This document shows, piece after piece, positions 1 through 64,000 of a DNA stretch of 64,000 bases. The position numbers and the translations under genes are program-made. Position 1 is the first letter of the stretch, and each line of letters opens with the position of its first letter. The notes under the pieces were generated by a model. The model made no database searches and had not been told where the DNA came from. It saw only the letters and a list, made by a program, of their open reading frames with translations. Source of the DNA: an uncultured Clostridia bacterium (GTDB lineage Bacteria > Bacillota > Clostridia > Christensenellales > Borkfalkiaceae); assembly GCA_947631925.1 (NCBI GenBank), contig CANRNE010000009.1:1-64000 (forward strand), written 5' to 3'.

Positions 1-2361
1 GGCAGTGCGGTCTATGACCGCGCGGCGCACACGCACACGGCGACCCTCGGCCAGCCCGCAGACAAAACGGGGACCTTCTCCGCGCAGTATACTTACGCCA
101 TCAAGGACGGCGCTCCTGTTGAGGAGATGAAGGAAGCCGGCATCTACACGGTGACGCTCAACCTCACCTTTACCGTGAGTGAGAGCGAGAAGTACACGAC
201 GACCCTCACGAGCGAGTATACCATCACTGCGGCGCAGATTGGCACAGTCACGGTGCAGACGGACGACTTCACCTACACGGGCAAGGAGATCGCCCCCACC
301 CTTACGGTCATGAGCCAAAACGGTCTCACGCTCGACGCGGGCGAATATGAGGTCTCCTACGGCCAGCGCGGAAACATCAATGCGGGCGAAGTGACGGTGA
401 CCGTCACGCCCAAGAGCAAGAACTTTGCAGGCTCGGGCAGTGCGAACTTCACCATCAAGACAAAAGACATCGAAGAAGCGAAGGTCGCCGTGACGAAGGA
501 CTACACCTACTGCGGCAAGGAGATCGTCCCCGCACAGGGCGATGTCACCGTCACATTGGGAGATTTCGTAGTCACCTTCAATATCTCCGCAAGCAACAAC
601 ATCGACGCGGGCGATAAGGCCGTCGTCACGGTCACGGGCACGGGCAACTACTCGGGCACGGCTACCGCGAACTTCACCATCAAGGCGAAAGAGATCACGG
701 TCAACATCAGCGCACAGACATTCGAATACGCAGGCACGAAGGCATTTGCACTTAACAACGACGCGTGGACGACAAACGGACTCGAAGCACGCGACAATAC
801 TAAGAGCTTAAATGTCACCCTCTCCCTCACGGAGGCTGAGAAGTGGAACGTCGGGACGCATACGGGCGTCATCGACGGCGCTTGGAATAACAACAACTAC
901 AATGTCACCTTCGTCAAGGGCGACCTCACCGTCACGGCAAAAGAAGTCACCGTCACGGTCGCGGACAAGAGCAGCGAATACGGTGACAGCTATGCGGCGC
1001 TGACGTATACGGTAAATACCCCTCTCGCCGAGGGCGATGAGGAAGAGGCGCTCGGCATCACGCTGACATTTGCGGGGTCGAAAGGCAGTGTCCTTCTCAC
1101 GCCGAACACCTATCCCATCACGGGCAAGGCGTCCCCTGCAAACGGCAATTATACCGTGATCTTCCAAAATGAGGACGGCGAGACCGCTTCGGCTGTCTAT
1201 ACCGTCACCAAACGTCATATCACGGTCACGATCCAAAATCAGACGAAGACGTATAACAACGAAGAATTTGCCGTTCCGCAGGAGCAGGACACGGGCTGGA
1301 AAGTTACGGAAAACACCATTGTGGGTGACGACCGGCTCGGCATCACGCTCACGAAGGAACTCGGCAAAGACGTCAATGAGTATGTCATCACGGGCGAGGC
1401 AACCAATTCCAACTACGACGTGACGTTTGTAAACGGCGTGTATAAGATCACGCCGCGGGCGGTCACGGTGGAGATCCATGACCAGAGCGCGACGTATGAC
1501 TTCACGCTCGCGGGAACCAATGGGTATTCCTTCAACGGCGCCGCATGGGCGGTGGAGCAAGAGAGCCTCGCCCCGGGCGAAGAGAAGACGGTACTCGGCG
1601 TCACGCTCCAAAAGCCCGAAATGAGTGACGCGGGCGAATACGCCATCACAGGCAGCGCTGCGAACGCGAACTACGCGGTGACGTTCACCGGGAAGTACGC
1701 AGGCGCAGGTGAAAGCGCCGGGAAAGCGGGCGTATACACCGTTATGAAGAAGGATGTGAGCTTAGAGGCACTGTTCGTGCTGCTAATCAACGGCGAGAGT
1801 GAAGGTACGGAAGGTGCGAGTACGTTCTACGCCAAGTATGCGGGGGATCCTCTCACGCTCACGGGCGGTGCCACTGTCAACGAGAACGACGCCCGTGCGC
1901 TCAACGTCACGATTGATCCGGAAATCATCGAAAAGATCGGGAACTACCCGGTCACGCTCACCATTGAAGACAAGAACTATTGCGGCAGCACGGAATTCAC
2001 GGTGATCGTAGCGGACAAAGACGGTTACACGGAGAACCTGCTATCAACGCTTGACGCCCTTGAAAAGCTCGTCACGGGGTTAGATATCGATCACCTTACC
2101 ACGGCGGACTATGCAACGCTTTCGGCGATGTACAAAGCGCTCCAAGGTTTGAGCGAAGAAGAGCGGGAAACGGGTGCGGAGAAGCTCGCGAAGTATCAGG
2201 CGTACATAGACGCGTGGGAAGAGCTTGCGGACATAGAGGACGTCATAGAGACGGCGGAAGAGCTTGCGGACGCGCCGATAGCGGCGCTGTTCGAAGCGGC
2301 GGCAGCGCTCACAGCGCTTGCGGGACTTGCGTATATCGCAATGAAAGGAGGGATCCTGTAA
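1..2361 (+). CDS. Secreted/anchored surface protein with tandem MBG-type Ig-like domains (5' end outside window)
   Basis: Frame open from base 1 through listed ORF 127..2361; repeated ~80-90 aa units (..ITVTIQNQTKTYNNEEF.., ..VTVTVADKSSEYGDSY..) typical of MBG domains; C-terminal hydrophobic segment AALFEAAAALTALAGLAYIAMKGG. Confidence 0.8.
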   Translation, partial: GSAVYDRAAHTHTATLGQPADKTGTFSAQYTYAIKDGAPVEEMKEAGIYTVTLNLTFTVSESEKYTTTLTSEYTITAAQIGTVTVQTDDFTYTGKEIAPTLTVMSQNGLTLDAGEYEVSYGQRGNINAGEVTVTVTPKSKNFAGSGSANFTIKTKDIEEAKVAVTKDYTYCGKEIVPAQGDVTVTLGDFVVTFNISASNNIDAGDKAVVTVTGTGNYSGTATANFTIKAKEITVNISAQTFEYAGTKAFALNNDAWTTNGLEARDNTKSLNVTLSLTEAEKWNVGTHTGVIDGAWNNNNYNVTFVKGDLTVTAKEVTVTVADKSSEYGDSYAALTYTVNTPLAEGDEEEALGITLTFAGSKGSVLLTPNTYPITGKASPANGNYTVIFQNEDGETASAVYTVTKRHITVTIQNQTKTYNNEEFAVPQEQDTGWKVTENTIVGDDRLGITLTKELGKDVNEYVITGEATNSNYDVTFVNGVYKITPRAVTVEIHDQSATYDFTLAGTNGYSFNGAAWAVEQESLAPGEEKTVLGVTLQKPEMSDAGEYAITGSAANANYAVTFTGKYAGAGESAGKAGVYTVMKKDVSLEALFVLLINGESEGTEGASTFYAKYAGDPLTLTGGATVNENDARALNVTIDPEIIEKIGNYPVTLTIEDKNYCGSTEFTVIVADKDGYTENLLSTLDALEKLVTGLDIDHLTTADYATLSAMYKALQGLSEEERETGAEKLAKYQAYIDAWEELADIEDVIETAEELADAPIAALFEAAAALTALAGLAYIAMKGGIL

Positions 2362-2978
2362 TGAAGAAGTTTGCTCTTATGATGATAAGTATATTGCTTG
2401 GGCTTACGGTAATATCGGGCTGTGCGATGCTTGCGCCGGGGGGCGAACTCGGCGGGGTGGAGGGTCCCGGGGAGGCGGAAGAAAAGACGCCGCTCGAGGT
2501 TGTGGAAGAAAAGTATGAAAAGCTCGGGGACGCGGCTATGATCGAGCAGGAGATCGCTATCACGCAGGGCGACGTACTGCAATATGAAAGCGCCAAGACA
2601 TACACGAAGGCGGGGAGCGGGTACCGTGTGACGGGGCATGTAAAGCAGCTGAATTCGCTTTCTTTGGGGAAGGCGGAGGAGTACACGGAGGCGCCTGTGG
2701 AGACGACGGTAACGGCGGGATCGTTCTCGGTGCGGTTAAAGCTGGATGAGCTGTATTTTGCGTCGGCGCCGACGTACGCGGACGGCGTGATGGAGATCGC
2801 GGTGAATGCGAGCGGAGTGGAGACGGTATTCGGGCTTACGGAAGAGCTGCCTGTTGCCGCGAAGCCGCGCAACATGAAGCTGAAGATCGCGACGGACGAG
2901 ACGCATGTGACGGGCATGGACATCACCTATACCTCGAAAAACTCCGAGGTGCACATCAGCCTAACATTTACATACTGA
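2361..2978 (+). CDS. Putative lipoprotein of unknown function
   Basis: ATG overlaps previous stop (taATG); N-term MKKFALMMISILLGLTVISGCAM lipobox; 205 aa. Confidence 0.75.
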   Translation: MKKFALMMISILLGLTVISGCAMLAPGGELGGVEGPGEAEEKTPLEVVEEKYEKLGDAAMIEQEIAITQGDVLQYESAKTYTKAGSGYRVTGHVKQLNSLSLGKAEEYTEAPVETTVTAGSFSVRLKLDELYFASAPTYADGVMEIAVNASGVETVFGLTEELPVAAKPRNMKLKIATDETHVTGMDITYTSKNSEVHISLTFTY

Positions 2979-2988
2979 GGAGAGCGAG

Positions 2989-3954
2989 ATGACGTATTGT
3001 AACCGATGCAGGGTAGCCTACAGGGACAATGCAGCGGCATGTCCGCGTTGTAAAGGCGTAACGACGTTGGTGCCGACGTATGCGGACTATGTAGGGAACT
3101 ACATGAATGCACTGGGGTATGAAGAATACCGGCCGGAACGGGCAATGCCCGTTCCGGAACTCCCGGAAGCGCCGCAGGCGGGGGCTGCCGCGGAAGTGCG
3201 ATACAAGAAGTACCCCGGGCACAAAGTCGTGGTGGAGGTGAAGGGGCTCTACAAGAAATACTCGCGGAAAGGCAATTGGGCGGTGACGAATGTCTCCTTC
3301 TCCTGCCGCGAAGGCGAGATCGTAGGCCTTCTCGGGCACAACGGCGCGGGGAAGAGTACGACGCTCAAATGTCTCGAAGGGATGCTCCCCTTCGAGCGCG
3401 GGACGATCACCATCGCGGGGCATGACATCCAGAGGGACGGCGAGGCCGCCAAGCAGAACATGGGCTTCGTCACGGACAACCACGCGACCTTCGTGAAGAT
3501 GACGGGCCTCCAATACATCAACTTCATGGCGGATGTGTATCAAGTGCCCACGGAGCTGCGGACGAAGCGGCTCGCCGCTCTCGAGGAGGTATTCCAACTC
3601 GGAAAACCCATTGAGAATCTCATCTCGTCCTACTCGCACGGCATGCGGCAGAAGATCTGCATGATGGGCTCCCTCATCCACCACCCGAAGCTGTGGATCC
3701 TCGATGAGCCCATGACGGGTTTGGATCCTCGCACCATGAAGGCGGTGTCGTCGTTTATGCACCGCTACGTTGCGGCGGGGAACAGTATCATCTTCTCGTC
3801 GCACGCCTTAAATACGGTGGCGAAGCTCTGCGACCGTGTCGTCCTCATTCGCAAGGGCGAGCAGGTGAACGAACTGAACGTCAAGCAGATCTATGCGACG
3901 AACCCCAATTTTGACTTCGAGGAGTATTTCTTACGCAATGAACACCAGAACTGA
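2989..3954 (+). CDS. ABC transporter ATP-binding protein with N-terminal zinc ribbon
   Basis: CxxC..CxxC (CNRCRVAYRDNAAACPRC) at N-term; Walker A GHNGAGKST, signature YSHGMRQK, Walker B LWILDEP. Confidence 0.92.
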   Translation: MTYCNRCRVAYRDNAAACPRCKGVTTLVPTYADYVGNYMNALGYEEYRPERAMPVPELPEAPQAGAAAEVRYKKYPGHKVVVEVKGLYKKYSRKGNWAVTNVSFSCREGEIVGLLGHNGAGKSTTLKCLEGMLPFERGTITIAGHDIQRDGEAAKQNMGFVTDNHATFVKMTGLQYINFMADVYQVPTELRTKRLAALEEVFQLGKPIENLISSYSHGMRQKICMMGSLIHHPKLWILDEPMTGLDPRTMKAVSSFMHRYVAAGNSIIFSSHALNTVAKLCDRVVLIRKGEQVNELNVKQIYATNPNFDFEEYFLRNEHQN

Positions 3955-5671
3955 AATGTCGGGCCGGTATGCGGCAACCGGGACGAAAACGCGGGGCGGG
4001 GTCAACCTACGCACGGTACGAGCGCTGCTCCGGAAGGGACAGGAAGAGCGGCGGTCGCAGTTCAAGGCGGGGCAGTTCGACTTTTTGGGCTTTCTTTTAA
4101 GGCTCGTGCTTGTGGGCGCGATCGTCGCCCTCTTCGTCGTATTCTTCGGGCAGTTCACCGAGATGTACGTCGCCGTAAAGACGGCGGGAAGAACGGACGT
4201 CTTTGCCCGCTCCACGGAGCTTCTCACCATTCTTTACACGGCGGTGATCGTGGGCATGGTAGTGGGCGGCGTGGGCCAGCTCGGCAGAGAGCTCTTTACC
4301 GCGGATGACATGAAGATCTTCTCGGCGATGCCCATCAATGCGCGGACCCTGTTCGTAGCCCGCCTTCTCTCCATCTACCGCGGCCAGCTCGTTATAGCCC
4401 TCGTCGCCGTACTCACGGTAAATGCGACTTTTGCGTGGAAGGTGGGCGTTACGCTCGCCTTCTGGATCATGACCGTGGGCATCTGCTTTTTGCTTCCCCT
4501 CATCACCATCGGGATCGCGGCGCTCATTGTGCCCGTCTTTCAGGTAATCAAGCGGTTCCTCCGAGAGCGGTATGTTTTAATGTTTCTCCTCGTCACGGTG
4601 CTCCTCGGGGTGGGCTTCTGGCTGTACTCCCTCATCCTCGGCGGTGTGAAGGAATTGCTCCTCGGCGACAGCTTGAAGTACTTCTTCAACGAAAAGGTGA
4701 TGAATACCATCGGGCGCGTCTGCTCCTTCCTGTACCCTGCGCGGTGGTTCGCGAGCATCATGACGGGCAGTGAGTTCGTATGGAGCTGGGTGGGGCTCGT
4801 GCTCACCGCGGCAGTCTCCATCCTTTTGGCGCTTCTCATCATCAATACCATCTTAACGCGTGCCCTGCAGGCGAGAAACCAAGGCGTCGCGCAGTCCATG
4901 CTCAAGAGTACCTGCCTCACGGACAGGGGACCGAAACTCTCGGCACTCCTCAAAAAGGAGTTCCTGCTCATCTTCCGCACGCCGTCGTATATGTTCTCCT
5001 ATTTCTCCGTGGCGTTCATCATGCCGCTCATGGTGTACTTCTGCATGGACGTGGGCGCTTCGCTCGTAGAGAACCTCGTGGGGCTGGACTGCAATTTAGA
5101 GCTTGCCCTGTTCCTCACCATTCTCTTCGGCGCACTCACCAACACCTTCTGTGCGACCAATATCAGCCGTGACGGCGAGATGTTCTACACGGTAAAGGCA
5201 ATGCCTTTGAACTTCAAGACGGTGTTCTTCTCCAAGATCGTCTTATGTCTCATCGTGACGGCCATCTCGCAGGTCGCCTCGGCGCTCGTGTTGGGATGTT
5301 CGGGGACGGTGGGAGCTTTAGACGCGCTCTTCATCGCGTGCGTCGGGATCTTATTCAGTTTCGTCAATATCGCCATCGCGACAAGGTACGACTTCAACCA
5401 CGCCAAGTTCTCCACGGAGGACGACGGGGAGATCAAGGAGTCCTCCGGCACCGTCTCCACTATCATCGTCATGGGCATGGTACTCTCCTTTTTGGTCGGC
5501 GGCGCTGTGTTCCTGCTCAAAATCATTGCTCAGCTCCGGCAGTTTCAATACGGGTTCCTCACCTATATCCTCGCAAGCGGCTTCGCGGCCATAGCCGCAG
5601 GCCTTGCGGCGTTCTATCTCCTCTTCCGCCTGAAACGGAAGTATTATGAATTCTCGGGAGGCGGCATCTAA
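3938..5671 (+). CDS. ABC-2 type permease subunit, polytopic membrane protein
   Basis: Overlaps ATPase gene end; many hydrophobic segments; ATG at 3938 within ORF 3893..5671. Confidence 0.8.
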   Translation: MNTRTEMSGRYAATGTKTRGGVNLRTVRALLRKGQEERRSQFKAGQFDFLGFLLRLVLVGAIVALFVVFFGQFTEMYVAVKTAGRTDVFARSTELLTILYTAVIVGMVVGGVGQLGRELFTADDMKIFSAMPINARTLFVARLLSIYRGQLVIALVAVLTVNATFAWKVGVTLAFWIMTVGICFLLPLITIGIAALIVPVFQVIKRFLRERYVLMFLLVTVLLGVGFWLYSLILGGVKELLLGDSLKYFFNEKVMNTIGRVCSFLYPARWFASIMTGSEFVWSWVGLVLTAAVSILLALLIINTILTRALQARNQGVAQSMLKSTCLTDRGPKLSALLKKEFLLIFRTPSYMFSYFSVAFIMPLMVYFCMDVGASLVENLVGLDCNLELALFLTILFGALTNTFCATNISRDGEMFYTVKAMPLNFKTVFFSKIVLCLIVTAISQVASALVLGCSGTVGALDALFIACVGILFSFVNIAIATRYDFNHAKFSTEDDGEIKESSGTVSTIIVMGMVLSFLVGGAVFLLKIIAQLRQFQYGFLTYILASGFAAIAAGLAAFYLLFRLKRKYYEFSGGGI

Positions 5672-8600
5672 ATGCGAAAAACTCTCATCGCGCTCATTCT
5701 TGTTTTACCTATGGCATTCGTCCTCGTCATCTTCTCGTCGGTCAATCTCGTAAGCCTCGGCGTCAATATCGCCGTCAACGGGATCACCATCCATGCGGAA
5801 GGCGCGGATGATGAAGATACTCTCTTTCTCGATATGGCGGATAAGGCCGTCCACACGGTGACTGCCGAGGTCTCGCCCAATAACGCCACCGAAAAAGGCT
5901 ACACCCTCACTTCGAGCGACCCTTCGCTTGTGGACGTCACCAAAGACGGCGTCATCGTGCCCAAGAAAGAGGGAACGGTAGAGATCACCGCTACGAGCAA
6001 CGACAAGTCATTCACCGATACCATGTCCGTGGTCGTGGTCTCCTCCAAGCCCTATGACTTCGATTTCTCTCTCTTCGGCGAGGACGGGAAAAACCTTCTC
6101 ACCGAGACGGAGGACGGCTATGAGGCCACCATCCCCACCGGGACCTATTCCTATAGCATGAGTATCCTGCCCATGGAGTTCAGCGACTTCACGCTGAAAC
6201 CCGCGACCGATCTCACTTTGGAAATCGAACCGGGGCAAAGGACCGTCTTTTTCCCGTTTACGGGCGACGCACTGTTCGATGTGACCGTCCCGGACGGCGT
6301 GAACGGGCCCATCCAAAAGACAGTCACCCTGCATGTGGAACGCGCCAAGCGCATTGGCGCGGACGGCAAGCAGGAGACCGCCATCGCGCTCGTCAACGGC
6401 GCCGCCGTTTACACCGACCCCGACAGTTCCTCCGCCACTATCTATGAATCGGACGCCGCAGGCAGCGTCCCACTCGCCTTCGGCACCGGACATACCCGAC
6501 TCTTTGTCGAATGTATGGGCGGCAAGCCTCCGGTAACACCTTTGTCGAACATCGCAGAGGTAGAAGTCATCTCCGCCGGCAGCAGCAACCAATACTTCAT
6601 CGACGTCACGTTCGAAGAGAACGTCGATGAGAGCGCCGAACTCACGATCAACGTTTTTAACAGACGCATCCCCGTCGCATTCGCCTTCTCCGAGTTCGCC
6701 TTCTCCGTCTTTGCCGACAGAACCATCGAGACCGCAGATACCGGCGAACGACAGGTCACCCTCCTCACCGGCAATGCCGTCACCTTCTATGCCGTGGCCT
6801 CCGGCGGCGCCAAGGACGTGGTGTATTCCTGGCGCTTCGACGGGCCTCAGGAGTATATCCAAATAAACGGCAATACGGCAACCGTCAAAGTCGCGGACAG
6901 CGGCAATTTCCACCTCACCGTCTCCGCAAAGTACGGCGACGCTGCCCCAGACCCGCAGACCATCGCCGTGGCTGCCATTAAAAAAGTAAGCGTCGTCCAG
7001 ATCGCAAACTCCGTCAAAGCTGACCTCGCAGCAAACTATACCGTCGCGGGCTTGGTATACGGCGATAACTTCTCTATCTCCGATAACCGGTTCCCCTTAA
7101 AGGTGTATACCTACTCCTCCGCATCCCTCGTGGCAAACCTCGCGGACGGCGATATCCTCTATTCCGTCTCCGCGCCCGAAGTGGCGACCATTGAAACGGA
7201 TAAAACCGGCGCAGCGCCCGTCCTCATCCCCCACGGCACCGGACAGGTCACCGTTCGCGCCGCGTGGAAGGGCAACGCCGCCTTCAAGGCCAACGTCGTC
7301 GCCTCCCTCACCTTAAACGTCGTGAAAGACGCCGTCGCCGTCAAAAATGCGCCAGAACTCGTCAAAGCTACAGAGGACGGGAAATCCGTCGCACTCACGG
7401 AAAATATCAAGCTCGGCACAGACGCCGCAGGAACACCCTTCTCCCTCGAACAGCGCAATGAGTATCTCAAAGCACATCGCTTTAAGTCTACCTATAACAT
7501 CGAGTGGTATAAGTTCGCTTCCGATGCCAATGAAAACGACGCCTTCCTCTCCTATGTCCTCGAGTTCAAAAACGACGTCTATGGCAACGGCAAGTCCATC
7601 GACGCCGATAACTTCACCCACGCCCTCGATTCCCAGGATATCCCGCTCCTCGAGCTCTATCAGGGCCCGCTCTACTTCGTGAAATATAAACAGATGGCAT
7701 CCGTCGCAGGACAGGATAACTGCGCCTTCCTCATCCGGACTAACGGCGTGAAACTCTATGGCGTAAACCTTCTTGGCTGCTCCGACGATTCCCTCCTCAA
7801 TGCCGACGGCGTCTACGACCTCACCAATCTCAATTTGACGGGCACCACCCTCGAGATAAACGCCGACTGCGAGATCATCAACTGTCGTATCCGCAACGGA
7901 CGGAACGTCGTCCGTGCCTATGGCGGCAACAGAAACGGCAACAAGTACTTCATTGACAGCCTCGCCGAGAACGCCGCAGGCGTCGACAGCGAACGCATCA
8001 ACGTCAAAATAGACGGCTGCATCCTCTCACAAGGCCGTGAGTTCATCTTAAAGCTCGGCGCAAACCGCGCGCTCCGCGCTTCCAAGGCGAACAGGCAGGA
8101 GCCCGTCCTCCTCGACCGGAGCGGCAGGGCATATGCCGAAAACGGCAACTCCAACCGCTACGCCGACGGCAAGCTCTATGAGGATCCCTATTTCTATTCC
8201 CATTATGTGTTGACCGACCTCACGCTCAAGGATTCCGTCCTCGAGACGAGCGGCCTCTTCACTGTGGGCATCGAGAGCAACTTCGCGGGCGAGTTCCTCT
8301 ATGAGGGCGCTTCCGACCACCAGTGGCGCGCCTTTACCCGAGAATGGGAGCGCTCCGGCGGGACTTCCTTTGCTTCCGTCCTCCGCCTCGAAGGGGATGT
8401 GCGGCTCTATGACTGGAAGGACCTCGCGCTCATCGATTCCTCCACGCTCATCGAATCCCCCGTGGGTGCGCTCTCCGAATGGCTCAAGCTCGACATCAAG
8501 GGCATGCTTGACTTCGTCTCTTCCGCGCATCCCGCCGATTACGGAAATCTCATTGAGACCACCTCGGACGGAAAACAGTATGTCCACGGCGGTATCGCGC

Positions 8601-8875
8601 TCTATGGGGGCGGGAGAAATTACTCCGCCGTCATCACGGGCGGCCTCACACCCGGCCTCAACAACTTCCTCCATATCAACGTCAATATCTCCGTCCTCTC
8701 CGACGCAGGCGGCGCCATGCAGCAGCAGGGAACGCTCCTCCCCAGGGCCGCCGGTTCCCACGACTTCAATTTCTATATGTACGGCAAGAACAGCGCCAAT
8801 AACTACGCAAAACAGAGAAACGACGAACAGAAGGGCTTAAAGTATAAGGGCGTGCAGCCCGTTTCGGCTTTCTGA
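5672..8875 (+). CDS. Large secreted Ig-like (BIG2-type) / beta-helix-like protein
   Basis: N-terminal TM/signal; BIG2-like segment VSPNNATEKGYTLTSSDPSLVDVTKDGVIVPKKEGTVEITATS; repetitive LxGVNLLGCSDDSLLN..INADCEIINCRIRN; starts immediately after permease. Confidence 0.75.
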   Translation: MRKTLIALILVLPMAFVLVIFSSVNLVSLGVNIAVNGITIHAEGADDEDTLFLDMADKAVHTVTAEVSPNNATEKGYTLTSSDPSLVDVTKDGVIVPKKEGTVEITATSNDKSFTDTMSVVVVSSKPYDFDFSLFGEDGKNLLTETEDGYEATIPTGTYSYSMSILPMEFSDFTLKPATDLTLEIEPGQRTVFFPFTGDALFDVTVPDGVNGPIQKTVTLHVERAKRIGADGKQETAIALVNGAAVYTDPDSSSATIYESDAAGSVPLAFGTGHTRLFVECMGGKPPVTPLSNIAEVEVISAGSSNQYFIDVTFEENVDESAELTINVFNRRIPVAFAFSEFAFSVFADRTIETADTGERQVTLLTGNAVTFYAVASGGAKDVVYSWRFDGPQEYIQINGNTATVKVADSGNFHLTVSAKYGDAAPDPQTIAVAAIKKVSVVQIANSVKADLAANYTVAGLVYGDNFSISDNRFPLKVYTYSSASLVANLADGDILYSVSAPEVATIETDKTGAAPVLIPHGTGQVTVRAAWKGNAAFKANVVASLTLNVVKDAVAVKNAPELVKATEDGKSVALTENIKLGTDAAGTPFSLEQRNEYLKAHRFKSTYNIEWYKFASDANENDAFLSYVLEFKNDVYGNGKSIDADNFTHALDSQDIPLLELYQGPLYFVKYKQMASVAGQDNCAFLIRTNGVKLYGVNLLGCSDDSLLNADGVYDLTNLNLTGTTLEINADCEIINCRIRNGRNVVRAYGGNRNGNKYFIDSLAENAAGVDSERINVKIDGCILSQGREFILKLGANRALRASKANRQEPVLLDRSGRAYAENGNSNRYADGKLYEDPYFYSHYVLTDLTLKDSVLETSGLFTVGIESNFAGEFLYEGASDHQWRAFTREWERSGGTSFASVLRLEGDVRLYDWKDLALIDSSTLIESPVGALSEWLKLDIKGMLDFVSSAHPADYGNLIETTSDGKQYVHGGIALYGGGRNYSAVITGGLTPGLNNFLHINVNISVLSDAGGAMQQQGTLLPRAAGSHDFNFYMYGKNSANNYAKQRNDEQKGLKYKGVQPVSAF

Positions 8876-8938
8876 CCAAAAACGTGCCAACCATGTCCGA
8901 GATATACGGGCACAGATGCACGCAAAGTGAGGGTTACG

Positions 8939-9484
8939 ATGAAAATGTATTTCGAAAATAAAATCATCACTTGGTTCGATTCCTTCGACGTGTTCGACGA
9001 GATAGGAAGAAGACTCTTCCGCGTAAAGGCCAATTCGCAGGGCAAAAAACGCCTCAAAGTCTATGACCTCGGCCTACGCGGCAAGAGCGTTGCCACCATT
9101 AAAAAGTGCGACGATAATTACCCCGGCGTGGAGATCAAGCATGGCTCTTCCTTCGTCTCCGTCGTCAATAAGTTCCTCTCCAATGTCTACCGACTCTTTG
9201 ACCTCGGGTTCTTGGGTTGGTGCGCGCGCGGCGACTTCGAGCACGGCAATTTCGCGCTCTTCGACGCCAATAACCGCACCATTGCATCCGTCTATGCGGA
9301 ACAGTCCTTCAATTCCGCCATGCGCTGCATTGACGCGCTCCCCGAGTTCTATCTCCATTCCCTTACGTTCGCTCTCGCCATTGACGTGCTCGTCTCCGAT
9401 CCGACACCCAACCGCTCCGACCTCCCCGATCCCGCCAACACCAACCGCACCGATTCATCCGAACGCCTCGCCCTCACCGGCTGA
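8939..9484 (+). CDS. LURP-one-related / Tubby C-like fold protein
   Basis: MKMYFENKIITWFDSFDVFDEIGRRLFRVKA.. resembles LURP-one family N-terminus. Confidence 0.6.
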   Translation: MKMYFENKIITWFDSFDVFDEIGRRLFRVKANSQGKKRLKVYDLGLRGKSVATIKKCDDNYPGVEIKHGSSFVSVVNKFLSNVYRLFDLGFLGWCARGDFEHGNFALFDANNRTIASVYAEQSFNSAMRCIDALPEFYLHSLTFALAIDVLVSDPTPNRSDLPDPANTNRTDSSERLALTG

Positions 9485-9635
9485 GCTCTTCCCTTTGCGA
9501 ATATCTCACGCCGTGCGGCCACCGACCGCCGCACGGTTTGCACAAGCCCCATAGGACATTCTGCCGGTAGAATTCCTTCTCCGTGTTCCCTCCTGAATTT
9601 CTTTTTGCATTTTCTCCTGTATTTCTTTCCGATAT

Positions 9636-9665
9636 CCCCCGACGCACCCCGCCTCGGGGGTTTTG
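9636..9665. terminator. Putative intrinsic terminator
   Basis: CCCCGA..TCGGGG hairpin followed by TTTT. Confidence 0.45.
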
Positions 9666-9761
9666 TGTATTTTAAGAAAATTTCCATGAATTTGTTCGGA
9701 AATGTTGAAGGAAACTCTGCGAGTTTCGGGGATATGCTGTGCGCAAAAAGGAGGGGATGGC

Positions 9762-10094
9762 GTGACGGCAAAAGAGCGGCGAAAAGCGATCCTCAGAGCG
9801 CTGGATCTACGTAGGCATGACACGCGGGAAAATCTCGCCTTCGAATTCGGCGTTTCCAAGCGCACGATCGACAATGACATCATGCTTCTTTCGTCGGAAT
9901 ATCCCATCTATACGCTCCAAGGACGAGGAGGCGGGATCTATGTAGCGAAGTGGTATTCATACGGGATCAAATATTTAACGGAGGCAGAGGCGGCGCTTTT
10001 AGAGCGGCTTGCGATAGAGCTTTCGCCCCAAGACGCCTCGCTCATCCTCTCCGTTTTGGAGAGATTCACGGTCTATGAAAGGAGAAAACCATGA
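9762..10094 (+). CDS. DeoR-like HTH (HTH_11) transcriptional regulator
   Basis: GTG start after GGAGGGG; RRKAILRALDLRRHDTRENLAFEFGVSKRTIDNDIMLLSSEYPIYTLQGRGGGIYV. Confidence 0.75.
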   Translation: MTAKERRKAILRALDLRRHDTRENLAFEFGVSKRTIDNDIMLLSSEYPIYTLQGRGGGIYVAKWYSYGIKYLTEAEAALLERLAIELSPQDASLILSVLERFTVYERRKP

Positions 10095-10393
10095 TCGAAT
10101 TAAAACAAATACGGCAAGACTTAAGGGACATCCGGTACTACTACACGAAGAAGGAGCTGTTCGATGAGATGTCGGGCGTGGTGATGCCGAGTACCCTTCT
10201 TGAAAAGCTGGCACGGTACAACAAGGCGATGGAGGCGGCGCCCGCACGGCTCTTCGACCTCTACGTCTCGCTCTATGTGAAGGGCAAGACGCAGGCGGCG
10301 CTCGCCGAGGAACGGAACTATTCCTGCGACTACATCAAACAGCTCAATTTGGAGCTGTGCGAGTATCTGAGACGGACCCTCTCGCGCACATGA
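10091..10393 (+). CDS. Small putative regulatory protein (sigma-like or phage late-regulator-like HTH at C-term)
   Basis: ATGA overlap with upstream gene; KTQAALAEERNYSCDYIKQLNLELCEYLRR resembles an HTH. Confidence 0.55.
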   Translation: MIELKQIRQDLRDIRYYYTKKELFDEMSGVVMPSTLLEKLARYNKAMEAAPARLFDLYVSLYVKGKTQAALAEERNYSCDYIKQLNLELCEYLRRTLSRT

Positions 10394-10400
10394 GAAGGAA

Positions 10401-10422
10401 GGCCCCCGACGGGGTCTTTTTT
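10401..10422 (+). terminator. Intrinsic terminator
   Basis: ggccccCGACggggtc followed by TTTTTT. Confidence 0.65.
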
Positions 10423-10498
10423 CTTGCCGTTTTTCTGCATTTTAAGCGCCTGAAAGACGATCAACTGCACGGTTTGTCCCCGTTTCCCCTCCTCGCAT

Positions 10499-10526
10499 TT
10501 GCTCTTACGGTGTGGTACGATATAGA
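10499..10526 (+). promoter_or_regulatory. Putative sigma-70-type promoter
   Basis: TTGCTC - 16 nt - TATAGA upstream of 10653 gene. Confidence 0.35.
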
Positions 10527-10652
10527 GCGTAAAGCGGGCGCGGAAATGAGCCGGGCACCGGAGCGGAAAGGCGCCATCCGCCGAGAGCCCACGGGGACGG
10601 AGTGTCCCATTGCACCGCTGACAACTTCATAATCATTTTCGGAGGTAACAAC

Positions 10653-11018
10653 ATGGCAAGCAAGAACGCCGCATCGGGTGCGGGCTCCAATGCCCCGGCG
10701 GCAGAAGCGACACAGCAAGAACAAACAGGCAAGAACAAGTACCGTGACGGGCGCTGGAGCGTCCCCTCGAAACGTGCCAAAGGCTACGCGGCAGAACGTG
10801 CAGACGGGCGGCACCGGGTAGGGCCCAAGCTCGGCAAGCAGCTCACGGACTACGAAGCGGGGATCCGCTCGGGCTATTTGCAGTGCCAGAACGATCATGC
10901 CGGACATTGGAAGTACAGACAGGCACTCGAACTCGGCTACGGCAAGAAAGAAGCGGGAGAGATGTCCAAAAAACCGTGGGACAAGAACACTCCCCCCAAG
11001 AAAAAGAAAGGCGCATAA
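10653..11018 (+). CDS. Hypothetical basic protein (element-encoded)
   Basis: Strong RBS cggaggtaac; Lys/Arg-rich, ends KKPWDKNTPPKKKKGA. Confidence 0.65.
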   Translation: MASKNAASGAGSNAPAAEATQQEQTGKNKYRDGRWSVPSKRAKGYAAERADGRHRVGPKLGKQLTDYEAGIRSGYLQCQNDHAGHWKYRQALELGYGKKEAGEMSKKPWDKNTPPKKKKGA

Positions 11019-11033
11019 GGAGGGCGCGAACAA

Positions 11034-11414
11034 ATGGCAAAAGCAAACGAAAACAGCCGCAACAATAACGGGACCGGCGGCACCATCTACGTCGAACGGG
11101 AGACTTTCGAGAAGGACGGAAAGAGCTATTTCTCGTACTTCATCAAGGGCATGGTACGGGGCAAAGAGGTCCGCGTACAGGTCATGCCGCACGACATCGG
11201 CGGGTATGCCGTTCTCGACATCGTGTTCGGCGGCGCGGATAAGGCAGAGCTTTTCCTCACCCCTTACGAGATCAGGGATGAAAAGACGAAGCGCACGGTC
11301 AAGGGAAATACTTACGGCGTGCGCTCCTACGACGAGGACGGGCAGGTGTACGAATGCCCCATCAAGCCCTTCCGCAGTTCGGATAAGACCCTGCTCCAGA
11401 TGCTGCTCCGTTAA
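11034..11414 (+). CDS. Hypothetical protein, candidate ssDNA-binding protein
   Basis: RBS ggagggcg; small predicted beta-rich protein (ETFEKDGKSYFSYFIKGMVRGKEVRVQV..) at a position suited to an SSB; family not recognised. Confidence 0.5.
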   Translation: MAKANENSRNNNGTGGTIYVERETFEKDGKSYFSYFIKGMVRGKEVRVQVMPHDIGGYAVLDIVFGGADKAELFLTPYEIRDEKTKRTVKGNTYGVRSYDEDGQVYECPIKPFRSSDKTLLQMLLR

Positions 11415-11440
11415 AGTAGCGGGCAAAAAAGCGTAGCTTT

Positions 11441-11482
11441 CTGCGGCTTATATCGGTAAAAGCCGATATGGGCCGCAGTTTT
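11441..11482 (+). terminator. Intrinsic terminator
   Basis: ctgcggc-t-tatatcgg TAAAA-loop gccgatat-gg-gccgcag then TTTT. Confidence 0.7.
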
Positions 11483-11546
11483 CAAAATAGGGTTCCCGCA
11501 AAAAGACGAAGTATTTTTGAGGGAAGTAATATTTCGGAGGTAAATT

Positions 11547-12209
11547 ATGGATAACGAAGAACTCTACTATCATCAAAAGAGCGATAAGGTGAAATGGATC
11601 GTCACGGCGGTCGCGCTCGTCCTCATCCTTGCGCTCATTGCCGGGCTGTGCGTCGCGTTCATCCCCGATTGGAACGGCGGCGCGAAAGAGACGACCTTCA
11701 ACGTCAACCTGTCCGGTTATAAGACTCTCACGGCAGACGACGTGAAGGACTGCAAGACGCTCACCCACACGACCGACGACGGCGACGAGGAACTTTTCAA
11801 GCTCCTGCTCGTGTCCTATGACGAACAGACCAAGGAATGTGTGTTTCTCATGGGCGTTTTGCCCGAGGATGCGGACGAATCGGAGAAGATCGAGGACGAC
11901 GAAGCGGGATTTCTGTGCTTTGTGCGCGCCTTTGACTTCGAAGCGGAAGAGGTGAAACTGCTCTCCGATTACCAGTCGTTCAAGCGGCTGTCGCTCGAGA
12001 AGGAATACGTCGTTTCCGTCAACTTCATGGGCAGTACACAGGGCAGGTGGGCCAATGTCTCCACGCTGTTCTTCGGCTTGGTGGAGAGCGGCTCCGACGC
12101 CGCTCTGGTCGATGCGCCTGCGGCAAAACTCAAATTCAAGGCGGAAGGCACTTTCAAGCCCTCGGATAAGGTCATGAACATCCTCACGGGCAAGGGAGGA
12201 AAGGCATGA
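11547..12209 (+). CDS. Membrane-anchored hypothetical protein (single N-terminal TM)
   Basis: RBS ttcggaggtaa; TM KWIVTAVALVLILALIAGLCVAFIP. Confidence 0.7.
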   Translation: MDNEELYYHQKSDKVKWIVTAVALVLILALIAGLCVAFIPDWNGGAKETTFNVNLSGYKTLTADDVKDCKTLTHTTDDGDEELFKLLLVSYDEQTKECVFLMGVLPEDADESEKIEDDEAGFLCFVRAFDFEAEEVKLLSDYQSFKRLSLEKEYVVSVNFMGSTQGRWANVSTLFFGLVESGSDAALVDAPAAKLKFKAEGTFKPSDKVMNILTGKGGKA

Positions 12210-13318
12210 AGCGCGGGATCAAGTGGCTCGGCTGGGCTTGCGTCGCGCTCGCATTCGCCGTGTTCCTCTTCATCTTTACGGGTATGGTATTCGGCTGGTT
12301 CATCAACGACGAGCCATCCATGCCCGAGGACGAGCCGTCGAAACAAGCAGGAGTCGTGGATGGCGACGGTAATTTCATGGAAGAAGGAAAAGTTTATCCG
12401 ATGCCTACGGCTATGGCGTTTACTGCGGAACGGCTCGCAGCGGCACTCGCTTCGGGAAGCTCCGTCGATGTGAAGGTGTCGGTCACGGTCTATCCCGTTG
12501 AAGCGGCTGACAAGACGGTGGATTTCTCCGTTGGTTGGGGCGTCGCTCCCACAAACGGAAAGAACACTGTGACGGACTATGTGACGGTCACACCCGATTC
12601 GGACGGCAGCACAAACGCTACGGTTTCCTGTAAGAAGGCGTTCGGCAACGACCAAATCATCATCACCGCAACCTCGCGGGATGGCGGCTGCACGGCGACC
12701 TGTACGGTCACGTTCGTCGGGAAAGCAAGCGGTATGTCTATCACCCACTCCTCCCTCACCGCAAAGAGCAATTCGGGGCGCGGCTCGTACTTTGAGCTTG
12801 GAACGGGCAAGTCGTATAACTTCGACGTCAACCTCACCAACGTGTTCAATTCGGTTGGCTCGAAAAATCTGTCTGTGAAACTTGGCGGTTCGGGGTCGCT
12901 GTATTTTGGGAAATGTTGGAGTGACGATTCGGGCGCCGTTTATTCAGAGATGGCAAAAAAAGAAATGTCCGAGTTGGTAAACACCTTCATCACTTCGGCA
13001 ACCATTTCGGGAACAACGCTCAACATTTCGACGAATAGAACGTACATCGAAAACTACTACTCCCGTTCAAGTTCCGATGATTTCACCACCTATTACTACG
13101 ATCAATATGTGCGATACGATGAGTACGGAACGAGCCGAGGACAAATGACATCTGACGATTATACCGGCAAGTCTACTTATAATAAGACAAACATTGACAG
13201 TTGCTATTTCACGGTGACGGTAACGGACAGTGTGAGCGGGCTTTCGCAGACGATCAAGCTGTGGGTGGTAAGCTCGGTTAGCAGTTTGAGCTTTTCGCAG
13301 AAAACGCTAACGTTCTGA
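12206..13318 (+). CDS. Membrane-anchored / secreted Ig-like protein (element-encoded)
   Basis: ATGA overlap; N-term TM WLGWACVALAFAVFLFIFTGMVFGWF; Ig-like segment (KTVDFSVGWGVAPTNGKNTVTDYVTVTPDSDGSTNATVSCKKAFGNDQIIITATSRDGGCTATCTVTF). Confidence 0.7.
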   Translation: MKRGIKWLGWACVALAFAVFLFIFTGMVFGWFINDEPSMPEDEPSKQAGVVDGDGNFMEEGKVYPMPTAMAFTAERLAAALASGSSVDVKVSVTVYPVEAADKTVDFSVGWGVAPTNGKNTVTDYVTVTPDSDGSTNATVSCKKAFGNDQIIITATSRDGGCTATCTVTFVGKASGMSITHSSLTAKSNSGRGSYFELGTGKSYNFDVNLTNVFNSVGSKNLSVKLGGSGSLYFGKCWSDDSGAVYSEMAKKEMSELVNTFITSATISGTTLNISTNRTYIENYYSRSSSDDFTTYYYDQYVRYDEYGTSRGQMTSDDYTGKSTYNKTNIDSCYFTVTVTDSVSGLSQTIKLWVVSSVSSLSFSQKTLTF

Positions 13319-13331
13319 CAATATGCAATCG

Positions 13332-13363
13332 GGGGCAAACGGGTTTTGTCTGTTTGCCCCTTT
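13332..13363 (+). terminator. Putative attenuator/terminator hairpin
   Basis: ggggcaaac / gtttgcccc 9-bp perfect stem followed by TTT. Confidence 0.5.
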
Positions 13364-13378
13364 GCGGGAGGAAAAAAC

Positions 13379-13987
13379 ATGAAACAGGAAACAAGCAAGA
13401 AAATAAGCAAGAAAATAAGCAAGATCCTTGCCATTGTCCTTGCCATACTGCTGCTTGCCGGCGCAATCGGACTCATCTTCGCGCTCACGAACGGATTCAC
13501 CGAAGATTTTAAGGAGTTCTATCTGACATTCGGAGATGAGAAGATCATGGCGCAGGAAGTTAGGCGCGATTTGAAAAACGGCGAAACCTACACCTTCGGC
13601 GTAAAATACGTTCTCGACACGGGGATCACCGAGCCGAAAGATTACTCGGTCAAGATCGTATCAAACGCCGAAAAGACCTTTTCGTACACCGTGGACGGAC
13701 AGACGTATGCCTTTAAGGGCGGCGAGGACTATTCCTCGGCATTTTCCTTGAAAAAGGACGAAGGAGCTTTCACATTCACGATCCCCAAAGAAGGGCTTAC
13801 GGAAGCGATCTCACAGCACCACTCCGGCAAAGCCGTGGAAGTGAAAAATCCCGATTCGCTCAAAGACGGCTATTTCTTCTCCGTTCTCGTGACAAGCTAC
13901 AACGAAAAGGCAACCTGCACCGTAAAAATCAAACTTCTGGCAAGCGTGACGGGCGTTGAGTTCGACCAGAAGGAGCTGCTGTTTTGA
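13379..13987 (+). CDS. Membrane-anchored hypothetical protein
   Basis: RBS gcgggagg; N-term K-rich then TM ILAIVLAILLLAGAIGLIFALTN. Confidence 0.7.
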   Translation: MKQETSKKISKKISKILAIVLAILLLAGAIGLIFALTNGFTEDFKEFYLTFGDEKIMAQEVRRDLKNGETYTFGVKYVLDTGITEPKDYSVKIVSNAEKTFSYTVDGQTYAFKGGEDYSSAFSLKKDEGAFTFTIPKEGLTEAISQHHSGKAVEVKNPDSLKDGYFFSVLVTSYNEKATCTVKIKLLASVTGVEFDQKELLF

Positions 13988-15978
13988 CGCGGCTCATGAA
14001 ACGGCTCTCTGCGGCGGTACTTGCGGGCATGGTATGCCTTTCGGCGTTCTTCGTACCCGTCATGACGAAAAACGCCTACGCTGCCGAAAACGCCGTGAAG
14101 TTCGACGAAACGGACGTTATGGAAGATCTGCAAAGCATGGACGGCTTCTCGCTTGCAAAGTACCCCTACTATGAGAGCGTCGAGCCCGAAATGCGCGTCA
14201 TTGATTTCGTTGAATACTGCTACGACTATCGCGCAAATATGCGGGACAACTACGGGCTGTATCTCTATGTTTACAATCCGAACGGGCAGAACATCGTCAC
14301 GGACAGCGAAAAGAACAAGGTGCAAATTGCCGTTGCCTACGATAGCGACCCCATCACGGAAAAGAGCAACGCGCTCACCTATGAGAAGTTCGATTTGCAG
14401 TTCTGCTCTATGAGTGAAGGCGCGGGCATCAACAAGCTGTTCTATAAGTTCAAAGTCATCGACCATGAAAGCGCAGACGGAAAGACGATCGCCGAACGCG
14501 TCAACAGTATGGATCGCCGCTATGACATTTCGGGCATCGAGCTTCTGACCGAGGGCAATTCCAACGCGACGGACTATAAGGTCTCCACATCCTATCATTT
14601 CACAGGTTTTGCAGAAGGCTATGGTGAGGGCGGCGAAGGAACGACGCTTACGAGAAATTCTCTCGAAACAGTCTCTCTCGACCTTCACTCTACGACATAC
14701 CGCTTTCCCTACATAAACCAGTACGGACCGGGGCATCAGAACCAGCTCGACAGCGTTTATTTCGCCGTTCCCAAAGAGTTCAACGAAAACTACGGGGAAT
14801 TGTACCGCGTCAAGTGCTGCTGGGACGAACAAAAGACGACGCCCATCATCGTCACGAAGGACGGAGACGTCTACTCTTGGGTAAATCAAAAGTTAGGGCA
14901 GAAGGATGGCGTCACGGACTTACTCGGGATCTTCGACAATTTTTCCAGCAGTCCCGAAATTCCCGGATTAAGTTTTCTGACATCTCCCCCGAGCTGTATC
15001 GCCGATTGGGGCTGGGGATATCAGCACCGTAATTTTTACGAAGAAGGTCATAGCGATGAAGAAACGAACGGCTGGGTCGGAAGTATCGGCGGAGTACTCG
15101 TCGATGACGACGAGGCGCCGGGCTATGCGTTCAAGTCCGATAAAAGCAACGTCAAAGATACGGACATCACCTCGGCGGAAATGAAGAAATGGATCGCCGC
15201 ACACGGGAACGCAGACTATCTGTTTTCGGACAGCGTGGACGAAGGACGGACAAAAGGCTATCAGGAACACACCTTCACGGCAGACGAGCCATTCGATATG
15301 CTGACGTTCAACCAAACGGCGAGCGGATGGGATAAGTTCTGCCTTGATTGGCAGGCATTTTGGGGAGGCAAGAAATGGGATTTCGGACCCGAGCAGCAAG
15401 CCCCCGTCGAGCCGATCCGCCTTGTAAGCAACGCGGATTTCACGGGGGCAGACGCGGCGGACGCAGAAAACCTCTATGTGCATACCGAAGATTTCGGCGA
15501 GTTCGAGAGCTTCTACAATGCGAATAAGGCTACAAAGAATGTCTTTCTCCTGCGATTTGCCGTTACTGACTATTACTCCAATATGCAGACCGTTCTCACG
15601 GGCGCGACGTGGTATGATCCATCCACTTGGCAGACGGGAACAAAGGACAGAAGCAGCACCTACATGGCGCGGGAAACGGTGTTCCTTGATTTCGATATCA
15701 TAGAGCTTACGTTCCTGCGCGACACGACGGAAACGATCATTCCCGTGGTAGCAAGTCCTATCGACGTCGTGGGCGGTGTTTCTTCGCCCATCGAAGAGGA
15801 CGGCATTGCGTGGGAAAAGATCATCGTCGCCATTCTCGCCGTCATTCTGCTGGTCGTTCTCTTATGGCCGATAATGCCATACATCATCCGGGCGATTCTC
15901 TGGGTCATTCTCCTGCCGATCAAGGGAATCGCGGCACTATGCAAGGCAATATCCAACGCCGTGAAGAAACGACGATGA
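13984..15978 (+). CDS. Large secreted protein with signal peptide and C-terminal membrane anchor (pIII-like architecture)
   Basis: TTG start overlapping upstream stop (alternative ATG 13996); signal peptide MKRLSAAVLAGMVCLSAFFVPVMTKNAYA; C-term IIVAILAVILLVVLLWPIMPYIIRAILWVILLPIKG; ~660 aa. Confidence 0.7.
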   Translation: MTRLMKRLSAAVLAGMVCLSAFFVPVMTKNAYAAENAVKFDETDVMEDLQSMDGFSLAKYPYYESVEPEMRVIDFVEYCYDYRANMRDNYGLYLYVYNPNGQNIVTDSEKNKVQIAVAYDSDPITEKSNALTYEKFDLQFCSMSEGAGINKLFYKFKVIDHESADGKTIAERVNSMDRRYDISGIELLTEGNSNATDYKVSTSYHFTGFAEGYGEGGEGTTLTRNSLETVSLDLHSTTYRFPYINQYGPGHQNQLDSVYFAVPKEFNENYGELYRVKCCWDEQKTTPIIVTKDGDVYSWVNQKLGQKDGVTDLLGIFDNFSSSPEIPGLSFLTSPPSCIADWGWGYQHRNFYEEGHSDEETNGWVGSIGGVLVDDDEAPGYAFKSDKSNVKDTDITSAEMKKWIAAHGNADYLFSDSVDEGRTKGYQEHTFTADEPFDMLTFNQTASGWDKFCLDWQAFWGGKKWDFGPEQQAPVEPIRLVSNADFTGADAADAENLYVHTEDFGEFESFYNANKATKNVFLLRFAVTDYYSNMQTVLTGATWYDPSTWQTGTKDRSSTYMARETVFLDFDIIELTFLRDTTETIIPVVASPIDVVGGVSSPIEEDGIAWEKIIVAILAVILLVVLLWPIMPYIIRAILWVILLPIKGIAALCKAISNAVKKRR

Positions 15979-16034
15979 AAGAGGAAAGAAAAGGCACAAC
16001 AAAGTCAGGCGGAAAAGCCTGCATAAGCAAACGG

Positions 16035-16072
16035 GTGTCGGGGGCGGGAAAGTCCCCGGCACTTTATTTTTT
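16035..16072 (+). terminator. Putative attenuator/terminator hairpin
   Basis: gtgtcgggg...tccccggcac followed by tttatttttt. Confidence 0.55.
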
Positions 16073-16083
16073 CGGAGGCAAAT

Positions 16084-16182
16084 ATGAAAATTCTAAAAAG
16101 GGTTCTCGCGGTGGCGATTCTCGTCCTCGCGGCACTCATCATCAGCTATCTCATTTACACGGGAGGACAGCTTCATGCGTAA
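16084..16182 (+). CDS. 32-aa single-TM peptide, candidate minor coat-like protein
   Basis: RBS ttcggaggcaaatATG; MKILKRVLAVAILVLAALIISYLIYTGGQLHA; stop overlaps start of the downstream ATPase gene. Confidence 0.55.
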   Translation: MKILKRVLAVAILVLAALIISYLIYTGGQLHA

Positions 16183-18283
16183 AGTACATATCGCGCTCTG
16201 CGTCCTCATTTCGGCGGCGTTCGTCGCCCTCGGCGCGTTCGTGTTCTCGGCGTCCTATGTGCGGTTTTGGGAGGCAATCACGGACATGGGTATATCGGTC
16301 GCGGTCTACTTCTGTGAACTCTTCTTCATTCCGTACACGTTTACGGCGACTTTTTTGCAGCCGTCCTCGGTGTTCGGGTGGAGTTCCTTTCTTCCCGAAA
16401 ACTATGACGGATTCAAGCAAGACGCGACGACCTATTTTTCCCTGCTCGTAAGCAAGGAAAACTTCTCTGCTTGGGGGCAGTCCGTGGGCGTATTCCTCGG
16501 GAATGCGGCAAGAGTATTGATCCTCATCCTCCCCGTGCTGCTCATCCTGTTTTTCATCGTGCGCTGGCTCTATATGCGCGGCAACAGGCGGCATAACATC
16601 GACACCGTTCCATTGCGGGGGTTCAAGTGGCTTGCGGCACATACCTATCAGCCCATCAAGGCGTATCTAAAAGATTTCCGCGCCTTTCTTACCGCGCACG
16701 GGTGGATCTGGAAATGCTGGATCGCGCTGTGGGCGTTCCATCTGAACCTTGCAAGCATTGTGGCGGCGTTTCTCGCGTTCTACTTCTATTTCGTCGTCAA
16801 ATTCGATTTCGGCTGTATCTATAAGCAAATCGGAAAGCTCATAGTAGATTGCAATGTCATTCTCCGTCACTTCCCGTGGTGGAGTTTGGCTATCGTCGCC
16901 CTGTGGCTGTTCAACCGTTGGAGAAGGAAAATCGCCCTCAACCGTCTGCGGCACATGGAAGCGCGGAACTGCGGATTTATCAACGAGCTGCCTATCGTGT
17001 CTATCACCTGCGGCTCTATGGGAAAGAAAAAGACGACGGCGATCACGGACATGGCTCTCTCGCAAGCGGTCATGTTTCGTCAAAAGGCTCTCTCTATCTT
17101 GCAAGAGAATGACATGAAATTTCCATACTTTCCGTGGATTTCCTTTGAGGATGAATTAAGGAAGTGTATGGAACACGGAACGGTCTACAACCTCGCAACC
17201 GTCAAGGCGTGGGTCGAGAAAAAGCGTCGGCGTTTTTTACATCATGGGGACGCCGCCCTCCAACTCTATGGCTATGATGTGGGAAGGTACGGGCTTGTGT
17301 ATGACGACGCTTTGAAACATACGACGTTGTTTGAGGTGCTGTCTACCTATGCGCAGGCGTATTTCATCTACGTTATGGAGAGCAGCCTCATCATGGCGAA
17401 TTACTCTATCCGTGACAGTGGGGAAACATTTTCTGCGGGCAACTTCCCGACATGGTATGCCGATTTCTTCCCGAGGCACACGGAAACAGAAGGAAGATTC
17501 GCCCACATCCTCGATTTCGACGTTCTGCGGCTCGGCAAAAAAGTCATGGAAAACAATCCGAAAGCGGGGAGCTTCGAGTTTGGGGTCGTCGTTATCTCCG
17601 AAGTGGGAAAGGAGCGCGGCAATAATTTGGAGCTTCAAGAGAAGAAAAAGAAGGACGAAGAGACCAATCAGAAAAACGACCTTTTCAATGCTTGGCTCAA
17701 AATGTGCCGCCATTCCGCGACGGTAGACAATTTCCCGTTCATCAAGGTGTTCACGGACGAACAGCGACCGGAGAGCTGGGGCGCGGATGCACGCGATCTT
17801 GCCGATATTCTCCATATCGCAGATTGCTCGGACAGGAAATTGACGTATCCGTTCTATACCATCGAGGAAATGCTCTCGGAGTGGGTCTTTAACCGTTTCA
17901 TCAACCTATATTACGATTTCCGTTACCGCCGGGGCGATAACACACTTCTCGTTCATCTTCTGAAAAGCGTGACGGCGTGGATCTGGCGCAGGCATATCCG
18001 TATCTGTAACAATTACGGCTATTCCATGTTGAAAATAGAGAAAGAGCGCGGCACAATGGACGGCAAGGCAGAGAATAAGAAATATTTCCTCATGAACAAG
18101 AAAATCTATGCCCGCCGCTTCTCCACGGACTGCTTCTCGGACTACTTCAACGACATGGCGAGAAAGAGCAAAGTCGGGCTGAACGATTACGAGGAATACG
18201 CCACGGAGCGGGCGGCGGTAGACGAGCTGAAAATGCAGCATAGCTATTTCATTGACGCACTCTACAAGGGGGTGACGCCATAA
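16175..18283 (+). CDS. Polytopic P-loop ATPase, Zot/pI (filamentous phage assembly)-like
   Basis: Several N-terminal TM segments; Walker A-like GSMGKKKTT; Walker B-like GVVVISEVGKERGNN; C-proximal KMCRHSATVDNFPFIKVFTDEQRPESWGADARDLADI reminiscent of Zot/pI. Confidence 0.6.
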   Translation: MRKVHIALCVLISAAFVALGAFVFSASYVRFWEAITDMGISVAVYFCELFFIPYTFTATFLQPSSVFGWSSFLPENYDGFKQDATTYFSLLVSKENFSAWGQSVGVFLGNAARVLILILPVLLILFFIVRWLYMRGNRRHNIDTVPLRGFKWLAAHTYQPIKAYLKDFRAFLTAHGWIWKCWIALWAFHLNLASIVAAFLAFYFYFVVKFDFGCIYKQIGKLIVDCNVILRHFPWWSLAIVALWLFNRWRRKIALNRLRHMEARNCGFINELPIVSITCGSMGKKKTTAITDMALSQAVMFRQKALSILQENDMKFPYFPWISFEDELRKCMEHGTVYNLATVKAWVEKKRRRFLHHGDAALQLYGYDVGRYGLVYDDALKHTTLFEVLSTYAQAYFIYVMESSLIMANYSIRDSGETFSAGNFPTWYADFFPRHTETEGRFAHILDFDVLRLGKKVMENNPKAGSFEFGVVVISEVGKERGNNLELQEKKKKDEETNQKNDLFNAWLKMCRHSATVDNFPFIKVFTDEQRPESWGADARDLADILHIADCSDRKLTYPFYTIEEMLSEWVFNRFINLYYDFRYRRGDNTLLVHLLKSVTAWIWRRHIRICNNYGYSMLKIEKERGTMDGKAENKKYFLMNKKIYARRFSTDCFSDYFNDMARKSKVGLNDYEEYATERAAVDELKMQHSYFIDALYKGVTP

Positions 18284-19395
18284 TGCCAAGTCCAGAGTGT
18301 AAGGTCTACTTTGACGGCAGCCACTATATCGCCATCCCTCATACGACGCGGCGATACCGTCCGAGAAGGAAGCGGAACGAGGAAAAAATTATGGTGAAGC
18401 CGCCCGGCGTGAGCGAGAGCAAGAAAGGCGGCATCGTACCCATGGAGACGGAAAATGATGCCACCATGTCCGAGGATAAGCCTGCGGAAAGCGCTTCTCC
18501 CACCGAAGAGCTGACGCCCATAGAACGTATCGCAAAGGAAGGTGCGCCCATATCGGACGCGCCTTCTCCGCCTGCCGTTCCCGCGCCGAGCGGGATATTA
18601 AACGAAAACGGCGACGTCCGTATTATGACAAAACGGGAACTTTTCAACGAAGTCTATAAGGAGAACGTCTATAAAAGGTATGGGGAGCGCAAGGCGGTAC
18701 TTATGAAAGCGATGCGCCCGTATTTCAAGACGGATGAAGCGACAAAGAATTATGTGGAGAGCAATTTAGAGCGGAAGAAGCGCAATTTGATCGCCCGCCG
18801 CATCCGATTGACGCGCAAGGCAAATTTGCAGGAGTTCAATTACTTTGTCACGCTGACCTACGACGGCGCGAAGCACACCGAGGAGAGCTTCAAAAAGAAG
18901 CTCAAAAGCTGTTTGGGACATTTTTGTTCGCGGAAGCAATGGAAATATATCGGCGTCTGGGAACGCTCTCCCGAAAAGATGAGGTTGCACTTCCACGGGA
19001 TCTTCCGTATCCCAGAAGGCACGATGCCGGGAGCGTTGGTCGAAAAGACGGATTACAATTTCAAATCGCATAGGCGTATCAAAACGGTGCAGAACACCTA
19101 CTTCAACGAGCATTTCGGGCGGAGTGATTTCGAGAAGATCGTAGACAACCACCGCATCGGCGACGCGCTTGCCTATCTCATGAAGTACATCGAAAAGAGC
19201 GGTGAGAAGATCGTCTATTCAAAGGGCTTGCCGCAGTTCTTTATCTCGGACATCATGGACGAGGACGTTGCGTGTCCCATCGGGCTGGAAGATAAAAAAC
19301 TGCTCCTCTTCGACGATTTCACCTGTTGGGACGAAGGCAAGTACATCGGCGTGGTCAGCGAGGATACCATAAAACGGCTTCGAAAAGCGAATTAG
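18283..19395 (+). CDS. HUH-type rolling-circle replication initiator (Rep)
   Basis: YFVTLTY (motif I-like), RLHFHGIF (HUH motif II), AYLMKYIEK (YxxK motif III); follows the Zot-like gene. Confidence 0.8.
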   Translation: MPSPECKVYFDGSHYIAIPHTTRRYRPRRKRNEEKIMVKPPGVSESKKGGIVPMETENDATMSEDKPAESASPTEELTPIERIAKEGAPISDAPSPPAVPAPSGILNENGDVRIMTKRELFNEVYKENVYKRYGERKAVLMKAMRPYFKTDEATKNYVESNLERKKRNLIARRIRLTRKANLQEFNYFVTLTYDGAKHTEESFKKKLKSCLGHFCSRKQWKYIGVWERSPEKMRLHFHGIFRIPEGTMPGALVEKTDYNFKSHRRIKTVQNTYFNEHFGRSDFEKIVDNHRIGDALAYLMKYIEKSGEKIVYSKGLPQFFISDIMDEDVACPIGLEDKKLLLFDDFTCWDEGKYIGVVSEDTIKRLRKAN

Positions 19396-19429
19396 GAAAA
19401 AATTTACAGAAAAATTATTGCGATAGGGC

Positions 19430-19458
19430 TTGACAATATGTGATATATCGCATATAAT
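19430..19458 (+). promoter_or_regulatory. Consensus sigma-70/A promoter of TA operon with overlapping palindromic operator
   Basis: TTGACA - 17 nt - TATAAT; spacer contains imperfect palindrome atatgtgatatatcgcatat (19436-19455). Confidence 0.85.
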
Positions 19459-19488
19459 AGAAGTGCAGAAACAAAGGAGGCGATTTGT

Positions 19489-19842
19489 ATGGAGTTTGAG
19501 ATCGTCTTTTACAGGAAAGCGGACGGGACGGAGCCGGTGGTCGAATTCTTGGACAGTCTCGACATAAAAATGCGAGCGAAGGTCTTAAAAACGATCGATA
19601 TGCTGGCAAGCTACGGCTTTGATTTGCGCGAGCCGTGTTCTAAGGCGTTGGACGACGGGATATTTGAACTTCGTGCGCAAGTCGGTAACGACATCTCGCG
19701 GGTCCTGTATTTCTTTGTGGTGGGCAGAAAAGCGGTCTTGACGAACGGATTTATCAAGAAAACGCAAAAGACGCCGCCGAAGGAAATTACGCTTGCCAAA
19801 AAATATCGTGCCGATTATCTCGGCAGGGAGGGAAAATCATGA
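19489..19842 (+). CDS. higB: RelE/HigB-family toxin (phage Gp49-like)
   Basis: EIVFYRKADGTEPVVEFLDSLDIKMRAKVLKTIDML..LREPCSKALDDGIFELRAQVGNDISRVLYFFVVGRKAVLTNGFIKKTQKTP. Confidence 0.85.
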   Translation: MEFEIVFYRKADGTEPVVEFLDSLDIKMRAKVLKTIDMLASYGFDLREPCSKALDDGIFELRAQVGNDISRVLYFFVVGRKAVLTNGFIKKTQKTPPKEITLAKKYRADYLGREGKS

Positions 19843-20111
19843 CGAGTTACAAAGATTATTTGAACGAACAGCTCAAAAACCCCGAGTTCAAGGCGGAGTA
19901 CGACGCGCTCGAGCCCGAATTTTCCTTGATGCGCACGATCATGGAAGCGCGCATCGAAAAGGGCCTGACGCAACAGAAGCTGTCCGAGCTGACGGGCATC
20001 TCGCAGGCGGACATCAGCCGTTTAGAGGGCGGGACCGCGAACCCTTCTTTGAAGACGATCCAACGGATCGCCGAAGCGCTCGGGAAACAGGTCCGCATTT
20101 CTTTCGTATAA
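19839..20111 (+). CDS. higA: HigA-type XRE-family antitoxin
   Basis: ATGA overlap with toxin; HTH EKGLTQQKLSELTGISQADISRLEGGTANPSLKTIQRIAEALGKQVRISF. Confidence 0.9.
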   Translation: MTSYKDYLNEQLKNPEFKAEYDALEPEFSLMRTIMEARIEKGLTQQKLSELTGISQADISRLEGGTANPSLKTIQRIAEALGKQVRISFV

Positions 20112-20180
20112 GGACAGACAAGACGCTCACGCAAAGTAAAATGCGAAAATAAGCGAAAAACGTTCATAAAATGAAAGTTC

Positions 20181-20250
20181 GCGCGACGGTATGCGCGGGG
20201 CAGTTCGCAGCGGGTCAGCGAGAACGCCCCGTCCGTCGCGCTTTATTTTT
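20181..20250 (+). repeat. Long hairpin with T-rich tail (terminator or phage intergenic structure)
   Basis: gcgcgacgg (20181-20189) pairs with ccgtcgcgc (20233-20241); internal ggggc/gcccc; then tttattttt. Confidence 0.7.
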
Positions 20251-20272
20251 GTTTTTCCTGTTTCGATTTTTT

Positions 20273-20336
20273 AGGGCGTGTGCTTGTCCGCGGCGGCGCC
20301 AGCCGCCGCGCTTGTATCAAGACAAGCACACGCCCT
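20273..20336. repeat. Nested perfect inverted repeat
   Basis: agggcgtgtgcttgtc (20273-20288) / gacaagcacacgccct (20321-20336), enclosing cgcggcggc (20289-20297) / gccgccgcg (20302-20310). Confidence 0.9.
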
Positions 20337-20376
20337 GTAGCCACTGGTGTGACAAAAGCGGGAGGAAACCGGCATG

Positions 20377-20405
20377 AAAAAAGGAGGACCGAAGCCCTCC
20401 TTTGA
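20377..20405 (-). terminator. Intrinsic terminator of minus-strand accessory operon
   Basis: On minus strand: aaaggaggg CTTCGGT cctcctttttt. Confidence 0.7.
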
Positions 20406-20428
20406 AAGCGGAAATTTCGGACCGTTTT

Positions 20429-21244
20429 TCAGCGGTCGTATTTACAAAATCTTGTGTACTGCATGACGAACGCGGGCGTCTTCCATACATCCCACGTTTC
20501 CATTGTCAACGTGTTCCGATGTTTGATGATAGCGGGGACGCCGGCGAGGGAGAGCTGCAAATATGTCATGTAGACGCATCGGATGTCGATGTCGCTGCAT
20601 TCGATGAATACGTTTCGGGCATAGTTCACGCCTTTGCTTTGCAACACATCCAATGCCGCAAGGGGCATCACGCCGCTTCCGCAACATGGGTCGCAAATCG
20701 TAAGGATTTCGTTTTGCGCTTTTTCGGTGTTTTCTTCCATCGTGATCCGTGCCATAAATTCTGCAATATGGAACGGCGTAAACACTTGTCCCGCTTTGTC
20801 ACTCGCTATATTCAGACGCATGAAGATCTCACCGAGATAGTCATTAAACGCTCCGTTGTCATAGACCACAGAAGATAAAAGAGCGAATACCTTTGCGAAG
20901 AGCGCAGGAAGTTTCCGCTGTTCTTCGGCTCGGTATCCGCTCATGATCTCTTTGTATCGTTCTTCGCGCTCGTCGTACTTGGTGAAGTCCACGGCGTTTG
21001 ATATTGCGATAGCCCCGCAAGCTATGGTGTCCTCGAAGATCTTTCCTGTACTGTAAGCCGTCGCCGCGCTTTGGAAGTCCTTCATGATTTCCTCCACGGT
21101 GGGGATACGGTACGGACACAGTTCACGGTTTCCCTTTGGCGGTTCACGAGGTTTCTCTGCCGCCTGCATGATATGAGGGATCTCATTTTCAGACGGCGGA
21201 GAAAGTTGGATGTCGAATATGGAGAGCTGTTTTCCGTTTTTCAT
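20429..21244 (-). CDS. N-6 DNA methylase-like SAM-dependent methyltransferase
   Basis: ICDPCCGSGVMPLAALDVL (motif I), GQVFTPFHIAEFMARI; RBS gagggg before ATG at 21244. Confidence 0.8.
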   Translation of the reverse strand: MKNGKQLSIFDIQLSPPSENEIPHIMQAAEKPREPPKGNRELCPYRIPTVEEIMKDFQSAATAYSTGKIFEDTIACGAIAISNAVDFTKYDEREERYKEIMSGYRAEEQRKLPALFAKVFALLSSVVYDNGAFNDYLGEIFMRLNIASDKAGQVFTPFHIAEFMARITMEENTEKAQNEILTICDPCCGSGVMPLAALDVLQSKGVNYARNVFIECSDIDIRCVYMTYLQLSLAGVPAIIKHRNTLTMETWDVWKTPAFVMQYTRFCKYDR

Positions 21245-21254
21245 TTGAGCCCCC

Positions 21255-21539
21255 TCAATGTTGGATAAGATAAGACTTCCCGTGAACGTGGACGGCGTTT
21301 TCTTGATAAGTCGGCTTCCCTTTCCCACAGGCGCGGATGATGACCTGTGTTTGCTCTGTCTCTAACTTTTTGAGGGTCTCGTCCGTGAAAGAATCGCCAT
21401 CGTCCAGTTCCAAGACGAGAAAGCCCTTTGCGGACAAGTATTTGGTGAACTGCCATTTCTTCTCGAATTTCCCGTTGCTGTCTGCGATCATGCAGACGTC
21501 CAGTTCGGGATGATAAGCCGTTGCTCTGAAATAAGCCAT
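21255..21539 (-). CDS. Hypothetical protein
   Basis: 94 aa ORF with RBS (ggaggaatcaaaATG) in the minus-strand operon. Confidence 0.6.
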   Translation of the reverse strand: MAYFRATAYHPELDVCMIADSNGKFEKKWQFTKYLSAKGFLVLELDDGDSFTDETLKKLETEQTQVIIRACGKGKPTYQENAVHVHGKSYLIQH

Positions 21540-21552
21540 TTTGATTCCTCCT

Positions 21553-22872
21553 TTATGCTGCCATCATGATTTTTTTGATTTTGCGGTTGGCGTATGGTTG
21601 CCATACGCGGTTTACATAGTCGAGAACTTTCTCGTCGGGGCGGGTGTTATTGTATCCGTAACATTGCAGCACTTTTCTCGATGAGAGCGAATATTCCAAT
21701 GTCACGAACGGGATTTGCGGCTCGTCGCGCTTACGGATGAAGAAGATCAGCGACTCCTCCCGGACAAATTTTTGGTCGTACCCCATATGTCCGACGCAAT
21801 GTTGTAACGCTCTTCCTTCCCGGATCAGATCCAGCGGACTATGTGCGATCAGGCAGATATAGCCGTCTGTGCGGTCGTCTTGCAAAGTGTGATATTTCTC
21901 TGCAATGACGGTAAATTTTTCATAGAGCGCCTTTCGCTTCAATTCGTCCTGTTCGTCCTCTGCCGAATGATATTCGTCTATCCGTATATCATGCCAACGC
22001 TTAAAATCATGGGGATAGCGGTTCTTCGGAAGACGCATATCAAGATGCAGAAAGCGGCAGGCTTTGAAGTAGTCATTATAGCTCCCGATGCTCGTCTTCT
22101 GTTTCCCGATATAGATAAGCAGTTCGTCGAGGTCATGGGCGAAGGCGAGCCGTAATTCCCGATAACTGTCTCCCAAAATGTTCTTTTTGGCGGCTACGAG
22201 CGTCTGAACTTCCGCGACTGGTTTTCCCGTCTTATATGCCGTGAAAACGGACGAGACATAGAGATGCGGGTCTTTCAGTTCCTCACGGTGTACGAACAGC
22301 CATTTGCGGAAGGGCTTGTCCTTTTCGGCCTTTCGTAAGATCTGTTTCCGCATGGCGAGATTGGAAAGTCCCATTTTGACGAGATACTCCGCCTGCGGGA
22401 ATTGTTCATAGATGCGGAGGTACTGCAAGACGTTGTACCGCGTGAAGCATTGAAAGCCGCTGTACTTGTATTCGGGGAACTTGCCGATATAGTTCATGTT
22501 GACGACGGGGGCGAACGGGTCGAAATCGCTGTCGTATGCCCAGCCCCATTCGCCGTCCTCATACCATTTTTGGTGCCGTTGGATGCCCATGTCGTACCAG
22601 CCGACGTGAAAGCCCCCGATATAGCATCGGATCATGTCTTTCAAAAAACATTTCTCCGAGTGAATGCCGTGGACGGCGACCTGTTTGCAGTACCATTTTT
22701 CCTTGTGGTTCTTTACGGCGACGGTCACTTTGGTAAGTTCCCCGTCGTTCTTCGTGAGATAGGCATAAAAGCGGGTGTAACTGTACTGCGAAGAATATGC
22801 TTCCAAGTCTTTCTTCTTGATAAGTCTTTCGATGTACTTCGGAATGGGTTTTATTTTCTCGATCTTCATCAT
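21553..22872 (-). CDS. PcfJ-like protein
   Basis: LIREGRALQHCVGHMGYDQKFVREESLIFFIRKRDEPQIPFVTLEYS; 439 aa. Confidence 0.75.
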   Translation of the reverse strand: MMKIEKIKPIPKYIERLIKKKDLEAYSSQYSYTRFYAYLTKNDGELTKVTVAVKNHKEKWYCKQVAVHGIHSEKCFLKDMIRCYIGGFHVGWYDMGIQRHQKWYEDGEWGWAYDSDFDPFAPVVNMNYIGKFPEYKYSGFQCFTRYNVLQYLRIYEQFPQAEYLVKMGLSNLAMRKQILRKAEKDKPFRKWLFVHREELKDPHLYVSSVFTAYKTGKPVAEVQTLVAAKKNILGDSYRELRLAFAHDLDELLIYIGKQKTSIGSYNDYFKACRFLHLDMRLPKNRYPHDFKRWHDIRIDEYHSAEDEQDELKRKALYEKFTVIAEKYHTLQDDRTDGYICLIAHSPLDLIREGRALQHCVGHMGYDQKFVREESLIFFIRKRDEPQIPFVTLEYSLSSRKVLQCYGYNNTRPDEKVLDYVNRVWQPYANRKIKKIMMAA

Positions 22873-22873
22873 C

Positions 22874-23911
22874 TCACCTCACGTCGATGTCGTCCCCGAA
22901 TAAGTCAAGGAGAACGCACAGAACTTCCTTGTCGATGGCCGAAGTGTCGAACTCATCCATGGCGTCTTCGGCTTGCTCCTTGGTGTCGGGTAGCACTTCG
23001 CCTGTTTCTTCGTCGATGCGCTGGGTCGGCGTATTCATGAAATGGAATCCCGTCAGCTCCTCGGCTACGGCTACCCGATACCCGCGCTCCAAGAGCTTGG
23101 AAAGATACACTTCAAACGCATGATAGGGAACGCCGCACATTGGAACACGGTTTTTCAGCCCGCAATCGCGCCCTGTAAGCGTGAGACCAAGGGCGTCCGA
23201 TATCTTTATCGCATGGTCTCCGAGCGCCTCGTAGAAGTCACCCAAACGCAGGAAAAGCACGGCGTCGGGATACTTCGCCGCAAACTTTTTGTAGCATTGA
23301 TAGAACGGCAGGCCCTGTCCTTCGGGTTCGTCCTCGGCGGGTCCTTCTTCGTCCGCTTCTTCGGCTTCATCTTCCGCATCTTCGGTTTCGGGTCCATCCT
23401 CGATATCTTCATCGGGTCCGTCCCCGGCGTCCGTTTCCTCGTCCTCATCGATTTCTTCATCGTCGGTTTCGGACATGGTATGTTCGTTTTCTGCCATCAT
23501 GCCGAAGAAGGACATCTGCGCGTCTTGCTTCTTGGCGGGTTTTACGGGAGCTGCCGTTTGGGGCGTTTTCTTTGGCGCGGGCGAGAGTTCTTTCCCGTCG
23601 AGGGTATAAAGCGTACCTTCGATGCTCTCTTCCTCGAAGTAGTGGATCGCCCACGCCATGATCTGCTCGCCGTCTATGGGGCATTGTTGCGCCCCGTGCT
23701 GTTTCTCTTTCGGGATCAGCGCTTTCGCCTGTTCGGTCGCATACGCCATGAAGGTCGCAAGCGTCTTTCTGTTGACGACGCGCTGTCCGTCTTTTTCGAT
23801 GGTGATGCCCTTGTTGATCTTCTCCGCGAGCGTTTCGCTCACCATCTGCTCCAAGTGCTGTTTTACGATTCTTTCGCAGTCTGTTTTTGCTTCTAAGTTC
23901 AAAGCGATCAT
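22874..23911 (-). CDS. PcfK-like N-terminus fused via acidic linker to a MutS domain I
   Basis: RBS ggaggaaacgg; C-term FYQCYKKFAAKYPDAVLFLRLGDFYEALGDHAIKISDALGLTLTGRDCGLKNRVPMCGVPYHAFEVYLSKLLERGYRVAVAEE matches MutS mismatch-recognition domain I; acidic middle. Confidence 0.75.
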   Translation of the reverse strand: MIALNLEAKTDCERIVKQHLEQMVSETLAEKINKGITIEKDGQRVVNRKTLATFMAYATEQAKALIPKEKQHGAQQCPIDGEQIMAWAIHYFEEESIEGTLYTLDGKELSPAPKKTPQTAAPVKPAKKQDAQMSFFGMMAENEHTMSETDDEEIDEDEETDAGDGPDEDIEDGPETEDAEDEAEEADEEGPAEDEPEGQGLPFYQCYKKFAAKYPDAVLFLRLGDFYEALGDHAIKISDALGLTLTGRDCGLKNRVPMCGVPYHAFEVYLSKLLERGYRVAVAEELTGFHFMNTPTQRIDEETGEVLPDTKEQAEDAMDEFDTSAIDKEVLCVLLDLFGDDIDVR

Positions 23912-23925
23912 AAGTCCGTTTCCTC

Positions 23926-24414
23926 CTATGCGGTGATCTTCTTTTGCTCGTCCGCCGATTCTTCCTTGATGACTTCCGAGCCGTGGATGCGGCGGATCTC
24001 GTCAAGCGTCAGACGGTGTTTGCCTGTCGTGGGATCTTCCGCCCATGCCCATGCTTTCTTGCCGTTGCACCAGAAAAAGCCGAGTTCTTTCAAGCGGTCC
24101 TTATATGCAAACGCATTGAAAACCCATATCCATGCGCCGCATATCTCGATTTTGCAGTTGAAGCCGATGATGGCGCTTATTATGTCTTTGAAGCGGTCGG
24201 GGATGTCTGTCTTTTTCTCTTTCGTGTAGGTCTTTCCGTCCGCCGTTTCGTGGATATTGCCGACGACCTTCAGAAGCTCGTCATACTCGGCATTGACCCG
24301 TTTCATATCTTCGACGTTGCCGCCCCTGTCGGGGTGGTGCTTGAAAGCGAGCGCTTTATACTGCCGTTTCAGTTCTTCGACTGTCTTAACGTCTTTGAAA
24401 AATTTGTATTTCAT
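23926..24414 (-). CDS. J-domain (DnaJ-like) protein
   Basis: ELKRQYKALAFKHHPDRGGNVEDMKRVNAEYDEL including HPD motif. Confidence 0.85.
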   Translation of the reverse strand: MKYKFFKDVKTVEELKRQYKALAFKHHPDRGGNVEDMKRVNAEYDELLKVVGNIHETADGKTYTKEKKTDIPDRFKDIISAIIGFNCKIEICGAWIWVFNAFAYKDRLKELGFFWCNGKKAWAWAEDPTTGKHRLTLDEIRRIHGSEVIKEESADEQKKITA

Positions 24415-24467
24415 GTGATTTCTCCTCTTTGATTTCAGACATGGGTATAAGAAAAGCGCTCTTCTTT

Positions 24468-24656
24468 TCAGAAAGGCGCCTCTCTCCAAATACCCACTTC
24501 GTCCCTTGTGATGGGAAGGATCTTCCAGCGGTATTGCCCGTGGAACTGTTTGTAATACCGGTACGCATAGATCGCTTGCCAAAGGTGGTAAGCCATGAAT
24601 TTGCGTATGTATTTACCGTCCTTGAGATAGCAGATCTTATAGCCGTAATTGTTCAT
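24468..24656 (-). CDS. Hypothetical small protein
   Basis: 62 aa ORF in operon context. Confidence 0.5.
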   Translation of the reverse strand: MNNYGYKICYLKDGKYIRKFMAYHLWQAIYAYRYYKQFHGQYRWKILPITRDEVGIWREAPF

Positions 24657-24657
24657 C

Positions 24658-24846
24658 TTATTTCTTCCCGTCGAGTGACGCGATGTCGATATGTTTGCCC
24701 TTTAAGGCGTGTTTTTCCCGGAACTGTCGCAGGGCCTCTTCCAATGAATAGTCGATGTACTGCTCACGGATACGGTTACCGTCGTCGTCCGAATAGCGGA
24801 GAACGAGCGCGCCGTAAATGTTACGAAAGTAGAGGATGTATCTCAT
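24658..24846 (-). CDS. Hypothetical small protein
   Basis: 62 aa ORF in operon context, overlaps adjacent gene start. Confidence 0.5.
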   Translation of the reverse strand: MRYILYFRNIYGALVLRYSDDDGNRIREQYIDYSLEEALRQFREKHALKGKHIDIASLDGKK

Positions 24847-25043
24847 TTTTCCACTCTCCCGTAAATATCGTCCGCATAGTAGTACCCCGTGAAGAAATTA
24901 AAGATCGCATGACACTTCACGCCGTTATAATCGACGATATAGTCATTGTCACCGACCTGCTTTATGACGGTGACCTCTGCCGTCTCGGTAGAGTTTATCT
25001 TGCCTTGGTTGAGCGAATAGATGAAAGCCGTTGTTTTGAACAT
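24843..25043 (-). CDS. Hypothetical small protein
   Basis: 66 aa ORF, RBS aaaggagaaaatATG-like. Confidence 0.5.
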   Translation of the reverse strand: MFKTTAFIYSLNQGKINSTETAEVTVIKQVGDNDYIVDYNGVKCHAIFNFFTGYYYADDIYGRVEK

Positions 25044-25067
25044 GATATTTTCTCCTTTTGATAAATT

Positions 25068-25481
25068 TTAAGATATTCTTCTGATCCCGCCGAATGCGCT
25101 TTGGATGCCGACCGTGCCGAACTCCGAACACCATTCACAGTGCTTATTCCAGACATAGGCGAATGCCACGCACTGCTGCTTCTCGCCGCGGACGAGGGTG
25201 TCCCATTCTTCCTTATAATCGGTGACGATGAGAAAGTCGTAAAGCTCGCCGAACTCCATGTATTCATGCGTGACGGCATAGACGAGACAGTTGAGTCTGT
25301 TTTCGATCTCGTGCATTTTTGCCTCGATCTCGGGCTCTTGATCTACCCAATACCCGCCGAAGTCCTCGAAGAAGCAAACTTTGCCCTTATCGCGGAATCC
25401 CTCGATGTAAGGCTCGTAGATGTCGAGCTTCTGCAGGATCTCAAGTGCCTTTTCTGCCTTTTCTTTTCTGGTCGTGTTCAT
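25068..25481 (-). CDS. Hypothetical protein
   Basis: 137 aa ORF, operon context, RBS upstream. Confidence 0.6.
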   Translation of the reverse strand: MNTTRKEKAEKALEILQKLDIYEPYIEGFRDKGKVCFFEDFGGYWVDQEPEIEAKMHEIENRLNCLVYAVTHEYMEFGELYDFLIVTDYKEEWDTLVRGEKQQCVAFAYVWNKHCEWCSEFGTVGIQSAFGGIRRIS

Positions 25482-25723
25482 TTTTTATATTCCTCCAAAT
25501 ATTTTTTGTACTGTGTTTGCTCGTCCAAGATACGGTTGACCTCGGGCATGATCTCTTCTTTTGACCTCTCCAAACAGGCAAGCATCAGAAGATTGGTGTT
25601 CGCGCCGAACAGGCGGCGAAAAGCATAATCGAGGATCAGGGTAATGTCTCTGTCCTCGTTCCCCGTGCGGTTGATAGTGAAGATAGCCGTCAGGATCGCC
25701 GGGATCTCGTTTGTGTGTTTCAT
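25478..25723 (-). CDS. Hypothetical protein
   Basis: MKHTNEIPAILTAIFTINRTGNEDRD..; RBS aaaggagatttt. Confidence 0.6.
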   Translation of the reverse strand: MKHTNEIPAILTAIFTINRTGNEDRDITLILDYAFRRLFGANTNLLMLACLERSKEEIMPEVNRILDEQTQYKKYLEEYKK

Positions 25724-25736
25724 GGTAAAATCTCCT

Positions 25737-26054
25737 TTATAAATTTTTGATTTGTGCATTGAGCCAGCCCCGTATCGTTCGGGCATGACAGCGTTTGGGT
25801 GCGCACCAGCAGTACAGTTCGATGTGTCCGTACTCTTTCAGTGCATCCAGCATGGAATTGAGGTAATTCACCGCGCGGTCCGAATAAGTGATGAGCTTGC
25901 GGAAGTACAGTTCGTATTTGTCGCAAACGGCATCGCGCTCGCTCTCGTCGTGCATATAGTAGGGGTTGCCTACGGGCGTGCCTCTGTCTACACGGAATTG
26001 CCACGGCTCATTGTGAAATTCACGGTTTCTCAGGTTCTTGATTTCAATGTTCAT
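25737..26054 (-). CDS. DUF4326-family protein
   Basis: RVDRGTPVGNPYYMHDESERDAVCDKYELYF..ELYCWCAPKRCHARTI. Confidence 0.8.
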   Translation of the reverse strand: MNIEIKNLRNREFHNEPWQFRVDRGTPVGNPYYMHDESERDAVCDKYELYFRKLITYSDRAVNYLNSMLDALKEYGHIELYCWCAPKRCHARTIRGWLNAQIKNL

Positions 26055-26057
26055 TGT

Positions 26058-26291
26058 TCAGTCCTCCATGTTTACAAATTCATTTACGGGGATCTTGTTT
26101 TCCCCGAAGATGCCGTACTCGAAGTAAGGGTCGTTCATGTCGCCCTTCAAATCGTAAACCGTCTGCGTCAACCTGCCTTGATCGCTCACGGCAAGCGTGA
26201 TTTCCCGCCGCTCTTCGTTTACCTCGATGATGTTGAAAATGACGGTATGATCTCCGTCGAAATGATGATATTCTTGCATATACCTGTTCAT
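26058..26291 (-). CDS. Hypothetical protein
   Basis: 77 aa ORF with RBS aaggaggactgcc. Confidence 0.5.
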   Translation of the reverse strand: MNRYMQEYHHFDGDHTVIFNIIEVNEERREITLAVSDQGRLTQTVYDLKGDMNDPYFEYGIFGENKIPVNEFVNMED

Positions 26292-26302
26292 GGCAGTCCT
26301 CC

Positions 26303-26605
26303 TTATTTGACGTATTTGTACCAGACGCTGTATTCAACTTCGATACAGTCGCGTGTTTCGTACCGTTCTTTTTCGCGGTTGTAGATCGGAACGTTTTCGT
26401 AAAGCTCGGTAACGGTTCCGCTGAACTCACCGTCTTTCCCGTTCGGGAAGCATTGCTTTCCCGCATCTTCGATAACCTTGATGTAAGGTTTGTTTTCTTC
26501 TTTGGAAAACGCGAGAATGAACAGATCATCTTCGGCGAGATAACCGATTCCCTTCAATTTCCCGACTCCATTTCTTTTAGAGACGGAATAAGCTACTTTT
26601 TTCAT
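26303..26605 (-). CDS. Hypothetical protein
   Basis: 100 aa ORF; RBS cggaggtatcc; first gene of minus-strand operon. Confidence 0.6.
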   Translation of the reverse strand: MKKVAYSVSKRNGVGKLKGIGYLAEDDLFILAFSKEENKPYIKVIEDAGKQCFPNGKDGEFSGTVTELYENVPIYNREKERYETRDCIEVEYSVWYKYVK

Positions 26606-26779
26606 TCTGGATACCTCCGTTTATTTGTTTTTTGCTTTTCGCAGGAGGCAGGAGAGCATAGTACGAAAACGAATGGACTGCTTGAAATTCTGTGCAGTGG
26701 GCTGTCAACGCCACCTTGCTGAAATTCGAGGAATGAACTCAAAGAAAACATTGCTTGGGAATCGCGGCAAACAAAAAAA

Positions 26780-26813
26780 GCCGGCCATGCCAACGGCAAG
26801 CCGGTCTTTTTTT
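26780..26813. terminator. Bidirectional intrinsic terminator
   Basis: aaaaaaa-gccggc..gccggtc-ttttttt. Confidence 0.7.
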
Positions 26814-26844
26814 GTGATGAAGTTTTCCGCAATGATTTCTGCGG

Positions 26845-26873
26845 TTTACAGCCCCGATGGACTATGCTATACT
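26845..26873 (+). promoter_or_regulatory. Sigma-70-type promoter with no evident downstream gene
   Basis: TTTACA - 17 nt - TATACT. Confidence 0.55.
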
Positions 26874-26937
26874 GACCCCAGAAATGCAAAAAACGGAGAG
26901 ATCCTTTTATATTTTTATTCGTTTGGGCTTCTTTATT

Positions 26938-27140
26938 CGGGGGTAGGGGGGTGGGTACGAGTTCTAAATTCTTTGCCGTAGGCGGAATTCACTTCCGCCG
27001 TGGGCGTCCCCATTTGCAACGCCACCGCAGGCTTAGTGTCCGATGAAACAGTACAGTTTGCGCGGCTAAGAGCGGAAGAAGGCGCAACCGCCAATCCGCT
27101 CGAAGAAAATATTTGCGCACGCAAAGATTTTTGCCGAAAC
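26938..27140 (+). repeat. Dispersed intergenic repeat family 1, copy A
   Basis: gggtaggggggtgggtacgagttctaaattctttgcc...ttgcaacgccaccgcaggctta.tgtccgatgaaaca...hairpin 27101-27136; shared with 50121-50325 (inverted). Confidence 0.85.
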
Positions 27141-27179
27141 AATCAGATAATTTTTTTTCAAGAATCCTCCGAAAATCTG

Positions 27180-27208
27180 TTTACATTTTCTATCTTTTCG
27201 GGTAGAAT
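27180..27208 (+). promoter_or_regulatory. Sigma-70-type promoter
   Basis: TTTACA - 17 nt - TAGAAT upstream of 27243. Confidence 0.6.
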
Positions 27209-27242
27209 AGGAAGTACCATATTATAATAGGGAAAAGAACTC

Positions 27243-29537
27243 ATGAAAAAGATGACTCCCAGCAAGCTCAACCGTTTCTTTATCGCCTTTCTTGCAGTCG
27301 CCGCCGCCTTTCTCGCGGTTGGATTCGGCACGCTTGGCTCCTTCCACTCGGTGGGAGATGCCTATCTGCTTGCCGTACGGCAGGAGGGCGATCAGGATGC
27401 CCCGAGCGTGACGTTCAAACTCGAGAACCCGCGGCGCGTCAAAACAAACGACGACGGCACGGAGACGGAGGAGACGCTCAGCCTGCGCCTCACCGAAATC
27501 TATGTCAACGTCGCCTCCATCCATGCGGAAGAGGGCGTCCCCGCCAAGCTCACCGTAGAGCGCAAGACCTCGTCGTCCTCCGCCTCCTACGGAAGTGCGG
27601 TCACCGCCACACTCGAGAACTTTTTCACCCCGGGCGCGAAATACGACGAGGAGGGCAAGGAGATTGAAAAGGCCGTCGTGACGACGGGCAAGAACGTGCG
27701 CTTCCGCTATGTGATGCCCTTCCTTCCCACGAGCTCTTCCTCTTCGAGCGCATCCGCATTCGGAACGGGCTGGTCTGTTTCGACGTATCCGTATATCCGC
27801 CTCATCGCATCGGGCGGAGTAAACGTCCTTCTCAACGAAGTCGTCTTCGTCGGCGTGCCCACTTCCGTCTCCACGAGCGACACCAATCTCTCCACGGAGC
27901 GCTACATCATCCCCGCAAAGGTGGACTCCGCCACCTACTTCCAGGGGGAGAAGCAGGAGGACGGAAGAGTCCGTGCCCAAGCTCTCCTCGACGACACGTC
28001 GATAAACTACTCGGGCGTGTATGCCGCCATCGACAGATGGAATGCGGCGCATGCGGACGGCGGCGATACCAAGGACAAGGCGCCCTCCCTTCTTGCGCGC
28101 AAGGTGTCCGATATCAAAGATTTCTTCCCCGTCTCCGAGAGCTCCTTCTCGCAGTTCACGGCGGATGAGGTGTATTCTCTCATGACGATTGCCGAGATGC
28201 GGCAGGGCGCCACCTATTACAACAACGCGGACGACGCGCGCGCCACCTACTTTGCAGACAATGTAAGCGGCGCCTTCGGGACGGACTTCCTCGCCCTCGG
28301 GACGCTCATCTTCGGGACGAGCCCCTTCGGTCTTCGTTTCTTCCCCATGCTCGCCATGTTCGGCGTGCTTGTCGTCCTGTCCCGCTTCGTGACGCGGCTC
28401 GCCCGCAGTGAAAAGGCGGGGCTGGTCTTTGCGGTGCTCTTCGCCCTCTCCTGCCTCACGCTGGGAATCGCCCACACGGGCACTCCCTTTGCCATCGGGC
28501 TCTTCTTCTTCGCCTGCGCGCTCGACATCGTCCACAGATTTTATGCGAACGGGATTAAAAAGGCGACATTTACCGCCGTCCTTCCCTTGCTGTTTGCGGG
28601 ATTCTTCCTCGCGGGAGCCATCTGCGTGAACGGCGCCTTCGTCATTCCCGCCGTCGCCGTCGCCGCGCTCTTCGTCCTCGGCGTCGTGCGCATGAAGGGG
28701 GCCAAGAAGTATGCCCTCGAGAAGATTGAGACGGAGCCCGAGCCCCTGCCCGCGCCTCTGCCTGCAGAGGGGACGGAGGAGGAGCCGCCCGTGCCCAAGG
28801 AAGTTCGCATCGCCCGCGAAAAGGCGGGGTATCGCTTCCGCTTCACGGCCGCACCCGTGCTCTTCGCCGCGGGGCTTGTTGTCGGCGCGCTGCTCTTTGC
28901 GCTCCTCGGCATGATTCCCGCCTACTACACCTATGTCAAGGTCTATGACCCCACTTCGGACCTCGCAAATCCCACGATGAACGTGTTCACGCTCGCATGG
29001 CAGTGCTTTGTCAACGGGTTCACGGGCGCAAATCCCTACGGCGTGGGCGGCGGCTGGAACTTCTTCCGCACCGTCTTCACGGGGAAACAGCTCGCAGGCG
29101 ACTATGCGCTCGCGGGCGTCAATGCCGCCCCGTCCTCCCTGTACGGCGTGACCATGTACACCGTCAACTGGATTGCCGCGCTCGCCGTGATTGCGGGCAT
29201 CGTCGGCGCCGTCCTCGTGCTCGTGCGCGCCGTCCGCAGCGGGGACAAGCGGGAACTTCGCATCGCCCTGCGCCGCCTGCTCATTCCCGCGGTGCTCGCC
29301 GTCTGTGCGCTCGTCGCCGCCGCCGTCTCTCCCGCCGCAGAGGGATTTGTCCTTCTCGCATGGCTGATGGCATTCGCCCTCACCGCGCCCGCTTCCTCCG
29401 CATACGGAACGGGCCGTGCCGTGCGCATCGCGGAAATCACGGCGCTCGTGCTTCTCGTCGCCGTCTTCGGACTGCTCGCGGTGTTCACCTTCTCGGTGCC
29501 CCTGCCCGCAACCGTTCTGACGCCTATTTTCGGATAA
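27243..29537 (+). CDS. Polytopic membrane protein, GT-C/PMT-like (family 39-like) glycosyltransferase candidate
   Basis: FGTDFLALGTLIFGTSPFGLRFFPMLAMFGVLVVLSRFVTRLARSEKAGLVFAVLFALS.. resembles PMT_2 membrane core. Confidence 0.55.
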   Translation: MKKMTPSKLNRFFIAFLAVAAAFLAVGFGTLGSFHSVGDAYLLAVRQEGDQDAPSVTFKLENPRRVKTNDDGTETEETLSLRLTEIYVNVASIHAEEGVPAKLTVERKTSSSSASYGSAVTATLENFFTPGAKYDEEGKEIEKAVVTTGKNVRFRYVMPFLPTSSSSSSASAFGTGWSVSTYPYIRLIASGGVNVLLNEVVFVGVPTSVSTSDTNLSTERYIIPAKVDSATYFQGEKQEDGRVRAQALLDDTSINYSGVYAAIDRWNAAHADGGDTKDKAPSLLARKVSDIKDFFPVSESSFSQFTADEVYSLMTIAEMRQGATYYNNADDARATYFADNVSGAFGTDFLALGTLIFGTSPFGLRFFPMLAMFGVLVVLSRFVTRLARSEKAGLVFAVLFALSCLTLGIAHTGTPFAIGLFFFACALDIVHRFYANGIKKATFTAVLPLLFAGFFLAGAICVNGAFVIPAVAVAALFVLGVVRMKGAKKYALEKIETEPEPLPAPLPAEGTEEEPPVPKEVRIAREKAGYRFRFTAAPVLFAAGLVVGALLFALLGMIPAYYTYVKVYDPTSDLANPTMNVFTLAWQCFVNGFTGANPYGVGGGWNFFRTVFTGKQLAGDYALAGVNAAPSSLYGVTMYTVNWIAALAVIAGIVGAVLVLVRAVRSGDKRELRIALRRLLIPAVLAVCALVAAAVSPAAEGFVLLAWLMAFALTAPASSAYGTGRAVRIAEITALVLLVAVFGLLAVFTFSVPLPATVLTPIFG

Positions 29538-29578
29538 TATCCCGCATCCCGGGGTGACAAATACAAAGGAGGTTGGAT

Positions 29579-31102
29579 ATGATAGCCAAAATCGTTTGCT
29601 ATGCCTTAAACGGACTCGAGGGGGTCCCCGTCGAAGTGGAGACGGACGTCAACAAGGGCGTCCCGTCCTACGACATGGTAGGCCTGCCCGACGCCGCCGT
29701 CAAGGAGAGCAAGGAGCGCGTGCGCTCCGCCCTCAAGAACAGCGGACTGCTCTTCCCGATGAACCGCATCACCATCAATTTCGCACCTGCGGACATCAGG
29801 AAGGAGGGCGCTTCCTTCGACCTTGCCGTTGCGGTGAGTCTGCTCAAGGCGAGCGAACAGCTCGTCGGGGCGGACATCGGGGACATCGTCTTCCTCGGCG
29901 AACTCGCCTTAAACGGCGATCTGCGTCCCATCAACGGACTGCTGCCCATTCTCATTTCGGCGAAGGGGCACGGCTTTACGCGCTTCATCATCCCCGGCGC
30001 GAACGCACGGGAAGCGCGCTTCTTGGGCGGTGCGGAAATCTATCCCGCCGACACCCTGCTCGACGTCGTCAAACACCTCGTCGGCATGGAGCCCATCCCG
30101 CCCCTCGAGATGGCGGAATTCGTCCCCAACGCGGGGAGAAGCACCTCCGCCGACCTCAAATACGTGAAGGGTCAGCCGATGGCGCGCAGAGCGCTCGAAA
30201 TCGCCGTCGCGGGCGGCCACAACCTGCTCATGTCGGGCCCTCCCGGAACGGGCAAGACCATGCTCGCGCGCTGCCTTCCCACCATCATGCCCGACCTCTC
30301 CTTTGACGAAGCGCTCGAAATCACCAAGATTCACTCCGTCGCGGGCGTCCTCGGGGAGGAGGGTATCGTCTCCGAGCGGCCCTTCCGCACCCCGCACCAC
30401 ACGGCGACGACCGTCTCCATGTGCGGCGGCGGCAACAAAATCGTACACCCCGGGGAAATCTCCCTCGCGCACGGCGGCGTCCTCTTCCTCGACGAGTTGC
30501 CCGAATATAAGCGCTCGACGCTCGAAGCGCTCCGCCAGCCCCTCGAGGACGGGAAGATTACCGTCTCCCGCGCGGGCGGCACCTTTACCTTCCCCGCGCG
30601 CTTCATGATGTGCGCCAGCATGAACCCTTGCCCCTGCGGCAACTACGGCTCCTCCGAGCGCACCTGCTCCTGCACGCCCTCCGAAATCCGCCGCTACCGC
30701 AAGAAGATTTCGGGCCCGCTGCTTGACCGCATCGATTTGCAAGTCGAGGTGGACGACATCCACTACGACGAACTCACCTCCTCCGAGGAGCAGGAGGACT
30801 CCGCCACCGTCAAGGCGCGTGTGGATGCCGCCCGCCGGATTCAGCGCGCGCGGTTTGCCGAATACGGCATCTCCACCAACGCCGAGATGGGGGAGCGCGA
30901 GATTGCGCAGTTCTGCACCCTCACCAAGGAGGGAGACGGCATCCTTCGCTCCGCGTTTGAGCGCATGCACCTCTCGGCGCGCGCCCGCAGCCGCATCATC
31001 AAGGTTGCCCGCACGATTGCCGACCTCGACGGGTCGGAGGACATCCAGCCCCGCCATGTCTTCGAAGCGGTCTCCTACCGCATCTTCGATAAAATCGGGT
31101 AA
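29579..31102 (+). CDS. comM: YifB/ComM-family Mg-chelatase-like AAA+ ATPase
   Basis: CYALNGLEGVPVEVETDVNKGVPSYDMVGLPDAAVKESKERVRSALKNSG; GPPGTGKTMLARCLPTIMP; RBS caaaggagg. Confidence 0.95.
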   Translation: MIAKIVCYALNGLEGVPVEVETDVNKGVPSYDMVGLPDAAVKESKERVRSALKNSGLLFPMNRITINFAPADIRKEGASFDLAVAVSLLKASEQLVGADIGDIVFLGELALNGDLRPINGLLPILISAKGHGFTRFIIPGANAREARFLGGAEIYPADTLLDVVKHLVGMEPIPPLEMAEFVPNAGRSTSADLKYVKGQPMARRALEIAVAGGHNLLMSGPPGTGKTMLARCLPTIMPDLSFDEALEITKIHSVAGVLGEEGIVSERPFRTPHHTATTVSMCGGGNKIVHPGEISLAHGGVLFLDELPEYKRSTLEALRQPLEDGKITVSRAGGTFTFPARFMMCASMNPCPCGNYGSSERTCSCTPSEIRRYRKKISGPLLDRIDLQVEVDDIHYDELTSSEEQEDSATVKARVDAARRIQRARFAEYGISTNAEMGEREIAQFCTLTKEGDGILRSAFERMHLSARARSRIIKVARTIADLDGSEDIQPRHVFEAVSYRIFDKIG

Positions 31103-31104
31103 GT

Positions 31105-32163
31105 ATGTTGACGGAAGAAGAACGCGCCTATCTCTGGCTCTGCACCGCGGAGGAATTTGACTACCGCGAAAAGGTCACGCTGCTGCGTGCCGCCCAACCC
31201 GCGGAGATTTTTCTGCATGCGGAGGAAAGGGCGGAGGAGATTTTGCACCGTCCCATCGTCACGCCGCTCTCCATGCGGGAGGAGCGTGCGGATGCGCTCG
31301 TCAAGGCGCTGGAACAGGCGGACGCCTTTGTCGTCACCCTGTTCTCCGACGACTACCCCGAATCCCTCAAACACATCACAGCCCCGCCCCTCATCCTGTT
31401 TGGGTCGGGAAATCGGGAACTGCTCACCAAGCGCAAGTTCTGCATCGTCGGCTCCCGCGTCATTCCGCCTTGGGCGGAGAAGACAGGCAAGCGCATCGCG
31501 AAGGAACTCGCCTCGCAGTTCGTCCTCGTCACGGGACTTGCCGAAGGGGGAGACCTCGCCGTCATCGACGGCGCCCTCCCGAGCGGGAACCTCATCTCCG
31601 TCCTGCCCTGCGGCATCGATTGCTGCTATCCCGCCGCGCACATCACCGTCAAGCAGAAGATTCGCGAGAAGGGGCTCCTTCTCACCGAACTCGCCCCGGG
31701 GGACACGACGAGAAAATACACCTTCCATGCCCGCAACCGCATTCTCGCGGGACTGTCGGAGGGCGTGCTCGTGCTCGCCGCGGGCAAGCGGAGCGGAACG
31801 CTGATTACGGCAAGCGCCGCCCTTGACTACGGGCGGGACGTCTTCGCATTTCCCCACAACGTAGGAACTGCGGCGGGGGAGGGCTGCAACGACCTCATCA
31901 AGAAGGGCGCCGCCCTCGTCACCTGTTCGCAGGACATCTTCGGCTGGTACGGCATGCAGTGCGCCGAGCGGGAGGAACTTCCCCTCACGGAGGAGGAGGG
32001 CCGAGTGCTCGCCATCCTGCGCGAGGAGGGGGAGATGCACCTCACCGCCATCGCAGAGCGTGCGGGTATGAAGCCCTTCGAGGCATCCGCCGTGCTGTCC
32101 GCGCTCGAAATTAAGGGCGCCGCAGTCAAATCGGGCGGCAACAAGTATTCCATCCTCTCATAA
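31105..32163 (+). CDS. dprA: DNA processing protein DprA
   Basis: YPESLKHITAPPLILFGSGNRELL..CIVGSR..LVTGLAEGGDLAVIDGAL..SVLPCGID. Confidence 0.93.
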   Translation: MLTEEERAYLWLCTAEEFDYREKVTLLRAAQPAEIFLHAEERAEEILHRPIVTPLSMREERADALVKALEQADAFVVTLFSDDYPESLKHITAPPLILFGSGNRELLTKRKFCIVGSRVIPPWAEKTGKRIAKELASQFVLVTGLAEGGDLAVIDGALPSGNLISVLPCGIDCCYPAAHITVKQKIREKGLLLTELAPGDTTRKYTFHARNRILAGLSEGVLVLAAGKRSGTLITASAALDYGRDVFAFPHNVGTAAGEGCNDLIKKGAALVTCSQDIFGWYGMQCAEREELPLTEEEGRVLAILREEGEMHLTAIAERAGMKPFEASAVLSALEIKGAAVKSGGNKYSILS

Positions 32164-32299
32164 CCTTGCAGGCCCCCTCGAAGGCGGCGCGTGGAGCCAC
32201 CTCCCCCCTTATACTTGAGGGGGGAGGGTAGGGTAGGGGGTGTCATTTCCAAATAACGGAAAAAGCAAAAACCGCGCTTTTTGCTTTTTCACACAATTT

Positions 32300-32412
32300 G
32301 CGACCTCGGGGCTTATTGTCCGATGAAACGACCGCGACAGTGAGCATGTTAAGGCAATCGAGCCAATTTCCTCGACGAAAAGATTTGCTTTAGCAAAGCT
32401 TTTCGCCGAAAC
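32300..32412 (+). repeat. Dispersed intergenic repeat family 1, copy B (partial)
   Basis: ggcttattgtccgatgaaacgaccgcgacagtgagcatgttaaggc...hairpin 32373-32408. Confidence 0.85.
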
Positions 32413-32454
32413 CTAAAATTATTTGCGCGAGCAAAACCACGCTTTTGCGCTGCG

Positions 32455-32580
32455 CGCCCCCATTTGCAACGCCACCGCAGGCTTATTGTCCGATAACACG
32501 ACCGCGACAGTGAGCATGTTGAGGCGCCAACGCCAATTTCCTCGACGAAAAGATTTCCGCAGGAAAGCTTTTCGCCGAAA
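32455..32580 (+). repeat. Dispersed intergenic repeat family 1, copy C (partial)
   Basis: ccatttgcaacgccaccgcaggcttattgtccgataacacgaccgcgacagtgagcatgttgaggc...hairpin 32543-32577. Confidence 0.85.
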
Positions 32581-32606
32581 AAAAGTATAACATTTAGGAG
32601 CAGACA

Positions 32607-34802
32607 ATGGATTTGATTATCGTGGAATCACCGAGCAAAGCTAAGACTATCGCGCGCTATCTGCAGGGCAAATACCGCGTAGACGCATCGGGCGGGCACA
32701 TTCGCGACTTGCCGCCCAAGAAGCTCGGCGTGTCCGTGGAACACAACTACGAGCCGCGCTACGTCACCTCGGTCGGAAAAGAGGAGACCATCCGCCGCCT
32801 CTCGGAGGAGGCAAGAAAGGCGAAGCGCGTCTATCTCGCAACCGACCCCGACCGCGAAGGGGAGGCCATCTCTTGGCATCTGCAGACCGTGCTCGGCTTG
32901 CCCGAGGACGGGGAAAATCGCATCGAATTCAACGAAATTTCCCCCAAAGCGGTGATGCACGCCCTCGAACATCCGCGCAAAATCAACTACAACCTCGTGG
33001 ATGCCCAGCAGGCGCGCCGCGTCCTCGACCGCCTCGTCGGCTACAAGCTCTCCCCCCTGCTCAACAACAAGATTCAGAACGGGCTCTCTGCGGGAAGGGT
33101 GCAGTCGGTGGCGCTCCGCCTCGTCGTGGAGCGGGAGCGCGAGATTGCGGCATTCGTCCCCGAGGAATACTGGACCATCTCCGCCGAAGTACAGGACGGG
33201 GAGCGCAAATTCTCTCCCTTCCGCATCTTGCTCGACAAGAAGGGGGACAAGAAGTACAAAGTCACCTGCAAGAAGGAGGCGGACGAAGTCCTCGCCGCCC
33301 TCAAAGCGGGCACATATACCGTCTCCGCGCTCAAGAAGTCGGTGGTGAAGTCGCACGCCCCCGCCCCCTTCACGACGAGCACGCTCCAACAGGACGCCTC
33401 CAACAAACTCGGCATGACCGCGCCCGAGACCATGCTCATGGCACAGCACCTCTATGAGGGTATGGACCTCGAAGGGGAGGGGCATGTCGCGTTTGTCACC
33501 TATATCAGAACGGACTCCACCCGCGTCTCCGCAGACGCACAGGCGGCGGCGCGCAAGTATATCGAGGAGAAGTACGGCAAGGAATATCTCCCCGAAAAAC
33601 CCAACTATTACGCCTCCAAGAAGGGCGCGCAGGACGCGCACGAGGCCATCCGTCCCATCGACCTTGCCCGCACCCCCGAATCCGTCAAGAAACTTCTCGA
33701 CAGAAAGCACTACAACGTGTACAAACTCATCTATGAGCGCTTCATCGCCTCGCAGATGGCGGAGGCGCAGTACGACGCCATGCAGATGGAAATCGCAAAC
33801 GGCGTCTACGGACTCAAGGCGAGCGGCAGAGCCCTCCGCTTTGCGGGCTTTACCGTCATCTATGCCGACTATCACAGGGAGGACGAAGAGGAGACGAAGG
33901 GCCTTCTGCCCCCGCTCGAAGAGGGCCAAGACCTCGTCGCGCTCTCCGAAAGCGGCGAACAGCGCTTCACCAAGCCCCCCGTCCGCTACACGGACGCCTC
34001 CCTCGTCAAGGCGATGGAGGACAAGGGCATCGGCCGTCCCTCCACCTATGCCTCCATCATCTCCGTGCTCACCAAGCGCAAGTATGTCGAAAAGGAGGGC
34101 AAGGCGATGAAGCCCACCGAAATCGCCTACCGCATCACGGACATGCTCGTGCGCTACTTCACCGACGTCATGGATGTCGGCTTCACCGCCGACATGGAGG
34201 AAAAACTCGATAAAATCGAGGACGGCGGCGTGGATTGGCATTCGATCATCGCCGACTTCTATCCCCCCTTCGAGGAGAAACTGCATTTCGCCTCCACGGA
34301 CGGGGACGAGGTCACGGATATCCTCTGCGAGAAATGCGGCCATCCCATGGTGCGCAAGACGGGCAAATACGGCAAATATCTCGCCTGCTCCAACTACCCT
34401 GCCTGCTCCAACATCGTCAGCGAGGACGAGGCGCAGTATTCGGACACGGTATGCCCCAAATGCGGCGCGAAGATGCTCATCAAGAACGGCAGATACGGCA
34501 AATTCCTCGCCTGCCCCAACTATCCCGACTGCCGCTCCACCCTGCCCTTCGGCGAGGAGCGGGAGGACGTCTTCGAGGGGACCTGCCCCGAATGCGGCAA
34601 GCCCACCAAACAGCTCAAGACGCGCACGGGCAAGACCTATTACGGCTGCAGCGGCTATCCCGCCTGCAAATTCATGAGCTGGGACGTCCCCACGGGTGAA
34701 AAATGCCCCAAGTGCGGCGCCGCCCTCATTCGCAGCCCGCGCGGGGTCGTCAAGTGCTCCGACCGCAGCTGTACCTACCGCGCCCCCAAGAAGAAGGCAT
34801 GA
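32607..34802 (+). CDS. topA: DNA topoisomerase I
   Basis: MDLIIVESPSKAKTIARYLQGKYRVDASGGHIRDLPPKKLGV; C-terminal zinc ribbons. Confidence 0.98.
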   Translation: MDLIIVESPSKAKTIARYLQGKYRVDASGGHIRDLPPKKLGVSVEHNYEPRYVTSVGKEETIRRLSEEARKAKRVYLATDPDREGEAISWHLQTVLGLPEDGENRIEFNEISPKAVMHALEHPRKINYNLVDAQQARRVLDRLVGYKLSPLLNNKIQNGLSAGRVQSVALRLVVEREREIAAFVPEEYWTISAEVQDGERKFSPFRILLDKKGDKKYKVTCKKEADEVLAALKAGTYTVSALKKSVVKSHAPAPFTTSTLQQDASNKLGMTAPETMLMAQHLYEGMDLEGEGHVAFVTYIRTDSTRVSADAQAAARKYIEEKYGKEYLPEKPNYYASKKGAQDAHEAIRPIDLARTPESVKKLLDRKHYNVYKLIYERFIASQMAEAQYDAMQMEIANGVYGLKASGRALRFAGFTVIYADYHREDEEETKGLLPPLEEGQDLVALSESGEQRFTKPPVRYTDASLVKAMEDKGIGRPSTYASIISVLTKRKYVEKEGKAMKPTEIAYRITDMLVRYFTDVMDVGFTADMEEKLDKIEDGGVDWHSIIADFYPPFEEKLHFASTDGDEVTDILCEKCGHPMVRKTGKYGKYLACSNYPACSNIVSEDEAQYSDTVCPKCGAKMLIKNGRYGKFLACPNYPDCRSTLPFGEEREDVFEGTCPECGKPTKQLKTRTGKTYYGCSGYPACKFMSWDVPTGEKCPKCGAALIRSPRGVVKCSDRSCTYRAPKKKA

Positions 34803-36082
34803 GCGTCCTCGTCATCGGGGCGGGACTTGCGGGGAGCGAGGCGGCATACGTTCTCGCCGAACACGGGGAGGAAGTGCTCCTCGCCGACATGAAACCCAAG
34901 CTCTCGCCCGCCCACAGGAGCGAAAATTTCTGCGAACTCGTCTGCTCCAATTCCTTAAAGAGCGATGACGTCTTCGGCAACGCCTGCGGCCTTCTCAAGG
35001 AGGAGATGCGCCGTCTCGGCTCCCTCACGATGCGGGCGGCAGAGGCCTCCCGCGTGCCCGCCGGCGGGGCGCTCGCCGTGGACAGGGACAAGTTTTCGGG
35101 GTATGTCACCGCCGCCATCAAGGCGCATCCCAACATCACCGTCCTCTCCAAGGAGGTGACGAGCCTTCCCGAGGAGGGCATTGTCGCGACGGGACCGCTC
35201 ACCGCGGGGCCGCTCTTTGCGGATATTCAAAAAAAATTCGGCACTCTGCACTTCTTCGACGCCTCCGCGCCCATCGTCTCCGCCGAGAGCATCGACTTTT
35301 CCCGCACCTTTTCGCAGGACCGCTACGGGAAGGGCGAGGGGGACTATCTCAACTGCCCGATGACGGCGGAGGAGTACAACGCCTTTTGGGACGCCCTGAC
35401 GACTGCCGATCGCGCCACCCTTCATGACTTCGAGAAGGGGGAAATCTTCGAGGGCTGTATGCCCGTCGAAGTCATGGCGTCGCGCGGACGGGACACCCTC
35501 CGCTACGGCCCCTTCAAGCCCGTCGGCCTGAAAGTAGAGGGCGTGCGGCCGTATGCCGTCCTGCAGCTCCGCAAGGAGAATGCGGCGGGGACAAGCTACG
35601 GCCTCGTCGGCTGTCAGACCAACCTCAAATTTTCCGAACAGAAGCGGGTATTCGGCATGATTCCCGCCTTAAAGGATGCGGAATTTCTGCGCTACGGCGT
35701 GATGCACCGCAACACTTATTTGCAATCCCCCGCCTGCCTCAACGCCGATTTTTCGGCAAAAAAGTCCCCCCGCCTCTTCTTCGCGGGGCAGATTACGGGC
35801 GTGGAGGGATATGTCGAAAGCGCGGCCGTCGGACTGCTCGCGGGGTACCATGTCCTAAGGCGCCTGCATCAAAAGCCCACTTTGGTCCCGCCGTCTACGA
35901 CGGTTTTGGGCGCGCTTTCCCGCTATATTGCCACGCCTGTTGAGGACTTTTCTCCCATGAATGCCAACTACGGGATTTTGGCGGAAGGCTTCGGCGGGAT
36001 ACGGGACAAGAAAAAACGGAGGGAGCAACTCGCCCTCCGCGCCCTTGCGGAGATGGACAGATTCTCCGCGATTTATCGATAA
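34799..36082 (+). CDS. trmFO: Methylenetetrahydrofolate-tRNA-(uracil-5-)-methyltransferase TrmFO
   Basis: VLVIGAGLAGSEAAYVLAEHGEEVLLADMKPKLSPAHRSENFCELVCSNSLKSD. Confidence 0.96.
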   Translation: MSVLVIGAGLAGSEAAYVLAEHGEEVLLADMKPKLSPAHRSENFCELVCSNSLKSDDVFGNACGLLKEEMRRLGSLTMRAAEASRVPAGGALAVDRDKFSGYVTAAIKAHPNITVLSKEVTSLPEEGIVATGPLTAGPLFADIQKKFGTLHFFDASAPIVSAESIDFSRTFSQDRYGKGEGDYLNCPMTAEEYNAFWDALTTADRATLHDFEKGEIFEGCMPVEVMASRGRDTLRYGPFKPVGLKVEGVRPYAVLQLRKENAAGTSYGLVGCQTNLKFSEQKRVFGMIPALKDAEFLRYGVMHRNTYLQSPACLNADFSAKKSPRLFFAGQITGVEGYVESAAVGLLAGYHVLRRLHQKPTLVPPSTTVLGALSRYIATPVEDFSPMNANYGILAEGFGGIRDKKKRREQLALRALAEMDRFSAIYR

Positions 36083-36093
36083 AGGAGAAACAA

Positions 36094-36570
36094 ATGACAG
36101 AGCAGGAGAGCGCTCGCGCACGCGAACTCTTTGGGCAGGCGGTGGATTTGTACGCAAACGGGTCGTATTTCGAGGCCTTCGACCTCTTCAAGAAGGGGGC
36201 GGAGATGGGCTATCCCGCCGCGCAGTACAACCTCGGCTATTGCTATATGAACGGCCACGGCACCGACCCCGACCTCGCGCTCGCCGTCGAATGGTACCGC
36301 CGCGGCGCCGAAAACGGGGACGCAGCCGCCCAATGTGCCCTCGGCAACTGCTATGCGCAGGGACAGGGCATCGAAAAGGACAACACGCAGGCGGCGATTT
36401 GGTTCGAAAAATCCGCCAAGCAGGGATTTTATTACGCCCAGCACAACCTCGGGCTGTGCTACCTCTATGGGATAGGCAAGCCCATTGTCAAGAGCTCTGC
36501 GCTCTTCTGGCTGAGAAAATCCGCCGAAAACGGCTATGCGCCCTCCCTCGAGGAGCTCAAAAAGCTGTGA
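36094..36570 (+). CDS. Sel1-repeat protein
   Basis: AAQYNLGYCYMNGHGTDPDLALAVEWYRRGAENGDAAAQCALGNCYAQGQGI repeats. Confidence 0.9.
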   Translation: MTEQESARARELFGQAVDLYANGSYFEAFDLFKKGAEMGYPAAQYNLGYCYMNGHGTDPDLALAVEWYRRGAENGDAAAQCALGNCYAQGQGIEKDNTQAAIWFEKSAKQGFYYAQHNLGLCYLYGIGKPIVKSSALFWLRKSAENGYAPSLEELKKL

Positions 36571-36638
36571 TTGTGTTTTGTTTGCGCCATTTTCGGTTAT
36601 AGTAAGAGCAGAAAACTTTTTTTAACGGAGTACAAGGT

Positions 36639-37172
36639 ATGGAATTTCGCGGAACTACCATTTGTGCCGTCAAAAAGGACGGCGTGACTGCCATCGCCGG
36701 CGACGGACAGGTCACGATGGGGGAGAGCGTCGTGTTCAAGAACACGGCAATCAAAGTGAGAAGAATTTACGGCGGCAAAGTCATCTTGGGCTTTGCGGGG
36801 TCGGTGACGGACGCCTTTTCGCTGTCCGAGCGTTTCGAGGGCATGCTCAACAAGTTCGCGGGCAATCTCATGCGTTCGGCGGTGGAACTTGCCGACCTTT
36901 GGCGGAGCGATAAGATAGGCAGAAAGCTCGACGCCATGATGATTACGGCGGACAAGGACACCCTGCTCATCCTCTCGGGGACGGGGGAAGTCATCGAACC
37001 CGACGAGGGAATTTGCGCCATCGGCAGCGGCGGCAACTACGCCCTTGCCGCGGCCCGCGCCCTCGCCCAGAACACCGACTTCTCCGCCGAAGAGATTGCC
37101 AAAAAGTCCCTGAAGATTGCCTCGGAGATTTGTGTTTACACGAACGACCACATCATCTGCGAGACTGTTTGA
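36639..37172 (+). CDS. hslV: ATP-dependent protease proteolytic subunit HslV (ClpQ)
   Basis: [58 protein letters not shown]. Confidence 0.96.
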
Positions 37173-37270
37173 GCACATCTATGCGGCGCAATGCGGCGTC
37201 ACGCTTGCATCGCTGCACGCAAATTCGTATTCAATCGCTTTTTTCGATTTCCCGTAACGAGGTATCGTAT

Positions 37271-38581
37271 ATGAATCTTTCTCCAAAACAAATCGTAAAC
37301 GAACTCAATAAACACATCATCGGACAGGCGGAGGCAAAGAAGGCCGTCGCCATCGCCCTGCGCAACCGCTACCGCCGCGCCCAGCTCTCCCCCGAACTTC
37401 GCGAGGAGATTACGCCCAAGAACATCATCATGAAGGGTCCCACGGGCGTCGGCAAGACGGAGATTGCCCGTCGGCTCGCCAAGCTCGTCAAGGCGCCCTT
37501 CATCAAGGTGGAGGCGACGAAGTACACCGAAGTCGGCTATGTCGGCAAAGACGTCGAGGGCATGGTGCGCGACCTCGTCGAATGCGCCATCCGTCTCGTC
37601 AAGGACGAGAAGACCGCAGAAGTCTCCGCCAAGGCGACCGCCGCGGCCGAACAGCGCATGGTGAAACTTCTCGCCGACCTCAAGAAGGCGGACAGAGGGG
37701 AGCTCGACAGGGACATCTTTGAGGAGAACCTCTTGAATTCTCTCCGCAAGGGCACCTTTGACAACACCGTCATCGAGACCGAACTGCGCGAAGAGCCGCA
37801 GGCGATGGAACTCGTCCCCGGCGCGGGCGCAATCAGCCTCGGCTCCATCTTCGGCGACATGCTCCCCGGCCGCAAAAAGAAGCGCAAGCTCACTGTAAAG
37901 GAGGCGATGCGTGCATTTATCGCGGAGGAAGCGGAGAAACTCATCGACAACGACGCGGTGAAGGACGAGGCGCTCCGCCGTGCCGAAAACGACGGCATCA
38001 TCTTCATCGACGAGATTGACAAAATCGCGGGCAAGAACAACACTTCGGGTGCGGACGTCTCCCGCGAGGGAGTCCAGCGCGACATTCTCCCCATCGTCGA
38101 GGGCAGCACGGTCATGACCAAGTACGGCCCCGTCAAGACGGACTACATGCTCTTCATCGCGGCGGGCGCCTTCCACGTCTCCCGCATCGAGGACCTCATC
38201 CCCGAATTGCAGGGAAGATTCCCCATCTCGGTGGAATTGCAGTCGCTGACCAAGGAGGACTTCGTCAACATCCTGACTGCCACGGAGCACTCCCTCATCC
38301 AACAGTACGCCGCCCTCCTCGCGGTGGACAACATCGACCTCAAATTCACCCCCGACGCCATCGAGGCGGTCGCGGAGATTGCCGAGGAGATCAATCTCAC
38401 GAGCGAGGACATCGGCGCAAGAAGACTGCACACCGTGATGGAGTACCTTCTCGAGGACATCTCCTTCAACGCGGGCGGCGGCGACTATCCGCTCGTTCCC
38501 GTGGAGATAAACCGCGCATACGTCGAGGAACACCTCAAGAAAATCACCAAAGACCGTGATTTGAAGAAATACGTTTTGTGA
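37271..38581 (+). CDS. hslU: ATP-dependent protease ATPase subunit HslU (ClpY)
   Basis: MNLSPKQIVNELNKHIIGQAEAKKAVAIALRNRYRRAQLSPELREEITPKNIIMKGPTGVGKTEIARRLAKL. Confidence 0.97.
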   Translation: MNLSPKQIVNELNKHIIGQAEAKKAVAIALRNRYRRAQLSPELREEITPKNIIMKGPTGVGKTEIARRLAKLVKAPFIKVEATKYTEVGYVGKDVEGMVRDLVECAIRLVKDEKTAEVSAKATAAAEQRMVKLLADLKKADRGELDRDIFEENLLNSLRKGTFDNTVIETELREEPQAMELVPGAGAISLGSIFGDMLPGRKKKRKLTVKEAMRAFIAEEAEKLIDNDAVKDEALRRAENDGIIFIDEIDKIAGKNNTSGADVSREGVQRDILPIVEGSTVMTKYGPVKTDYMLFIAAGAFHVSRIEDLIPELQGRFPISVELQSLTKEDFVNILTATEHSLIQQYAALLAVDNIDLKFTPDAIEAVAEIAEEINLTSEDIGARRLHTVMEYLLEDISFNAGGGDYPLVPVEINRAYVEEHLKKITKDRDLKKYVL

Positions 38582-38640
38582 GCCGCAGAGCATAAACGGG
38601 CATACCATGTCCGAGGTATGACAGCAAGAAAGGAGACAGC

Positions 38641-39894
38641 ATGATTCAAATTCCCAAGGGTTGCAAGGACGCACTGCCCGCGGAGACCCACCTTTGGCAG
38701 TACATCGAGGACCGCGCGCGCAGCGTCGCTTCCCGCTACGGATTCCGCGAAATCCGCACGCCCACCTTCGAGCAGACAGAGCTCTTTGCCCGCGGCGTCG
38801 GCGACACGACGGACGTCGTCACCAAGGAGATGTACACCTTCCTCGACAAGGGGGGGAGGTCGATGACGCTCCGCCCCGAGGGGACGGCAGGGGTGGCGCG
38901 CGCCTTTCTCGAGAACGGACTTTCGGGCGGCGCAATGCCCTTCAAGGCGTACTATCTCATCTCCGCCTTCCGCTATGAGCGGCCGCAGGCGGGCAGGCTC
39001 CGCGAATTCCACCAGTTCGGCGCCGAACTCTACGGTTCCGCCCTTCCCGAGGCGGACGCCGAGGCCATTCTGCTCGCCCACGACTTTCTGAGCGAATTGG
39101 GCCTTCAAGACATCACGCTCAAGCTCAACTCCATCGGTTGTCCCGCCTGCCGCGCGAAGTATCACGAGGCGCTCAAGGCGTATTTCGCCCCCCATATCGA
39201 TGAAATGTGCGAGGATTGCAGGGCGCGTCTTGAAAAGAACCCCATGCGCATCCTCGACTGCAAGAACGAGGGGTGCAAGAAATTTACCGCGGCCGCTCCC
39301 GCCATCACCGACTACCTCTGCGACGACTGCCGCACCCACTTCGAGCACGTCTGCGACCTCTTGAAGGGGGCAAATGTGCCATATATCATCGATTCTCGCA
39401 TCGTGCGCGGCCTCGACTACTACAGCCGCACGGTGTTCGAATTCACCTCGGACGCCCTCGGCGCCCAGAGCACGGTGCTCGGCGGGGGAAGGTATGACGG
39501 ACTTCTGTCCATGCTCGGCGCAAAACCCACCCCCGCGGTCGGATTTGCGGCGGGAATCGAGCGCCTCATCATGGTGCTTTCCGCGCAGAATTTACTGCCC
39601 GAAGCGCCCGTATGTGAGGTCTATCTCGCGGGCATGGATGCCCCGTCGCGCGTCAAAGCCGCCCTTCTCGCCCATGAACTGCGGGGCCGCGGCATCTCCT
39701 GCGAAACCGATCTCGTCGCCCGTTCGCTGAAGGCGCAGATGAAGTACGCAGACAAAATCGGGGCAAAGTTCGTCGCCGTCATCGGCGAAGCGGAGCTCGA
39801 AGCGGGGGAGGCAGAGGTCAAGGACATGCGCGCCTCCGCGTCCGAGCGCATCAAATTCTCGGAACTTGCACAATATCTGCAGGGGAGGAAGTGA
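38641..39894 (+). CDS. hisS: Histidyl-tRNA synthetase
   Basis: IQIPKGCKDALPAETHLWQYIEDRARSVASRYGFREIRTPTFEQTELFARGVGDTTDVVTKEMYTFLDKGGRSMTLRPEGTAGVAR. Confidence 0.97.
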   Translation: MIQIPKGCKDALPAETHLWQYIEDRARSVASRYGFREIRTPTFEQTELFARGVGDTTDVVTKEMYTFLDKGGRSMTLRPEGTAGVARAFLENGLSGGAMPFKAYYLISAFRYERPQAGRLREFHQFGAELYGSALPEADAEAILLAHDFLSELGLQDITLKLNSIGCPACRAKYHEALKAYFAPHIDEMCEDCRARLEKNPMRILDCKNEGCKKFTAAAPAITDYLCDDCRTHFEHVCDLLKGANVPYIIDSRIVRGLDYYSRTVFEFTSDALGAQSTVLGGGRYDGLLSMLGAKPTPAVGFAAGIERLIMVLSAQNLLPEAPVCEVYLAGMDAPSRVKAALLAHELRGRGISCETDLVARSLKAQMKYADKIGAKFVAVIGEAELEAGEAEVKDMRASASERIKFSELAQYLQGRK

Positions 39895-39896
39895 GT

Positions 39897-40211
39897 ATGG
39901 TCAAGGAAATTTCGGGCAGAGAGCTCGATGAGCTGGTCTCTGCGGGCAAGACGGTCGTGTGCGACTTCTGGGCGCCTTGGTGCGGGCCCTGCCGCATGTT
40001 CGGGCCCGTCGTCGAAGCGCTCTCGGAGGAATTTTCGGGCCGCGCCGACTTTGTCAAAGTCAACGTCGACGAAGACGGCGACCTCGCCGCCTCGCTCGGC
40101 ATCTTCTCCATCCCCGCCCTCTTTGTCTTTGCGGACGGGAATGTCAAGACGCACAGCGTCGGGTATCTCCCCGAGGACGAACTGCGCGCCTTCCTTTCGG
40201 AGAATCTTTGA
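39897..40211 (+). CDS. trxA: Thioredoxin
   Basis: VVCDFWAPWCGPCRMFGPVVEALSEEF. Confidence 0.93.
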   Translation: MVKEISGRELDELVSAGKTVVCDFWAPWCGPCRMFGPVVEALSEEFSGRADFVKVNVDEDGDLAASLGIFSIPALFVFADGNVKTHSVGYLPEDELRAFLSENL

Positions 40212-40215
40212 AAAA

Positions 40216-40243
40216 AATCCCGCCCCCGCGCGGGTTTTTTTCT
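40216..40243 (+). terminator. Intrinsic terminator
   Basis: cccgcccccgcgcggg followed by T7. Confidence 0.7.
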
Positions 40244-40251
40244 GCAAACAG

Positions 40252-40280
40252 TTGCGTTTTTCGTTGCAGCTTGCTATAAT
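40252..40280 (+). promoter_or_regulatory. Sigma-70 promoter for riboswitch-ribU transcript
   Basis: TTGCGT - 17 nt - TATAAT. Confidence 0.75.
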
Positions 40281-40302
40281 ATAGCCGAAACAAGTTCATC
40301 GT

Positions 40303-40412
40303 AATCTTTTTGGGGCGGAGTGAAATTCTCCACCGGCAGTAAAGTCTGCGAAGGGCAGCGATGCCCCCGAACGGGTGAAATTCCCGTACCGACGGTATAG
40401 TCCGGATGTGAA
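40303..40412 (+). ncRNA. FMN riboswitch (RFN element)
   Basis: ggggcggagtgaaattctccaccggcagtaaagtctgcgaagggcagcgatgcccccgaacgggtgaaattcccgtaccgacggtatagtccggatg. Confidence 0.97.
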
Positions 40413-40422
40413 AAAAGAGATT

Positions 40423-40452
40423 TCGTCCCGATTCTTCGGGACTTTTTTATTG
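40423..40452 (+). terminator. Riboswitch-controlled intrinsic terminator
   Basis: gtcccgattcttcgggac followed by tttttta. Confidence 0.85.
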
Positions 40453-40462
40453 GAGGCATTCT

Positions 40463-41158
40463 ATGAAAACAGGAATGACAGCAGGGCTCATCGCCGCGGC
40501 AGTTGTCCTCATCATGCTCGTCGGCGCGGTGGCGCTTCTTCTGGCGCGCCTTACGGGAGCGCTCACCCGCACGTCGGCAAAATCTACCCTGAAGTCGCAC
40601 TTTCGGCCCCTCAACATCGCCTACATGGCGCTCTTCACCGCGCTCGCCTTCGTCGTGACACTCATCGACTTCCCCGTCTTCCCCGCGGCGCCCTATCTAA
40701 GGCTCGACTTTGCCAACGTCTTCTTCCTCATCGAGGGGTTCATCTTCGGCCCCGTCGAGGCGGTCATCTCCATCGCTATCAAGGAGCTCTTCTGCCTTCT
40801 GAAATCCTCGACGGGCGGCGTGGGGGAGATTGCAAACTTCCTGATGTCCGTCGCCTTCGTCATTCTGCCCTCCCTTTTGTACCGCTTCAAGAAGGGCAGG
40901 GGCTGGGTCGCGCTCTACCTTGTTCTCGGGTGCGCTCTGCAGATTGCCGTGAGCCTGCCCGTCAACCGCTACATCAACTTCCCCTTCTTCATGGGGAGCG
41001 GCGCCGCGGACGTGTTTGCCTCGGCGTGGCAGTGGGTGCTCGCCTTCAATGCGGTAAAGAGCGTCTCCGTGAGCCTCATCACCTTCCTCATCTATAAGCC
41101 GCTCTCCCGCTTCATCCGCATGACGGGGGAAAAGGTCCGCCGCGCACACGGCGCATAA
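40463..41158 (+). CDS. ribU: ECF transporter S component, riboflavin (RibU)
   Basis: FRPLNIAYMALFTALAFVVTLIDFPVFPAAPYLRLDFANVFFLIEGFIFGPVEAVISIAIKEL; downstream of FMN riboswitch. Confidence 0.92.
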   Translation: MKTGMTAGLIAAAVVLIMLVGAVALLLARLTGALTRTSAKSTLKSHFRPLNIAYMALFTALAFVVTLIDFPVFPAAPYLRLDFANVFFLIEGFIFGPVEAVISIAIKELFCLLKSSTGGVGEIANFLMSVAFVILPSLLYRFKKGRGWVALYLVLGCALQIAVSLPVNRYINFPFFMGSGAADVFASAWQWVLAFNAVKSVSVSLITFLIYKPLSRFIRMTGEKVRRAHGA

Positions 41159-41182
41159 TCGGCGGAAAATTGCCGAAAAGTA

Positions 41183-41211
41183 TTGCAAATCCTATCGAAA
41201 TGCGGTATAAT
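41183..41211 (+). promoter_or_regulatory. Sigma-70 promoter immediately abutting tsaE start
   Basis: TTGCAA - 17 nt - TATAAT. Confidence 0.75.
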
Positions 41212-41218
41212 GTTTGAA

Positions 41219-41617
41219 ATGGAAGTGTTTATTTCAAAGTCCGAGCAGGAGACTCTCGACTGGGCACGCGCCTACGCCAACACCCTGGAGGCGGGGGACA
41301 CCGTTCTTCTCGAGGGGGAGATGGGCGCGGGAAAAACCGTGCTTGCGAAGGGTATAATCGCGGGCATGGGTATCCCCGATGAGGTCACGAGCCCCACATA
41401 CGCCTATGTAAACGAGTACGGCGGGCGCGTCTTTCACTTCGATTGCTACCGCATCGAAAGCGAGGCGCAGGCCCTCGGCCTCGGACTCTTCGATTACTTC
41501 GACCGCGGCGGCATCTGCCTCATCGAATGGAGCGAACGCATCCGCGGCCTGCTCCCCGAACATTGCAAACGGGTGGAAATTCGCCGGACAGACGGGGGAA
41601 GGGAGATTTTATTTTGA
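41219..41617 (+). CDS. tsaE: tRNA threonylcarbamoyladenosine biosynthesis protein TsaE
   Basis: GDTVLLEGEMGAGKTVLAKGIIAGMGIPDEVTSPTYAYVNEY..FHFDCYRI. Confidence 0.93.
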   Translation: MEVFISKSEQETLDWARAYANTLEAGDTVLLEGEMGAGKTVLAKGIIAGMGIPDEVTSPTYAYVNEYGGRVFHFDCYRIESEAQALGLGLFDYFDRGGICLIEWSERIRGLLPEHCKRVEIRRTDGGREILF

Positions 41618-42207
41618 ACTATCTCGCAATCGATACGAGCGGAAAGCGGCTCTCTGTTGCCGCGCGCAAGGGGGACACCCTTGTCATCTCGGACAAGCCG
41701 TGCCTTCTCCAACATTCCGTCCTCCTCATGGACGAGGCGGACGCCCTTTTGTCGCGCGCAAACCTCACCCTTTCGGGCTGTGATTTTCTCGCCTGTACGG
41801 TGGGGCCGGGGTCGTTTACAGGCATCCGTATCGGCATTTCCGCCGTGAAGGGGATGGCATTCGGCGCGGAAAAGCCCGTGCTCGCGGTCACCTCTTTCGA
41901 CGCGGTCGCATATGCTGATGCGAGAGAAAAAAAGATTGCCGCAATCGATGCCGGGCACGGCTGTGTCTATGCGAAGGGCTACGGCGTGCCGCTCGAGGCG
42001 GGCCACTACCCTGTGGAGGAAATTTTGCGGCTCGCAGAGCGCTACGGAGTTCCCATACTCTCCGCCGACCCCCTTCCCTTTGCGGAACAGGCGGACGCGG
42101 CGCGGGGACTTGCTGCGTGCGCGGACGCAAATTTTGCGCAGGCGGGGGACTTAAACGCCCTCTGCGCCCTGTATTTACGGAAATCTTCTGCGGAGGAACA
42201 GAGATGA
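41614..42207 (+). CDS. tsaB: tRNA threonylcarbamoyladenosine biosynthesis protein TsaB
   Basis: TTG start; YLAIDTSGKRLSVAARKGD..LLQHSVLLMDEADALLSRANLTLSGCDFLACTVGPGSFTGIRIGISAVKGMA. Confidence 0.92.
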   Translation: MNYLAIDTSGKRLSVAARKGDTLVISDKPCLLQHSVLLMDEADALLSRANLTLSGCDFLACTVGPGSFTGIRIGISAVKGMAFGAEKPVLAVTSFDAVAYADAREKKIAAIDAGHGCVYAKGYGVPLEAGHYPVEEILRLAERYGVPILSADPLPFAEQADAARGLAACADANFAQAGDLNALCALYLRKSSAEEQR

Positions 42208-42638
42208 AACCGAGACCGTGGACCATTCAAGACCTCGACGGCATCGCCGCGCTCGAAGCGGAGTGCTTTCCCGACCCTTGGTCCCGCCGCATGCTCGCCG
42301 AGAGCTACCTCTCCGACCGCTTCTACGGCGTCATTCTCGAGGAGAACGGGGGAATCGTCGCCTACGGCGGCATCCGGATGGGGGTGGACGAGGCGGAAAT
42401 CGAGCTCATCGCCGTCAGCGAGATGTACCGCAGATGCGGCCGCGGGCGCGCCGTCTTGGAAGAATTGCTCGAAATCGCGAAGAAGCACGGGGCCCGTCGG
42501 GTCTTTCTCGAGGTCCGCGTCTCCAACGCAAGTGCCCAGATATTGTACTTAAAATGCGGTTTTCACGGCCTCTACTGCCGCGCTCGCTACTACGAGAACG
42601 AGGAGGACGCAATCGTCATGGTCAAGGAGCTCGCTTGA
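42204..42638 (+). CDS. rimI: Ribosomal-protein-alanine N-acetyltransferase RimI-like (GNAT)
   Basis: DLDGIAALEAECFPDPWSRRMLAES..GRGRAVLEELLEIAKKHGARRVFLEVRVSNASAQILYLKCGF. Confidence 0.92.
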   Translation: MKPRPWTIQDLDGIAALEAECFPDPWSRRMLAESYLSDRFYGVILEENGGIVAYGGIRMGVDEAEIELIAVSEMYRRCGRGRAVLEELLEIAKKHGARRVFLEVRVSNASAQILYLKCGFHGLYCRARYYENEEDAIVMVKELA

Positions 42639-43339
42639 AGCTTTCCTATCTTGAAAGGGGGGAGGGAAGGCCGCTCGTCCTGCTGCACGGATACCTTTCG
42701 AGCAAGGAAAGTTTCTATCCGCAGCTGGAGTATTTTTCCTCCTTCTATCGCGTTTTTGCACTCGACTTCCCGAGCATGGGTGGGGCGGAATCGCTCACAG
42801 CCGCTTGGTCGGTGGACGATTACGCCGATTGGACGCGGGATGCGCTCGCCTCTTTGGGTGTCGAAAATGCCATCGTCATGGCGCATTCCTTCGGGGGGCG
42901 CGTCGCCTTAAAACTTCTCGCAAGGGGGGAATTTTCGGCGGGTGTTCTCATCGGATGCGCGGGCGTCGTGCCCAAGCGGGGCATCTCCTATCGCGTTCGC
43001 GTGGGAGCGTACCGCGCCGTCAAAAAAATCTTCCCCGCGTTTGCGGAATCCCACTTCGGGAGCAGTGATTTCCGCGCGCTTTCCCCCGTCATGCGGGAGA
43101 GTTTCAAAAAAATCGTGAACGAGGACCTGCGCGCCGTCGCGCGCACCATTTCCCGCCCCGTTCTCTTTGCGGTGGGGGAGGCCGACCGTGAGACGCCGCC
43201 CGCCGCCGTACAGCTTTTGCACGAATGCGTCGAGGGTTCTTCCCTCGTCGTGATGAAGGGATGCGGCCACTTTGCCCATCTCGATGACCCGCTCACATTC
43301 CATCTCGCGGCCGAGGAGTTTTTGCATGCAAGGACTTGA
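42635..43339 (+). CDS. Alpha/beta hydrolase
   Basis: TTG start overlap; GRPLVLLHGYLSSKESF..NAIVMAHSFGGRVALKLL..GCGHFAHLDDP. Confidence 0.88.
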   Translation: MKLSYLERGEGRPLVLLHGYLSSKESFYPQLEYFSSFYRVFALDFPSMGGAESLTAAWSVDDYADWTRDALASLGVENAIVMAHSFGGRVALKLLARGEFSAGVLIGCAGVVPKRGISYRVRVGAYRAVKKIFPAFAESHFGSSDFRALSPVMRESFKKIVNEDLRAVARTISRPVLFAVGEADRETPPAAVQLLHECVEGSSLVVMKGCGHFAHLDDPLTFHLAAEEFLHART

Positions 43340-44912
43340 TTTTCTCGTCATTTTTGCATACAGTATTGCATTTTCGGGGTTGCTCTTCCTGACAGCGCAA
43401 CCCCTGCTCGGCATTTTGCAGCAGGAGGGATACGGCGGCGGGGCCGTGGTGCGTTGGTATTTTCGCCGCAGAAACATCCTCCGCTTGCGCTATTCCCTTC
43501 TGACACTCTGCCTCATCCTTGCGACGGCGCTCCTCTCCCTCTGCTTTAGTTTTGCGGATGCGCGCCTCTCCTTTCTCGTCGCGGCGGTGGGGTATGCGGG
43601 CATCTGCGTCCTGTTCGTCTATTCCTTCCGTGAGGCGAGAAAGGTGCCGTTTTCCTACACCCATCGCGCCATTCGCCTCTCCGTGCTCTTTATTTTCATC
43701 CTTCTCGTCTTTACGTACGGCGTGATTTGCGGCCTCGCCTACGCCGCCCTCGCCGCGGGAACGCGCGTTGCCTACGCCTTGCTTCTCCCCGTCCCGCTCT
43801 CCCTGCTCCCCTCCCTATTTCCCTACCTTTTGTATCTTGCGAATGCGCTCTCCAAGGCGTACGAGGTGCCCAAAAACAGGCGGTATGTCGCCCGCGCCAA
43901 GGCGGCTCTTGCAAAGAGTCGGTGCGTGAAAGTCGGCATCACGGGCTCCTTCGGGAAGACGAGCGTCAAGCACTTCGCCGAGCAGATTTTGTCGGAGAAA
44001 TTCGACGTCGTCGCCACGCCCGCCTCCTTCAACACCCCCCTCGGCATCGCGCGGTGCGTCCCGAAGACGGGGCTCGGCTGCGAAATTTTCCTCGCGGAGA
44101 TGGGGGCGCGTCACATCGGAGATATCGCCGAGCTCTGCGACATGGTATGCCCCGATTACGCCGTGGTCACGGGAATCTGCGCCCAACACCTCGAAACGTT
44201 CGGCTCGCTCGAGGCCATCGAACGGGAGAAGGGGGAACTCGCCCGCCGCGCAAAACATGTCGTGCTCGGCGCGTCCGCAAAAAATTTGGACAAGGGCGGA
44301 AGCCTGCTCGCGGGCAGGGATTTTGCCGCCGAAAACATCGCGCTCTCCGCCGAGGGGAGCTCCTTCGACCTCGTCCTCGGAGAAACCCGCATTCCCGTCA
44401 CCACCTCCCTTCTCGGGCGGCATGCGGCGGAGGACCTCGCCCTCGCCGCGGCTCTTTGCCAACTGCTCGGCATGACGGCGGAGGAGATTGCAAACGCCAT
44501 TCCGAACGTGAAGGGCGTCTCCCACCGCCTCGAAAAGATAGAGCAGGGCGGCGTCACCATCCTCGACGACTCCTATAACGCGAACACCGTCGGCGCGCGC
44601 AACGCCGTGGAGGCGCTCAAACTCTTTTCGGGGAAGAAGTACGTCGTCACCCCCGGCATCGTCGAACTCGGCGAACTCGAGGAGGCCGAGAACGAAAAAC
44701 TCGGCGCCGAGCTCGTGGCGCTGGACGCCGTCATCCTCGTCGGCGAGACGCTCGTGCTCGCGGTGCGCAGCGGATTTGTGGGCGCGGGCGGCGAGGACGG
44801 GAAGGTGCGTATCGTCCCCACCCTCAAGAAGGCGCAGGAGATTTTGGAGAAGGAACTCGTCGAGGGCGACTGCGTGCTCTTTTTGAACGATTTGCCCGAC
44901 AAATATCAATGA
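43326..44912 (+). CDS. murF: MurF-like ligase with N-terminal polytopic membrane domain
   Basis: ~5 N-terminal TM segments, then VGITGSFGKTSVKHFAEQILSEKFDVVATPASFNTPLGIAR..GVTILDDSYNANTVGARNAVEALKLF. Confidence 0.88.
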   Translation: MQGLDFLVIFAYSIAFSGLLFLTAQPLLGILQQEGYGGGAVVRWYFRRRNILRLRYSLLTLCLILATALLSLCFSFADARLSFLVAAVGYAGICVLFVYSFREARKVPFSYTHRAIRLSVLFIFILLVFTYGVICGLAYAALAAGTRVAYALLLPVPLSLLPSLFPYLLYLANALSKAYEVPKNRRYVARAKAALAKSRCVKVGITGSFGKTSVKHFAEQILSEKFDVVATPASFNTPLGIARCVPKTGLGCEIFLAEMGARHIGDIAELCDMVCPDYAVVTGICAQHLETFGSLEAIEREKGELARRAKHVVLGASAKNLDKGGSLLAGRDFAAENIALSAEGSSFDLVLGETRIPVTTSLLGRHAAEDLALAAALCQLLGMTAEEIANAIPNVKGVSHRLEKIEQGGVTILDDSYNANTVGARNAVEALKLFSGKKYVVTPGIVELGELEEAENEKLGAELVALDAVILVGETLVLAVRSGFVGAGGEDGKVRIVPTLKKAQEILEKELVEGDCVLFLNDLPDKYQ

Positions 44913-44970
44913 GGGGTGGAAAAACTGCATCCGAAACACCAAAGAAAGCAAATTCGGAGGTGTTTTTTTC

Positions 44971-46074
44971 ATGGCAAATTTCGCGGTTTTCTTTGGCGGA
45001 AGGTCGAACGAGCGGGAGATTTCCGTCATCACGGGGCTCTTTTGCGCCAACCTTCTTCGCACGACTTCGCACAACATCATCCCCGTCTATCTGCTCCCCG
45101 AGGGCGGCATGGCGACGGGGGAATTCAAGGACCCCGCCTCGTTTGCGGAGGGGCTCCCCGCCCGCGCTCGACGGGTAAATTTCTCCCGCCGCTCCCTCAC
45201 CGAGGAGGGGAAGAAGAGGCCCTTTGTGCAAATCGACGCCGCCCTCAACTGCTGCCACGGCGGCATGGGGGAGGACGGCACCCTCTCTGCGCTTCTTCGC
45301 TGGTACGAAATCCCCTCGGCGTCCCCCGACATGCCCGTCTCCGCCGTCTTCATGGATAAGACGCTCACCAAGATTGCGGCAAAGGGGTTGGGGCTTCCCA
45401 CGGCGCGCGCCTTTTCCGTCTTCGAGCGCGAGTATCAGAGGGATTCCGCGCCCGTCTTTCTTAAGGCAGAGCGCCTCGGCTATCCCCTCGTCGTCAAACC
45501 CGCACGGCTCGGTTCGAGCATCGGGGTGAAGGTCGCAACCTGCCAAGGGGAGCTCGAAATGGCGCTTGCCCTCGCCTTTCATCTCGACGACGCCGCCCTC
45601 GTTGAGGAATTTATAAGCGGCAGGCGGGACATCAACTGCGCCGCCCGCGTCCTCGGGGGGAACATCGAGCTGTCCGAGCTCGAGGAAGTGTTCTCCGACG
45701 AGGATATCCTCACCTTCTCCGAAAAATACGAGAGAAGGGGCGGGCACGCCTCCGAACGCCCCGCCCAAATCCCTGCTCCGCTCGCGGAGCAAATCCATGA
45801 CGCAACGCGCACCCTCTGCACGGCCTTCCGGATTACGGGCGTCGTGCGGGCGGACTTCATTGTCTCGGGCGAGCAAGTCTACTTCAACGAGCTGAACACC
45901 GTCCCCGGCTCCCTCGCCTGCCACCTCTTTTCGAAGACCCTCTCCGAGAGCCGCGACTTTCTGCTCTCCCTTCTCCAATCGGCACAAAACGAGGCACCCA
46001 TGTCCAAGGATGTGCTGTCAAGCGGCATTCTCAAGGGGAATTTTTTCTCGGGAAGAAAGGGCGGCAAACGATAA
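44971..46074 (+). CDS. ddl: D-alanine--D-alanine ligase
   Basis: VFFGGRSNEREISVITG..CCHGGMGEDGTLSALL..PLVVKPARLGSSIGV..VYFNELNTVPGSLACHLF. Confidence 0.93.
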   Translation: MANFAVFFGGRSNEREISVITGLFCANLLRTTSHNIIPVYLLPEGGMATGEFKDPASFAEGLPARARRVNFSRRSLTEEGKKRPFVQIDAALNCCHGGMGEDGTLSALLRWYEIPSASPDMPVSAVFMDKTLTKIAAKGLGLPTARAFSVFEREYQRDSAPVFLKAERLGYPLVVKPARLGSSIGVKVATCQGELEMALALAFHLDDAALVEEFISGRRDINCAARVLGGNIELSELEEVFSDEDILTFSEKYERRGGHASERPAQIPAPLAEQIHDATRTLCTAFRITGVVRADFIVSGEQVYFNELNTVPGSLACHLFSKTLSESRDFLLSLLQSAQNEAPMSKDVLSSGILKGNFFSGRKGGKR

Positions 46075-46105
46075 AAAAACCGCCGCGTTTGCGGCGGCGG
46101 AAGAG

Positions 46106-46825
46106 CTATCTTCTTCGCGTTCGTGAGAGCACGACGACGAGAAATCGTAAAAAGTAGACGAGGGAGATGAGCATGGACGCGACATAGGTGAGCGCCGCGG
46201 CGGAGAGCACCTTCTTGGCGCCCGCGGCCTCTTCCTCCGTCAGAATTCCCTCTGCAAGCAGCATCTTTCTTGCCCGCGCGGAGGCATTGTACTCCACGGG
46301 GAGCGTGACGAGCATGAAGAGCACGGACAGCCCGTAGAGGGCGATGCCCGCATACATGAAGTACTGCCCAATCATGGTCCCCGTCGCCATCATGATGACG
46401 TCGAGCAGGATGCCGATGAGGATGAGGGGCACCGCAAGGCGGGAGCCGATGCTTGCCACGGGGACGAGCGCACTGCGGATTTTATAGGGGACATATCCCG
46501 TCTTTTTCTGAATCACGTGCCCGATTTCATGTGCGGCGACGGCGACGGCGGCAACGGACGCCGACCCGTACGTGCTCTCGGACAGATTGACAACGGACTT
46601 TGCGGGGTCGAAATGGTCGGTAAGTTTTCCCCGCACCCTGCCCACCGCAATGTCGGTGGCGTTCCCGCGCATGAGAAGGCGCACGGCGGTATCATACCCC
46701 GTCATGTGCGCGGCGTTGGGGACGCTGTCATAGGCGGAGAAGGCGGAATTCACCCGCGCGCTCGCCCACGCCGACAGCCCCAAAAAGGGCAACAGGATGA
46801 GCAAGAAGAGCAAATAATCAAACAT
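46106..46825 (-). CDS. YugP-like membrane zinc metallopeptidase
   Basis: VAAHEIGHVIQKKTGYVPYKIRSALVPVASIGSRLAVPLILIG; VNLSESTYGSASVAA. Confidence 0.92.
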   Translation of the reverse strand: MFDYLLFLLILLPFLGLSAWASARVNSAFSAYDSVPNAAHMTGYDTAVRLLMRGNATDIAVGRVRGKLTDHFDPAKSVVNLSESTYGSASVAAVAVAAHEIGHVIQKKTGYVPYKIRSALVPVASIGSRLAVPLILIGILLDVIMMATGTMIGQYFMYAGIALYGLSVLFMLVTLPVEYNASARARKMLLAEGILTEEEAAGAKKVLSAAALTYVASMLISLVYFLRFLVVVLSRTRRR

Positions 46826-46947
46826 AAATCACCTCATTTATATTGTACCGCGGCGCGCGCCCTTTCAAACATCTTTCCAAAATTTGCCGAATCGCACAAT
46901 TCCCTGCAAATTCCGCGCGAAATTCTTGCCGAAATCGCGTGGAAGCC

Positions 46948-46976
46948 TTGCAAATTGCCGAAAAATCTGTTATAAT
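46948..46976 (+). promoter_or_regulatory. Sigma-70 promoter immediately abutting obgE start
   Basis: TTGCAA - 17 nt - TATAAT. Confidence 0.75.
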
Positions 46977-46985
46977 TTTAGCGAT

Positions 46986-48263
46986 ATGGCTACGAACGGA
47001 TTCACCGACAGAGTAAAAATCAAGATAAAGGCGGGCGACGGGGGAGACGGCATGAACTCCTTCAAGGCGTATAAGGGCAAGCCCGCATGCGGTCCCGACG
47101 GGGGAGACGGGGGCGATGGGGGAGATGTCATCTTCGTCGCCGACAAGAACATGCACGACCTGCTTCCCTTCCGCTACACCGCCAAATATTATGCGGGAAA
47201 CGGCGAGCGCGGCGGCAGCAACCTGTGCTCGGGCAAGCGGGGCGGAGACGTCGTCATCAAGGTCCCCTGCGGCACCCTCGTGCGCGACTTCGAGAGCGGG
47301 AAAGTCCTCTGCGACGTCTATGAGGACGGCGAGCGGCACGTGCTTCTCAAGGGCGGACGCGGGGGGAAGGGCAACGTCCGCTTCACAACGGCGCGCCGCC
47401 ATGCCCCCGATTTCGCCCAAAAAGGCTGCAAAACCCTACCCCATGTCATCATTTTGGAGATGAAAGTCATCGCCGACGTCGGGCTTGTCGGCTTCCCCAA
47501 CGTGGGGAAGAGCACCCTGCTCTCCAAGATTTCCGCGGCGAAACCCAAGATTGCCGACTATCACTTCACGACGCTCTCTCCCAACCTCGGCGTCGCCGTG
47601 CGCTACGACGAGAGCTTCATCGCGGCGGATATCCCCGGACTCATCGAGGGGGCATCCGAGGGCGCGGGACTCGGGCACGACTTCCTCCGCCACATCGAGC
47701 GCACCCGCATGATTTGCCACGTCGTGGATATCTCGGGCGTCGAGGGGCGGGACCCGCTCGCCGATTTCGAGACCATCAACGCCGAACTCGCCTCCTATTC
47801 CGCCAAACTTGCCGCTCTGCCGCAGATTGTTGCGCTCAACAAGTGCGACATCTTCGGCGCCGAAGAGAACATCAAAAAATTCCGCAAAAAATACGCAAAA
47901 AAATACACCATTTGCGAGCTTTCCGCCCTGCGCGGGGAGGGGACGGGCGCCCTCTTGGACGAGATTTTCGCCCTGCTCTCCACCCTTCCGCCCGCCGAGC
48001 GCATCCCCGCCGACGAATTTTCGTTTGACGAGCCCGACAACACGCAGTACGAGATTTTCCGCGATGAAAACGGCGCGTACGTCGTCGTGGGCGGGCTTGT
48101 CGACATGCTCTGCCGCAACGTCGTGCTCAACAACCCCGAGAGCATGAATTATTTCCAGCGCGTCTTAAAACTTCGCGGCGTCTTCAAGGCGCTGGAGGGG
48201 GCGGGCTGCACCGCGGGCGACACCGTCATCGTCGGCGACGTCGAATTCGAATATGTGATATAG
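46986..48263 (+). CDS. obgE: GTPase Obg/CgtA
   Basis: FTDRVKIKIKAGDGGDGMNSFKAYKGKPACGPDGGDGGDGGDVIFVAD; VGLVGFPNVGKSTLLSKISAAKPKIADYHFTTL. Confidence 0.97.
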   Translation: MATNGFTDRVKIKIKAGDGGDGMNSFKAYKGKPACGPDGGDGGDGGDVIFVADKNMHDLLPFRYTAKYYAGNGERGGSNLCSGKRGGDVVIKVPCGTLVRDFESGKVLCDVYEDGERHVLLKGGRGGKGNVRFTTARRHAPDFAQKGCKTLPHVIILEMKVIADVGLVGFPNVGKSTLLSKISAAKPKIADYHFTTLSPNLGVAVRYDESFIAADIPGLIEGASEGAGLGHDFLRHIERTRMICHVVDISGVEGRDPLADFETINAELASYSAKLAALPQIVALNKCDIFGAEENIKKFRKKYAKKYTICELSALRGEGTGALLDEIFALLSTLPPAERIPADEFSFDEPDNTQYEIFRDENGAYVVVGGLVDMLCRNVVLNNPESMNYFQRVLKLRGVFKALEGAGCTAGDTVIVGDVEFEYVI

Positions 48264-48281
48264 CCCACCGAGGAGGAAATT

Positions 48282-49748
48282 ATGATTGGCGTCAAGGCAT
48301 TTTTCTATGAGTACAAATACTACCTCTACCCCGACGGCTGTGACCTCTCCCAGCTCAAACGCATGGACCATGTCCGCGTTCAGAGGCTCACGGAGGAGTT
48401 CTGCATGGCGCCGAATTTTGTCGAGGAGAGCATCGTGGAAGAGAACCTCGCCATTGAAAATCCCGAGCGGCTCTTCGATGTCGACGTCAATCTCTACACG
48501 CGCGAAGAGTACGACGCGCTCCTCAAAAAACAGGTCGAACGCGTCTGCAAAGGCTGCGTCTCCTTCGGCGGCGACAGCTCCGACCTCACGGGTCACCACC
48601 GCGAGATGGGCTTGGACGGGGTTTGCTATCTGCGCGAAGAGGAATCCTCGCCGTGGGACTTTGCAACCTGCATACAAGCGTTTTCGGACTTCGCGTCCGA
48701 ACGCATTGACGAGCTCGCCGCCTGCATCGACAGAGGGGACCAAAAGAAGTTGAACCGCATCCTCAACAGCGCCCTTTCAAAGCTCTTCACCGAGCTCAAC
48801 TTCGTCGGCGCCAAAAAGGACGGGCAGTACTTTCTCTTCATCTGCTCCTCGCCCGAAACTTCGGACGTTTCCCACGTTCTCAACGGCTATGTCGCGCAAA
48901 TGATGATGAAGATTGCCTTTCACGAGCGGGGCTGGCAGGTGATGTCGTACCGCGCGGCGGGCATCTATCCCTACACGGGCAAGACGACCTTCGACGGCAA
49001 CGTCTGCTCGGTTTATCCCCTCGACGAGTTCCACTGCGGCATCCGGATTTATGCAAAGAACCCGTCCACGCGCAAACAGGAAACGATGTTGCAGGACTTT
49101 GACGACCTGCTCTGCTCGCTCGCGGGGGAAAACGCCGTGCGCACCTTCGTCATGGAGTATGCAATTTCCGACGATGCGCCCAAGTCCACCGTAAAGGAGG
49201 CGGCAAACGCCCTGCTTGCCCGCTACTTTGCCTACATCAAGAACCTTCCGCCCGAGACGGGCTATCCCTACCCCGTCCCCTACGGCGTGGACGAGAGCGC
49301 GGCGGCGGTCGCCTTTCCCCTTCGCGAGGGGATTACGGAGGGGTATACGCGGTGCACGTACTATTCGTTCTTGGGGAAGGAGGATGCGGAAAACATGGCA
49401 GAGCTCCTTCGCCTCTTCCCGTTCGCCTATCTCGTCTGCCCGACCGCGGCTTCCGACCCCGAACTCTCCGCGGCGCTCCTGTGGTATCTCTCCAACGCGG
49501 ACAAAATCCCCGAGCCCTACCGCAACCCCGAGGACCCGCGAATTTCTGCGGCGAACCTCGGCATGGCGTTTTGCCGCGGGGGCGAAGCGATTGTGGACTT
49601 TGCCGTCGCGAGCGAGAACCTCCTTCTTCGCACGCTCCGCGCCCTTGCCCCCGTTTTGCAGAAAATCGGGGCAACCCTCGTCTTCGTGAAGGGGGAGAAC
49701 GTGACGCGCTACCGCTGCGGCTACACGTTCACCGAAGAGCACATTTGA
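48282..49748 (+). CDS. Hypothetical protein, 488 aa
   Basis: Long ORF with RBS gaggaggaaatt; no recognised domain. Confidence 0.8.
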   Translation: MIGVKAFFYEYKYYLYPDGCDLSQLKRMDHVRVQRLTEEFCMAPNFVEESIVEENLAIENPERLFDVDVNLYTREEYDALLKKQVERVCKGCVSFGGDSSDLTGHHREMGLDGVCYLREEESSPWDFATCIQAFSDFASERIDELAACIDRGDQKKLNRILNSALSKLFTELNFVGAKKDGQYFLFICSSPETSDVSHVLNGYVAQMMMKIAFHERGWQVMSYRAAGIYPYTGKTTFDGNVCSVYPLDEFHCGIRIYAKNPSTRKQETMLQDFDDLLCSLAGENAVRTFVMEYAISDDAPKSTVKEAANALLARYFAYIKNLPPETGYPYPVPYGVDESAAAVAFPLREGITEGYTRCTYYSFLGKEDAENMAELLRLFPFAYLVCPTAASDPELSAALLWYLSNADKIPEPYRNPEDPRISAANLGMAFCRGGEAIVDFAVASENLLLRTLRALAPVLQKIGATLVFVKGENVTRYRCGYTFTEEHI

Positions 49749-49827
49749 CATAAAACGGGCATACCATGTCCGAAATATAATATTCAAAATCAGAAAAAAC
49801 CGCATAGAGCGGTACAGGAGGTGCTAT

Positions 49828-50118
49828 ATGTTGACAAGCAAACAGCGCGCGAATCTCAAGTCGCTCGCATCCGTCATGAAGCCCGTGGGGCAGGTGGGGA
49901 AGGACGGCATCACCGACGCCGTCGTCAAGAACTTTTCCGATGCGCTCGAGGCGAGGGAACTCATCAAAGTCACCCTGCTCTCGCAGTGGGTCGGCGAAAA
50001 GCGCGAGATTGCGGACGAGCTGGCAACGCGCATGAAGGCGGAACTCGTCGCCATTCTCGGCCGTCGCGCGATTTTCTACCGCAGGGCCAAGCGCAAGGAA
50101 CCGCATATTGAGTTCTAA
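49828..50118 (+). CDS. yhbY: YhbY/CRM-domain RNA-binding protein
   Basis: MLTSKQRANLKSLASVMKPVGQVGKDGITDAVVKNFSDALEARELIKVTLL. Confidence 0.93.
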   Translation: MLTSKQRANLKSLASVMKPVGQVGKDGITDAVVKNFSDALEARELIKVTLLSQWVGEKREIADELATRMKAELVAILGRRAIFYRRAKRKEPHIEF

Positions 50119-50120
50119 TT

Positions 50121-50325
50121 ATTTCGGCGAAAAGCTTTGCTAAAGCAAATCTTTTCGTCGAGCGGATTGGCGTTTACGCCTTCATATACTCTTAGCCGCG
50201 CAAGCGGTACTGTTTCATCGGACAATAAGCCTGCGGTGGCGTTGCAAATTGTGGCGCCCACGGCGGAAGTGAATTCCGCCTAAGGCAAGGAATTTAGAAC
50301 TCGTACCCACCCCCCTACCCCCCTC
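50121..50325 (-). repeat. Dispersed intergenic repeat family 1, copy D
   Basis: Reverse complement of copy A architecture incl. hairpin 50125-50160, cggacaataagcctgcggtggcgttgcaa and aatttagaactcgtacccacccccctacccc. Confidence 0.85.
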
Positions 50326-50333
50326 CGCGGGAG

Positions 50334-50439
50334 GGGGCATGAGGAGCGATTCCTCGGGAGGGGCATGCATGGCGCCTCCGTGGGAAGGGGCATGAGGAGC
50401 GATTCCTCGGGAGGGGCATGCATGGCGCCTCCGTGGGAG
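50334..50439 (+). repeat. Tandem duplication, two copies of a ~53-bp unit
   Basis: ggggcatgaggagcgattcctcgggaggggcatgcatggcgcctccgtgggaa repeated (50334, 50387). Confidence 0.85.
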
Positions 50440-50530
50440 GAGCTGTCGAGCATAGCGAGACTGAGGTGGGGCGCATTCTAAATTTGTCATGCCGAGCCGC
50501 CGCATCGCGGCGAGTCGAAGCATATCCGCA
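50424..50530 (+). repeat. Dispersed intergenic repeat family 2, copy 1
   Basis: ggcgcctccgtgggaggagctgtc..ctgaggtggggcg.cattctaaatttgtcatgccgagc..gtcgaagcatatccgcat; shared with 57288-57378. Confidence 0.8.
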
Positions 50531-50585
50531 TTTCACAAAAAAGCGGCTTGACGCGTGGTCAAGCCGCTTGATTTTTTACAACAGA

Positions 50586-51587
50586 TTATTTGCTCATGCC
50601 TTCCTGCACGGCGACGGCGACGGCGACGGTTGCGCCGACCATCGGGTTGTTGCCCATGCCGATGAGGCCCATCATCTCGACGTGTGCGGGGACGGAGGAG
50701 GACCCGGCAAACTGCGCATCCGAGTGCATTCTGCCCATCGTGTCCGTCATGCCGTAGCTCGAGGGGCCCGCCGCCATGTTGTCGGGGTGCAGCGTTCTGC
50801 CCGTGCCGCCGCCCGACGCCACGGAGAAGTACTTCACGCCGTTCTCGACGCACCACTTCTTATAGGTGCCCGCGACGGGGTGCTGGAAGCGGGTGGGGTT
50901 GGTGGAGTTGCCCGTGATGGAGACGCCCACCTTTTCGAGTTTCATGATGGCGACACCCTCGGGGACGTTGTCCGCGCCGTAGCAGTTGACCTTCGCGCGG
51001 GGACCGTCCGAATAGGAGATGCGATTCGTCACCTTCACCGTCTCGGTGTAGGGGTCGAATTCCGTCTCGCAGAAGGTAAAGCCGTTGATGCGGGAGATAA
51101 TCATTGCGGCGTCCTTTCCGAGGCCGTTCAAGATGACGCGGAGGGGATTCTTGCGCACCTTGTTGGCGTTCATCGCGATGGAGATGGCGCCCTCCGCCGC
51201 GGCGAAGCTCTCGTGCCCGGCGAGGAAGCAGAAGCATTCGGTGTCCTCGGAGAGGAGCATCTTGCCGAGATTGCCGTGCCCGCGCCCCACCTGTCTGTTT
51301 TCGGCGACGGAACCGGGGATGCAGAAGGACTGCAGACCGATGCCGATGGCTTCCGCCGCATCCGCGGCCTTCGTGCAACCCTTCTTGATGGCAATCGCCG
51401 CGCCCACGGTGTACGCCCAGACGGCGTTTTCAAAGCAGATGGGCTGGGTGCCGCGCACAAGTTTGTCGCAGTCGACGCCCTTGGAAAGGCAGATATCCCT
51501 GCATTCCTCGACGGAGGAGATGCCGTATTCTTTCAGCGTCTTGTTGATTTTGTCGATTCTTCTCTCATATCCTTCAAACAGAGCCAT
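50586..51587 (-). CDS. GGGtGRT protein
   Basis: Contains YFSVASGGGTGRTLHPDNMAAGPSSYGMTDTMGRMHSDAQFAGSSSVPAHVEMMGLIGMGNNPMVGATVAVAVAVQEGM. Confidence 0.93.
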   Translation of the reverse strand: MALFEGYERRIDKINKTLKEYGISSVEECRDICLSKGVDCDKLVRGTQPICFENAVWAYTVGAAIAIKKGCTKAADAAEAIGIGLQSFCIPGSVAENRQVGRGHGNLGKMLLSEDTECFCFLAGHESFAAAEGAISIAMNANKVRKNPLRVILNGLGKDAAMIISRINGFTFCETEFDPYTETVKVTNRISYSDGPRAKVNCYGADNVPEGVAIMKLEKVGVSITGNSTNPTRFQHPVAGTYKKWCVENGVKYFSVASGGGTGRTLHPDNMAAGPSSYGMTDTMGRMHSDAQFAGSSSVPAHVEMMGLIGMGNNPMVGATVAVAVAVQEGMSK

Positions 51588-51598
51588 ATTGCACCTCC

Positions 51599-52300
51599 TT
51601 ATTCCTTGCGGGGGTCGATGAATTTCACCGCGCCCTGCTCTTCGGTAAATCTACCGTAGTGGCCCATGGCTTTCTCCCATGCCTCATTGGGCGAAAGCCC
51701 CTTCTTGATGAAGTCGGTCATCTTGCCGAGGGAGACGAATTCATAGCCGCAGACCTCATTGTTCTTGTCGAGCGCGAGGCGGGTGACATAGCCCTCCGCC
51801 ATCTCGAGATAGCGCACGCCCTTCGCCGCAGTCCCGTACATGGTACCCACCTGCGACCTCAAACCCTTGCCGAGGTCCTCGAGTCCGGCGCCGATGACGA
51901 GCCCGTCGTCGGAGAAAGCGGACTGCGTTCTTCCATAGACGATTTGCAGGAAGAGTTCGCGCATCGCGGTGTTGATGGCGTCGCAGACGAGGTCGGTGTT
52001 GAGCGCTTCGAGAATGGTCTTGTGGGGGAGAATCTCCGCCGCCATTGCCGCCGAATGCGTCATGCCCGAACAGCCGATGGTCTCGATGAGGGCCTCCTGA
52101 ATGACGCCGCCCTTGACGTTGAGGGTGAGCTTGCAGGCGCCCTGCTGAGGCGCGCACCAGCCCACGCCGTGGGTGAAGCCGTTGATGTCGGTAATTTGCT
52201 TGGCGCACACCCATTTTCCCTCTTCGGGAATGGGGGCGGGGTCGTGACGCGGCCCCTTTGCCACGCAGCACATGTTTTCCACTTCGCGTGAATATTGCAT
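51599..52300 (-). CDS. NifU/IscU-like iron-sulfur cluster scaffold family protein
   Basis: MQYSREVENMCCVAKGPRHDPAPIP..IETIGCSGMTHSAAMAAEILPHKTILEALNTDLVCDAINTAMRELFLQIVYGRTQSAFSDDGL. Confidence 0.85.
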   Translation of the reverse strand: MQYSREVENMCCVAKGPRHDPAPIPEEGKWVCAKQITDINGFTHGVGWCAPQQGACKLTLNVKGGVIQEALIETIGCSGMTHSAAMAAEILPHKTILEALNTDLVCDAINTAMRELFLQIVYGRTQSAFSDDGLVIGAGLEDLGKGLRSQVGTMYGTAAKGVRYLEMAEGYVTRLALDKNNEVCGYEFVSLGKMTDFIKKGLSPNEAWEKAMGHYGRFTEEQGAVKFIDPRKE

Positions 52301-52415
52301 GATATCCTCCATTTTTTCCTTTTGCGGAAATCTTTCCCGAGTATTGTAGCACAAATTCTTGCAAATGACAAGAGTTTGCGCGAAGAATCTTGACGAAATC
52401 CTCTCTGAATTTCCA

Positions 52416-52444
52416 TTGACAAACGGGAGATTTTATATTATAAT
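52416..52444 (+). promoter_or_regulatory. Consensus sigma-70/A promoter for the nucleoside catabolism cluster
   Basis: TTGACA - 17 nt - TATAAT. Confidence 0.85.
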
Positions 52445-52477
52445 AGAACTGTTCGAAACAAAACAAGGGGAAAAAGT

Positions 52478-53137
52478 ATGGACATCAAAGAAATTTTGGC
52501 AAAATGCGATCATACCTTGCTCTCCGTCACGGCGACGTGGGAGGACATCCGTGCGGTCATCGACGACGGAATCCGCTATCATACGGCCTCCGTCTGCATT
52601 CCGCCCTGCTTCGTGGGGGCGGCGAAGGCGTATGCCGAGGGCGGCGTGCCCATCTGCACCGTCATCGGCTTTCCCAACGGCTATCAAACGGCGGCGGTGA
52701 AGGCCTTCGAGGCGAGAGAAGCTGTCTCAAACGGCGCAGACGAGATTGACATGGTCATCAACATCGGCGACGCGAAGGCGGGCAATTTCGACAAGATTCG
52801 CGCGGAAATCGAGGCCGTCAAGGCGGCATGCGGCGACAAGACGCTCAAAGTCATCATCGAGACCTGCCTGCTCTCCGAGGCGGAGAAAATTGCGATGTGC
52901 GGCGTCGTCACCGCGGCAAAGGCGGACTTTATCAAGACTTCGACGGGGTTTTCCAAGGCGGGCGCAACCCGTGAGGACGTCGCCCTGTTCGCAAAGCACG
53001 TCGGCAAAGGGGTGAAGATTAAGGCGGCGGGCGGCATCTCCTCCGTCAAGGACGCGGAGGACTTCATCGCCCTCGGCGCAGCAAGACTGGGGACCTCCCG
53101 CATCGTGAAAATCGTCAAGGAGGAGCACCTGTTATGA
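52478..53137 (+). CDS. deoC: Deoxyribose-phosphate aldolase
   Basis: [33 protein letters not shown]-like; [27 protein letters not shown]. Confidence 0.95.
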
Positions 53138-53850
53138 GTTCTTCCCGCATTCCCACCCCTCACATCAATGCAAAAGAGGGGGACTTTGCAAGGACCGTTC
53201 TCATGCCGGGCGACCCCCTGCGCGCCAAGTTCATTGCCGAGACCTTCCTCGAAAACGCCGTCCTCGTCAACAACGTGCGCGGCGTCAACGGCTACACGGG
53301 GTACTATCACGGCAAGCGCGTCTCCGTGATGGCCTCGGGCATGGGCCAGCCCTCCATCGGAATTTATTCCTACGAGCTCTTCAACTTCTACGGGGTGGAG
53401 AACATCATCCGCATCGGCTCCTGCGGCTCCTTTGACAAGGATTTGCACGTGCGCGACCTCATTCTCGCGCAGGGCGCCTGCACCAACGGCAACTACAACG
53501 CCCAGTACGAGCTCCCGGGCACCTTCTGCCCGATTGCCGACTTCGGCCTTCTGCGCCGCGCCGCCGCCCTCTGCGAAGATGCGGGCCTCCGTTTCAAGGT
53601 GGGCAATATCCTCTCCTCGGACATGTTCTATGACGACGCGAACAGCGGCATGCGCTGGGCGAAGATGGGCGTGCTCGGCGTGGAGATGGAGAGCGCGGCA
53701 CTGTATGCAAACGCCGCCCGCGCGGGCAAAAAGGCGCTGTGCATCTGCACCGTCAGCGACAGTTTCCTCTATCCCGAGGAGAACACGACTGCGGAAGAAC
53801 GGCAAAATTCGTTCACGGCGATGATGAAAATCGCCCTCGAACTCGCATAA
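53134..53850 (+). CDS. deoD: Purine-nucleoside phosphorylase, DeoD type
   Basis: [76 protein letters not shown]. Confidence 0.96.
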
Positions 53851-53858
53851 GAGGCAAT

Positions 53859-55022
53859 ATGGCAAAGAGACTATTTCTTATCGTACTCGACAGCTTCGGC
53901 GTGGGGGAACTCCCCGACGCGGGGCTCTGGCATGACGAGGGCAGTAACACGCTCGCTGCCATTCGCAATCACGAATATTTCGACTGTCCCAACCTCAAAT
54001 CGCTCGGCCTCTTCAACATCGACGGCGTGGGCGGCGGCATCTCCTCTCCCGTGGCGAGCTATGCGCGCATGGCGGAGCGGTCGATGGGGAAGGACACCAC
54101 CATCGGGCACTGGGAAATTGCGGGCGTCGTCTCGCCCATCCCCCTTCCCACCTATCCGCACGGCTTCCCCGCAGACGTCATCGAGGAATTCGAGCGCAAG
54201 ACGGGGCGCAAAGTTCTCTGCAATCTTCCCTATTCGGGCACCGAAGTCATCAAAGATTACGGGAAACGGCACATGGAGACGGGCGACCTCATCGTCTACA
54301 CCTCCGCGGACAGTGTCTTCCAGATTGCGGCGCATGAGGACGTCGTCCCCGTGCAGGAGCTCTACCGCTATTGCAGAATCGCGCGCGAGATGCTCGTCGG
54401 CAAGCACGGCGTGGGGCGGGTCATCGCCCGTCCGTTCAACGGGGAATATCCCTTCACGCGCACCGCAAACCGCCACGACTTCTCGATAAAGCCTCCGCAG
54501 GACACCATGCTCGACATCTTGCACCACGCGGGACTTGCGACGATTTCCGTCGGAAAGATTTATGACATCTTCGCGGGTTGCGGCGTCTCCGAGGGCAACC
54601 GCACCGTCTCCAATTCCAACGGAATGCAGGTGACGAAGGCGATACAGGGCCGCGATTTCGAGGGGCTGTGCTTCGTCAACCTCGTCGATTTCGACATGAA
54701 GTACGGGCACCGCAACGACGTCGCGGGCTATGCCTCCGCGGCGACCGAATTCGACCGCTTCCTCACCCGCTTCCTTGCGGGCATGCGGGAAGAGGACGTG
54801 CTGATTATCACCGCCGACCACGGCTGCGACCCGTCCACGCCCTCCACCGACCACTCCCGCGAATACACGCCCATGCTCATCTACGGGCGCCACGTGAAGG
54901 GAGGGATAAACCTCGGCACGCGCACGAGCTTTGCGGACATCGGCGCCACCGTGCTCGCCTACTTCGGATTGGGACAAGGCACGACGAGCGGCAAGAGTTT
55001 CTGGGAGGATGTCAGAAGATGA
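53859..55022 (+). CDS. deoB: Phosphopentomutase
   Basis: RLFLIVLDSFGVGELPDAGLWHDEGSNTLAAI..MAERSMGKDTTIGHWEIAG..TADHGCDPSTPSTDHSREYTP. Confidence 0.96.
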   Translation: MAKRLFLIVLDSFGVGELPDAGLWHDEGSNTLAAIRNHEYFDCPNLKSLGLFNIDGVGGGISSPVASYARMAERSMGKDTTIGHWEIAGVVSPIPLPTYPHGFPADVIEEFERKTGRKVLCNLPYSGTEVIKDYGKRHMETGDLIVYTSADSVFQIAAHEDVVPVQELYRYCRIAREMLVGKHGVGRVIARPFNGEYPFTRTANRHDFSIKPPQDTMLDILHHAGLATISVGKIYDIFAGCGVSEGNRTVSNSNGMQVTKAIQGRDFEGLCFVNLVDFDMKYGHRNDVAGYASAATEFDRFLTRFLAGMREEDVLIITADHGCDPSTPSTDHSREYTPMLIYGRHVKGGINLGTRTSFADIGATVLAYFGLGQGTTSGKSFWEDVRR

Positions 55023-55420
55023 CGGACGCCGAACTCATGCGGGCCGCCGCGAAGGCGCGCGAGATGGCCTATGCGCCCTATTCCCGCTTCCTCGTCGGGG
55101 CGGCGCTGCTCACGAAGAGCGGCAGGGTGTACACGGGCTGCAACATCGAAAACGCCGCATATACCCCCTGCAACTGTGCAGAACGCACGGCATTTTTCAA
55201 GGCCGTCTCCGAGGGAGAGCGGGAATTCTCCGCCCTCGCCGTCATCGGGGGAAGGGCAGGGGAAGCGGGGGAGTTCACCCCTCCCTGCGGCGTATGCAGG
55301 CAAGTGATTGCCGAATTTTGCAAGAAAGATTTCAGAATACTTTTGGGGAACGAGACGCATTTCGAAGCCTACACCTTGGACATGCTACTGCCGTTTTCGT
55401 TCACGGGTGAGAATTTATAA
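55019..55420 (+). CDS. cdd: Cytidine deaminase
   Basis: MAYAPYSRFLVGAALLTKSGRVYTGCNIENAAYTPCNCAERTAFFKAVSEG..PPCGVCRQVIAEF. Confidence 0.96.
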   Translation: MTDAELMRAAAKAREMAYAPYSRFLVGAALLTKSGRVYTGCNIENAAYTPCNCAERTAFFKAVSEGEREFSALAVIGGRAGEAGEFTPPCGVCRQVIAEFCKKDFRILLGNETHFEAYTLDMLLPFSFTGENL

Positions 55421-55426
55421 CCGTCT

Positions 55427-57205
55427 ATGAGAAAACAGTTTTTGAAAATCGTATCCCTTTTCTTTTCCGCAATCCTTCTCTTCGGATTTGCGGGCTGCGT
55501 CCCGAACGGCGACACGAGGCCTCCCGTTTCGGACCCGCCCGAAGTCGTCATCGGCGCAGACGGCCTCGCCGTCTGGAACAAGATAGACGGCGCCCTCTAC
55601 TATCTCTATATTCTCGGCGACGGGCAGGAGGAAACGCCGACGGTCGCCTGCGAGTTGCAGCTCGAAGAGGGGCAGAGCATTCGCGTGAAGGCCGTGAGCG
55701 CGAACGAAGCGTACCGCGACAGCGACTATTCCGCCCCGCAGACCTATCACAAGGGGGAAATCGCTCCGCACGACCACAGCGACGTCAACGAGGACGGCGT
55801 CTGCGACCGCTGCCGCGAGAGCGTGCTCGTCGAACTCTCCATTCTCGCCGTCAACGACTTGCACGGCAAGTTCATGGACAGCGGCAACCAGCCCGGGGTG
55901 GACGAATTCACCACCTATCTGAAGAATTTGTATGCCGACCCCGCACAGGAAGAGATTTTGCTCTCCTCGGGCGACATGTGGCAGGGGACGGCGGAATCCG
56001 CGGGCACCAAGGGACAGCTCATGACCGATTGGATGAACGAGGTGGGCTTCGTCTCGATGACCCTCGGCAACCACGAATTCGACTGGGGCTCCGCCGTGCT
56101 CTCCCCCAACAGCGAGCAGGCGAACTTTCCCCTTCTCGGCATCAACGTGTTCGAAAACGGCGCGCGGCCCGACTATTGCGAGCCCTCCGTCGTCGTCGAG
56201 CGTACGGGCATCAAGGTCGGCATCATCGGCGCCATCGGCGACTGTCTCAGCTCGATTTCGGGAGAATTCCAACAGGGGCTCGACTTCATGACGGGCAGCA
56301 GTCTCACGCGGCTCGTTGAGAACGAGGCAACCCGCCTCAGAGAGGAAGAGGGGTGCGACTTCATCGTCTACTCCATCCATGACGGCGGGGACGCGTTCGC
56401 GAGCTCGGACATTTCGGATGTCACCGACTCCGACATGGCGTGGTACGACAGCTCCCTCTCCAACGGCTATGTCGACCTCGTGTTCGAGGCGCATACCCAT
56501 CGGAAATACATCGTAAGGGACGAATACGGCGTCTACCATCTGCAGGGCGGCGGCGAAAACAGCGGCGTCTCCCGCGCCAACGTCACCTTCAACACGGTGA
56601 CGAAGAAGAGCACGGTGGAGCCCCGCATCCTCTCGGCCTCGACGTATGCGAGCGATTCGCTTGCGGACGACCCCTTCGTGCAGGAGACCTACCGCGAGTA
56701 CTTCTCCGACCCCGACAAGGACCCTTACGCCAAGGTGCTCGGCTACAACGCACAACAGCGAAGTAGCACCGATATCGTCAATATGACGGCGCAGCTCTAC
56801 TATGAGTTCGGCGTGAAGACGTGGGAAGAGGAGTACGATGAGTACGAAATCGTCTGCGGCGGCGGCTTTTTGAAGGCGAGAAGTCCGTATAACCTCGCCC
56901 GCGGCGACGTCACCTATTCCCAGCTCTATTCCCTCATGCCCTTCGACAACGACATCGTCCTTTGCAGGGTCACGGGGAGCAACCTCAAGTCCATCTTCCT
57001 GAGCAATAAGAGCTCGAGCTATCATTCCTATCCGACAATTTCCTCGAGTGCCGTGCAAAATTCCGCCGTATACTACGTCGTCACCGACACCTACACCTCA
57101 TTTTCGAGCTACAACCGCAACAAACTGACGGAAGTCGCCCGCATCAAGGGCACCTACGCCCGCGATTTGCTCGCGGACTACATTCAAGCAGGAAACTGGG
57201 CATAA
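55427..57205 (+). CDS. 5'-nucleotidase / metallophosphoesterase lipoprotein
   Basis: Lipobox LLFGFAGCVP; LAVNDLHGKFMDSG..LSSGDMWQGTAES..MTLGNHEFDWGS..VFEAHTHRKY; C-term 5'-nucleotidase domain. Confidence 0.9.
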   Translation: MRKQFLKIVSLFFSAILLFGFAGCVPNGDTRPPVSDPPEVVIGADGLAVWNKIDGALYYLYILGDGQEETPTVACELQLEEGQSIRVKAVSANEAYRDSDYSAPQTYHKGEIAPHDHSDVNEDGVCDRCRESVLVELSILAVNDLHGKFMDSGNQPGVDEFTTYLKNLYADPAQEEILLSSGDMWQGTAESAGTKGQLMTDWMNEVGFVSMTLGNHEFDWGSAVLSPNSEQANFPLLGINVFENGARPDYCEPSVVVERTGIKVGIIGAIGDCLSSISGEFQQGLDFMTGSSLTRLVENEATRLREEEGCDFIVYSIHDGGDAFASSDISDVTDSDMAWYDSSLSNGYVDLVFEAHTHRKYIVRDEYGVYHLQGGGENSGVSRANVTFNTVTKKSTVEPRILSASTYASDSLADDPFVQETYREYFSDPDKDPYAKVLGYNAQQRSSTDIVNMTAQLYYEFGVKTWEEEYDEYEIVCGGGFLKARSPYNLARGDVTYSQLYSLMPFDNDIVLCRVTGSNLKSIFLSNKSSSYHSYPTISSSAVQNSAVYYVVTDTYTSFSSYNRNKLTEVARIKGTYARDLLADYIQAGNWA

Positions 57206-57287
57206 TCGTCCCGCGCGATATCGAGAAATCTCAAGGCCTACCCCTCGTGGGGGGGCTCCGCCGTAGGCGGTGGCGGGGGGGATTCTT

Positions 57288-57378
57288 GGCGCCTCCGTGG
57301 GAGGAGCTGTCACGAAGTGACTGAGGTGGGGCGGCATTCTAATTCGTCATGTTGAGCGTAGTCGAAACATATCCTTAT
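57288..57378 (+). repeat. Dispersed intergenic repeat family 2, copy 2, followed by inverted and SR-type repeats to ~57555
   Basis: ggcgcctccgtgggaggagctgtcacgaagtgactgaggtggggcggcattctaattcgtcatg..gtcgaaacatatcc; downstream inverted gcggatatacttcgac..; direct copies of gtcattccgaggagc at ~57489 and ~57516. Confidence 0.8.
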
Positions 57379-57622
57379 TTTTATAATGCGGATATACTTC
57401 GACACGCCGCAGAGCGGCGGCTCAGTATGACGATTCAAGAACGAGATTTCTCGCATACGTTCGAAATGACGCTCTAATAGGCTTTCATGTCATTCCGAGG
57501 AGCCTCTCTCCTACGTCATTCCGAGGAGCGTAGCGACGAGGAATCTCGCCCTTCTTTGCCCGCAATATGCCTCCCGCAGGGAACTTCTGAGCGGAAAGAA
57601 TTTTGTGAACCATTTGTGAATT

Positions 57623-58915
57623 ATGCGTATTTATGATATCATCAAAAAGAAACGCGACGGGGGAGAGCTCTCCACCGAGGAGATTGACTTCTTCATCCGC
57701 GGCGTGACGGACGGGAGCATTCCCGACTATCAAATAACTGCGCTCCTCATGGCAATCCGGCTGCGCGGCATGACCACGCGGGAGACCTGCGACTTCACCT
57801 TCGCCGTGCGCGATTCGGGGGACAGGCTCGACTTTTCCGCGATAGACGGCATCCGTGCGGACAAACATTCCACGGGCGGCGTGGGGGACAAGACCAGTCT
57901 CATCGTCGCGCCCATCGTCGCCTCTCTCGGCGTCAAAGTCGCCAAGATGAGCGGCAGGGGATTGGGACACACGGGCGGCACAATCGACAAGCTGGAGTCC
58001 ATCCGCGGCTTCCGCACCACCCTTTCGGAGGAGGAATTCATCGCGCAGGTCAACGGGATAGGCATCGCCATCGTCGGGCAGTCCAAGCAGTTCGCGCCCG
58101 CCGACAAGAAGCTCTATGCCCTCCGCGATGTCACGGCTACCGTGGACAGCATGCCCCTCATTGCCGCCAGCATCATGGGGAAAAAGCTCGCCGCGGACGA
58201 CGACTGCATCGTTCTCGACGTCAAGACGGGGAGCGGCTCCTTCATGAAGACGGTGGAGGACAGCAAGAAGCTCGCCCGCCTCATGGTGGATATCGGAAAG
58301 GGCGCGGGCAAAAAAACCGTCGCGCTCATCACCAACATGGACAGACCCTTGGGCTATGCCATCGGCAACGCCCTCGAAGTCAAAGAGGCGGTGGAGACCC
58401 TCAAGGGGCAGGGCCCTTCCGACCTCACCGAAGTCTGCCTGATTTTGGCGGGAGAAATGCTCTCTCTCGCGGGCATGGGTACCCCCGATGAGGGCAAACG
58501 CCTCGCCCGCCGCGCCATCGAGGACGGCTCCGCACTCGCAAAACTCCGTGAACTTGTCCTTGCGCAGGGCGGCTCGCCCGCCTTCCCCGAAGACCTCCCC
58601 GAGGCGCAACTTTCGAGGACATTCTGCGCGAAACAAAGCGGATATCTTCGCAGAGTGGACGCCGAATCCTACGGCGTCGCAAGCCTTCTGCTCGGCGCGG
58701 GGAGAAATCGGGCGGAGGACACCATCGACTACGGCGCGGGCATCCTCCTTCACAAGAAACCGGGGGACCATGTCCGCGAAGGGGAGCCCTTGGCGACGCT
58801 CTTCTCCAATCGGGAAGACGCATTTTCCGCCGCAGAGAGCACCCTTCTTGCCGCAACGGAAGTGGGGACGGAACCCCCCGCGGACGAGCCGCTCGTCTAT
58901 GACATTGTAGAATAA
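57623..58915 (+). CDS. pdp: Pyrimidine-nucleoside phosphorylase
   Basis: MRIYDIIKKKRDGGELSTEEIDFFIRGVTDGSIPDYQITALLMAIRLRGMTTRET..DKHSTGGVGDKTSLIVAPIVASLGVKVAKMSGRGLGHTGGTIDKLESI. Confidence 0.97.
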   Translation: MRIYDIIKKKRDGGELSTEEIDFFIRGVTDGSIPDYQITALLMAIRLRGMTTRETCDFTFAVRDSGDRLDFSAIDGIRADKHSTGGVGDKTSLIVAPIVASLGVKVAKMSGRGLGHTGGTIDKLESIRGFRTTLSEEEFIAQVNGIGIAIVGQSKQFAPADKKLYALRDVTATVDSMPLIAASIMGKKLAADDDCIVLDVKTGSGSFMKTVEDSKKLARLMVDIGKGAGKKTVALITNMDRPLGYAIGNALEVKEAVETLKGQGPSDLTEVCLILAGEMLSLAGMGTPDEGKRLARRAIEDGSALAKLRELVLAQGGSPAFPEDLPEAQLSRTFCAKQSGYLRRVDAESYGVASLLLGAGRNRAEDTIDYGAGILLHKKPGDHVREGEPLATLFSNREDAFSAAESTLLAATEVGTEPPADEPLVYDIVE

Positions 58916-58931
58916 GTCCAAAAGAGGGCGT

Positions 58932-59519
58932 ATGGCAAAACTCTATTTCAAATTCGGCGCGATGGGCTGTTCCAAGACGGCGCAGGCGCTCATCACAAAA
59001 TTCAACTACGAAGAGCGCAACATGAAGGTGCTCCTTCTCAAGCCCGCCATCGACAATCGGGACGGCGACACCGTCGTAAAATCCCGCATCGGGCTCATGC
59101 AGGAGGCGATTGCCGTCGCCGCCGACGAAGACCTCGTCGCCCTCTACAAGACCAAATATTCCGACTGCAAAGTCATCATTGTGGACGAATGCCAGTTCCT
59201 CACCCCCGAACAAGTCGACCAGCTCGCCGATGTCGTCATCGAATGCAACATTCCCGTGCTCTGCTTCGGACTCTCCACCGACTTCACCACCCACCTCTTC
59301 CCGGGGAGCAAGCGCCTCTTCGAGATTGCGGAATCCATCTCCGAGATTAAGTCGGTATGCACCTGCGGCGCGAAGGCGACGGTGAATGCACGGCTCGACG
59401 ACAATGGGAACATCGTCACGGAGGGCTCTCAGGTCCTTCTCGGCGGCAACGACCGCTATGTGGCGATGTGCAGGCGGTGCTGGCTCAAATACAAGGGAAA
59501 TTCCCAAAGCGCGAGGTAG
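58932..59519 (+). CDS. tdk: Thymidine kinase
   Basis: MAKLYFKFGAMGCSKTAQALITKFNYEERNMKVLLLKPAIDNRDG..IIVDECQFLTPEQVDQL. Confidence 0.95.
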   Translation: MAKLYFKFGAMGCSKTAQALITKFNYEERNMKVLLLKPAIDNRDGDTVVKSRIGLMQEAIAVAADEDLVALYKTKYSDCKVIIVDECQFLTPEQVDQLADVVIECNIPVLCFGLSTDFTTHLFPGSKRLFEIAESISEIKSVCTCGAKATVNARLDDNGNIVTEGSQVLLGGNDRYVAMCRRCWLKYKGNSQSAR

Positions 59520-59522
59520 TTT

Positions 59523-60710
59523 ATGCAGAAAATCAGACGGTTTTTCATCCTGAGCGTAGCGGCCGTGCTCCTCTTCGCCGTGACTTCGGCGGGGCATTTT
59601 CTCCGCCTCTCCGCCACCGCGGCGGACTATTATGCGGGCATCACGGCAACGGAGGGCGACGCGCTCTTGGGCCAGCTCCACGACCTCATCACAACGACGC
59701 ACACGAGATATACTTCCTACAAGGATTGCAAAAATCCCACCTATGTCAAGAAGACCGACCCCGGCACGGGCGGCGCCCTGATGGAGTTCTACGCGCACGA
59801 GAATCTGTCCTCTTCATGGCAAGGCGCCGCCAGCGGTACATGGAACAGGGAGCACGTTTGGTGCCAGAGCCTCTCCGGCCCGAGCAAGAGCAACACGCTG
59901 TGGGGCGAGAGCGGCGGCGGAAGCGATTTGCATCACATCCGTCCCACCGAATCCCGCGTAAACAGCGCCCGCGGCAACAACAAATTCGCCGAATTCAGCG
60001 GCGGCAGCACCGTCACCTATCGGGACGCAAGCAACACGGTCATCGGCCCCGCGGGGGCCACAAGCGGCGGCAAGTTCGAGCCCCTCGATTTTGCCAAGGG
60101 CGACGTCGCGCGCATTGTCATGTACGTGTACACGCATTACAATACATATAGCAACGTCCACGGGACGACGAACGGCAGGGGAAACAGCAACTATTTCGGC
60201 ACCCTCAAGTTCACCTATGTCGTCTCGGCGGGCAGCGAGGATGCGGCGATTGCCCTCCTTCTCAAATGGAACGAGCTCGACCCCGTCGACAGCATCGAGA
60301 GGACGCGCAACGATGCCGTCTATGAGATTCAGGGCAACCGCAATCCCTTCATCGACCATCCCGAGTACGCAGAAGCCATCTGGGGGGACGGCGACATCGG
60401 CGGCGGCGGTGACGGCGGCGGCGGAGATATCGGTGGGGGAGACGCCGAGAATGCGGACTTCCACGCCGCAGTGGCGGCCCTCGTGACGGACGGCACCCTT
60501 GCGGAGCGCTTCCAATCCATTGCCGCGGCGGTGGCGGTCTACCGCAAACTCACGCCCGCGGAGAAGAATGTGGCACAGACGGACATCGCCACCCTGCAGG
60601 CGGCAATCGACGCCTACAACGAGGCGGCGGCGGCATATAACGGCGTGGCGGAACAGATGAACGGCGCGGCGCTCTCGGCGTCGGGCGTGCTTTGCGGAGG
60701 CGGAATATGA
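59523..60710 (+). CDS. Secreted endonuclease I-family nuclease with C-terminal helical extension
   Basis: Signal peptide; WNREHVWCQSLSGPSKSNTLWGESGGGSDLHHIRPTESRVNSARGNNKF; Gly/Asp-rich linker then helical region. Confidence 0.92.
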   Translation: MQKIRRFFILSVAAVLLFAVTSAGHFLRLSATAADYYAGITATEGDALLGQLHDLITTTHTRYTSYKDCKNPTYVKKTDPGTGGALMEFYAHENLSSSWQGAASGTWNREHVWCQSLSGPSKSNTLWGESGGGSDLHHIRPTESRVNSARGNNKFAEFSGGSTVTYRDASNTVIGPAGATSGGKFEPLDFAKGDVARIVMYVYTHYNTYSNVHGTTNGRGNSNYFGTLKFTYVVSAGSEDAAIALLLKWNELDPVDSIERTRNDAVYEIQGNRNPFIDHPEYAEAIWGDGDIGGGGDGGGGDIGGGDAENADFHAAVAALVTDGTLAERFQSIAAAVAVYRKLTPAEKNVAQTDIATLQAAIDAYNEAAAAYNGVAEQMNGAALSASGVLCGGGI

Positions 60711-61300
60711 AAAACAACCTGAAGAACGTTCTTGCCTGTCTCGCGTCGGCGTCCCTGCTCGTTCTCTTTGCGGCATGCGCGCCGCGGAGTACGGATACCT
60801 ATAAACACCTCAACGACATGTTCTCCGCGCACTATTCGGAGATTGTGCTCACCGTGACGAATACCTTCGACGAAGACACGTCGCTCACGAGCGTGTACAC
60901 CTTCTCCTATCCCTCGGCGGAGAACGTCGTCATTCACTACACCGTCGAATCGTTTGGAGCGGTCAGCCTCGAGGGCGGCACCGAGAAGGTGACCCGCACG
61001 GGCACCGCGCTCATCACGGACGGCGAACTCATCCTCTCCACGGGGGACGACATCGGGATTTCAGAAAGTTTTGCGAAGAAGGGCCTCACCTTCCGCGCCG
61101 ACTGCTTCGAAAACGCGGAGCTCACAAATACCTCTTTCTCCGCGGACGTCACGGACGTCGCCCTCTTCCTCGGGAGCCCGCTCTCCTGTTCGGGCATGAA
61201 GGTCTCCGCCGCGTTCGGCAGCGCGTTCGAAAGCCTCACCGTCTCCTTTGCGGCGGCGGACGGCAGTGCGGTGGAATTTTGTTACGAATTCACACTTTAA
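60707..61300 (+). CDS. Putative lipoprotein
   Basis: MKNNLKNVLACLASASLLVLFAACAPRS lipobox; ATGA overlap. Confidence 0.75.
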   Translation: MKNNLKNVLACLASASLLVLFAACAPRSTDTYKHLNDMFSAHYSEIVLTVTNTFDEDTSLTSVYTFSYPSAENVVIHYTVESFGAVSLEGGTEKVTRTGTALITDGELILSTGDDIGISESFAKKGLTFRADCFENAELTNTSFSADVTDVALFLGSPLSCSGMKVSAAFGSAFESLTVSFAAADGSAVEFCYEFTL

Positions 61301-61387
61301 CGGGAAAAAGGGCGTTCGGCCCTTTTTTCTACGGAGAGCGTCCGTAAAAAATTTTCATATTCACAAAAATTATTTGTCTCGAAATCA

Positions 61388-61416
61388 TTGCTTTCTTCGC
61401 CGAAATCTGTTATAAT
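61388..61416 (+). promoter_or_regulatory. Sigma-70-type promoter
   Basis: TTGCTT - 17 nt - TATAAT. Confidence 0.65.
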
Positions 61417-61465
61417 AGAAAATGCCTGCGGGGAACCTTCCGCGGAACGCATTCGGGAGCGCGCG

Positions 61466-62350
61466 ATGTTTGAGATCAAAAAAATCGGAATCGTAAAGCG
61501 TGCGTCCGCATGGCTTCTGGACGCCATCCTGCTCGCCGTCCTCACGACGGGGCTGATGTGGATTATCTCCCTCATCTGCGATTTCGACGGACAGCAGAAG
61601 GTGCTCGCCGAATATCAGACGGCGTGGCAGACCTTTCAGGAAGAATACGTCCCGACCGTGGCGGAGTACTATGGCTTCGACTACGCCGTGGACGAAGAGA
61701 CGGGGGACGTCACCGTCACCAAGGACGGGAAAGTTTCCTCTTTGGAGGAAGTCATGCAGGCGCTCCTCGACTCCGAGGGCGGGGACGAGGCGACAAAGCC
61801 CGCCTACGACGCCTACCTGCTTCTCCCGCCCGCGGGCAAGGTCACGGCGCAGACCAACTACCTCATCTCGCTGCTCTTCGTCATGATTTCGGTGGGACTG
61901 CTCCTCTCCTATTTCCTCCTCGAATTTCTCCTTCCTCTCTTTCTCAAAAACGGACAGACGGTGGGGAAGAAGGTGTTTTCCATCGGGCTGGTCCGCCCCG
62001 ATTGCGTGCGCATCAACAACGTCGCACTGTTCACGCGGGCCATGATCGGGAAATTTGCCGTTGAGACCATGTTTCCCATCCTGCTTGTCTATCTGTTCTT
62101 CTTTCAGGGACTGGGAATCGTCGCGATTGTCCTTCTCGCCGCACTCCTTCTCCTCAACGTCATCCTCTTCTTTGCGACGAAGAACAGAACGCCCATCCAT
62201 GACATCTTTGCAAGCACGGTCGCGGTCGACCTGCAATTGCAGATGATATACAGCTCCGAAGACGAACTTGTCGAAAAAAAGACGTCCGTCCACCGGGAAG
62301 ACGTTGAAAATACAAGAAGCGAAAATACGACGGAAAAGGACGAGCCATGA
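61466..62350 (+). CDS. RDD family membrane protein
   Basis: IVKRASAWLLDAILLAVLTTGLMWIIS..GQTVGKKVFSIGLVRPDC.. multi-TM. Confidence 0.85.
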   Translation: MFEIKKIGIVKRASAWLLDAILLAVLTTGLMWIISLICDFDGQQKVLAEYQTAWQTFQEEYVPTVAEYYGFDYAVDEETGDVTVTKDGKVSSLEEVMQALLDSEGGDEATKPAYDAYLLLPPAGKVTAQTNYLISLLFVMISVGLLLSYFLLEFLLPLFLKNGQTVGKKVFSIGLVRPDCVRINNVALFTRAMIGKFAVETMFPILLVYLFFFQGLGIVAIVLLAALLLLNVILFFATKNRTPIHDIFASTVAVDLQLQMIYSSEDELVEKKTSVHREDVENTRSENTTEKDEP

Positions 62351-63753
62351 AAGTTGTACTCAAACATCTTACCAAAATTTTCCCGAGCCGAAACAAGAAG
62401 GACAAGAACGCCGAAGTAATCGCCGTCAACGATTTCAACCTCGAGATTCCCGACGGCAAACTCATCGGACTGCTTGGCCCGTCCGGTTGCGGCAAAAGTA
62501 CCACGCTGTTTATGATCAGCGGGCTTCAGGAACCATCGGGCGGACAGATTTTCTTCGGTGACGACGATGTCACCAATCTTGCCCCCGAAAACCGCGGAAT
62601 AGGGCTTGTTTTCCAGAATTACGCGCTCTATCCGCACATGACCGTACAACAGAATATCTTGTTCCCTTTGCAAAATCTCAAAGGGGAAAACAGGCTCTCC
62701 AAGGAGGAGATGCTCACACGCGCAAGCGAGGTCGCCAAACTCGTCCAGATTGATGAGTATATGGACCGCAAGCCCGCAGAACTTTCGGGCGGACAGCAGC
62801 AGCGCGTCGCCATCGCCCGTGCACTCGTCAAGATGCCGCGCGTCCTCCTCTTGGATGAGCCTCTTTCTAATCTTGACGCCCGTCTCCGCCTGCAGACCCG
62901 TGAAGAGATTCGCCGCATCCAGCGCAACACGGGCATCACGACCATCTTCGTCACCCACGATCAGGAGGAGGCGATGTCCATCTCCGACTTCATCGTGGTC
63001 ATGAAGCTCGGCGTCATCATGCAGACGGGCAAGCCGCAGTGGGTCTACGACGACCCCGCCAACCTCTTCGTGGCGAAGTTCCTCGGCGCGCCGCCCATCA
63101 ACATGTTCACGGGCAGAGTAGAGGGCGGAAAGCTCTACATCGGCGACGAGAATGTCTATGACGTCGGCGACATCGAAGATCAGGAAGTGTACGTCGGCAT
63201 CCGTCCCGAAGGCTTCATCCTCTCCCCCGAGGGCAGGCTCTCCTGCACGCTCACGGGCGTGGACGTCATGGGCAGGGACATCTCCGTCGTCTCCACGAAT
63301 GCAAATTCCCGCAACCCTGCCGTCCGCTCCATCATCTCGGCGGACGAGATGAAGAACATCACGGGCGACACGGTGAGATTTAACCTCAAAGAACACAAGC
63401 TGCTCCTCTTCAACAAGGAGACGGAGGAGCGCGTCTACTTCGGCGGACAGGTCGCCGCGCACGAAGAAATTCTCGCCAAGATGGAGGCGGAGGGACAGGC
63501 CTATGTCAAGCACGAGGGCCCGCTTCCCCGCGAGGCAGACGACAAACCCAAGGAGGCGGTCGTCATCGAGGACAAGAGTTTCATCGGCAAAACCAAGCGC
63601 TTCTTCGGCGACGTGAAGGATTTCTTCGCCGGCATCGGAGAAAAGTTCTCCAAAAAGAAAAAGCCCGCGGACGGTGCAGAGGAAACGGCGGAGGATGAAA
63701 GCAGTCCCGCGCCCGCAGACTCCGCGGAAGAAGGGGAGGACAAGGCCGAATGA
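62347..63753 (+). CDS. Sugar ABC transporter ATP-binding protein (MsmK/UgpC type)
   Basis: GPSGCGKSTTLFMISGLQEPSGGQIFFGDDDVTNLAPENRGIGLVFQNYALYPHMTV..LSGGQQQRVAIARALVK; TOBE-like C-term and acidic tail. Confidence 0.95.
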   Translation: MKVVLKHLTKIFPSRNKKDKNAEVIAVNDFNLEIPDGKLIGLLGPSGCGKSTTLFMISGLQEPSGGQIFFGDDDVTNLAPENRGIGLVFQNYALYPHMTVQQNILFPLQNLKGENRLSKEEMLTRASEVAKLVQIDEYMDRKPAELSGGQQQRVAIARALVKMPRVLLLDEPLSNLDARLRLQTREEIRRIQRNTGITTIFVTHDQEEAMSISDFIVVMKLGVIMQTGKPQWVYDDPANLFVAKFLGAPPINMFTGRVEGGKLYIGDENVYDVGDIEDQEVYVGIRPEGFILSPEGRLSCTLTGVDVMGRDISVVSTNANSRNPAVRSIISADEMKNITGDTVRFNLKEHKLLLFNKETEERVYFGGQVAAHEEILAKMEAEGQAYVKHEGPLPREADDKPKEAVVIEDKSFIGKTKRFFGDVKDFFAGIGEKFSKKKKPADGAEETAEDESSPAPADSAEEGEDKAE

Positions 63754-64000
63754 CGAAGACCGCAGAGAGGCCGCGGCCCCTCAAAGAGAAGAAAAACAAG
63801 AATAAGTGGAACAGCAAGAACCAGTGGAAGGGCTGGCTGTATCTTCTGCCCGCGCTCGTTCTTCTTGCCGTCTTCACCCTGTGGCCGATTATCAACACCA
63901 TCCGCATCTCGTTCATGGTGACCGCCGACGGGTCGGGATATTCCTATGCGCTCGATATGCGGCATGTCCCGTTCCATTTCGGGTTTGATAACTATGCCAA
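63750..64000 (+). CDS. Sugar ABC transporter permease (MalF-like), 3' truncated by window
   Basis: ATGA overlap; translated NQWKGWLYLLPALVLLAVFTLWPIINTIRISFMV..GFDNYA. Confidence 0.85.
   Translation, partial: MTKTAERPRPLKEKKNKNKWNSKNQWKGWLYLLPALVLLAVFTLWPIINTIRISFMVTADGSGYSYALDMRHVPFHFGFDNYA

Follow-up and report, generated by a model that had tools for sequence, protein, structure and literature searches.

The window, that is, the whole stretch of 64,000 nucleotides analysed here (contig CANRNE010000009.1), comes from the draft genome of an uncultured Clostridia bacterium (1.9 Mb in 75 contigs, designated G000 below). Its intergenic gaps contain four copies of a non-coding repeat unit. Unit A precedes the open reading frame at 27243, units B and C are arranged head-to-tail between scpB and topA, and unit D, on the minus strand, faces a convergent plus-strand yhbY-like gene. 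The preliminary description had placed four copies at 26938-27140, 32300-32412, 32455-32580 and, inverted, 50121-50325. Reading of the three stretches bore this out, and a covariance model of the repeat (R1) gave matches at 26973 (+), 32257 (+), 32423 (+) and 50288 (-). The parts of the four copies, with P1, P2 and P4 denoting hairpins, are the following.

26939..26972, plus strand: G-rich upstream module and AT-rich spacer ending in ...GAGTTCTAAATTCT (alignment of genome copies)
26973..27040, plus strand: unit A, P1 hairpin (GGCGGAA/TTCCGCC), CATTTG box and P2 (covariance-model hit, 78.0 bits)
27101..27136, plus strand: unit A, P4, CGAAGAAAATATTTGC-GCAC-GCAAAGATTTTTGCCG (sequence, alignment)
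32257..32320, plus strand: unit B, variant P1 (GGAAAAAGCAAAAACC..CTTTTTGCTTTTTC), CAATTTG box and shortened P2 (23.4 bits; sequence)
32373..32408, plus strand: unit B, P4, CGACGAAAAGATTTGC-TTTA-GCAAAGCTTTTCGCCG (sequence)
32423..32490, plus strand: unit C, second-type P1 (GCAAAA/TTTTGC), CATTTG box and P2 (64.9 bits)
32543..32577, plus strand: unit C, P4, CGACGAAAAGATTTCC-GCA-GGAAAGCTTTTCGCCG (sequence)
50221..50288, minus strand: unit D, P1, CAATTTG box and P2 (84.9 bits)
50125..50160, minus strand: unit D, P4 (sequence)

The P4 hairpin of unit A is located 106 nt upstream of the open reading frame at 27243, 29 nt separate the end of the unit C P4 from the topA start (32607), and 6 nt separate the end of the unit D P4 from the stop codon of the yhbY-like gene (50116-50118). 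Other repeat modules of the window (50322-50447 and 57277-57357) are a 53-bp tandem repeat with GGGGCATGAGGAGCGATTCCTCGGGAGGGGCATGCATGGCG and a GACTGAGGTGGGGC.. module beside unit D, and they belong to the intergenic mosaic described below. The window also contains an FMN riboswitch (40302-40421, plus strand, 107 bits).

Some features attributed to the copies had to be redrawn. The 37-mer said to be common to them is present, reading GGCTTAGTG at 27016, but it is not exact in every copy: TTTGCGACCTCGGGGCTTA replaces TTGCAACGCCACCGCAGGCTTA at 32300, and GATAACAC replaces GATGAAAC at 32455. A terminal hairpin whose arms change in a compensatory way was found in all four copies as claimed, but it is merely one of several hairpins of the unit. 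The length of about 200 bp applies to the 'long' copies (26938 and 50121), in which the unit is preceded by a G-rich module distinct from it; in the alignment of genome copies the module at 26939..26972 is common to other 'long' copies and lies outside the core unit.

The unit is approximately 165 nt long and contains four hairpins, running from P1 through the box CAATTTG, P2 and a variable middle to the terminal P4. Across species the order TTGC-P1-(G)C..CAATTTG-P2-CTT..TGTC-middle-CTC-P4-AA(A)(C/T) is constant. P1 combines two stems, the outer one GCxC/GxGC, with an unpaired part between them that reads CTTA/GTGG or GA/GCT. P2 takes the forms GCCGAA/TTCGGC, GGTACCC/GGGAACC, GGCAA/TTGCC, GTTGCA/TGCAAC, GCGCGA/TCGCGC and others. 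P4 is typically a palindrome of 35-38 nt that has CT on its 5' side and AA(A)(C/T) on its 3' side; it opens with C-G in 31/31 distinct arm pairs, and its loop often carries other inserted palindromes. The middle region was at one stage described as a single fixed stem, P3, which was dropped because each type found in the genus forms its own set of pairs (GTCC/GGAC, GAGGA/TCCTC, AGGGG/CCCCT, AAAGTGC/GCACTTT). The idea that a stretched P4 loop might hold a cargo gene was likewise rejected, as no distant P4 partner arm was found within 6 kb in the short loci searched.

Alignment of the G000 copies showed that they are assembled from interchangeable modules. There are two main types of P1 (GGCGGAATTCACTTCCGCC and GCAAAACCACGCTTTTGC), several types of P2, two types of middle region (AGTACCGCTTGCGCGGCTAAGAG with ATCCGCTCG, and GACCGCGACAGTGAG with TTTCCTCG) and P4 variants with matching arms, and several unrelated modules can be located upstream of units (the G-rich, REP-like one; GGAAAAAGC..GCTTTTTC; others). 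Units in pairs are mostly tandem (44 head-to-tail, 3 divergent, 0 convergent), the tandem ones having a spacing of about 14 nt. The usual mismatched P1 (CCTTAGGCGG../..CCGCCGTGGG) is a join of two perfect palindromes, which occur whole elsewhere: CCTTAGG..CCTAAGG at locus L054 and CCCACGG..CCGTGGG in the third unit of locus L078. A similar left junction, GTTCYMAATYAC, is common to different modules, standing for example before P1 and before GTCACCCTGAGC.. (L331-L350, which are intergenic regions of the species G033 and G068; L285), and one module terminates in its inverse, GTAATTGAGAAC; junctions of this kind may be a common joining site.

A 210-base query gave 54 matches in G000 (best E=3e-106) and model R1 found 67 copies, numbers that exclude chance. 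Five contigs of G000 (C10, C14, C15, C21 and C49; loci L004, L005, L011, L014 and L021) end within or at a copy. The repeat thus breaks assemblies, and the true copy number of the draft is probably higher. R1 matched 53 of the 61 sampled genomes of the genus, with up to 79 copies each; G015, G017, G021, G028, G030, G062, G066 and G075 gave no match. Among 297 genomes of the order, matches were confined to the genus and two sister genera, apart from a marginal one, and among 391 genomes of the class they were found in the genus alone; a match outside the family (L263) was unconvincing on inspection. The sister-genus copies (L261, L271, L279, L262, L272 and L264) are weak relatives with a longer paired middle, which keep P1, CAATTTG, P2 and a CACG-type P4. 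An exact P1 25-mer was found at more than 80 loci, all of them, among the matches listed, in assemblies of uncultured Clostridia named 'Lapin', the French word for rabbit. The same 25-mer had 0 matches in viral contigs, which gives no sign of phage carriage of that P1 type.

Covariation was tested on 26 sequences aligned by primary sequence (alignment A2) with a 17-pair P1/P2 structure. In this alignment 86.9% of the P1/P2 cells were paired. Cells changed on both sides numbered 51, as compared with 13.9 ± 2.8 after shuffling (reached in 0/500 shuffles), and the score was 0.346 versus 0.150. When the partner was slid by 1-3 columns, pairing fell to 39-52% and both-sided cells to 21 or fewer. 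The test is largely non-circular, because most sequences had been picked for a recognisable P4 and not for P1/P2 pairing, with a few added by hand to broaden the range of P1. For P4 the corresponding shuffle test is partly circular, the hairpins having been selected by pairing, so the weight rests on P1/P2. For the same reason the 98 distinct P4 arm pairs, among which each of the four Watson-Crick pairs occurs at stem positions 3-6, describe diversity and do not prove pairing. The unbiased evidence for P4 pairing is the sequence-only alignment of the G000 copies together with two orthologous sites described in the next paragraph. A first whole-unit MAFFT alignment (A1) misaligned P4 and was excluded from the statistics. 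Covariation is real and, as the shuffle test and the covariance-model search indicate, genus-wide. Selection, to which the paired substitutions had been taken to point, is not the sole route to them, since template switching or replacement can rewrite palindromes whole.

The flanks of the units were searched in the genomes of two sister species, G033 and G068, and the regions found were compared. Unit content differed at 9/9 comparable sites, the flanking genes being 91-97% identical. At seven of these sites one species has no unit and its gap holds other palindromic modules. At the other two, one species retains P4 alone, at the same position and with unrelated, self-complementary arms (CGAGCGATTTG/CAAATCGCTCG versus CGTTGATTTC/GAAATCAACG, and CGATGAATTC/GAATTCATCG versus CGATAAATCTG/CAAATTTATCG). 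At several sites the host flank begins at an identical base though the modules differ. These observations show rapid gain, loss and exchange of units. The check for target-site duplications proposed earlier detected none at the filled and empty orthologous sites, and no clean single insertion with a target duplication was seen among the sites compared. The scpB-topA gap spans about 430 bp in the window, including units B and C; in most relatives shown it is tens of nucleotides long (about 20-40 nt), and in G009 an inverted related unit lies between the two genes. Between stop codon and unit at L128, L175, L180, L107 and L054 there are short remnants similar to the 3' arm of P4 (e.g. GTTCACGAAAAATCTTTTGC), which look as though an earlier unit had been joined or replaced by a newer one.

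The position of P4 was determined for 101 array-terminal units, 92 of which had an assignable neighbour on the P4 side; the counts are approximate, because genes were called with a simple codon-usage script. P4 faced a stop codon at 70 of the 92 sites and was no more than 12 nt from it at 46; of points drawn at random from the intergenic gaps of these loci, 3.1% came that close. P4 also meets sense starts, with scarcely more than the ribosome-binding site between. Solo P4 hairpins are few, and most of the listed cases keep degenerate bodies. Units were found at the same gene in more than one species for secY, recA, mutS2 and EF-G, and at ftsY in G000 and G068 (names from reading of the translated ends), a recurrence that could reflect inheritance, preference or function. 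According to earlier work reported in PMC12306157, E. coli REPs stall ribosomes when they lie no more than 15 nt from a stop codon, and the P4-stop distance found here is inside that range. By analogy, a hairpin directly behind the stop may affect mRNA 3' ends or terminating ribosomes in this genus.

The preliminary description left two readings side by side, a MITE/REP-like repeat and a structured RNA. The second would have the unit transcribed, as a same-strand leader or trans RNA or as an opposite-strand 3'-UTR, with the fold selected as RNA. Covariation of several helices, the conserved unpaired boxes (CAATTTG), the fixed position beside gene ends and the helix order shared by sister genera are all as expected of such an RNA, and because of the covariation the family is easily taken for one. 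A simple test is the count of G.U against A.C, since on a strand selected as RNA G.U is expected to outnumber A.C. Over P4 and P2, mismatches were 30 G.T and 26 A.C (p=0.69), so that wobble preference is absent from both stem sets, and the minus strand likewise had no RNA-type excess. In eight tRNAs encoded at these loci, the acceptor and T stems had 11 G.T and 2 A.C (Fisher p=0.06 against the repeat, a small sample). Many apical loops of P4 are GNA triloops (GCA 17, GTA 16 and GAA 11 of 173 distinct loops), which form very stable DNA mini-hairpins, and Rfam 15 had no relevant match for the repeat either at the gathering threshold or at E<=1. These three observations favour hairpins at the DNA level, and the constraint looks DNA-level rather than RNA-level. 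Since unit number, moreover, varies freely, units are absent at orthologous sites and 8/61 genomes of the genus gave no match, we consider a structured RNA unlikely.

Alternatively, the paired changes could be unselected products of mechanism, imperfect palindromes being perfected by template switching or swapped whole in repeats that have no function. The changed stems are indeed new palindromes throughout and show no surplus of wobble pairs, individual copies can have chimeric P4 arms (L294), and P1 usually joins halves of two perfect palindromes found elsewhere (L054, L078). Such a process is difficult to reconcile with the P1 mismatch (CTTA opposite GTGG) and the internal mismatch of P4, which persist uncorrected in many copies and species, or with the bias of P4 toward stop codons, and we regard it as quite improbable.

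For a mobilising enzyme, 41 genomes were searched. Y1 (RAYT-type) transposases occurred in 11 of them, G000 having one Y1 protein and a fragment. The mean number of units was 27 in genomes with Y1 and 21 in those without (arithmetic on the search counts), the Y1-bearing G017 and G062 had no units, and a unit was nearby at 1/8 Y1 loci. The RAYT check proposed earlier was therefore negative, no RAYT being linked to the units, and Y1_Tnp was rejected as the mobiliser. Y2_Tnp (IS91/Helitron-type) matched 0/41 genomes, and the control genomes likewise gave no match. RVT_1 was found in 7/41 genomes and not in unit-rich ones such as G005, G006 and G061, so that by this search a retroposon copied by reverse transcriptase was also set aside. 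Three reverse-transcriptase matches lie in very long open frames (1109-1761 aa) on the small G000 contigs C41, C54 and C57 (including L352). A classical REP/RAYT system, in which a Y1 HUH TnpA_REP transposase mobilises the units, would agree with the high-copy extragenic hairpins with a conserved mismatch region near stop codons and with the Y1 protein of G000, but given the restriction of Y1_Tnp to 11 genomes, the unrelated copy numbers, the lack of linkage and a P4 without GTAG or CGTC tag it is already largely refuted as a general mechanism and very improbable.

We therefore favour, with a probability of roughly 0.6, a REP/BIME-like, non-autonomous and non-coding mobile family that is separate from the described REP families; covariation, the distribution of copies and the differing orthologous sites in G033 and G068 all support the MITE/REP-like half of the original suggestion. 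Each unit is a chain of hairpins (P1, P2, the variable middle and P4) and, as a mobile repeat, would need to be able to adopt a hairpin or cruciform form in DNA; the hairpin DNA would be the substrate of a mobilising or recombining activity. In this reading intergenic gaps gain, lose and exchange units, which can also be duplicated in tandem, within a larger mosaic of palindromic modules. P4 is the fixed end; it settles against coding sequence, mostly immediately after the stop codon of the gene it faces. Several points speak against this reading. A purely selfish repeat would not require the order from P1 to P4 to be conserved as far as the sister genera, where the middle stem is longer. Genes with units in more than one species suggest that certain sites may have been inherited or may be favoured because of a function. 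None of the families searched (Y1_Tnp, Y2_Tnp, RVT_1) provided a mobilising enzyme, the sites compared showed no insertion with a clean target duplication, and the wobble comparison with tRNAs is small. A more far-reaching version, which we place on the doubtful side, is that the family as a whole is a mobile multi-hairpin nucleic acid, that a RAYT-independent mobiliser delivers or retains P4 within a few nucleotides of stops, that a fast-evolving selfish repeat thereby sets a sizeable share of the mRNA 3' ends of the genus, and that the recognition hairpin diversifies in each species by compensatory change.

Proteobacteria are the best-known hosts of REP-like repeats, many of which are associated with RAYT transposases. 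Here the same life-style is seen in uncultured gut Clostridia, in a repeat that has no RAYT linked to it and whose folded unit is much larger. The dozens of species are natural replicates for how palindromic repeats spread and for the effect of a hairpin directly behind the stop codon on gene expression.

Judged by a limited search of the open-access literature, the repeat is a new family with a REP/BIME-like life-style, absent from Rfam. With the GTAG- and CGTC-tagged REPs and BIMEs (PMC3733652, PMC2817692) it shares high-copy extragenic palindromes in mosaic clusters and an imperfect hairpin with loop and mismatch, often 3' of genes. It has the copy number and the extragenic position beside gene 3' ends that characterize REPs and lacks their defining tag on P4, as it lacks a linked RAYT; no cognate Y1 gene flanked by repeats was found. 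In contrast to REPs, its unit of about 165 nt has several hairpins and a conserved single-stranded box, and its mosaic clusters are mostly tandem, head-to-tail order dominating where BIMEs have alternating head-to-head and tail-to-tail dimers. The hosts are Clostridia, which are unmentioned in PMC3733652. CGTC-tagged REPs are similar in having no dedicated transposase, but they have 8-9 bp stems starting with AT pairs and a CCA tail (PMC3733652), whereas P4 starts with C-G, usually followed by G-C, and has AA(A)(C/T) after it. Like MITEs, the units are short, non-coding, dispersed and polymorphic between close species; unlike MITEs, they have no terminal inverted repeats spanning the unit, only the P4 end being fixed, and orthologous sites show replaced intergenic content in place of a target-site duplication. 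The pneumococcal BOX element is a multi-module intergenic repeat with a variable number of inner modules, and the modular composition found here resembles it, a likeness that rests on the general description of BOX and is offered as a lead.
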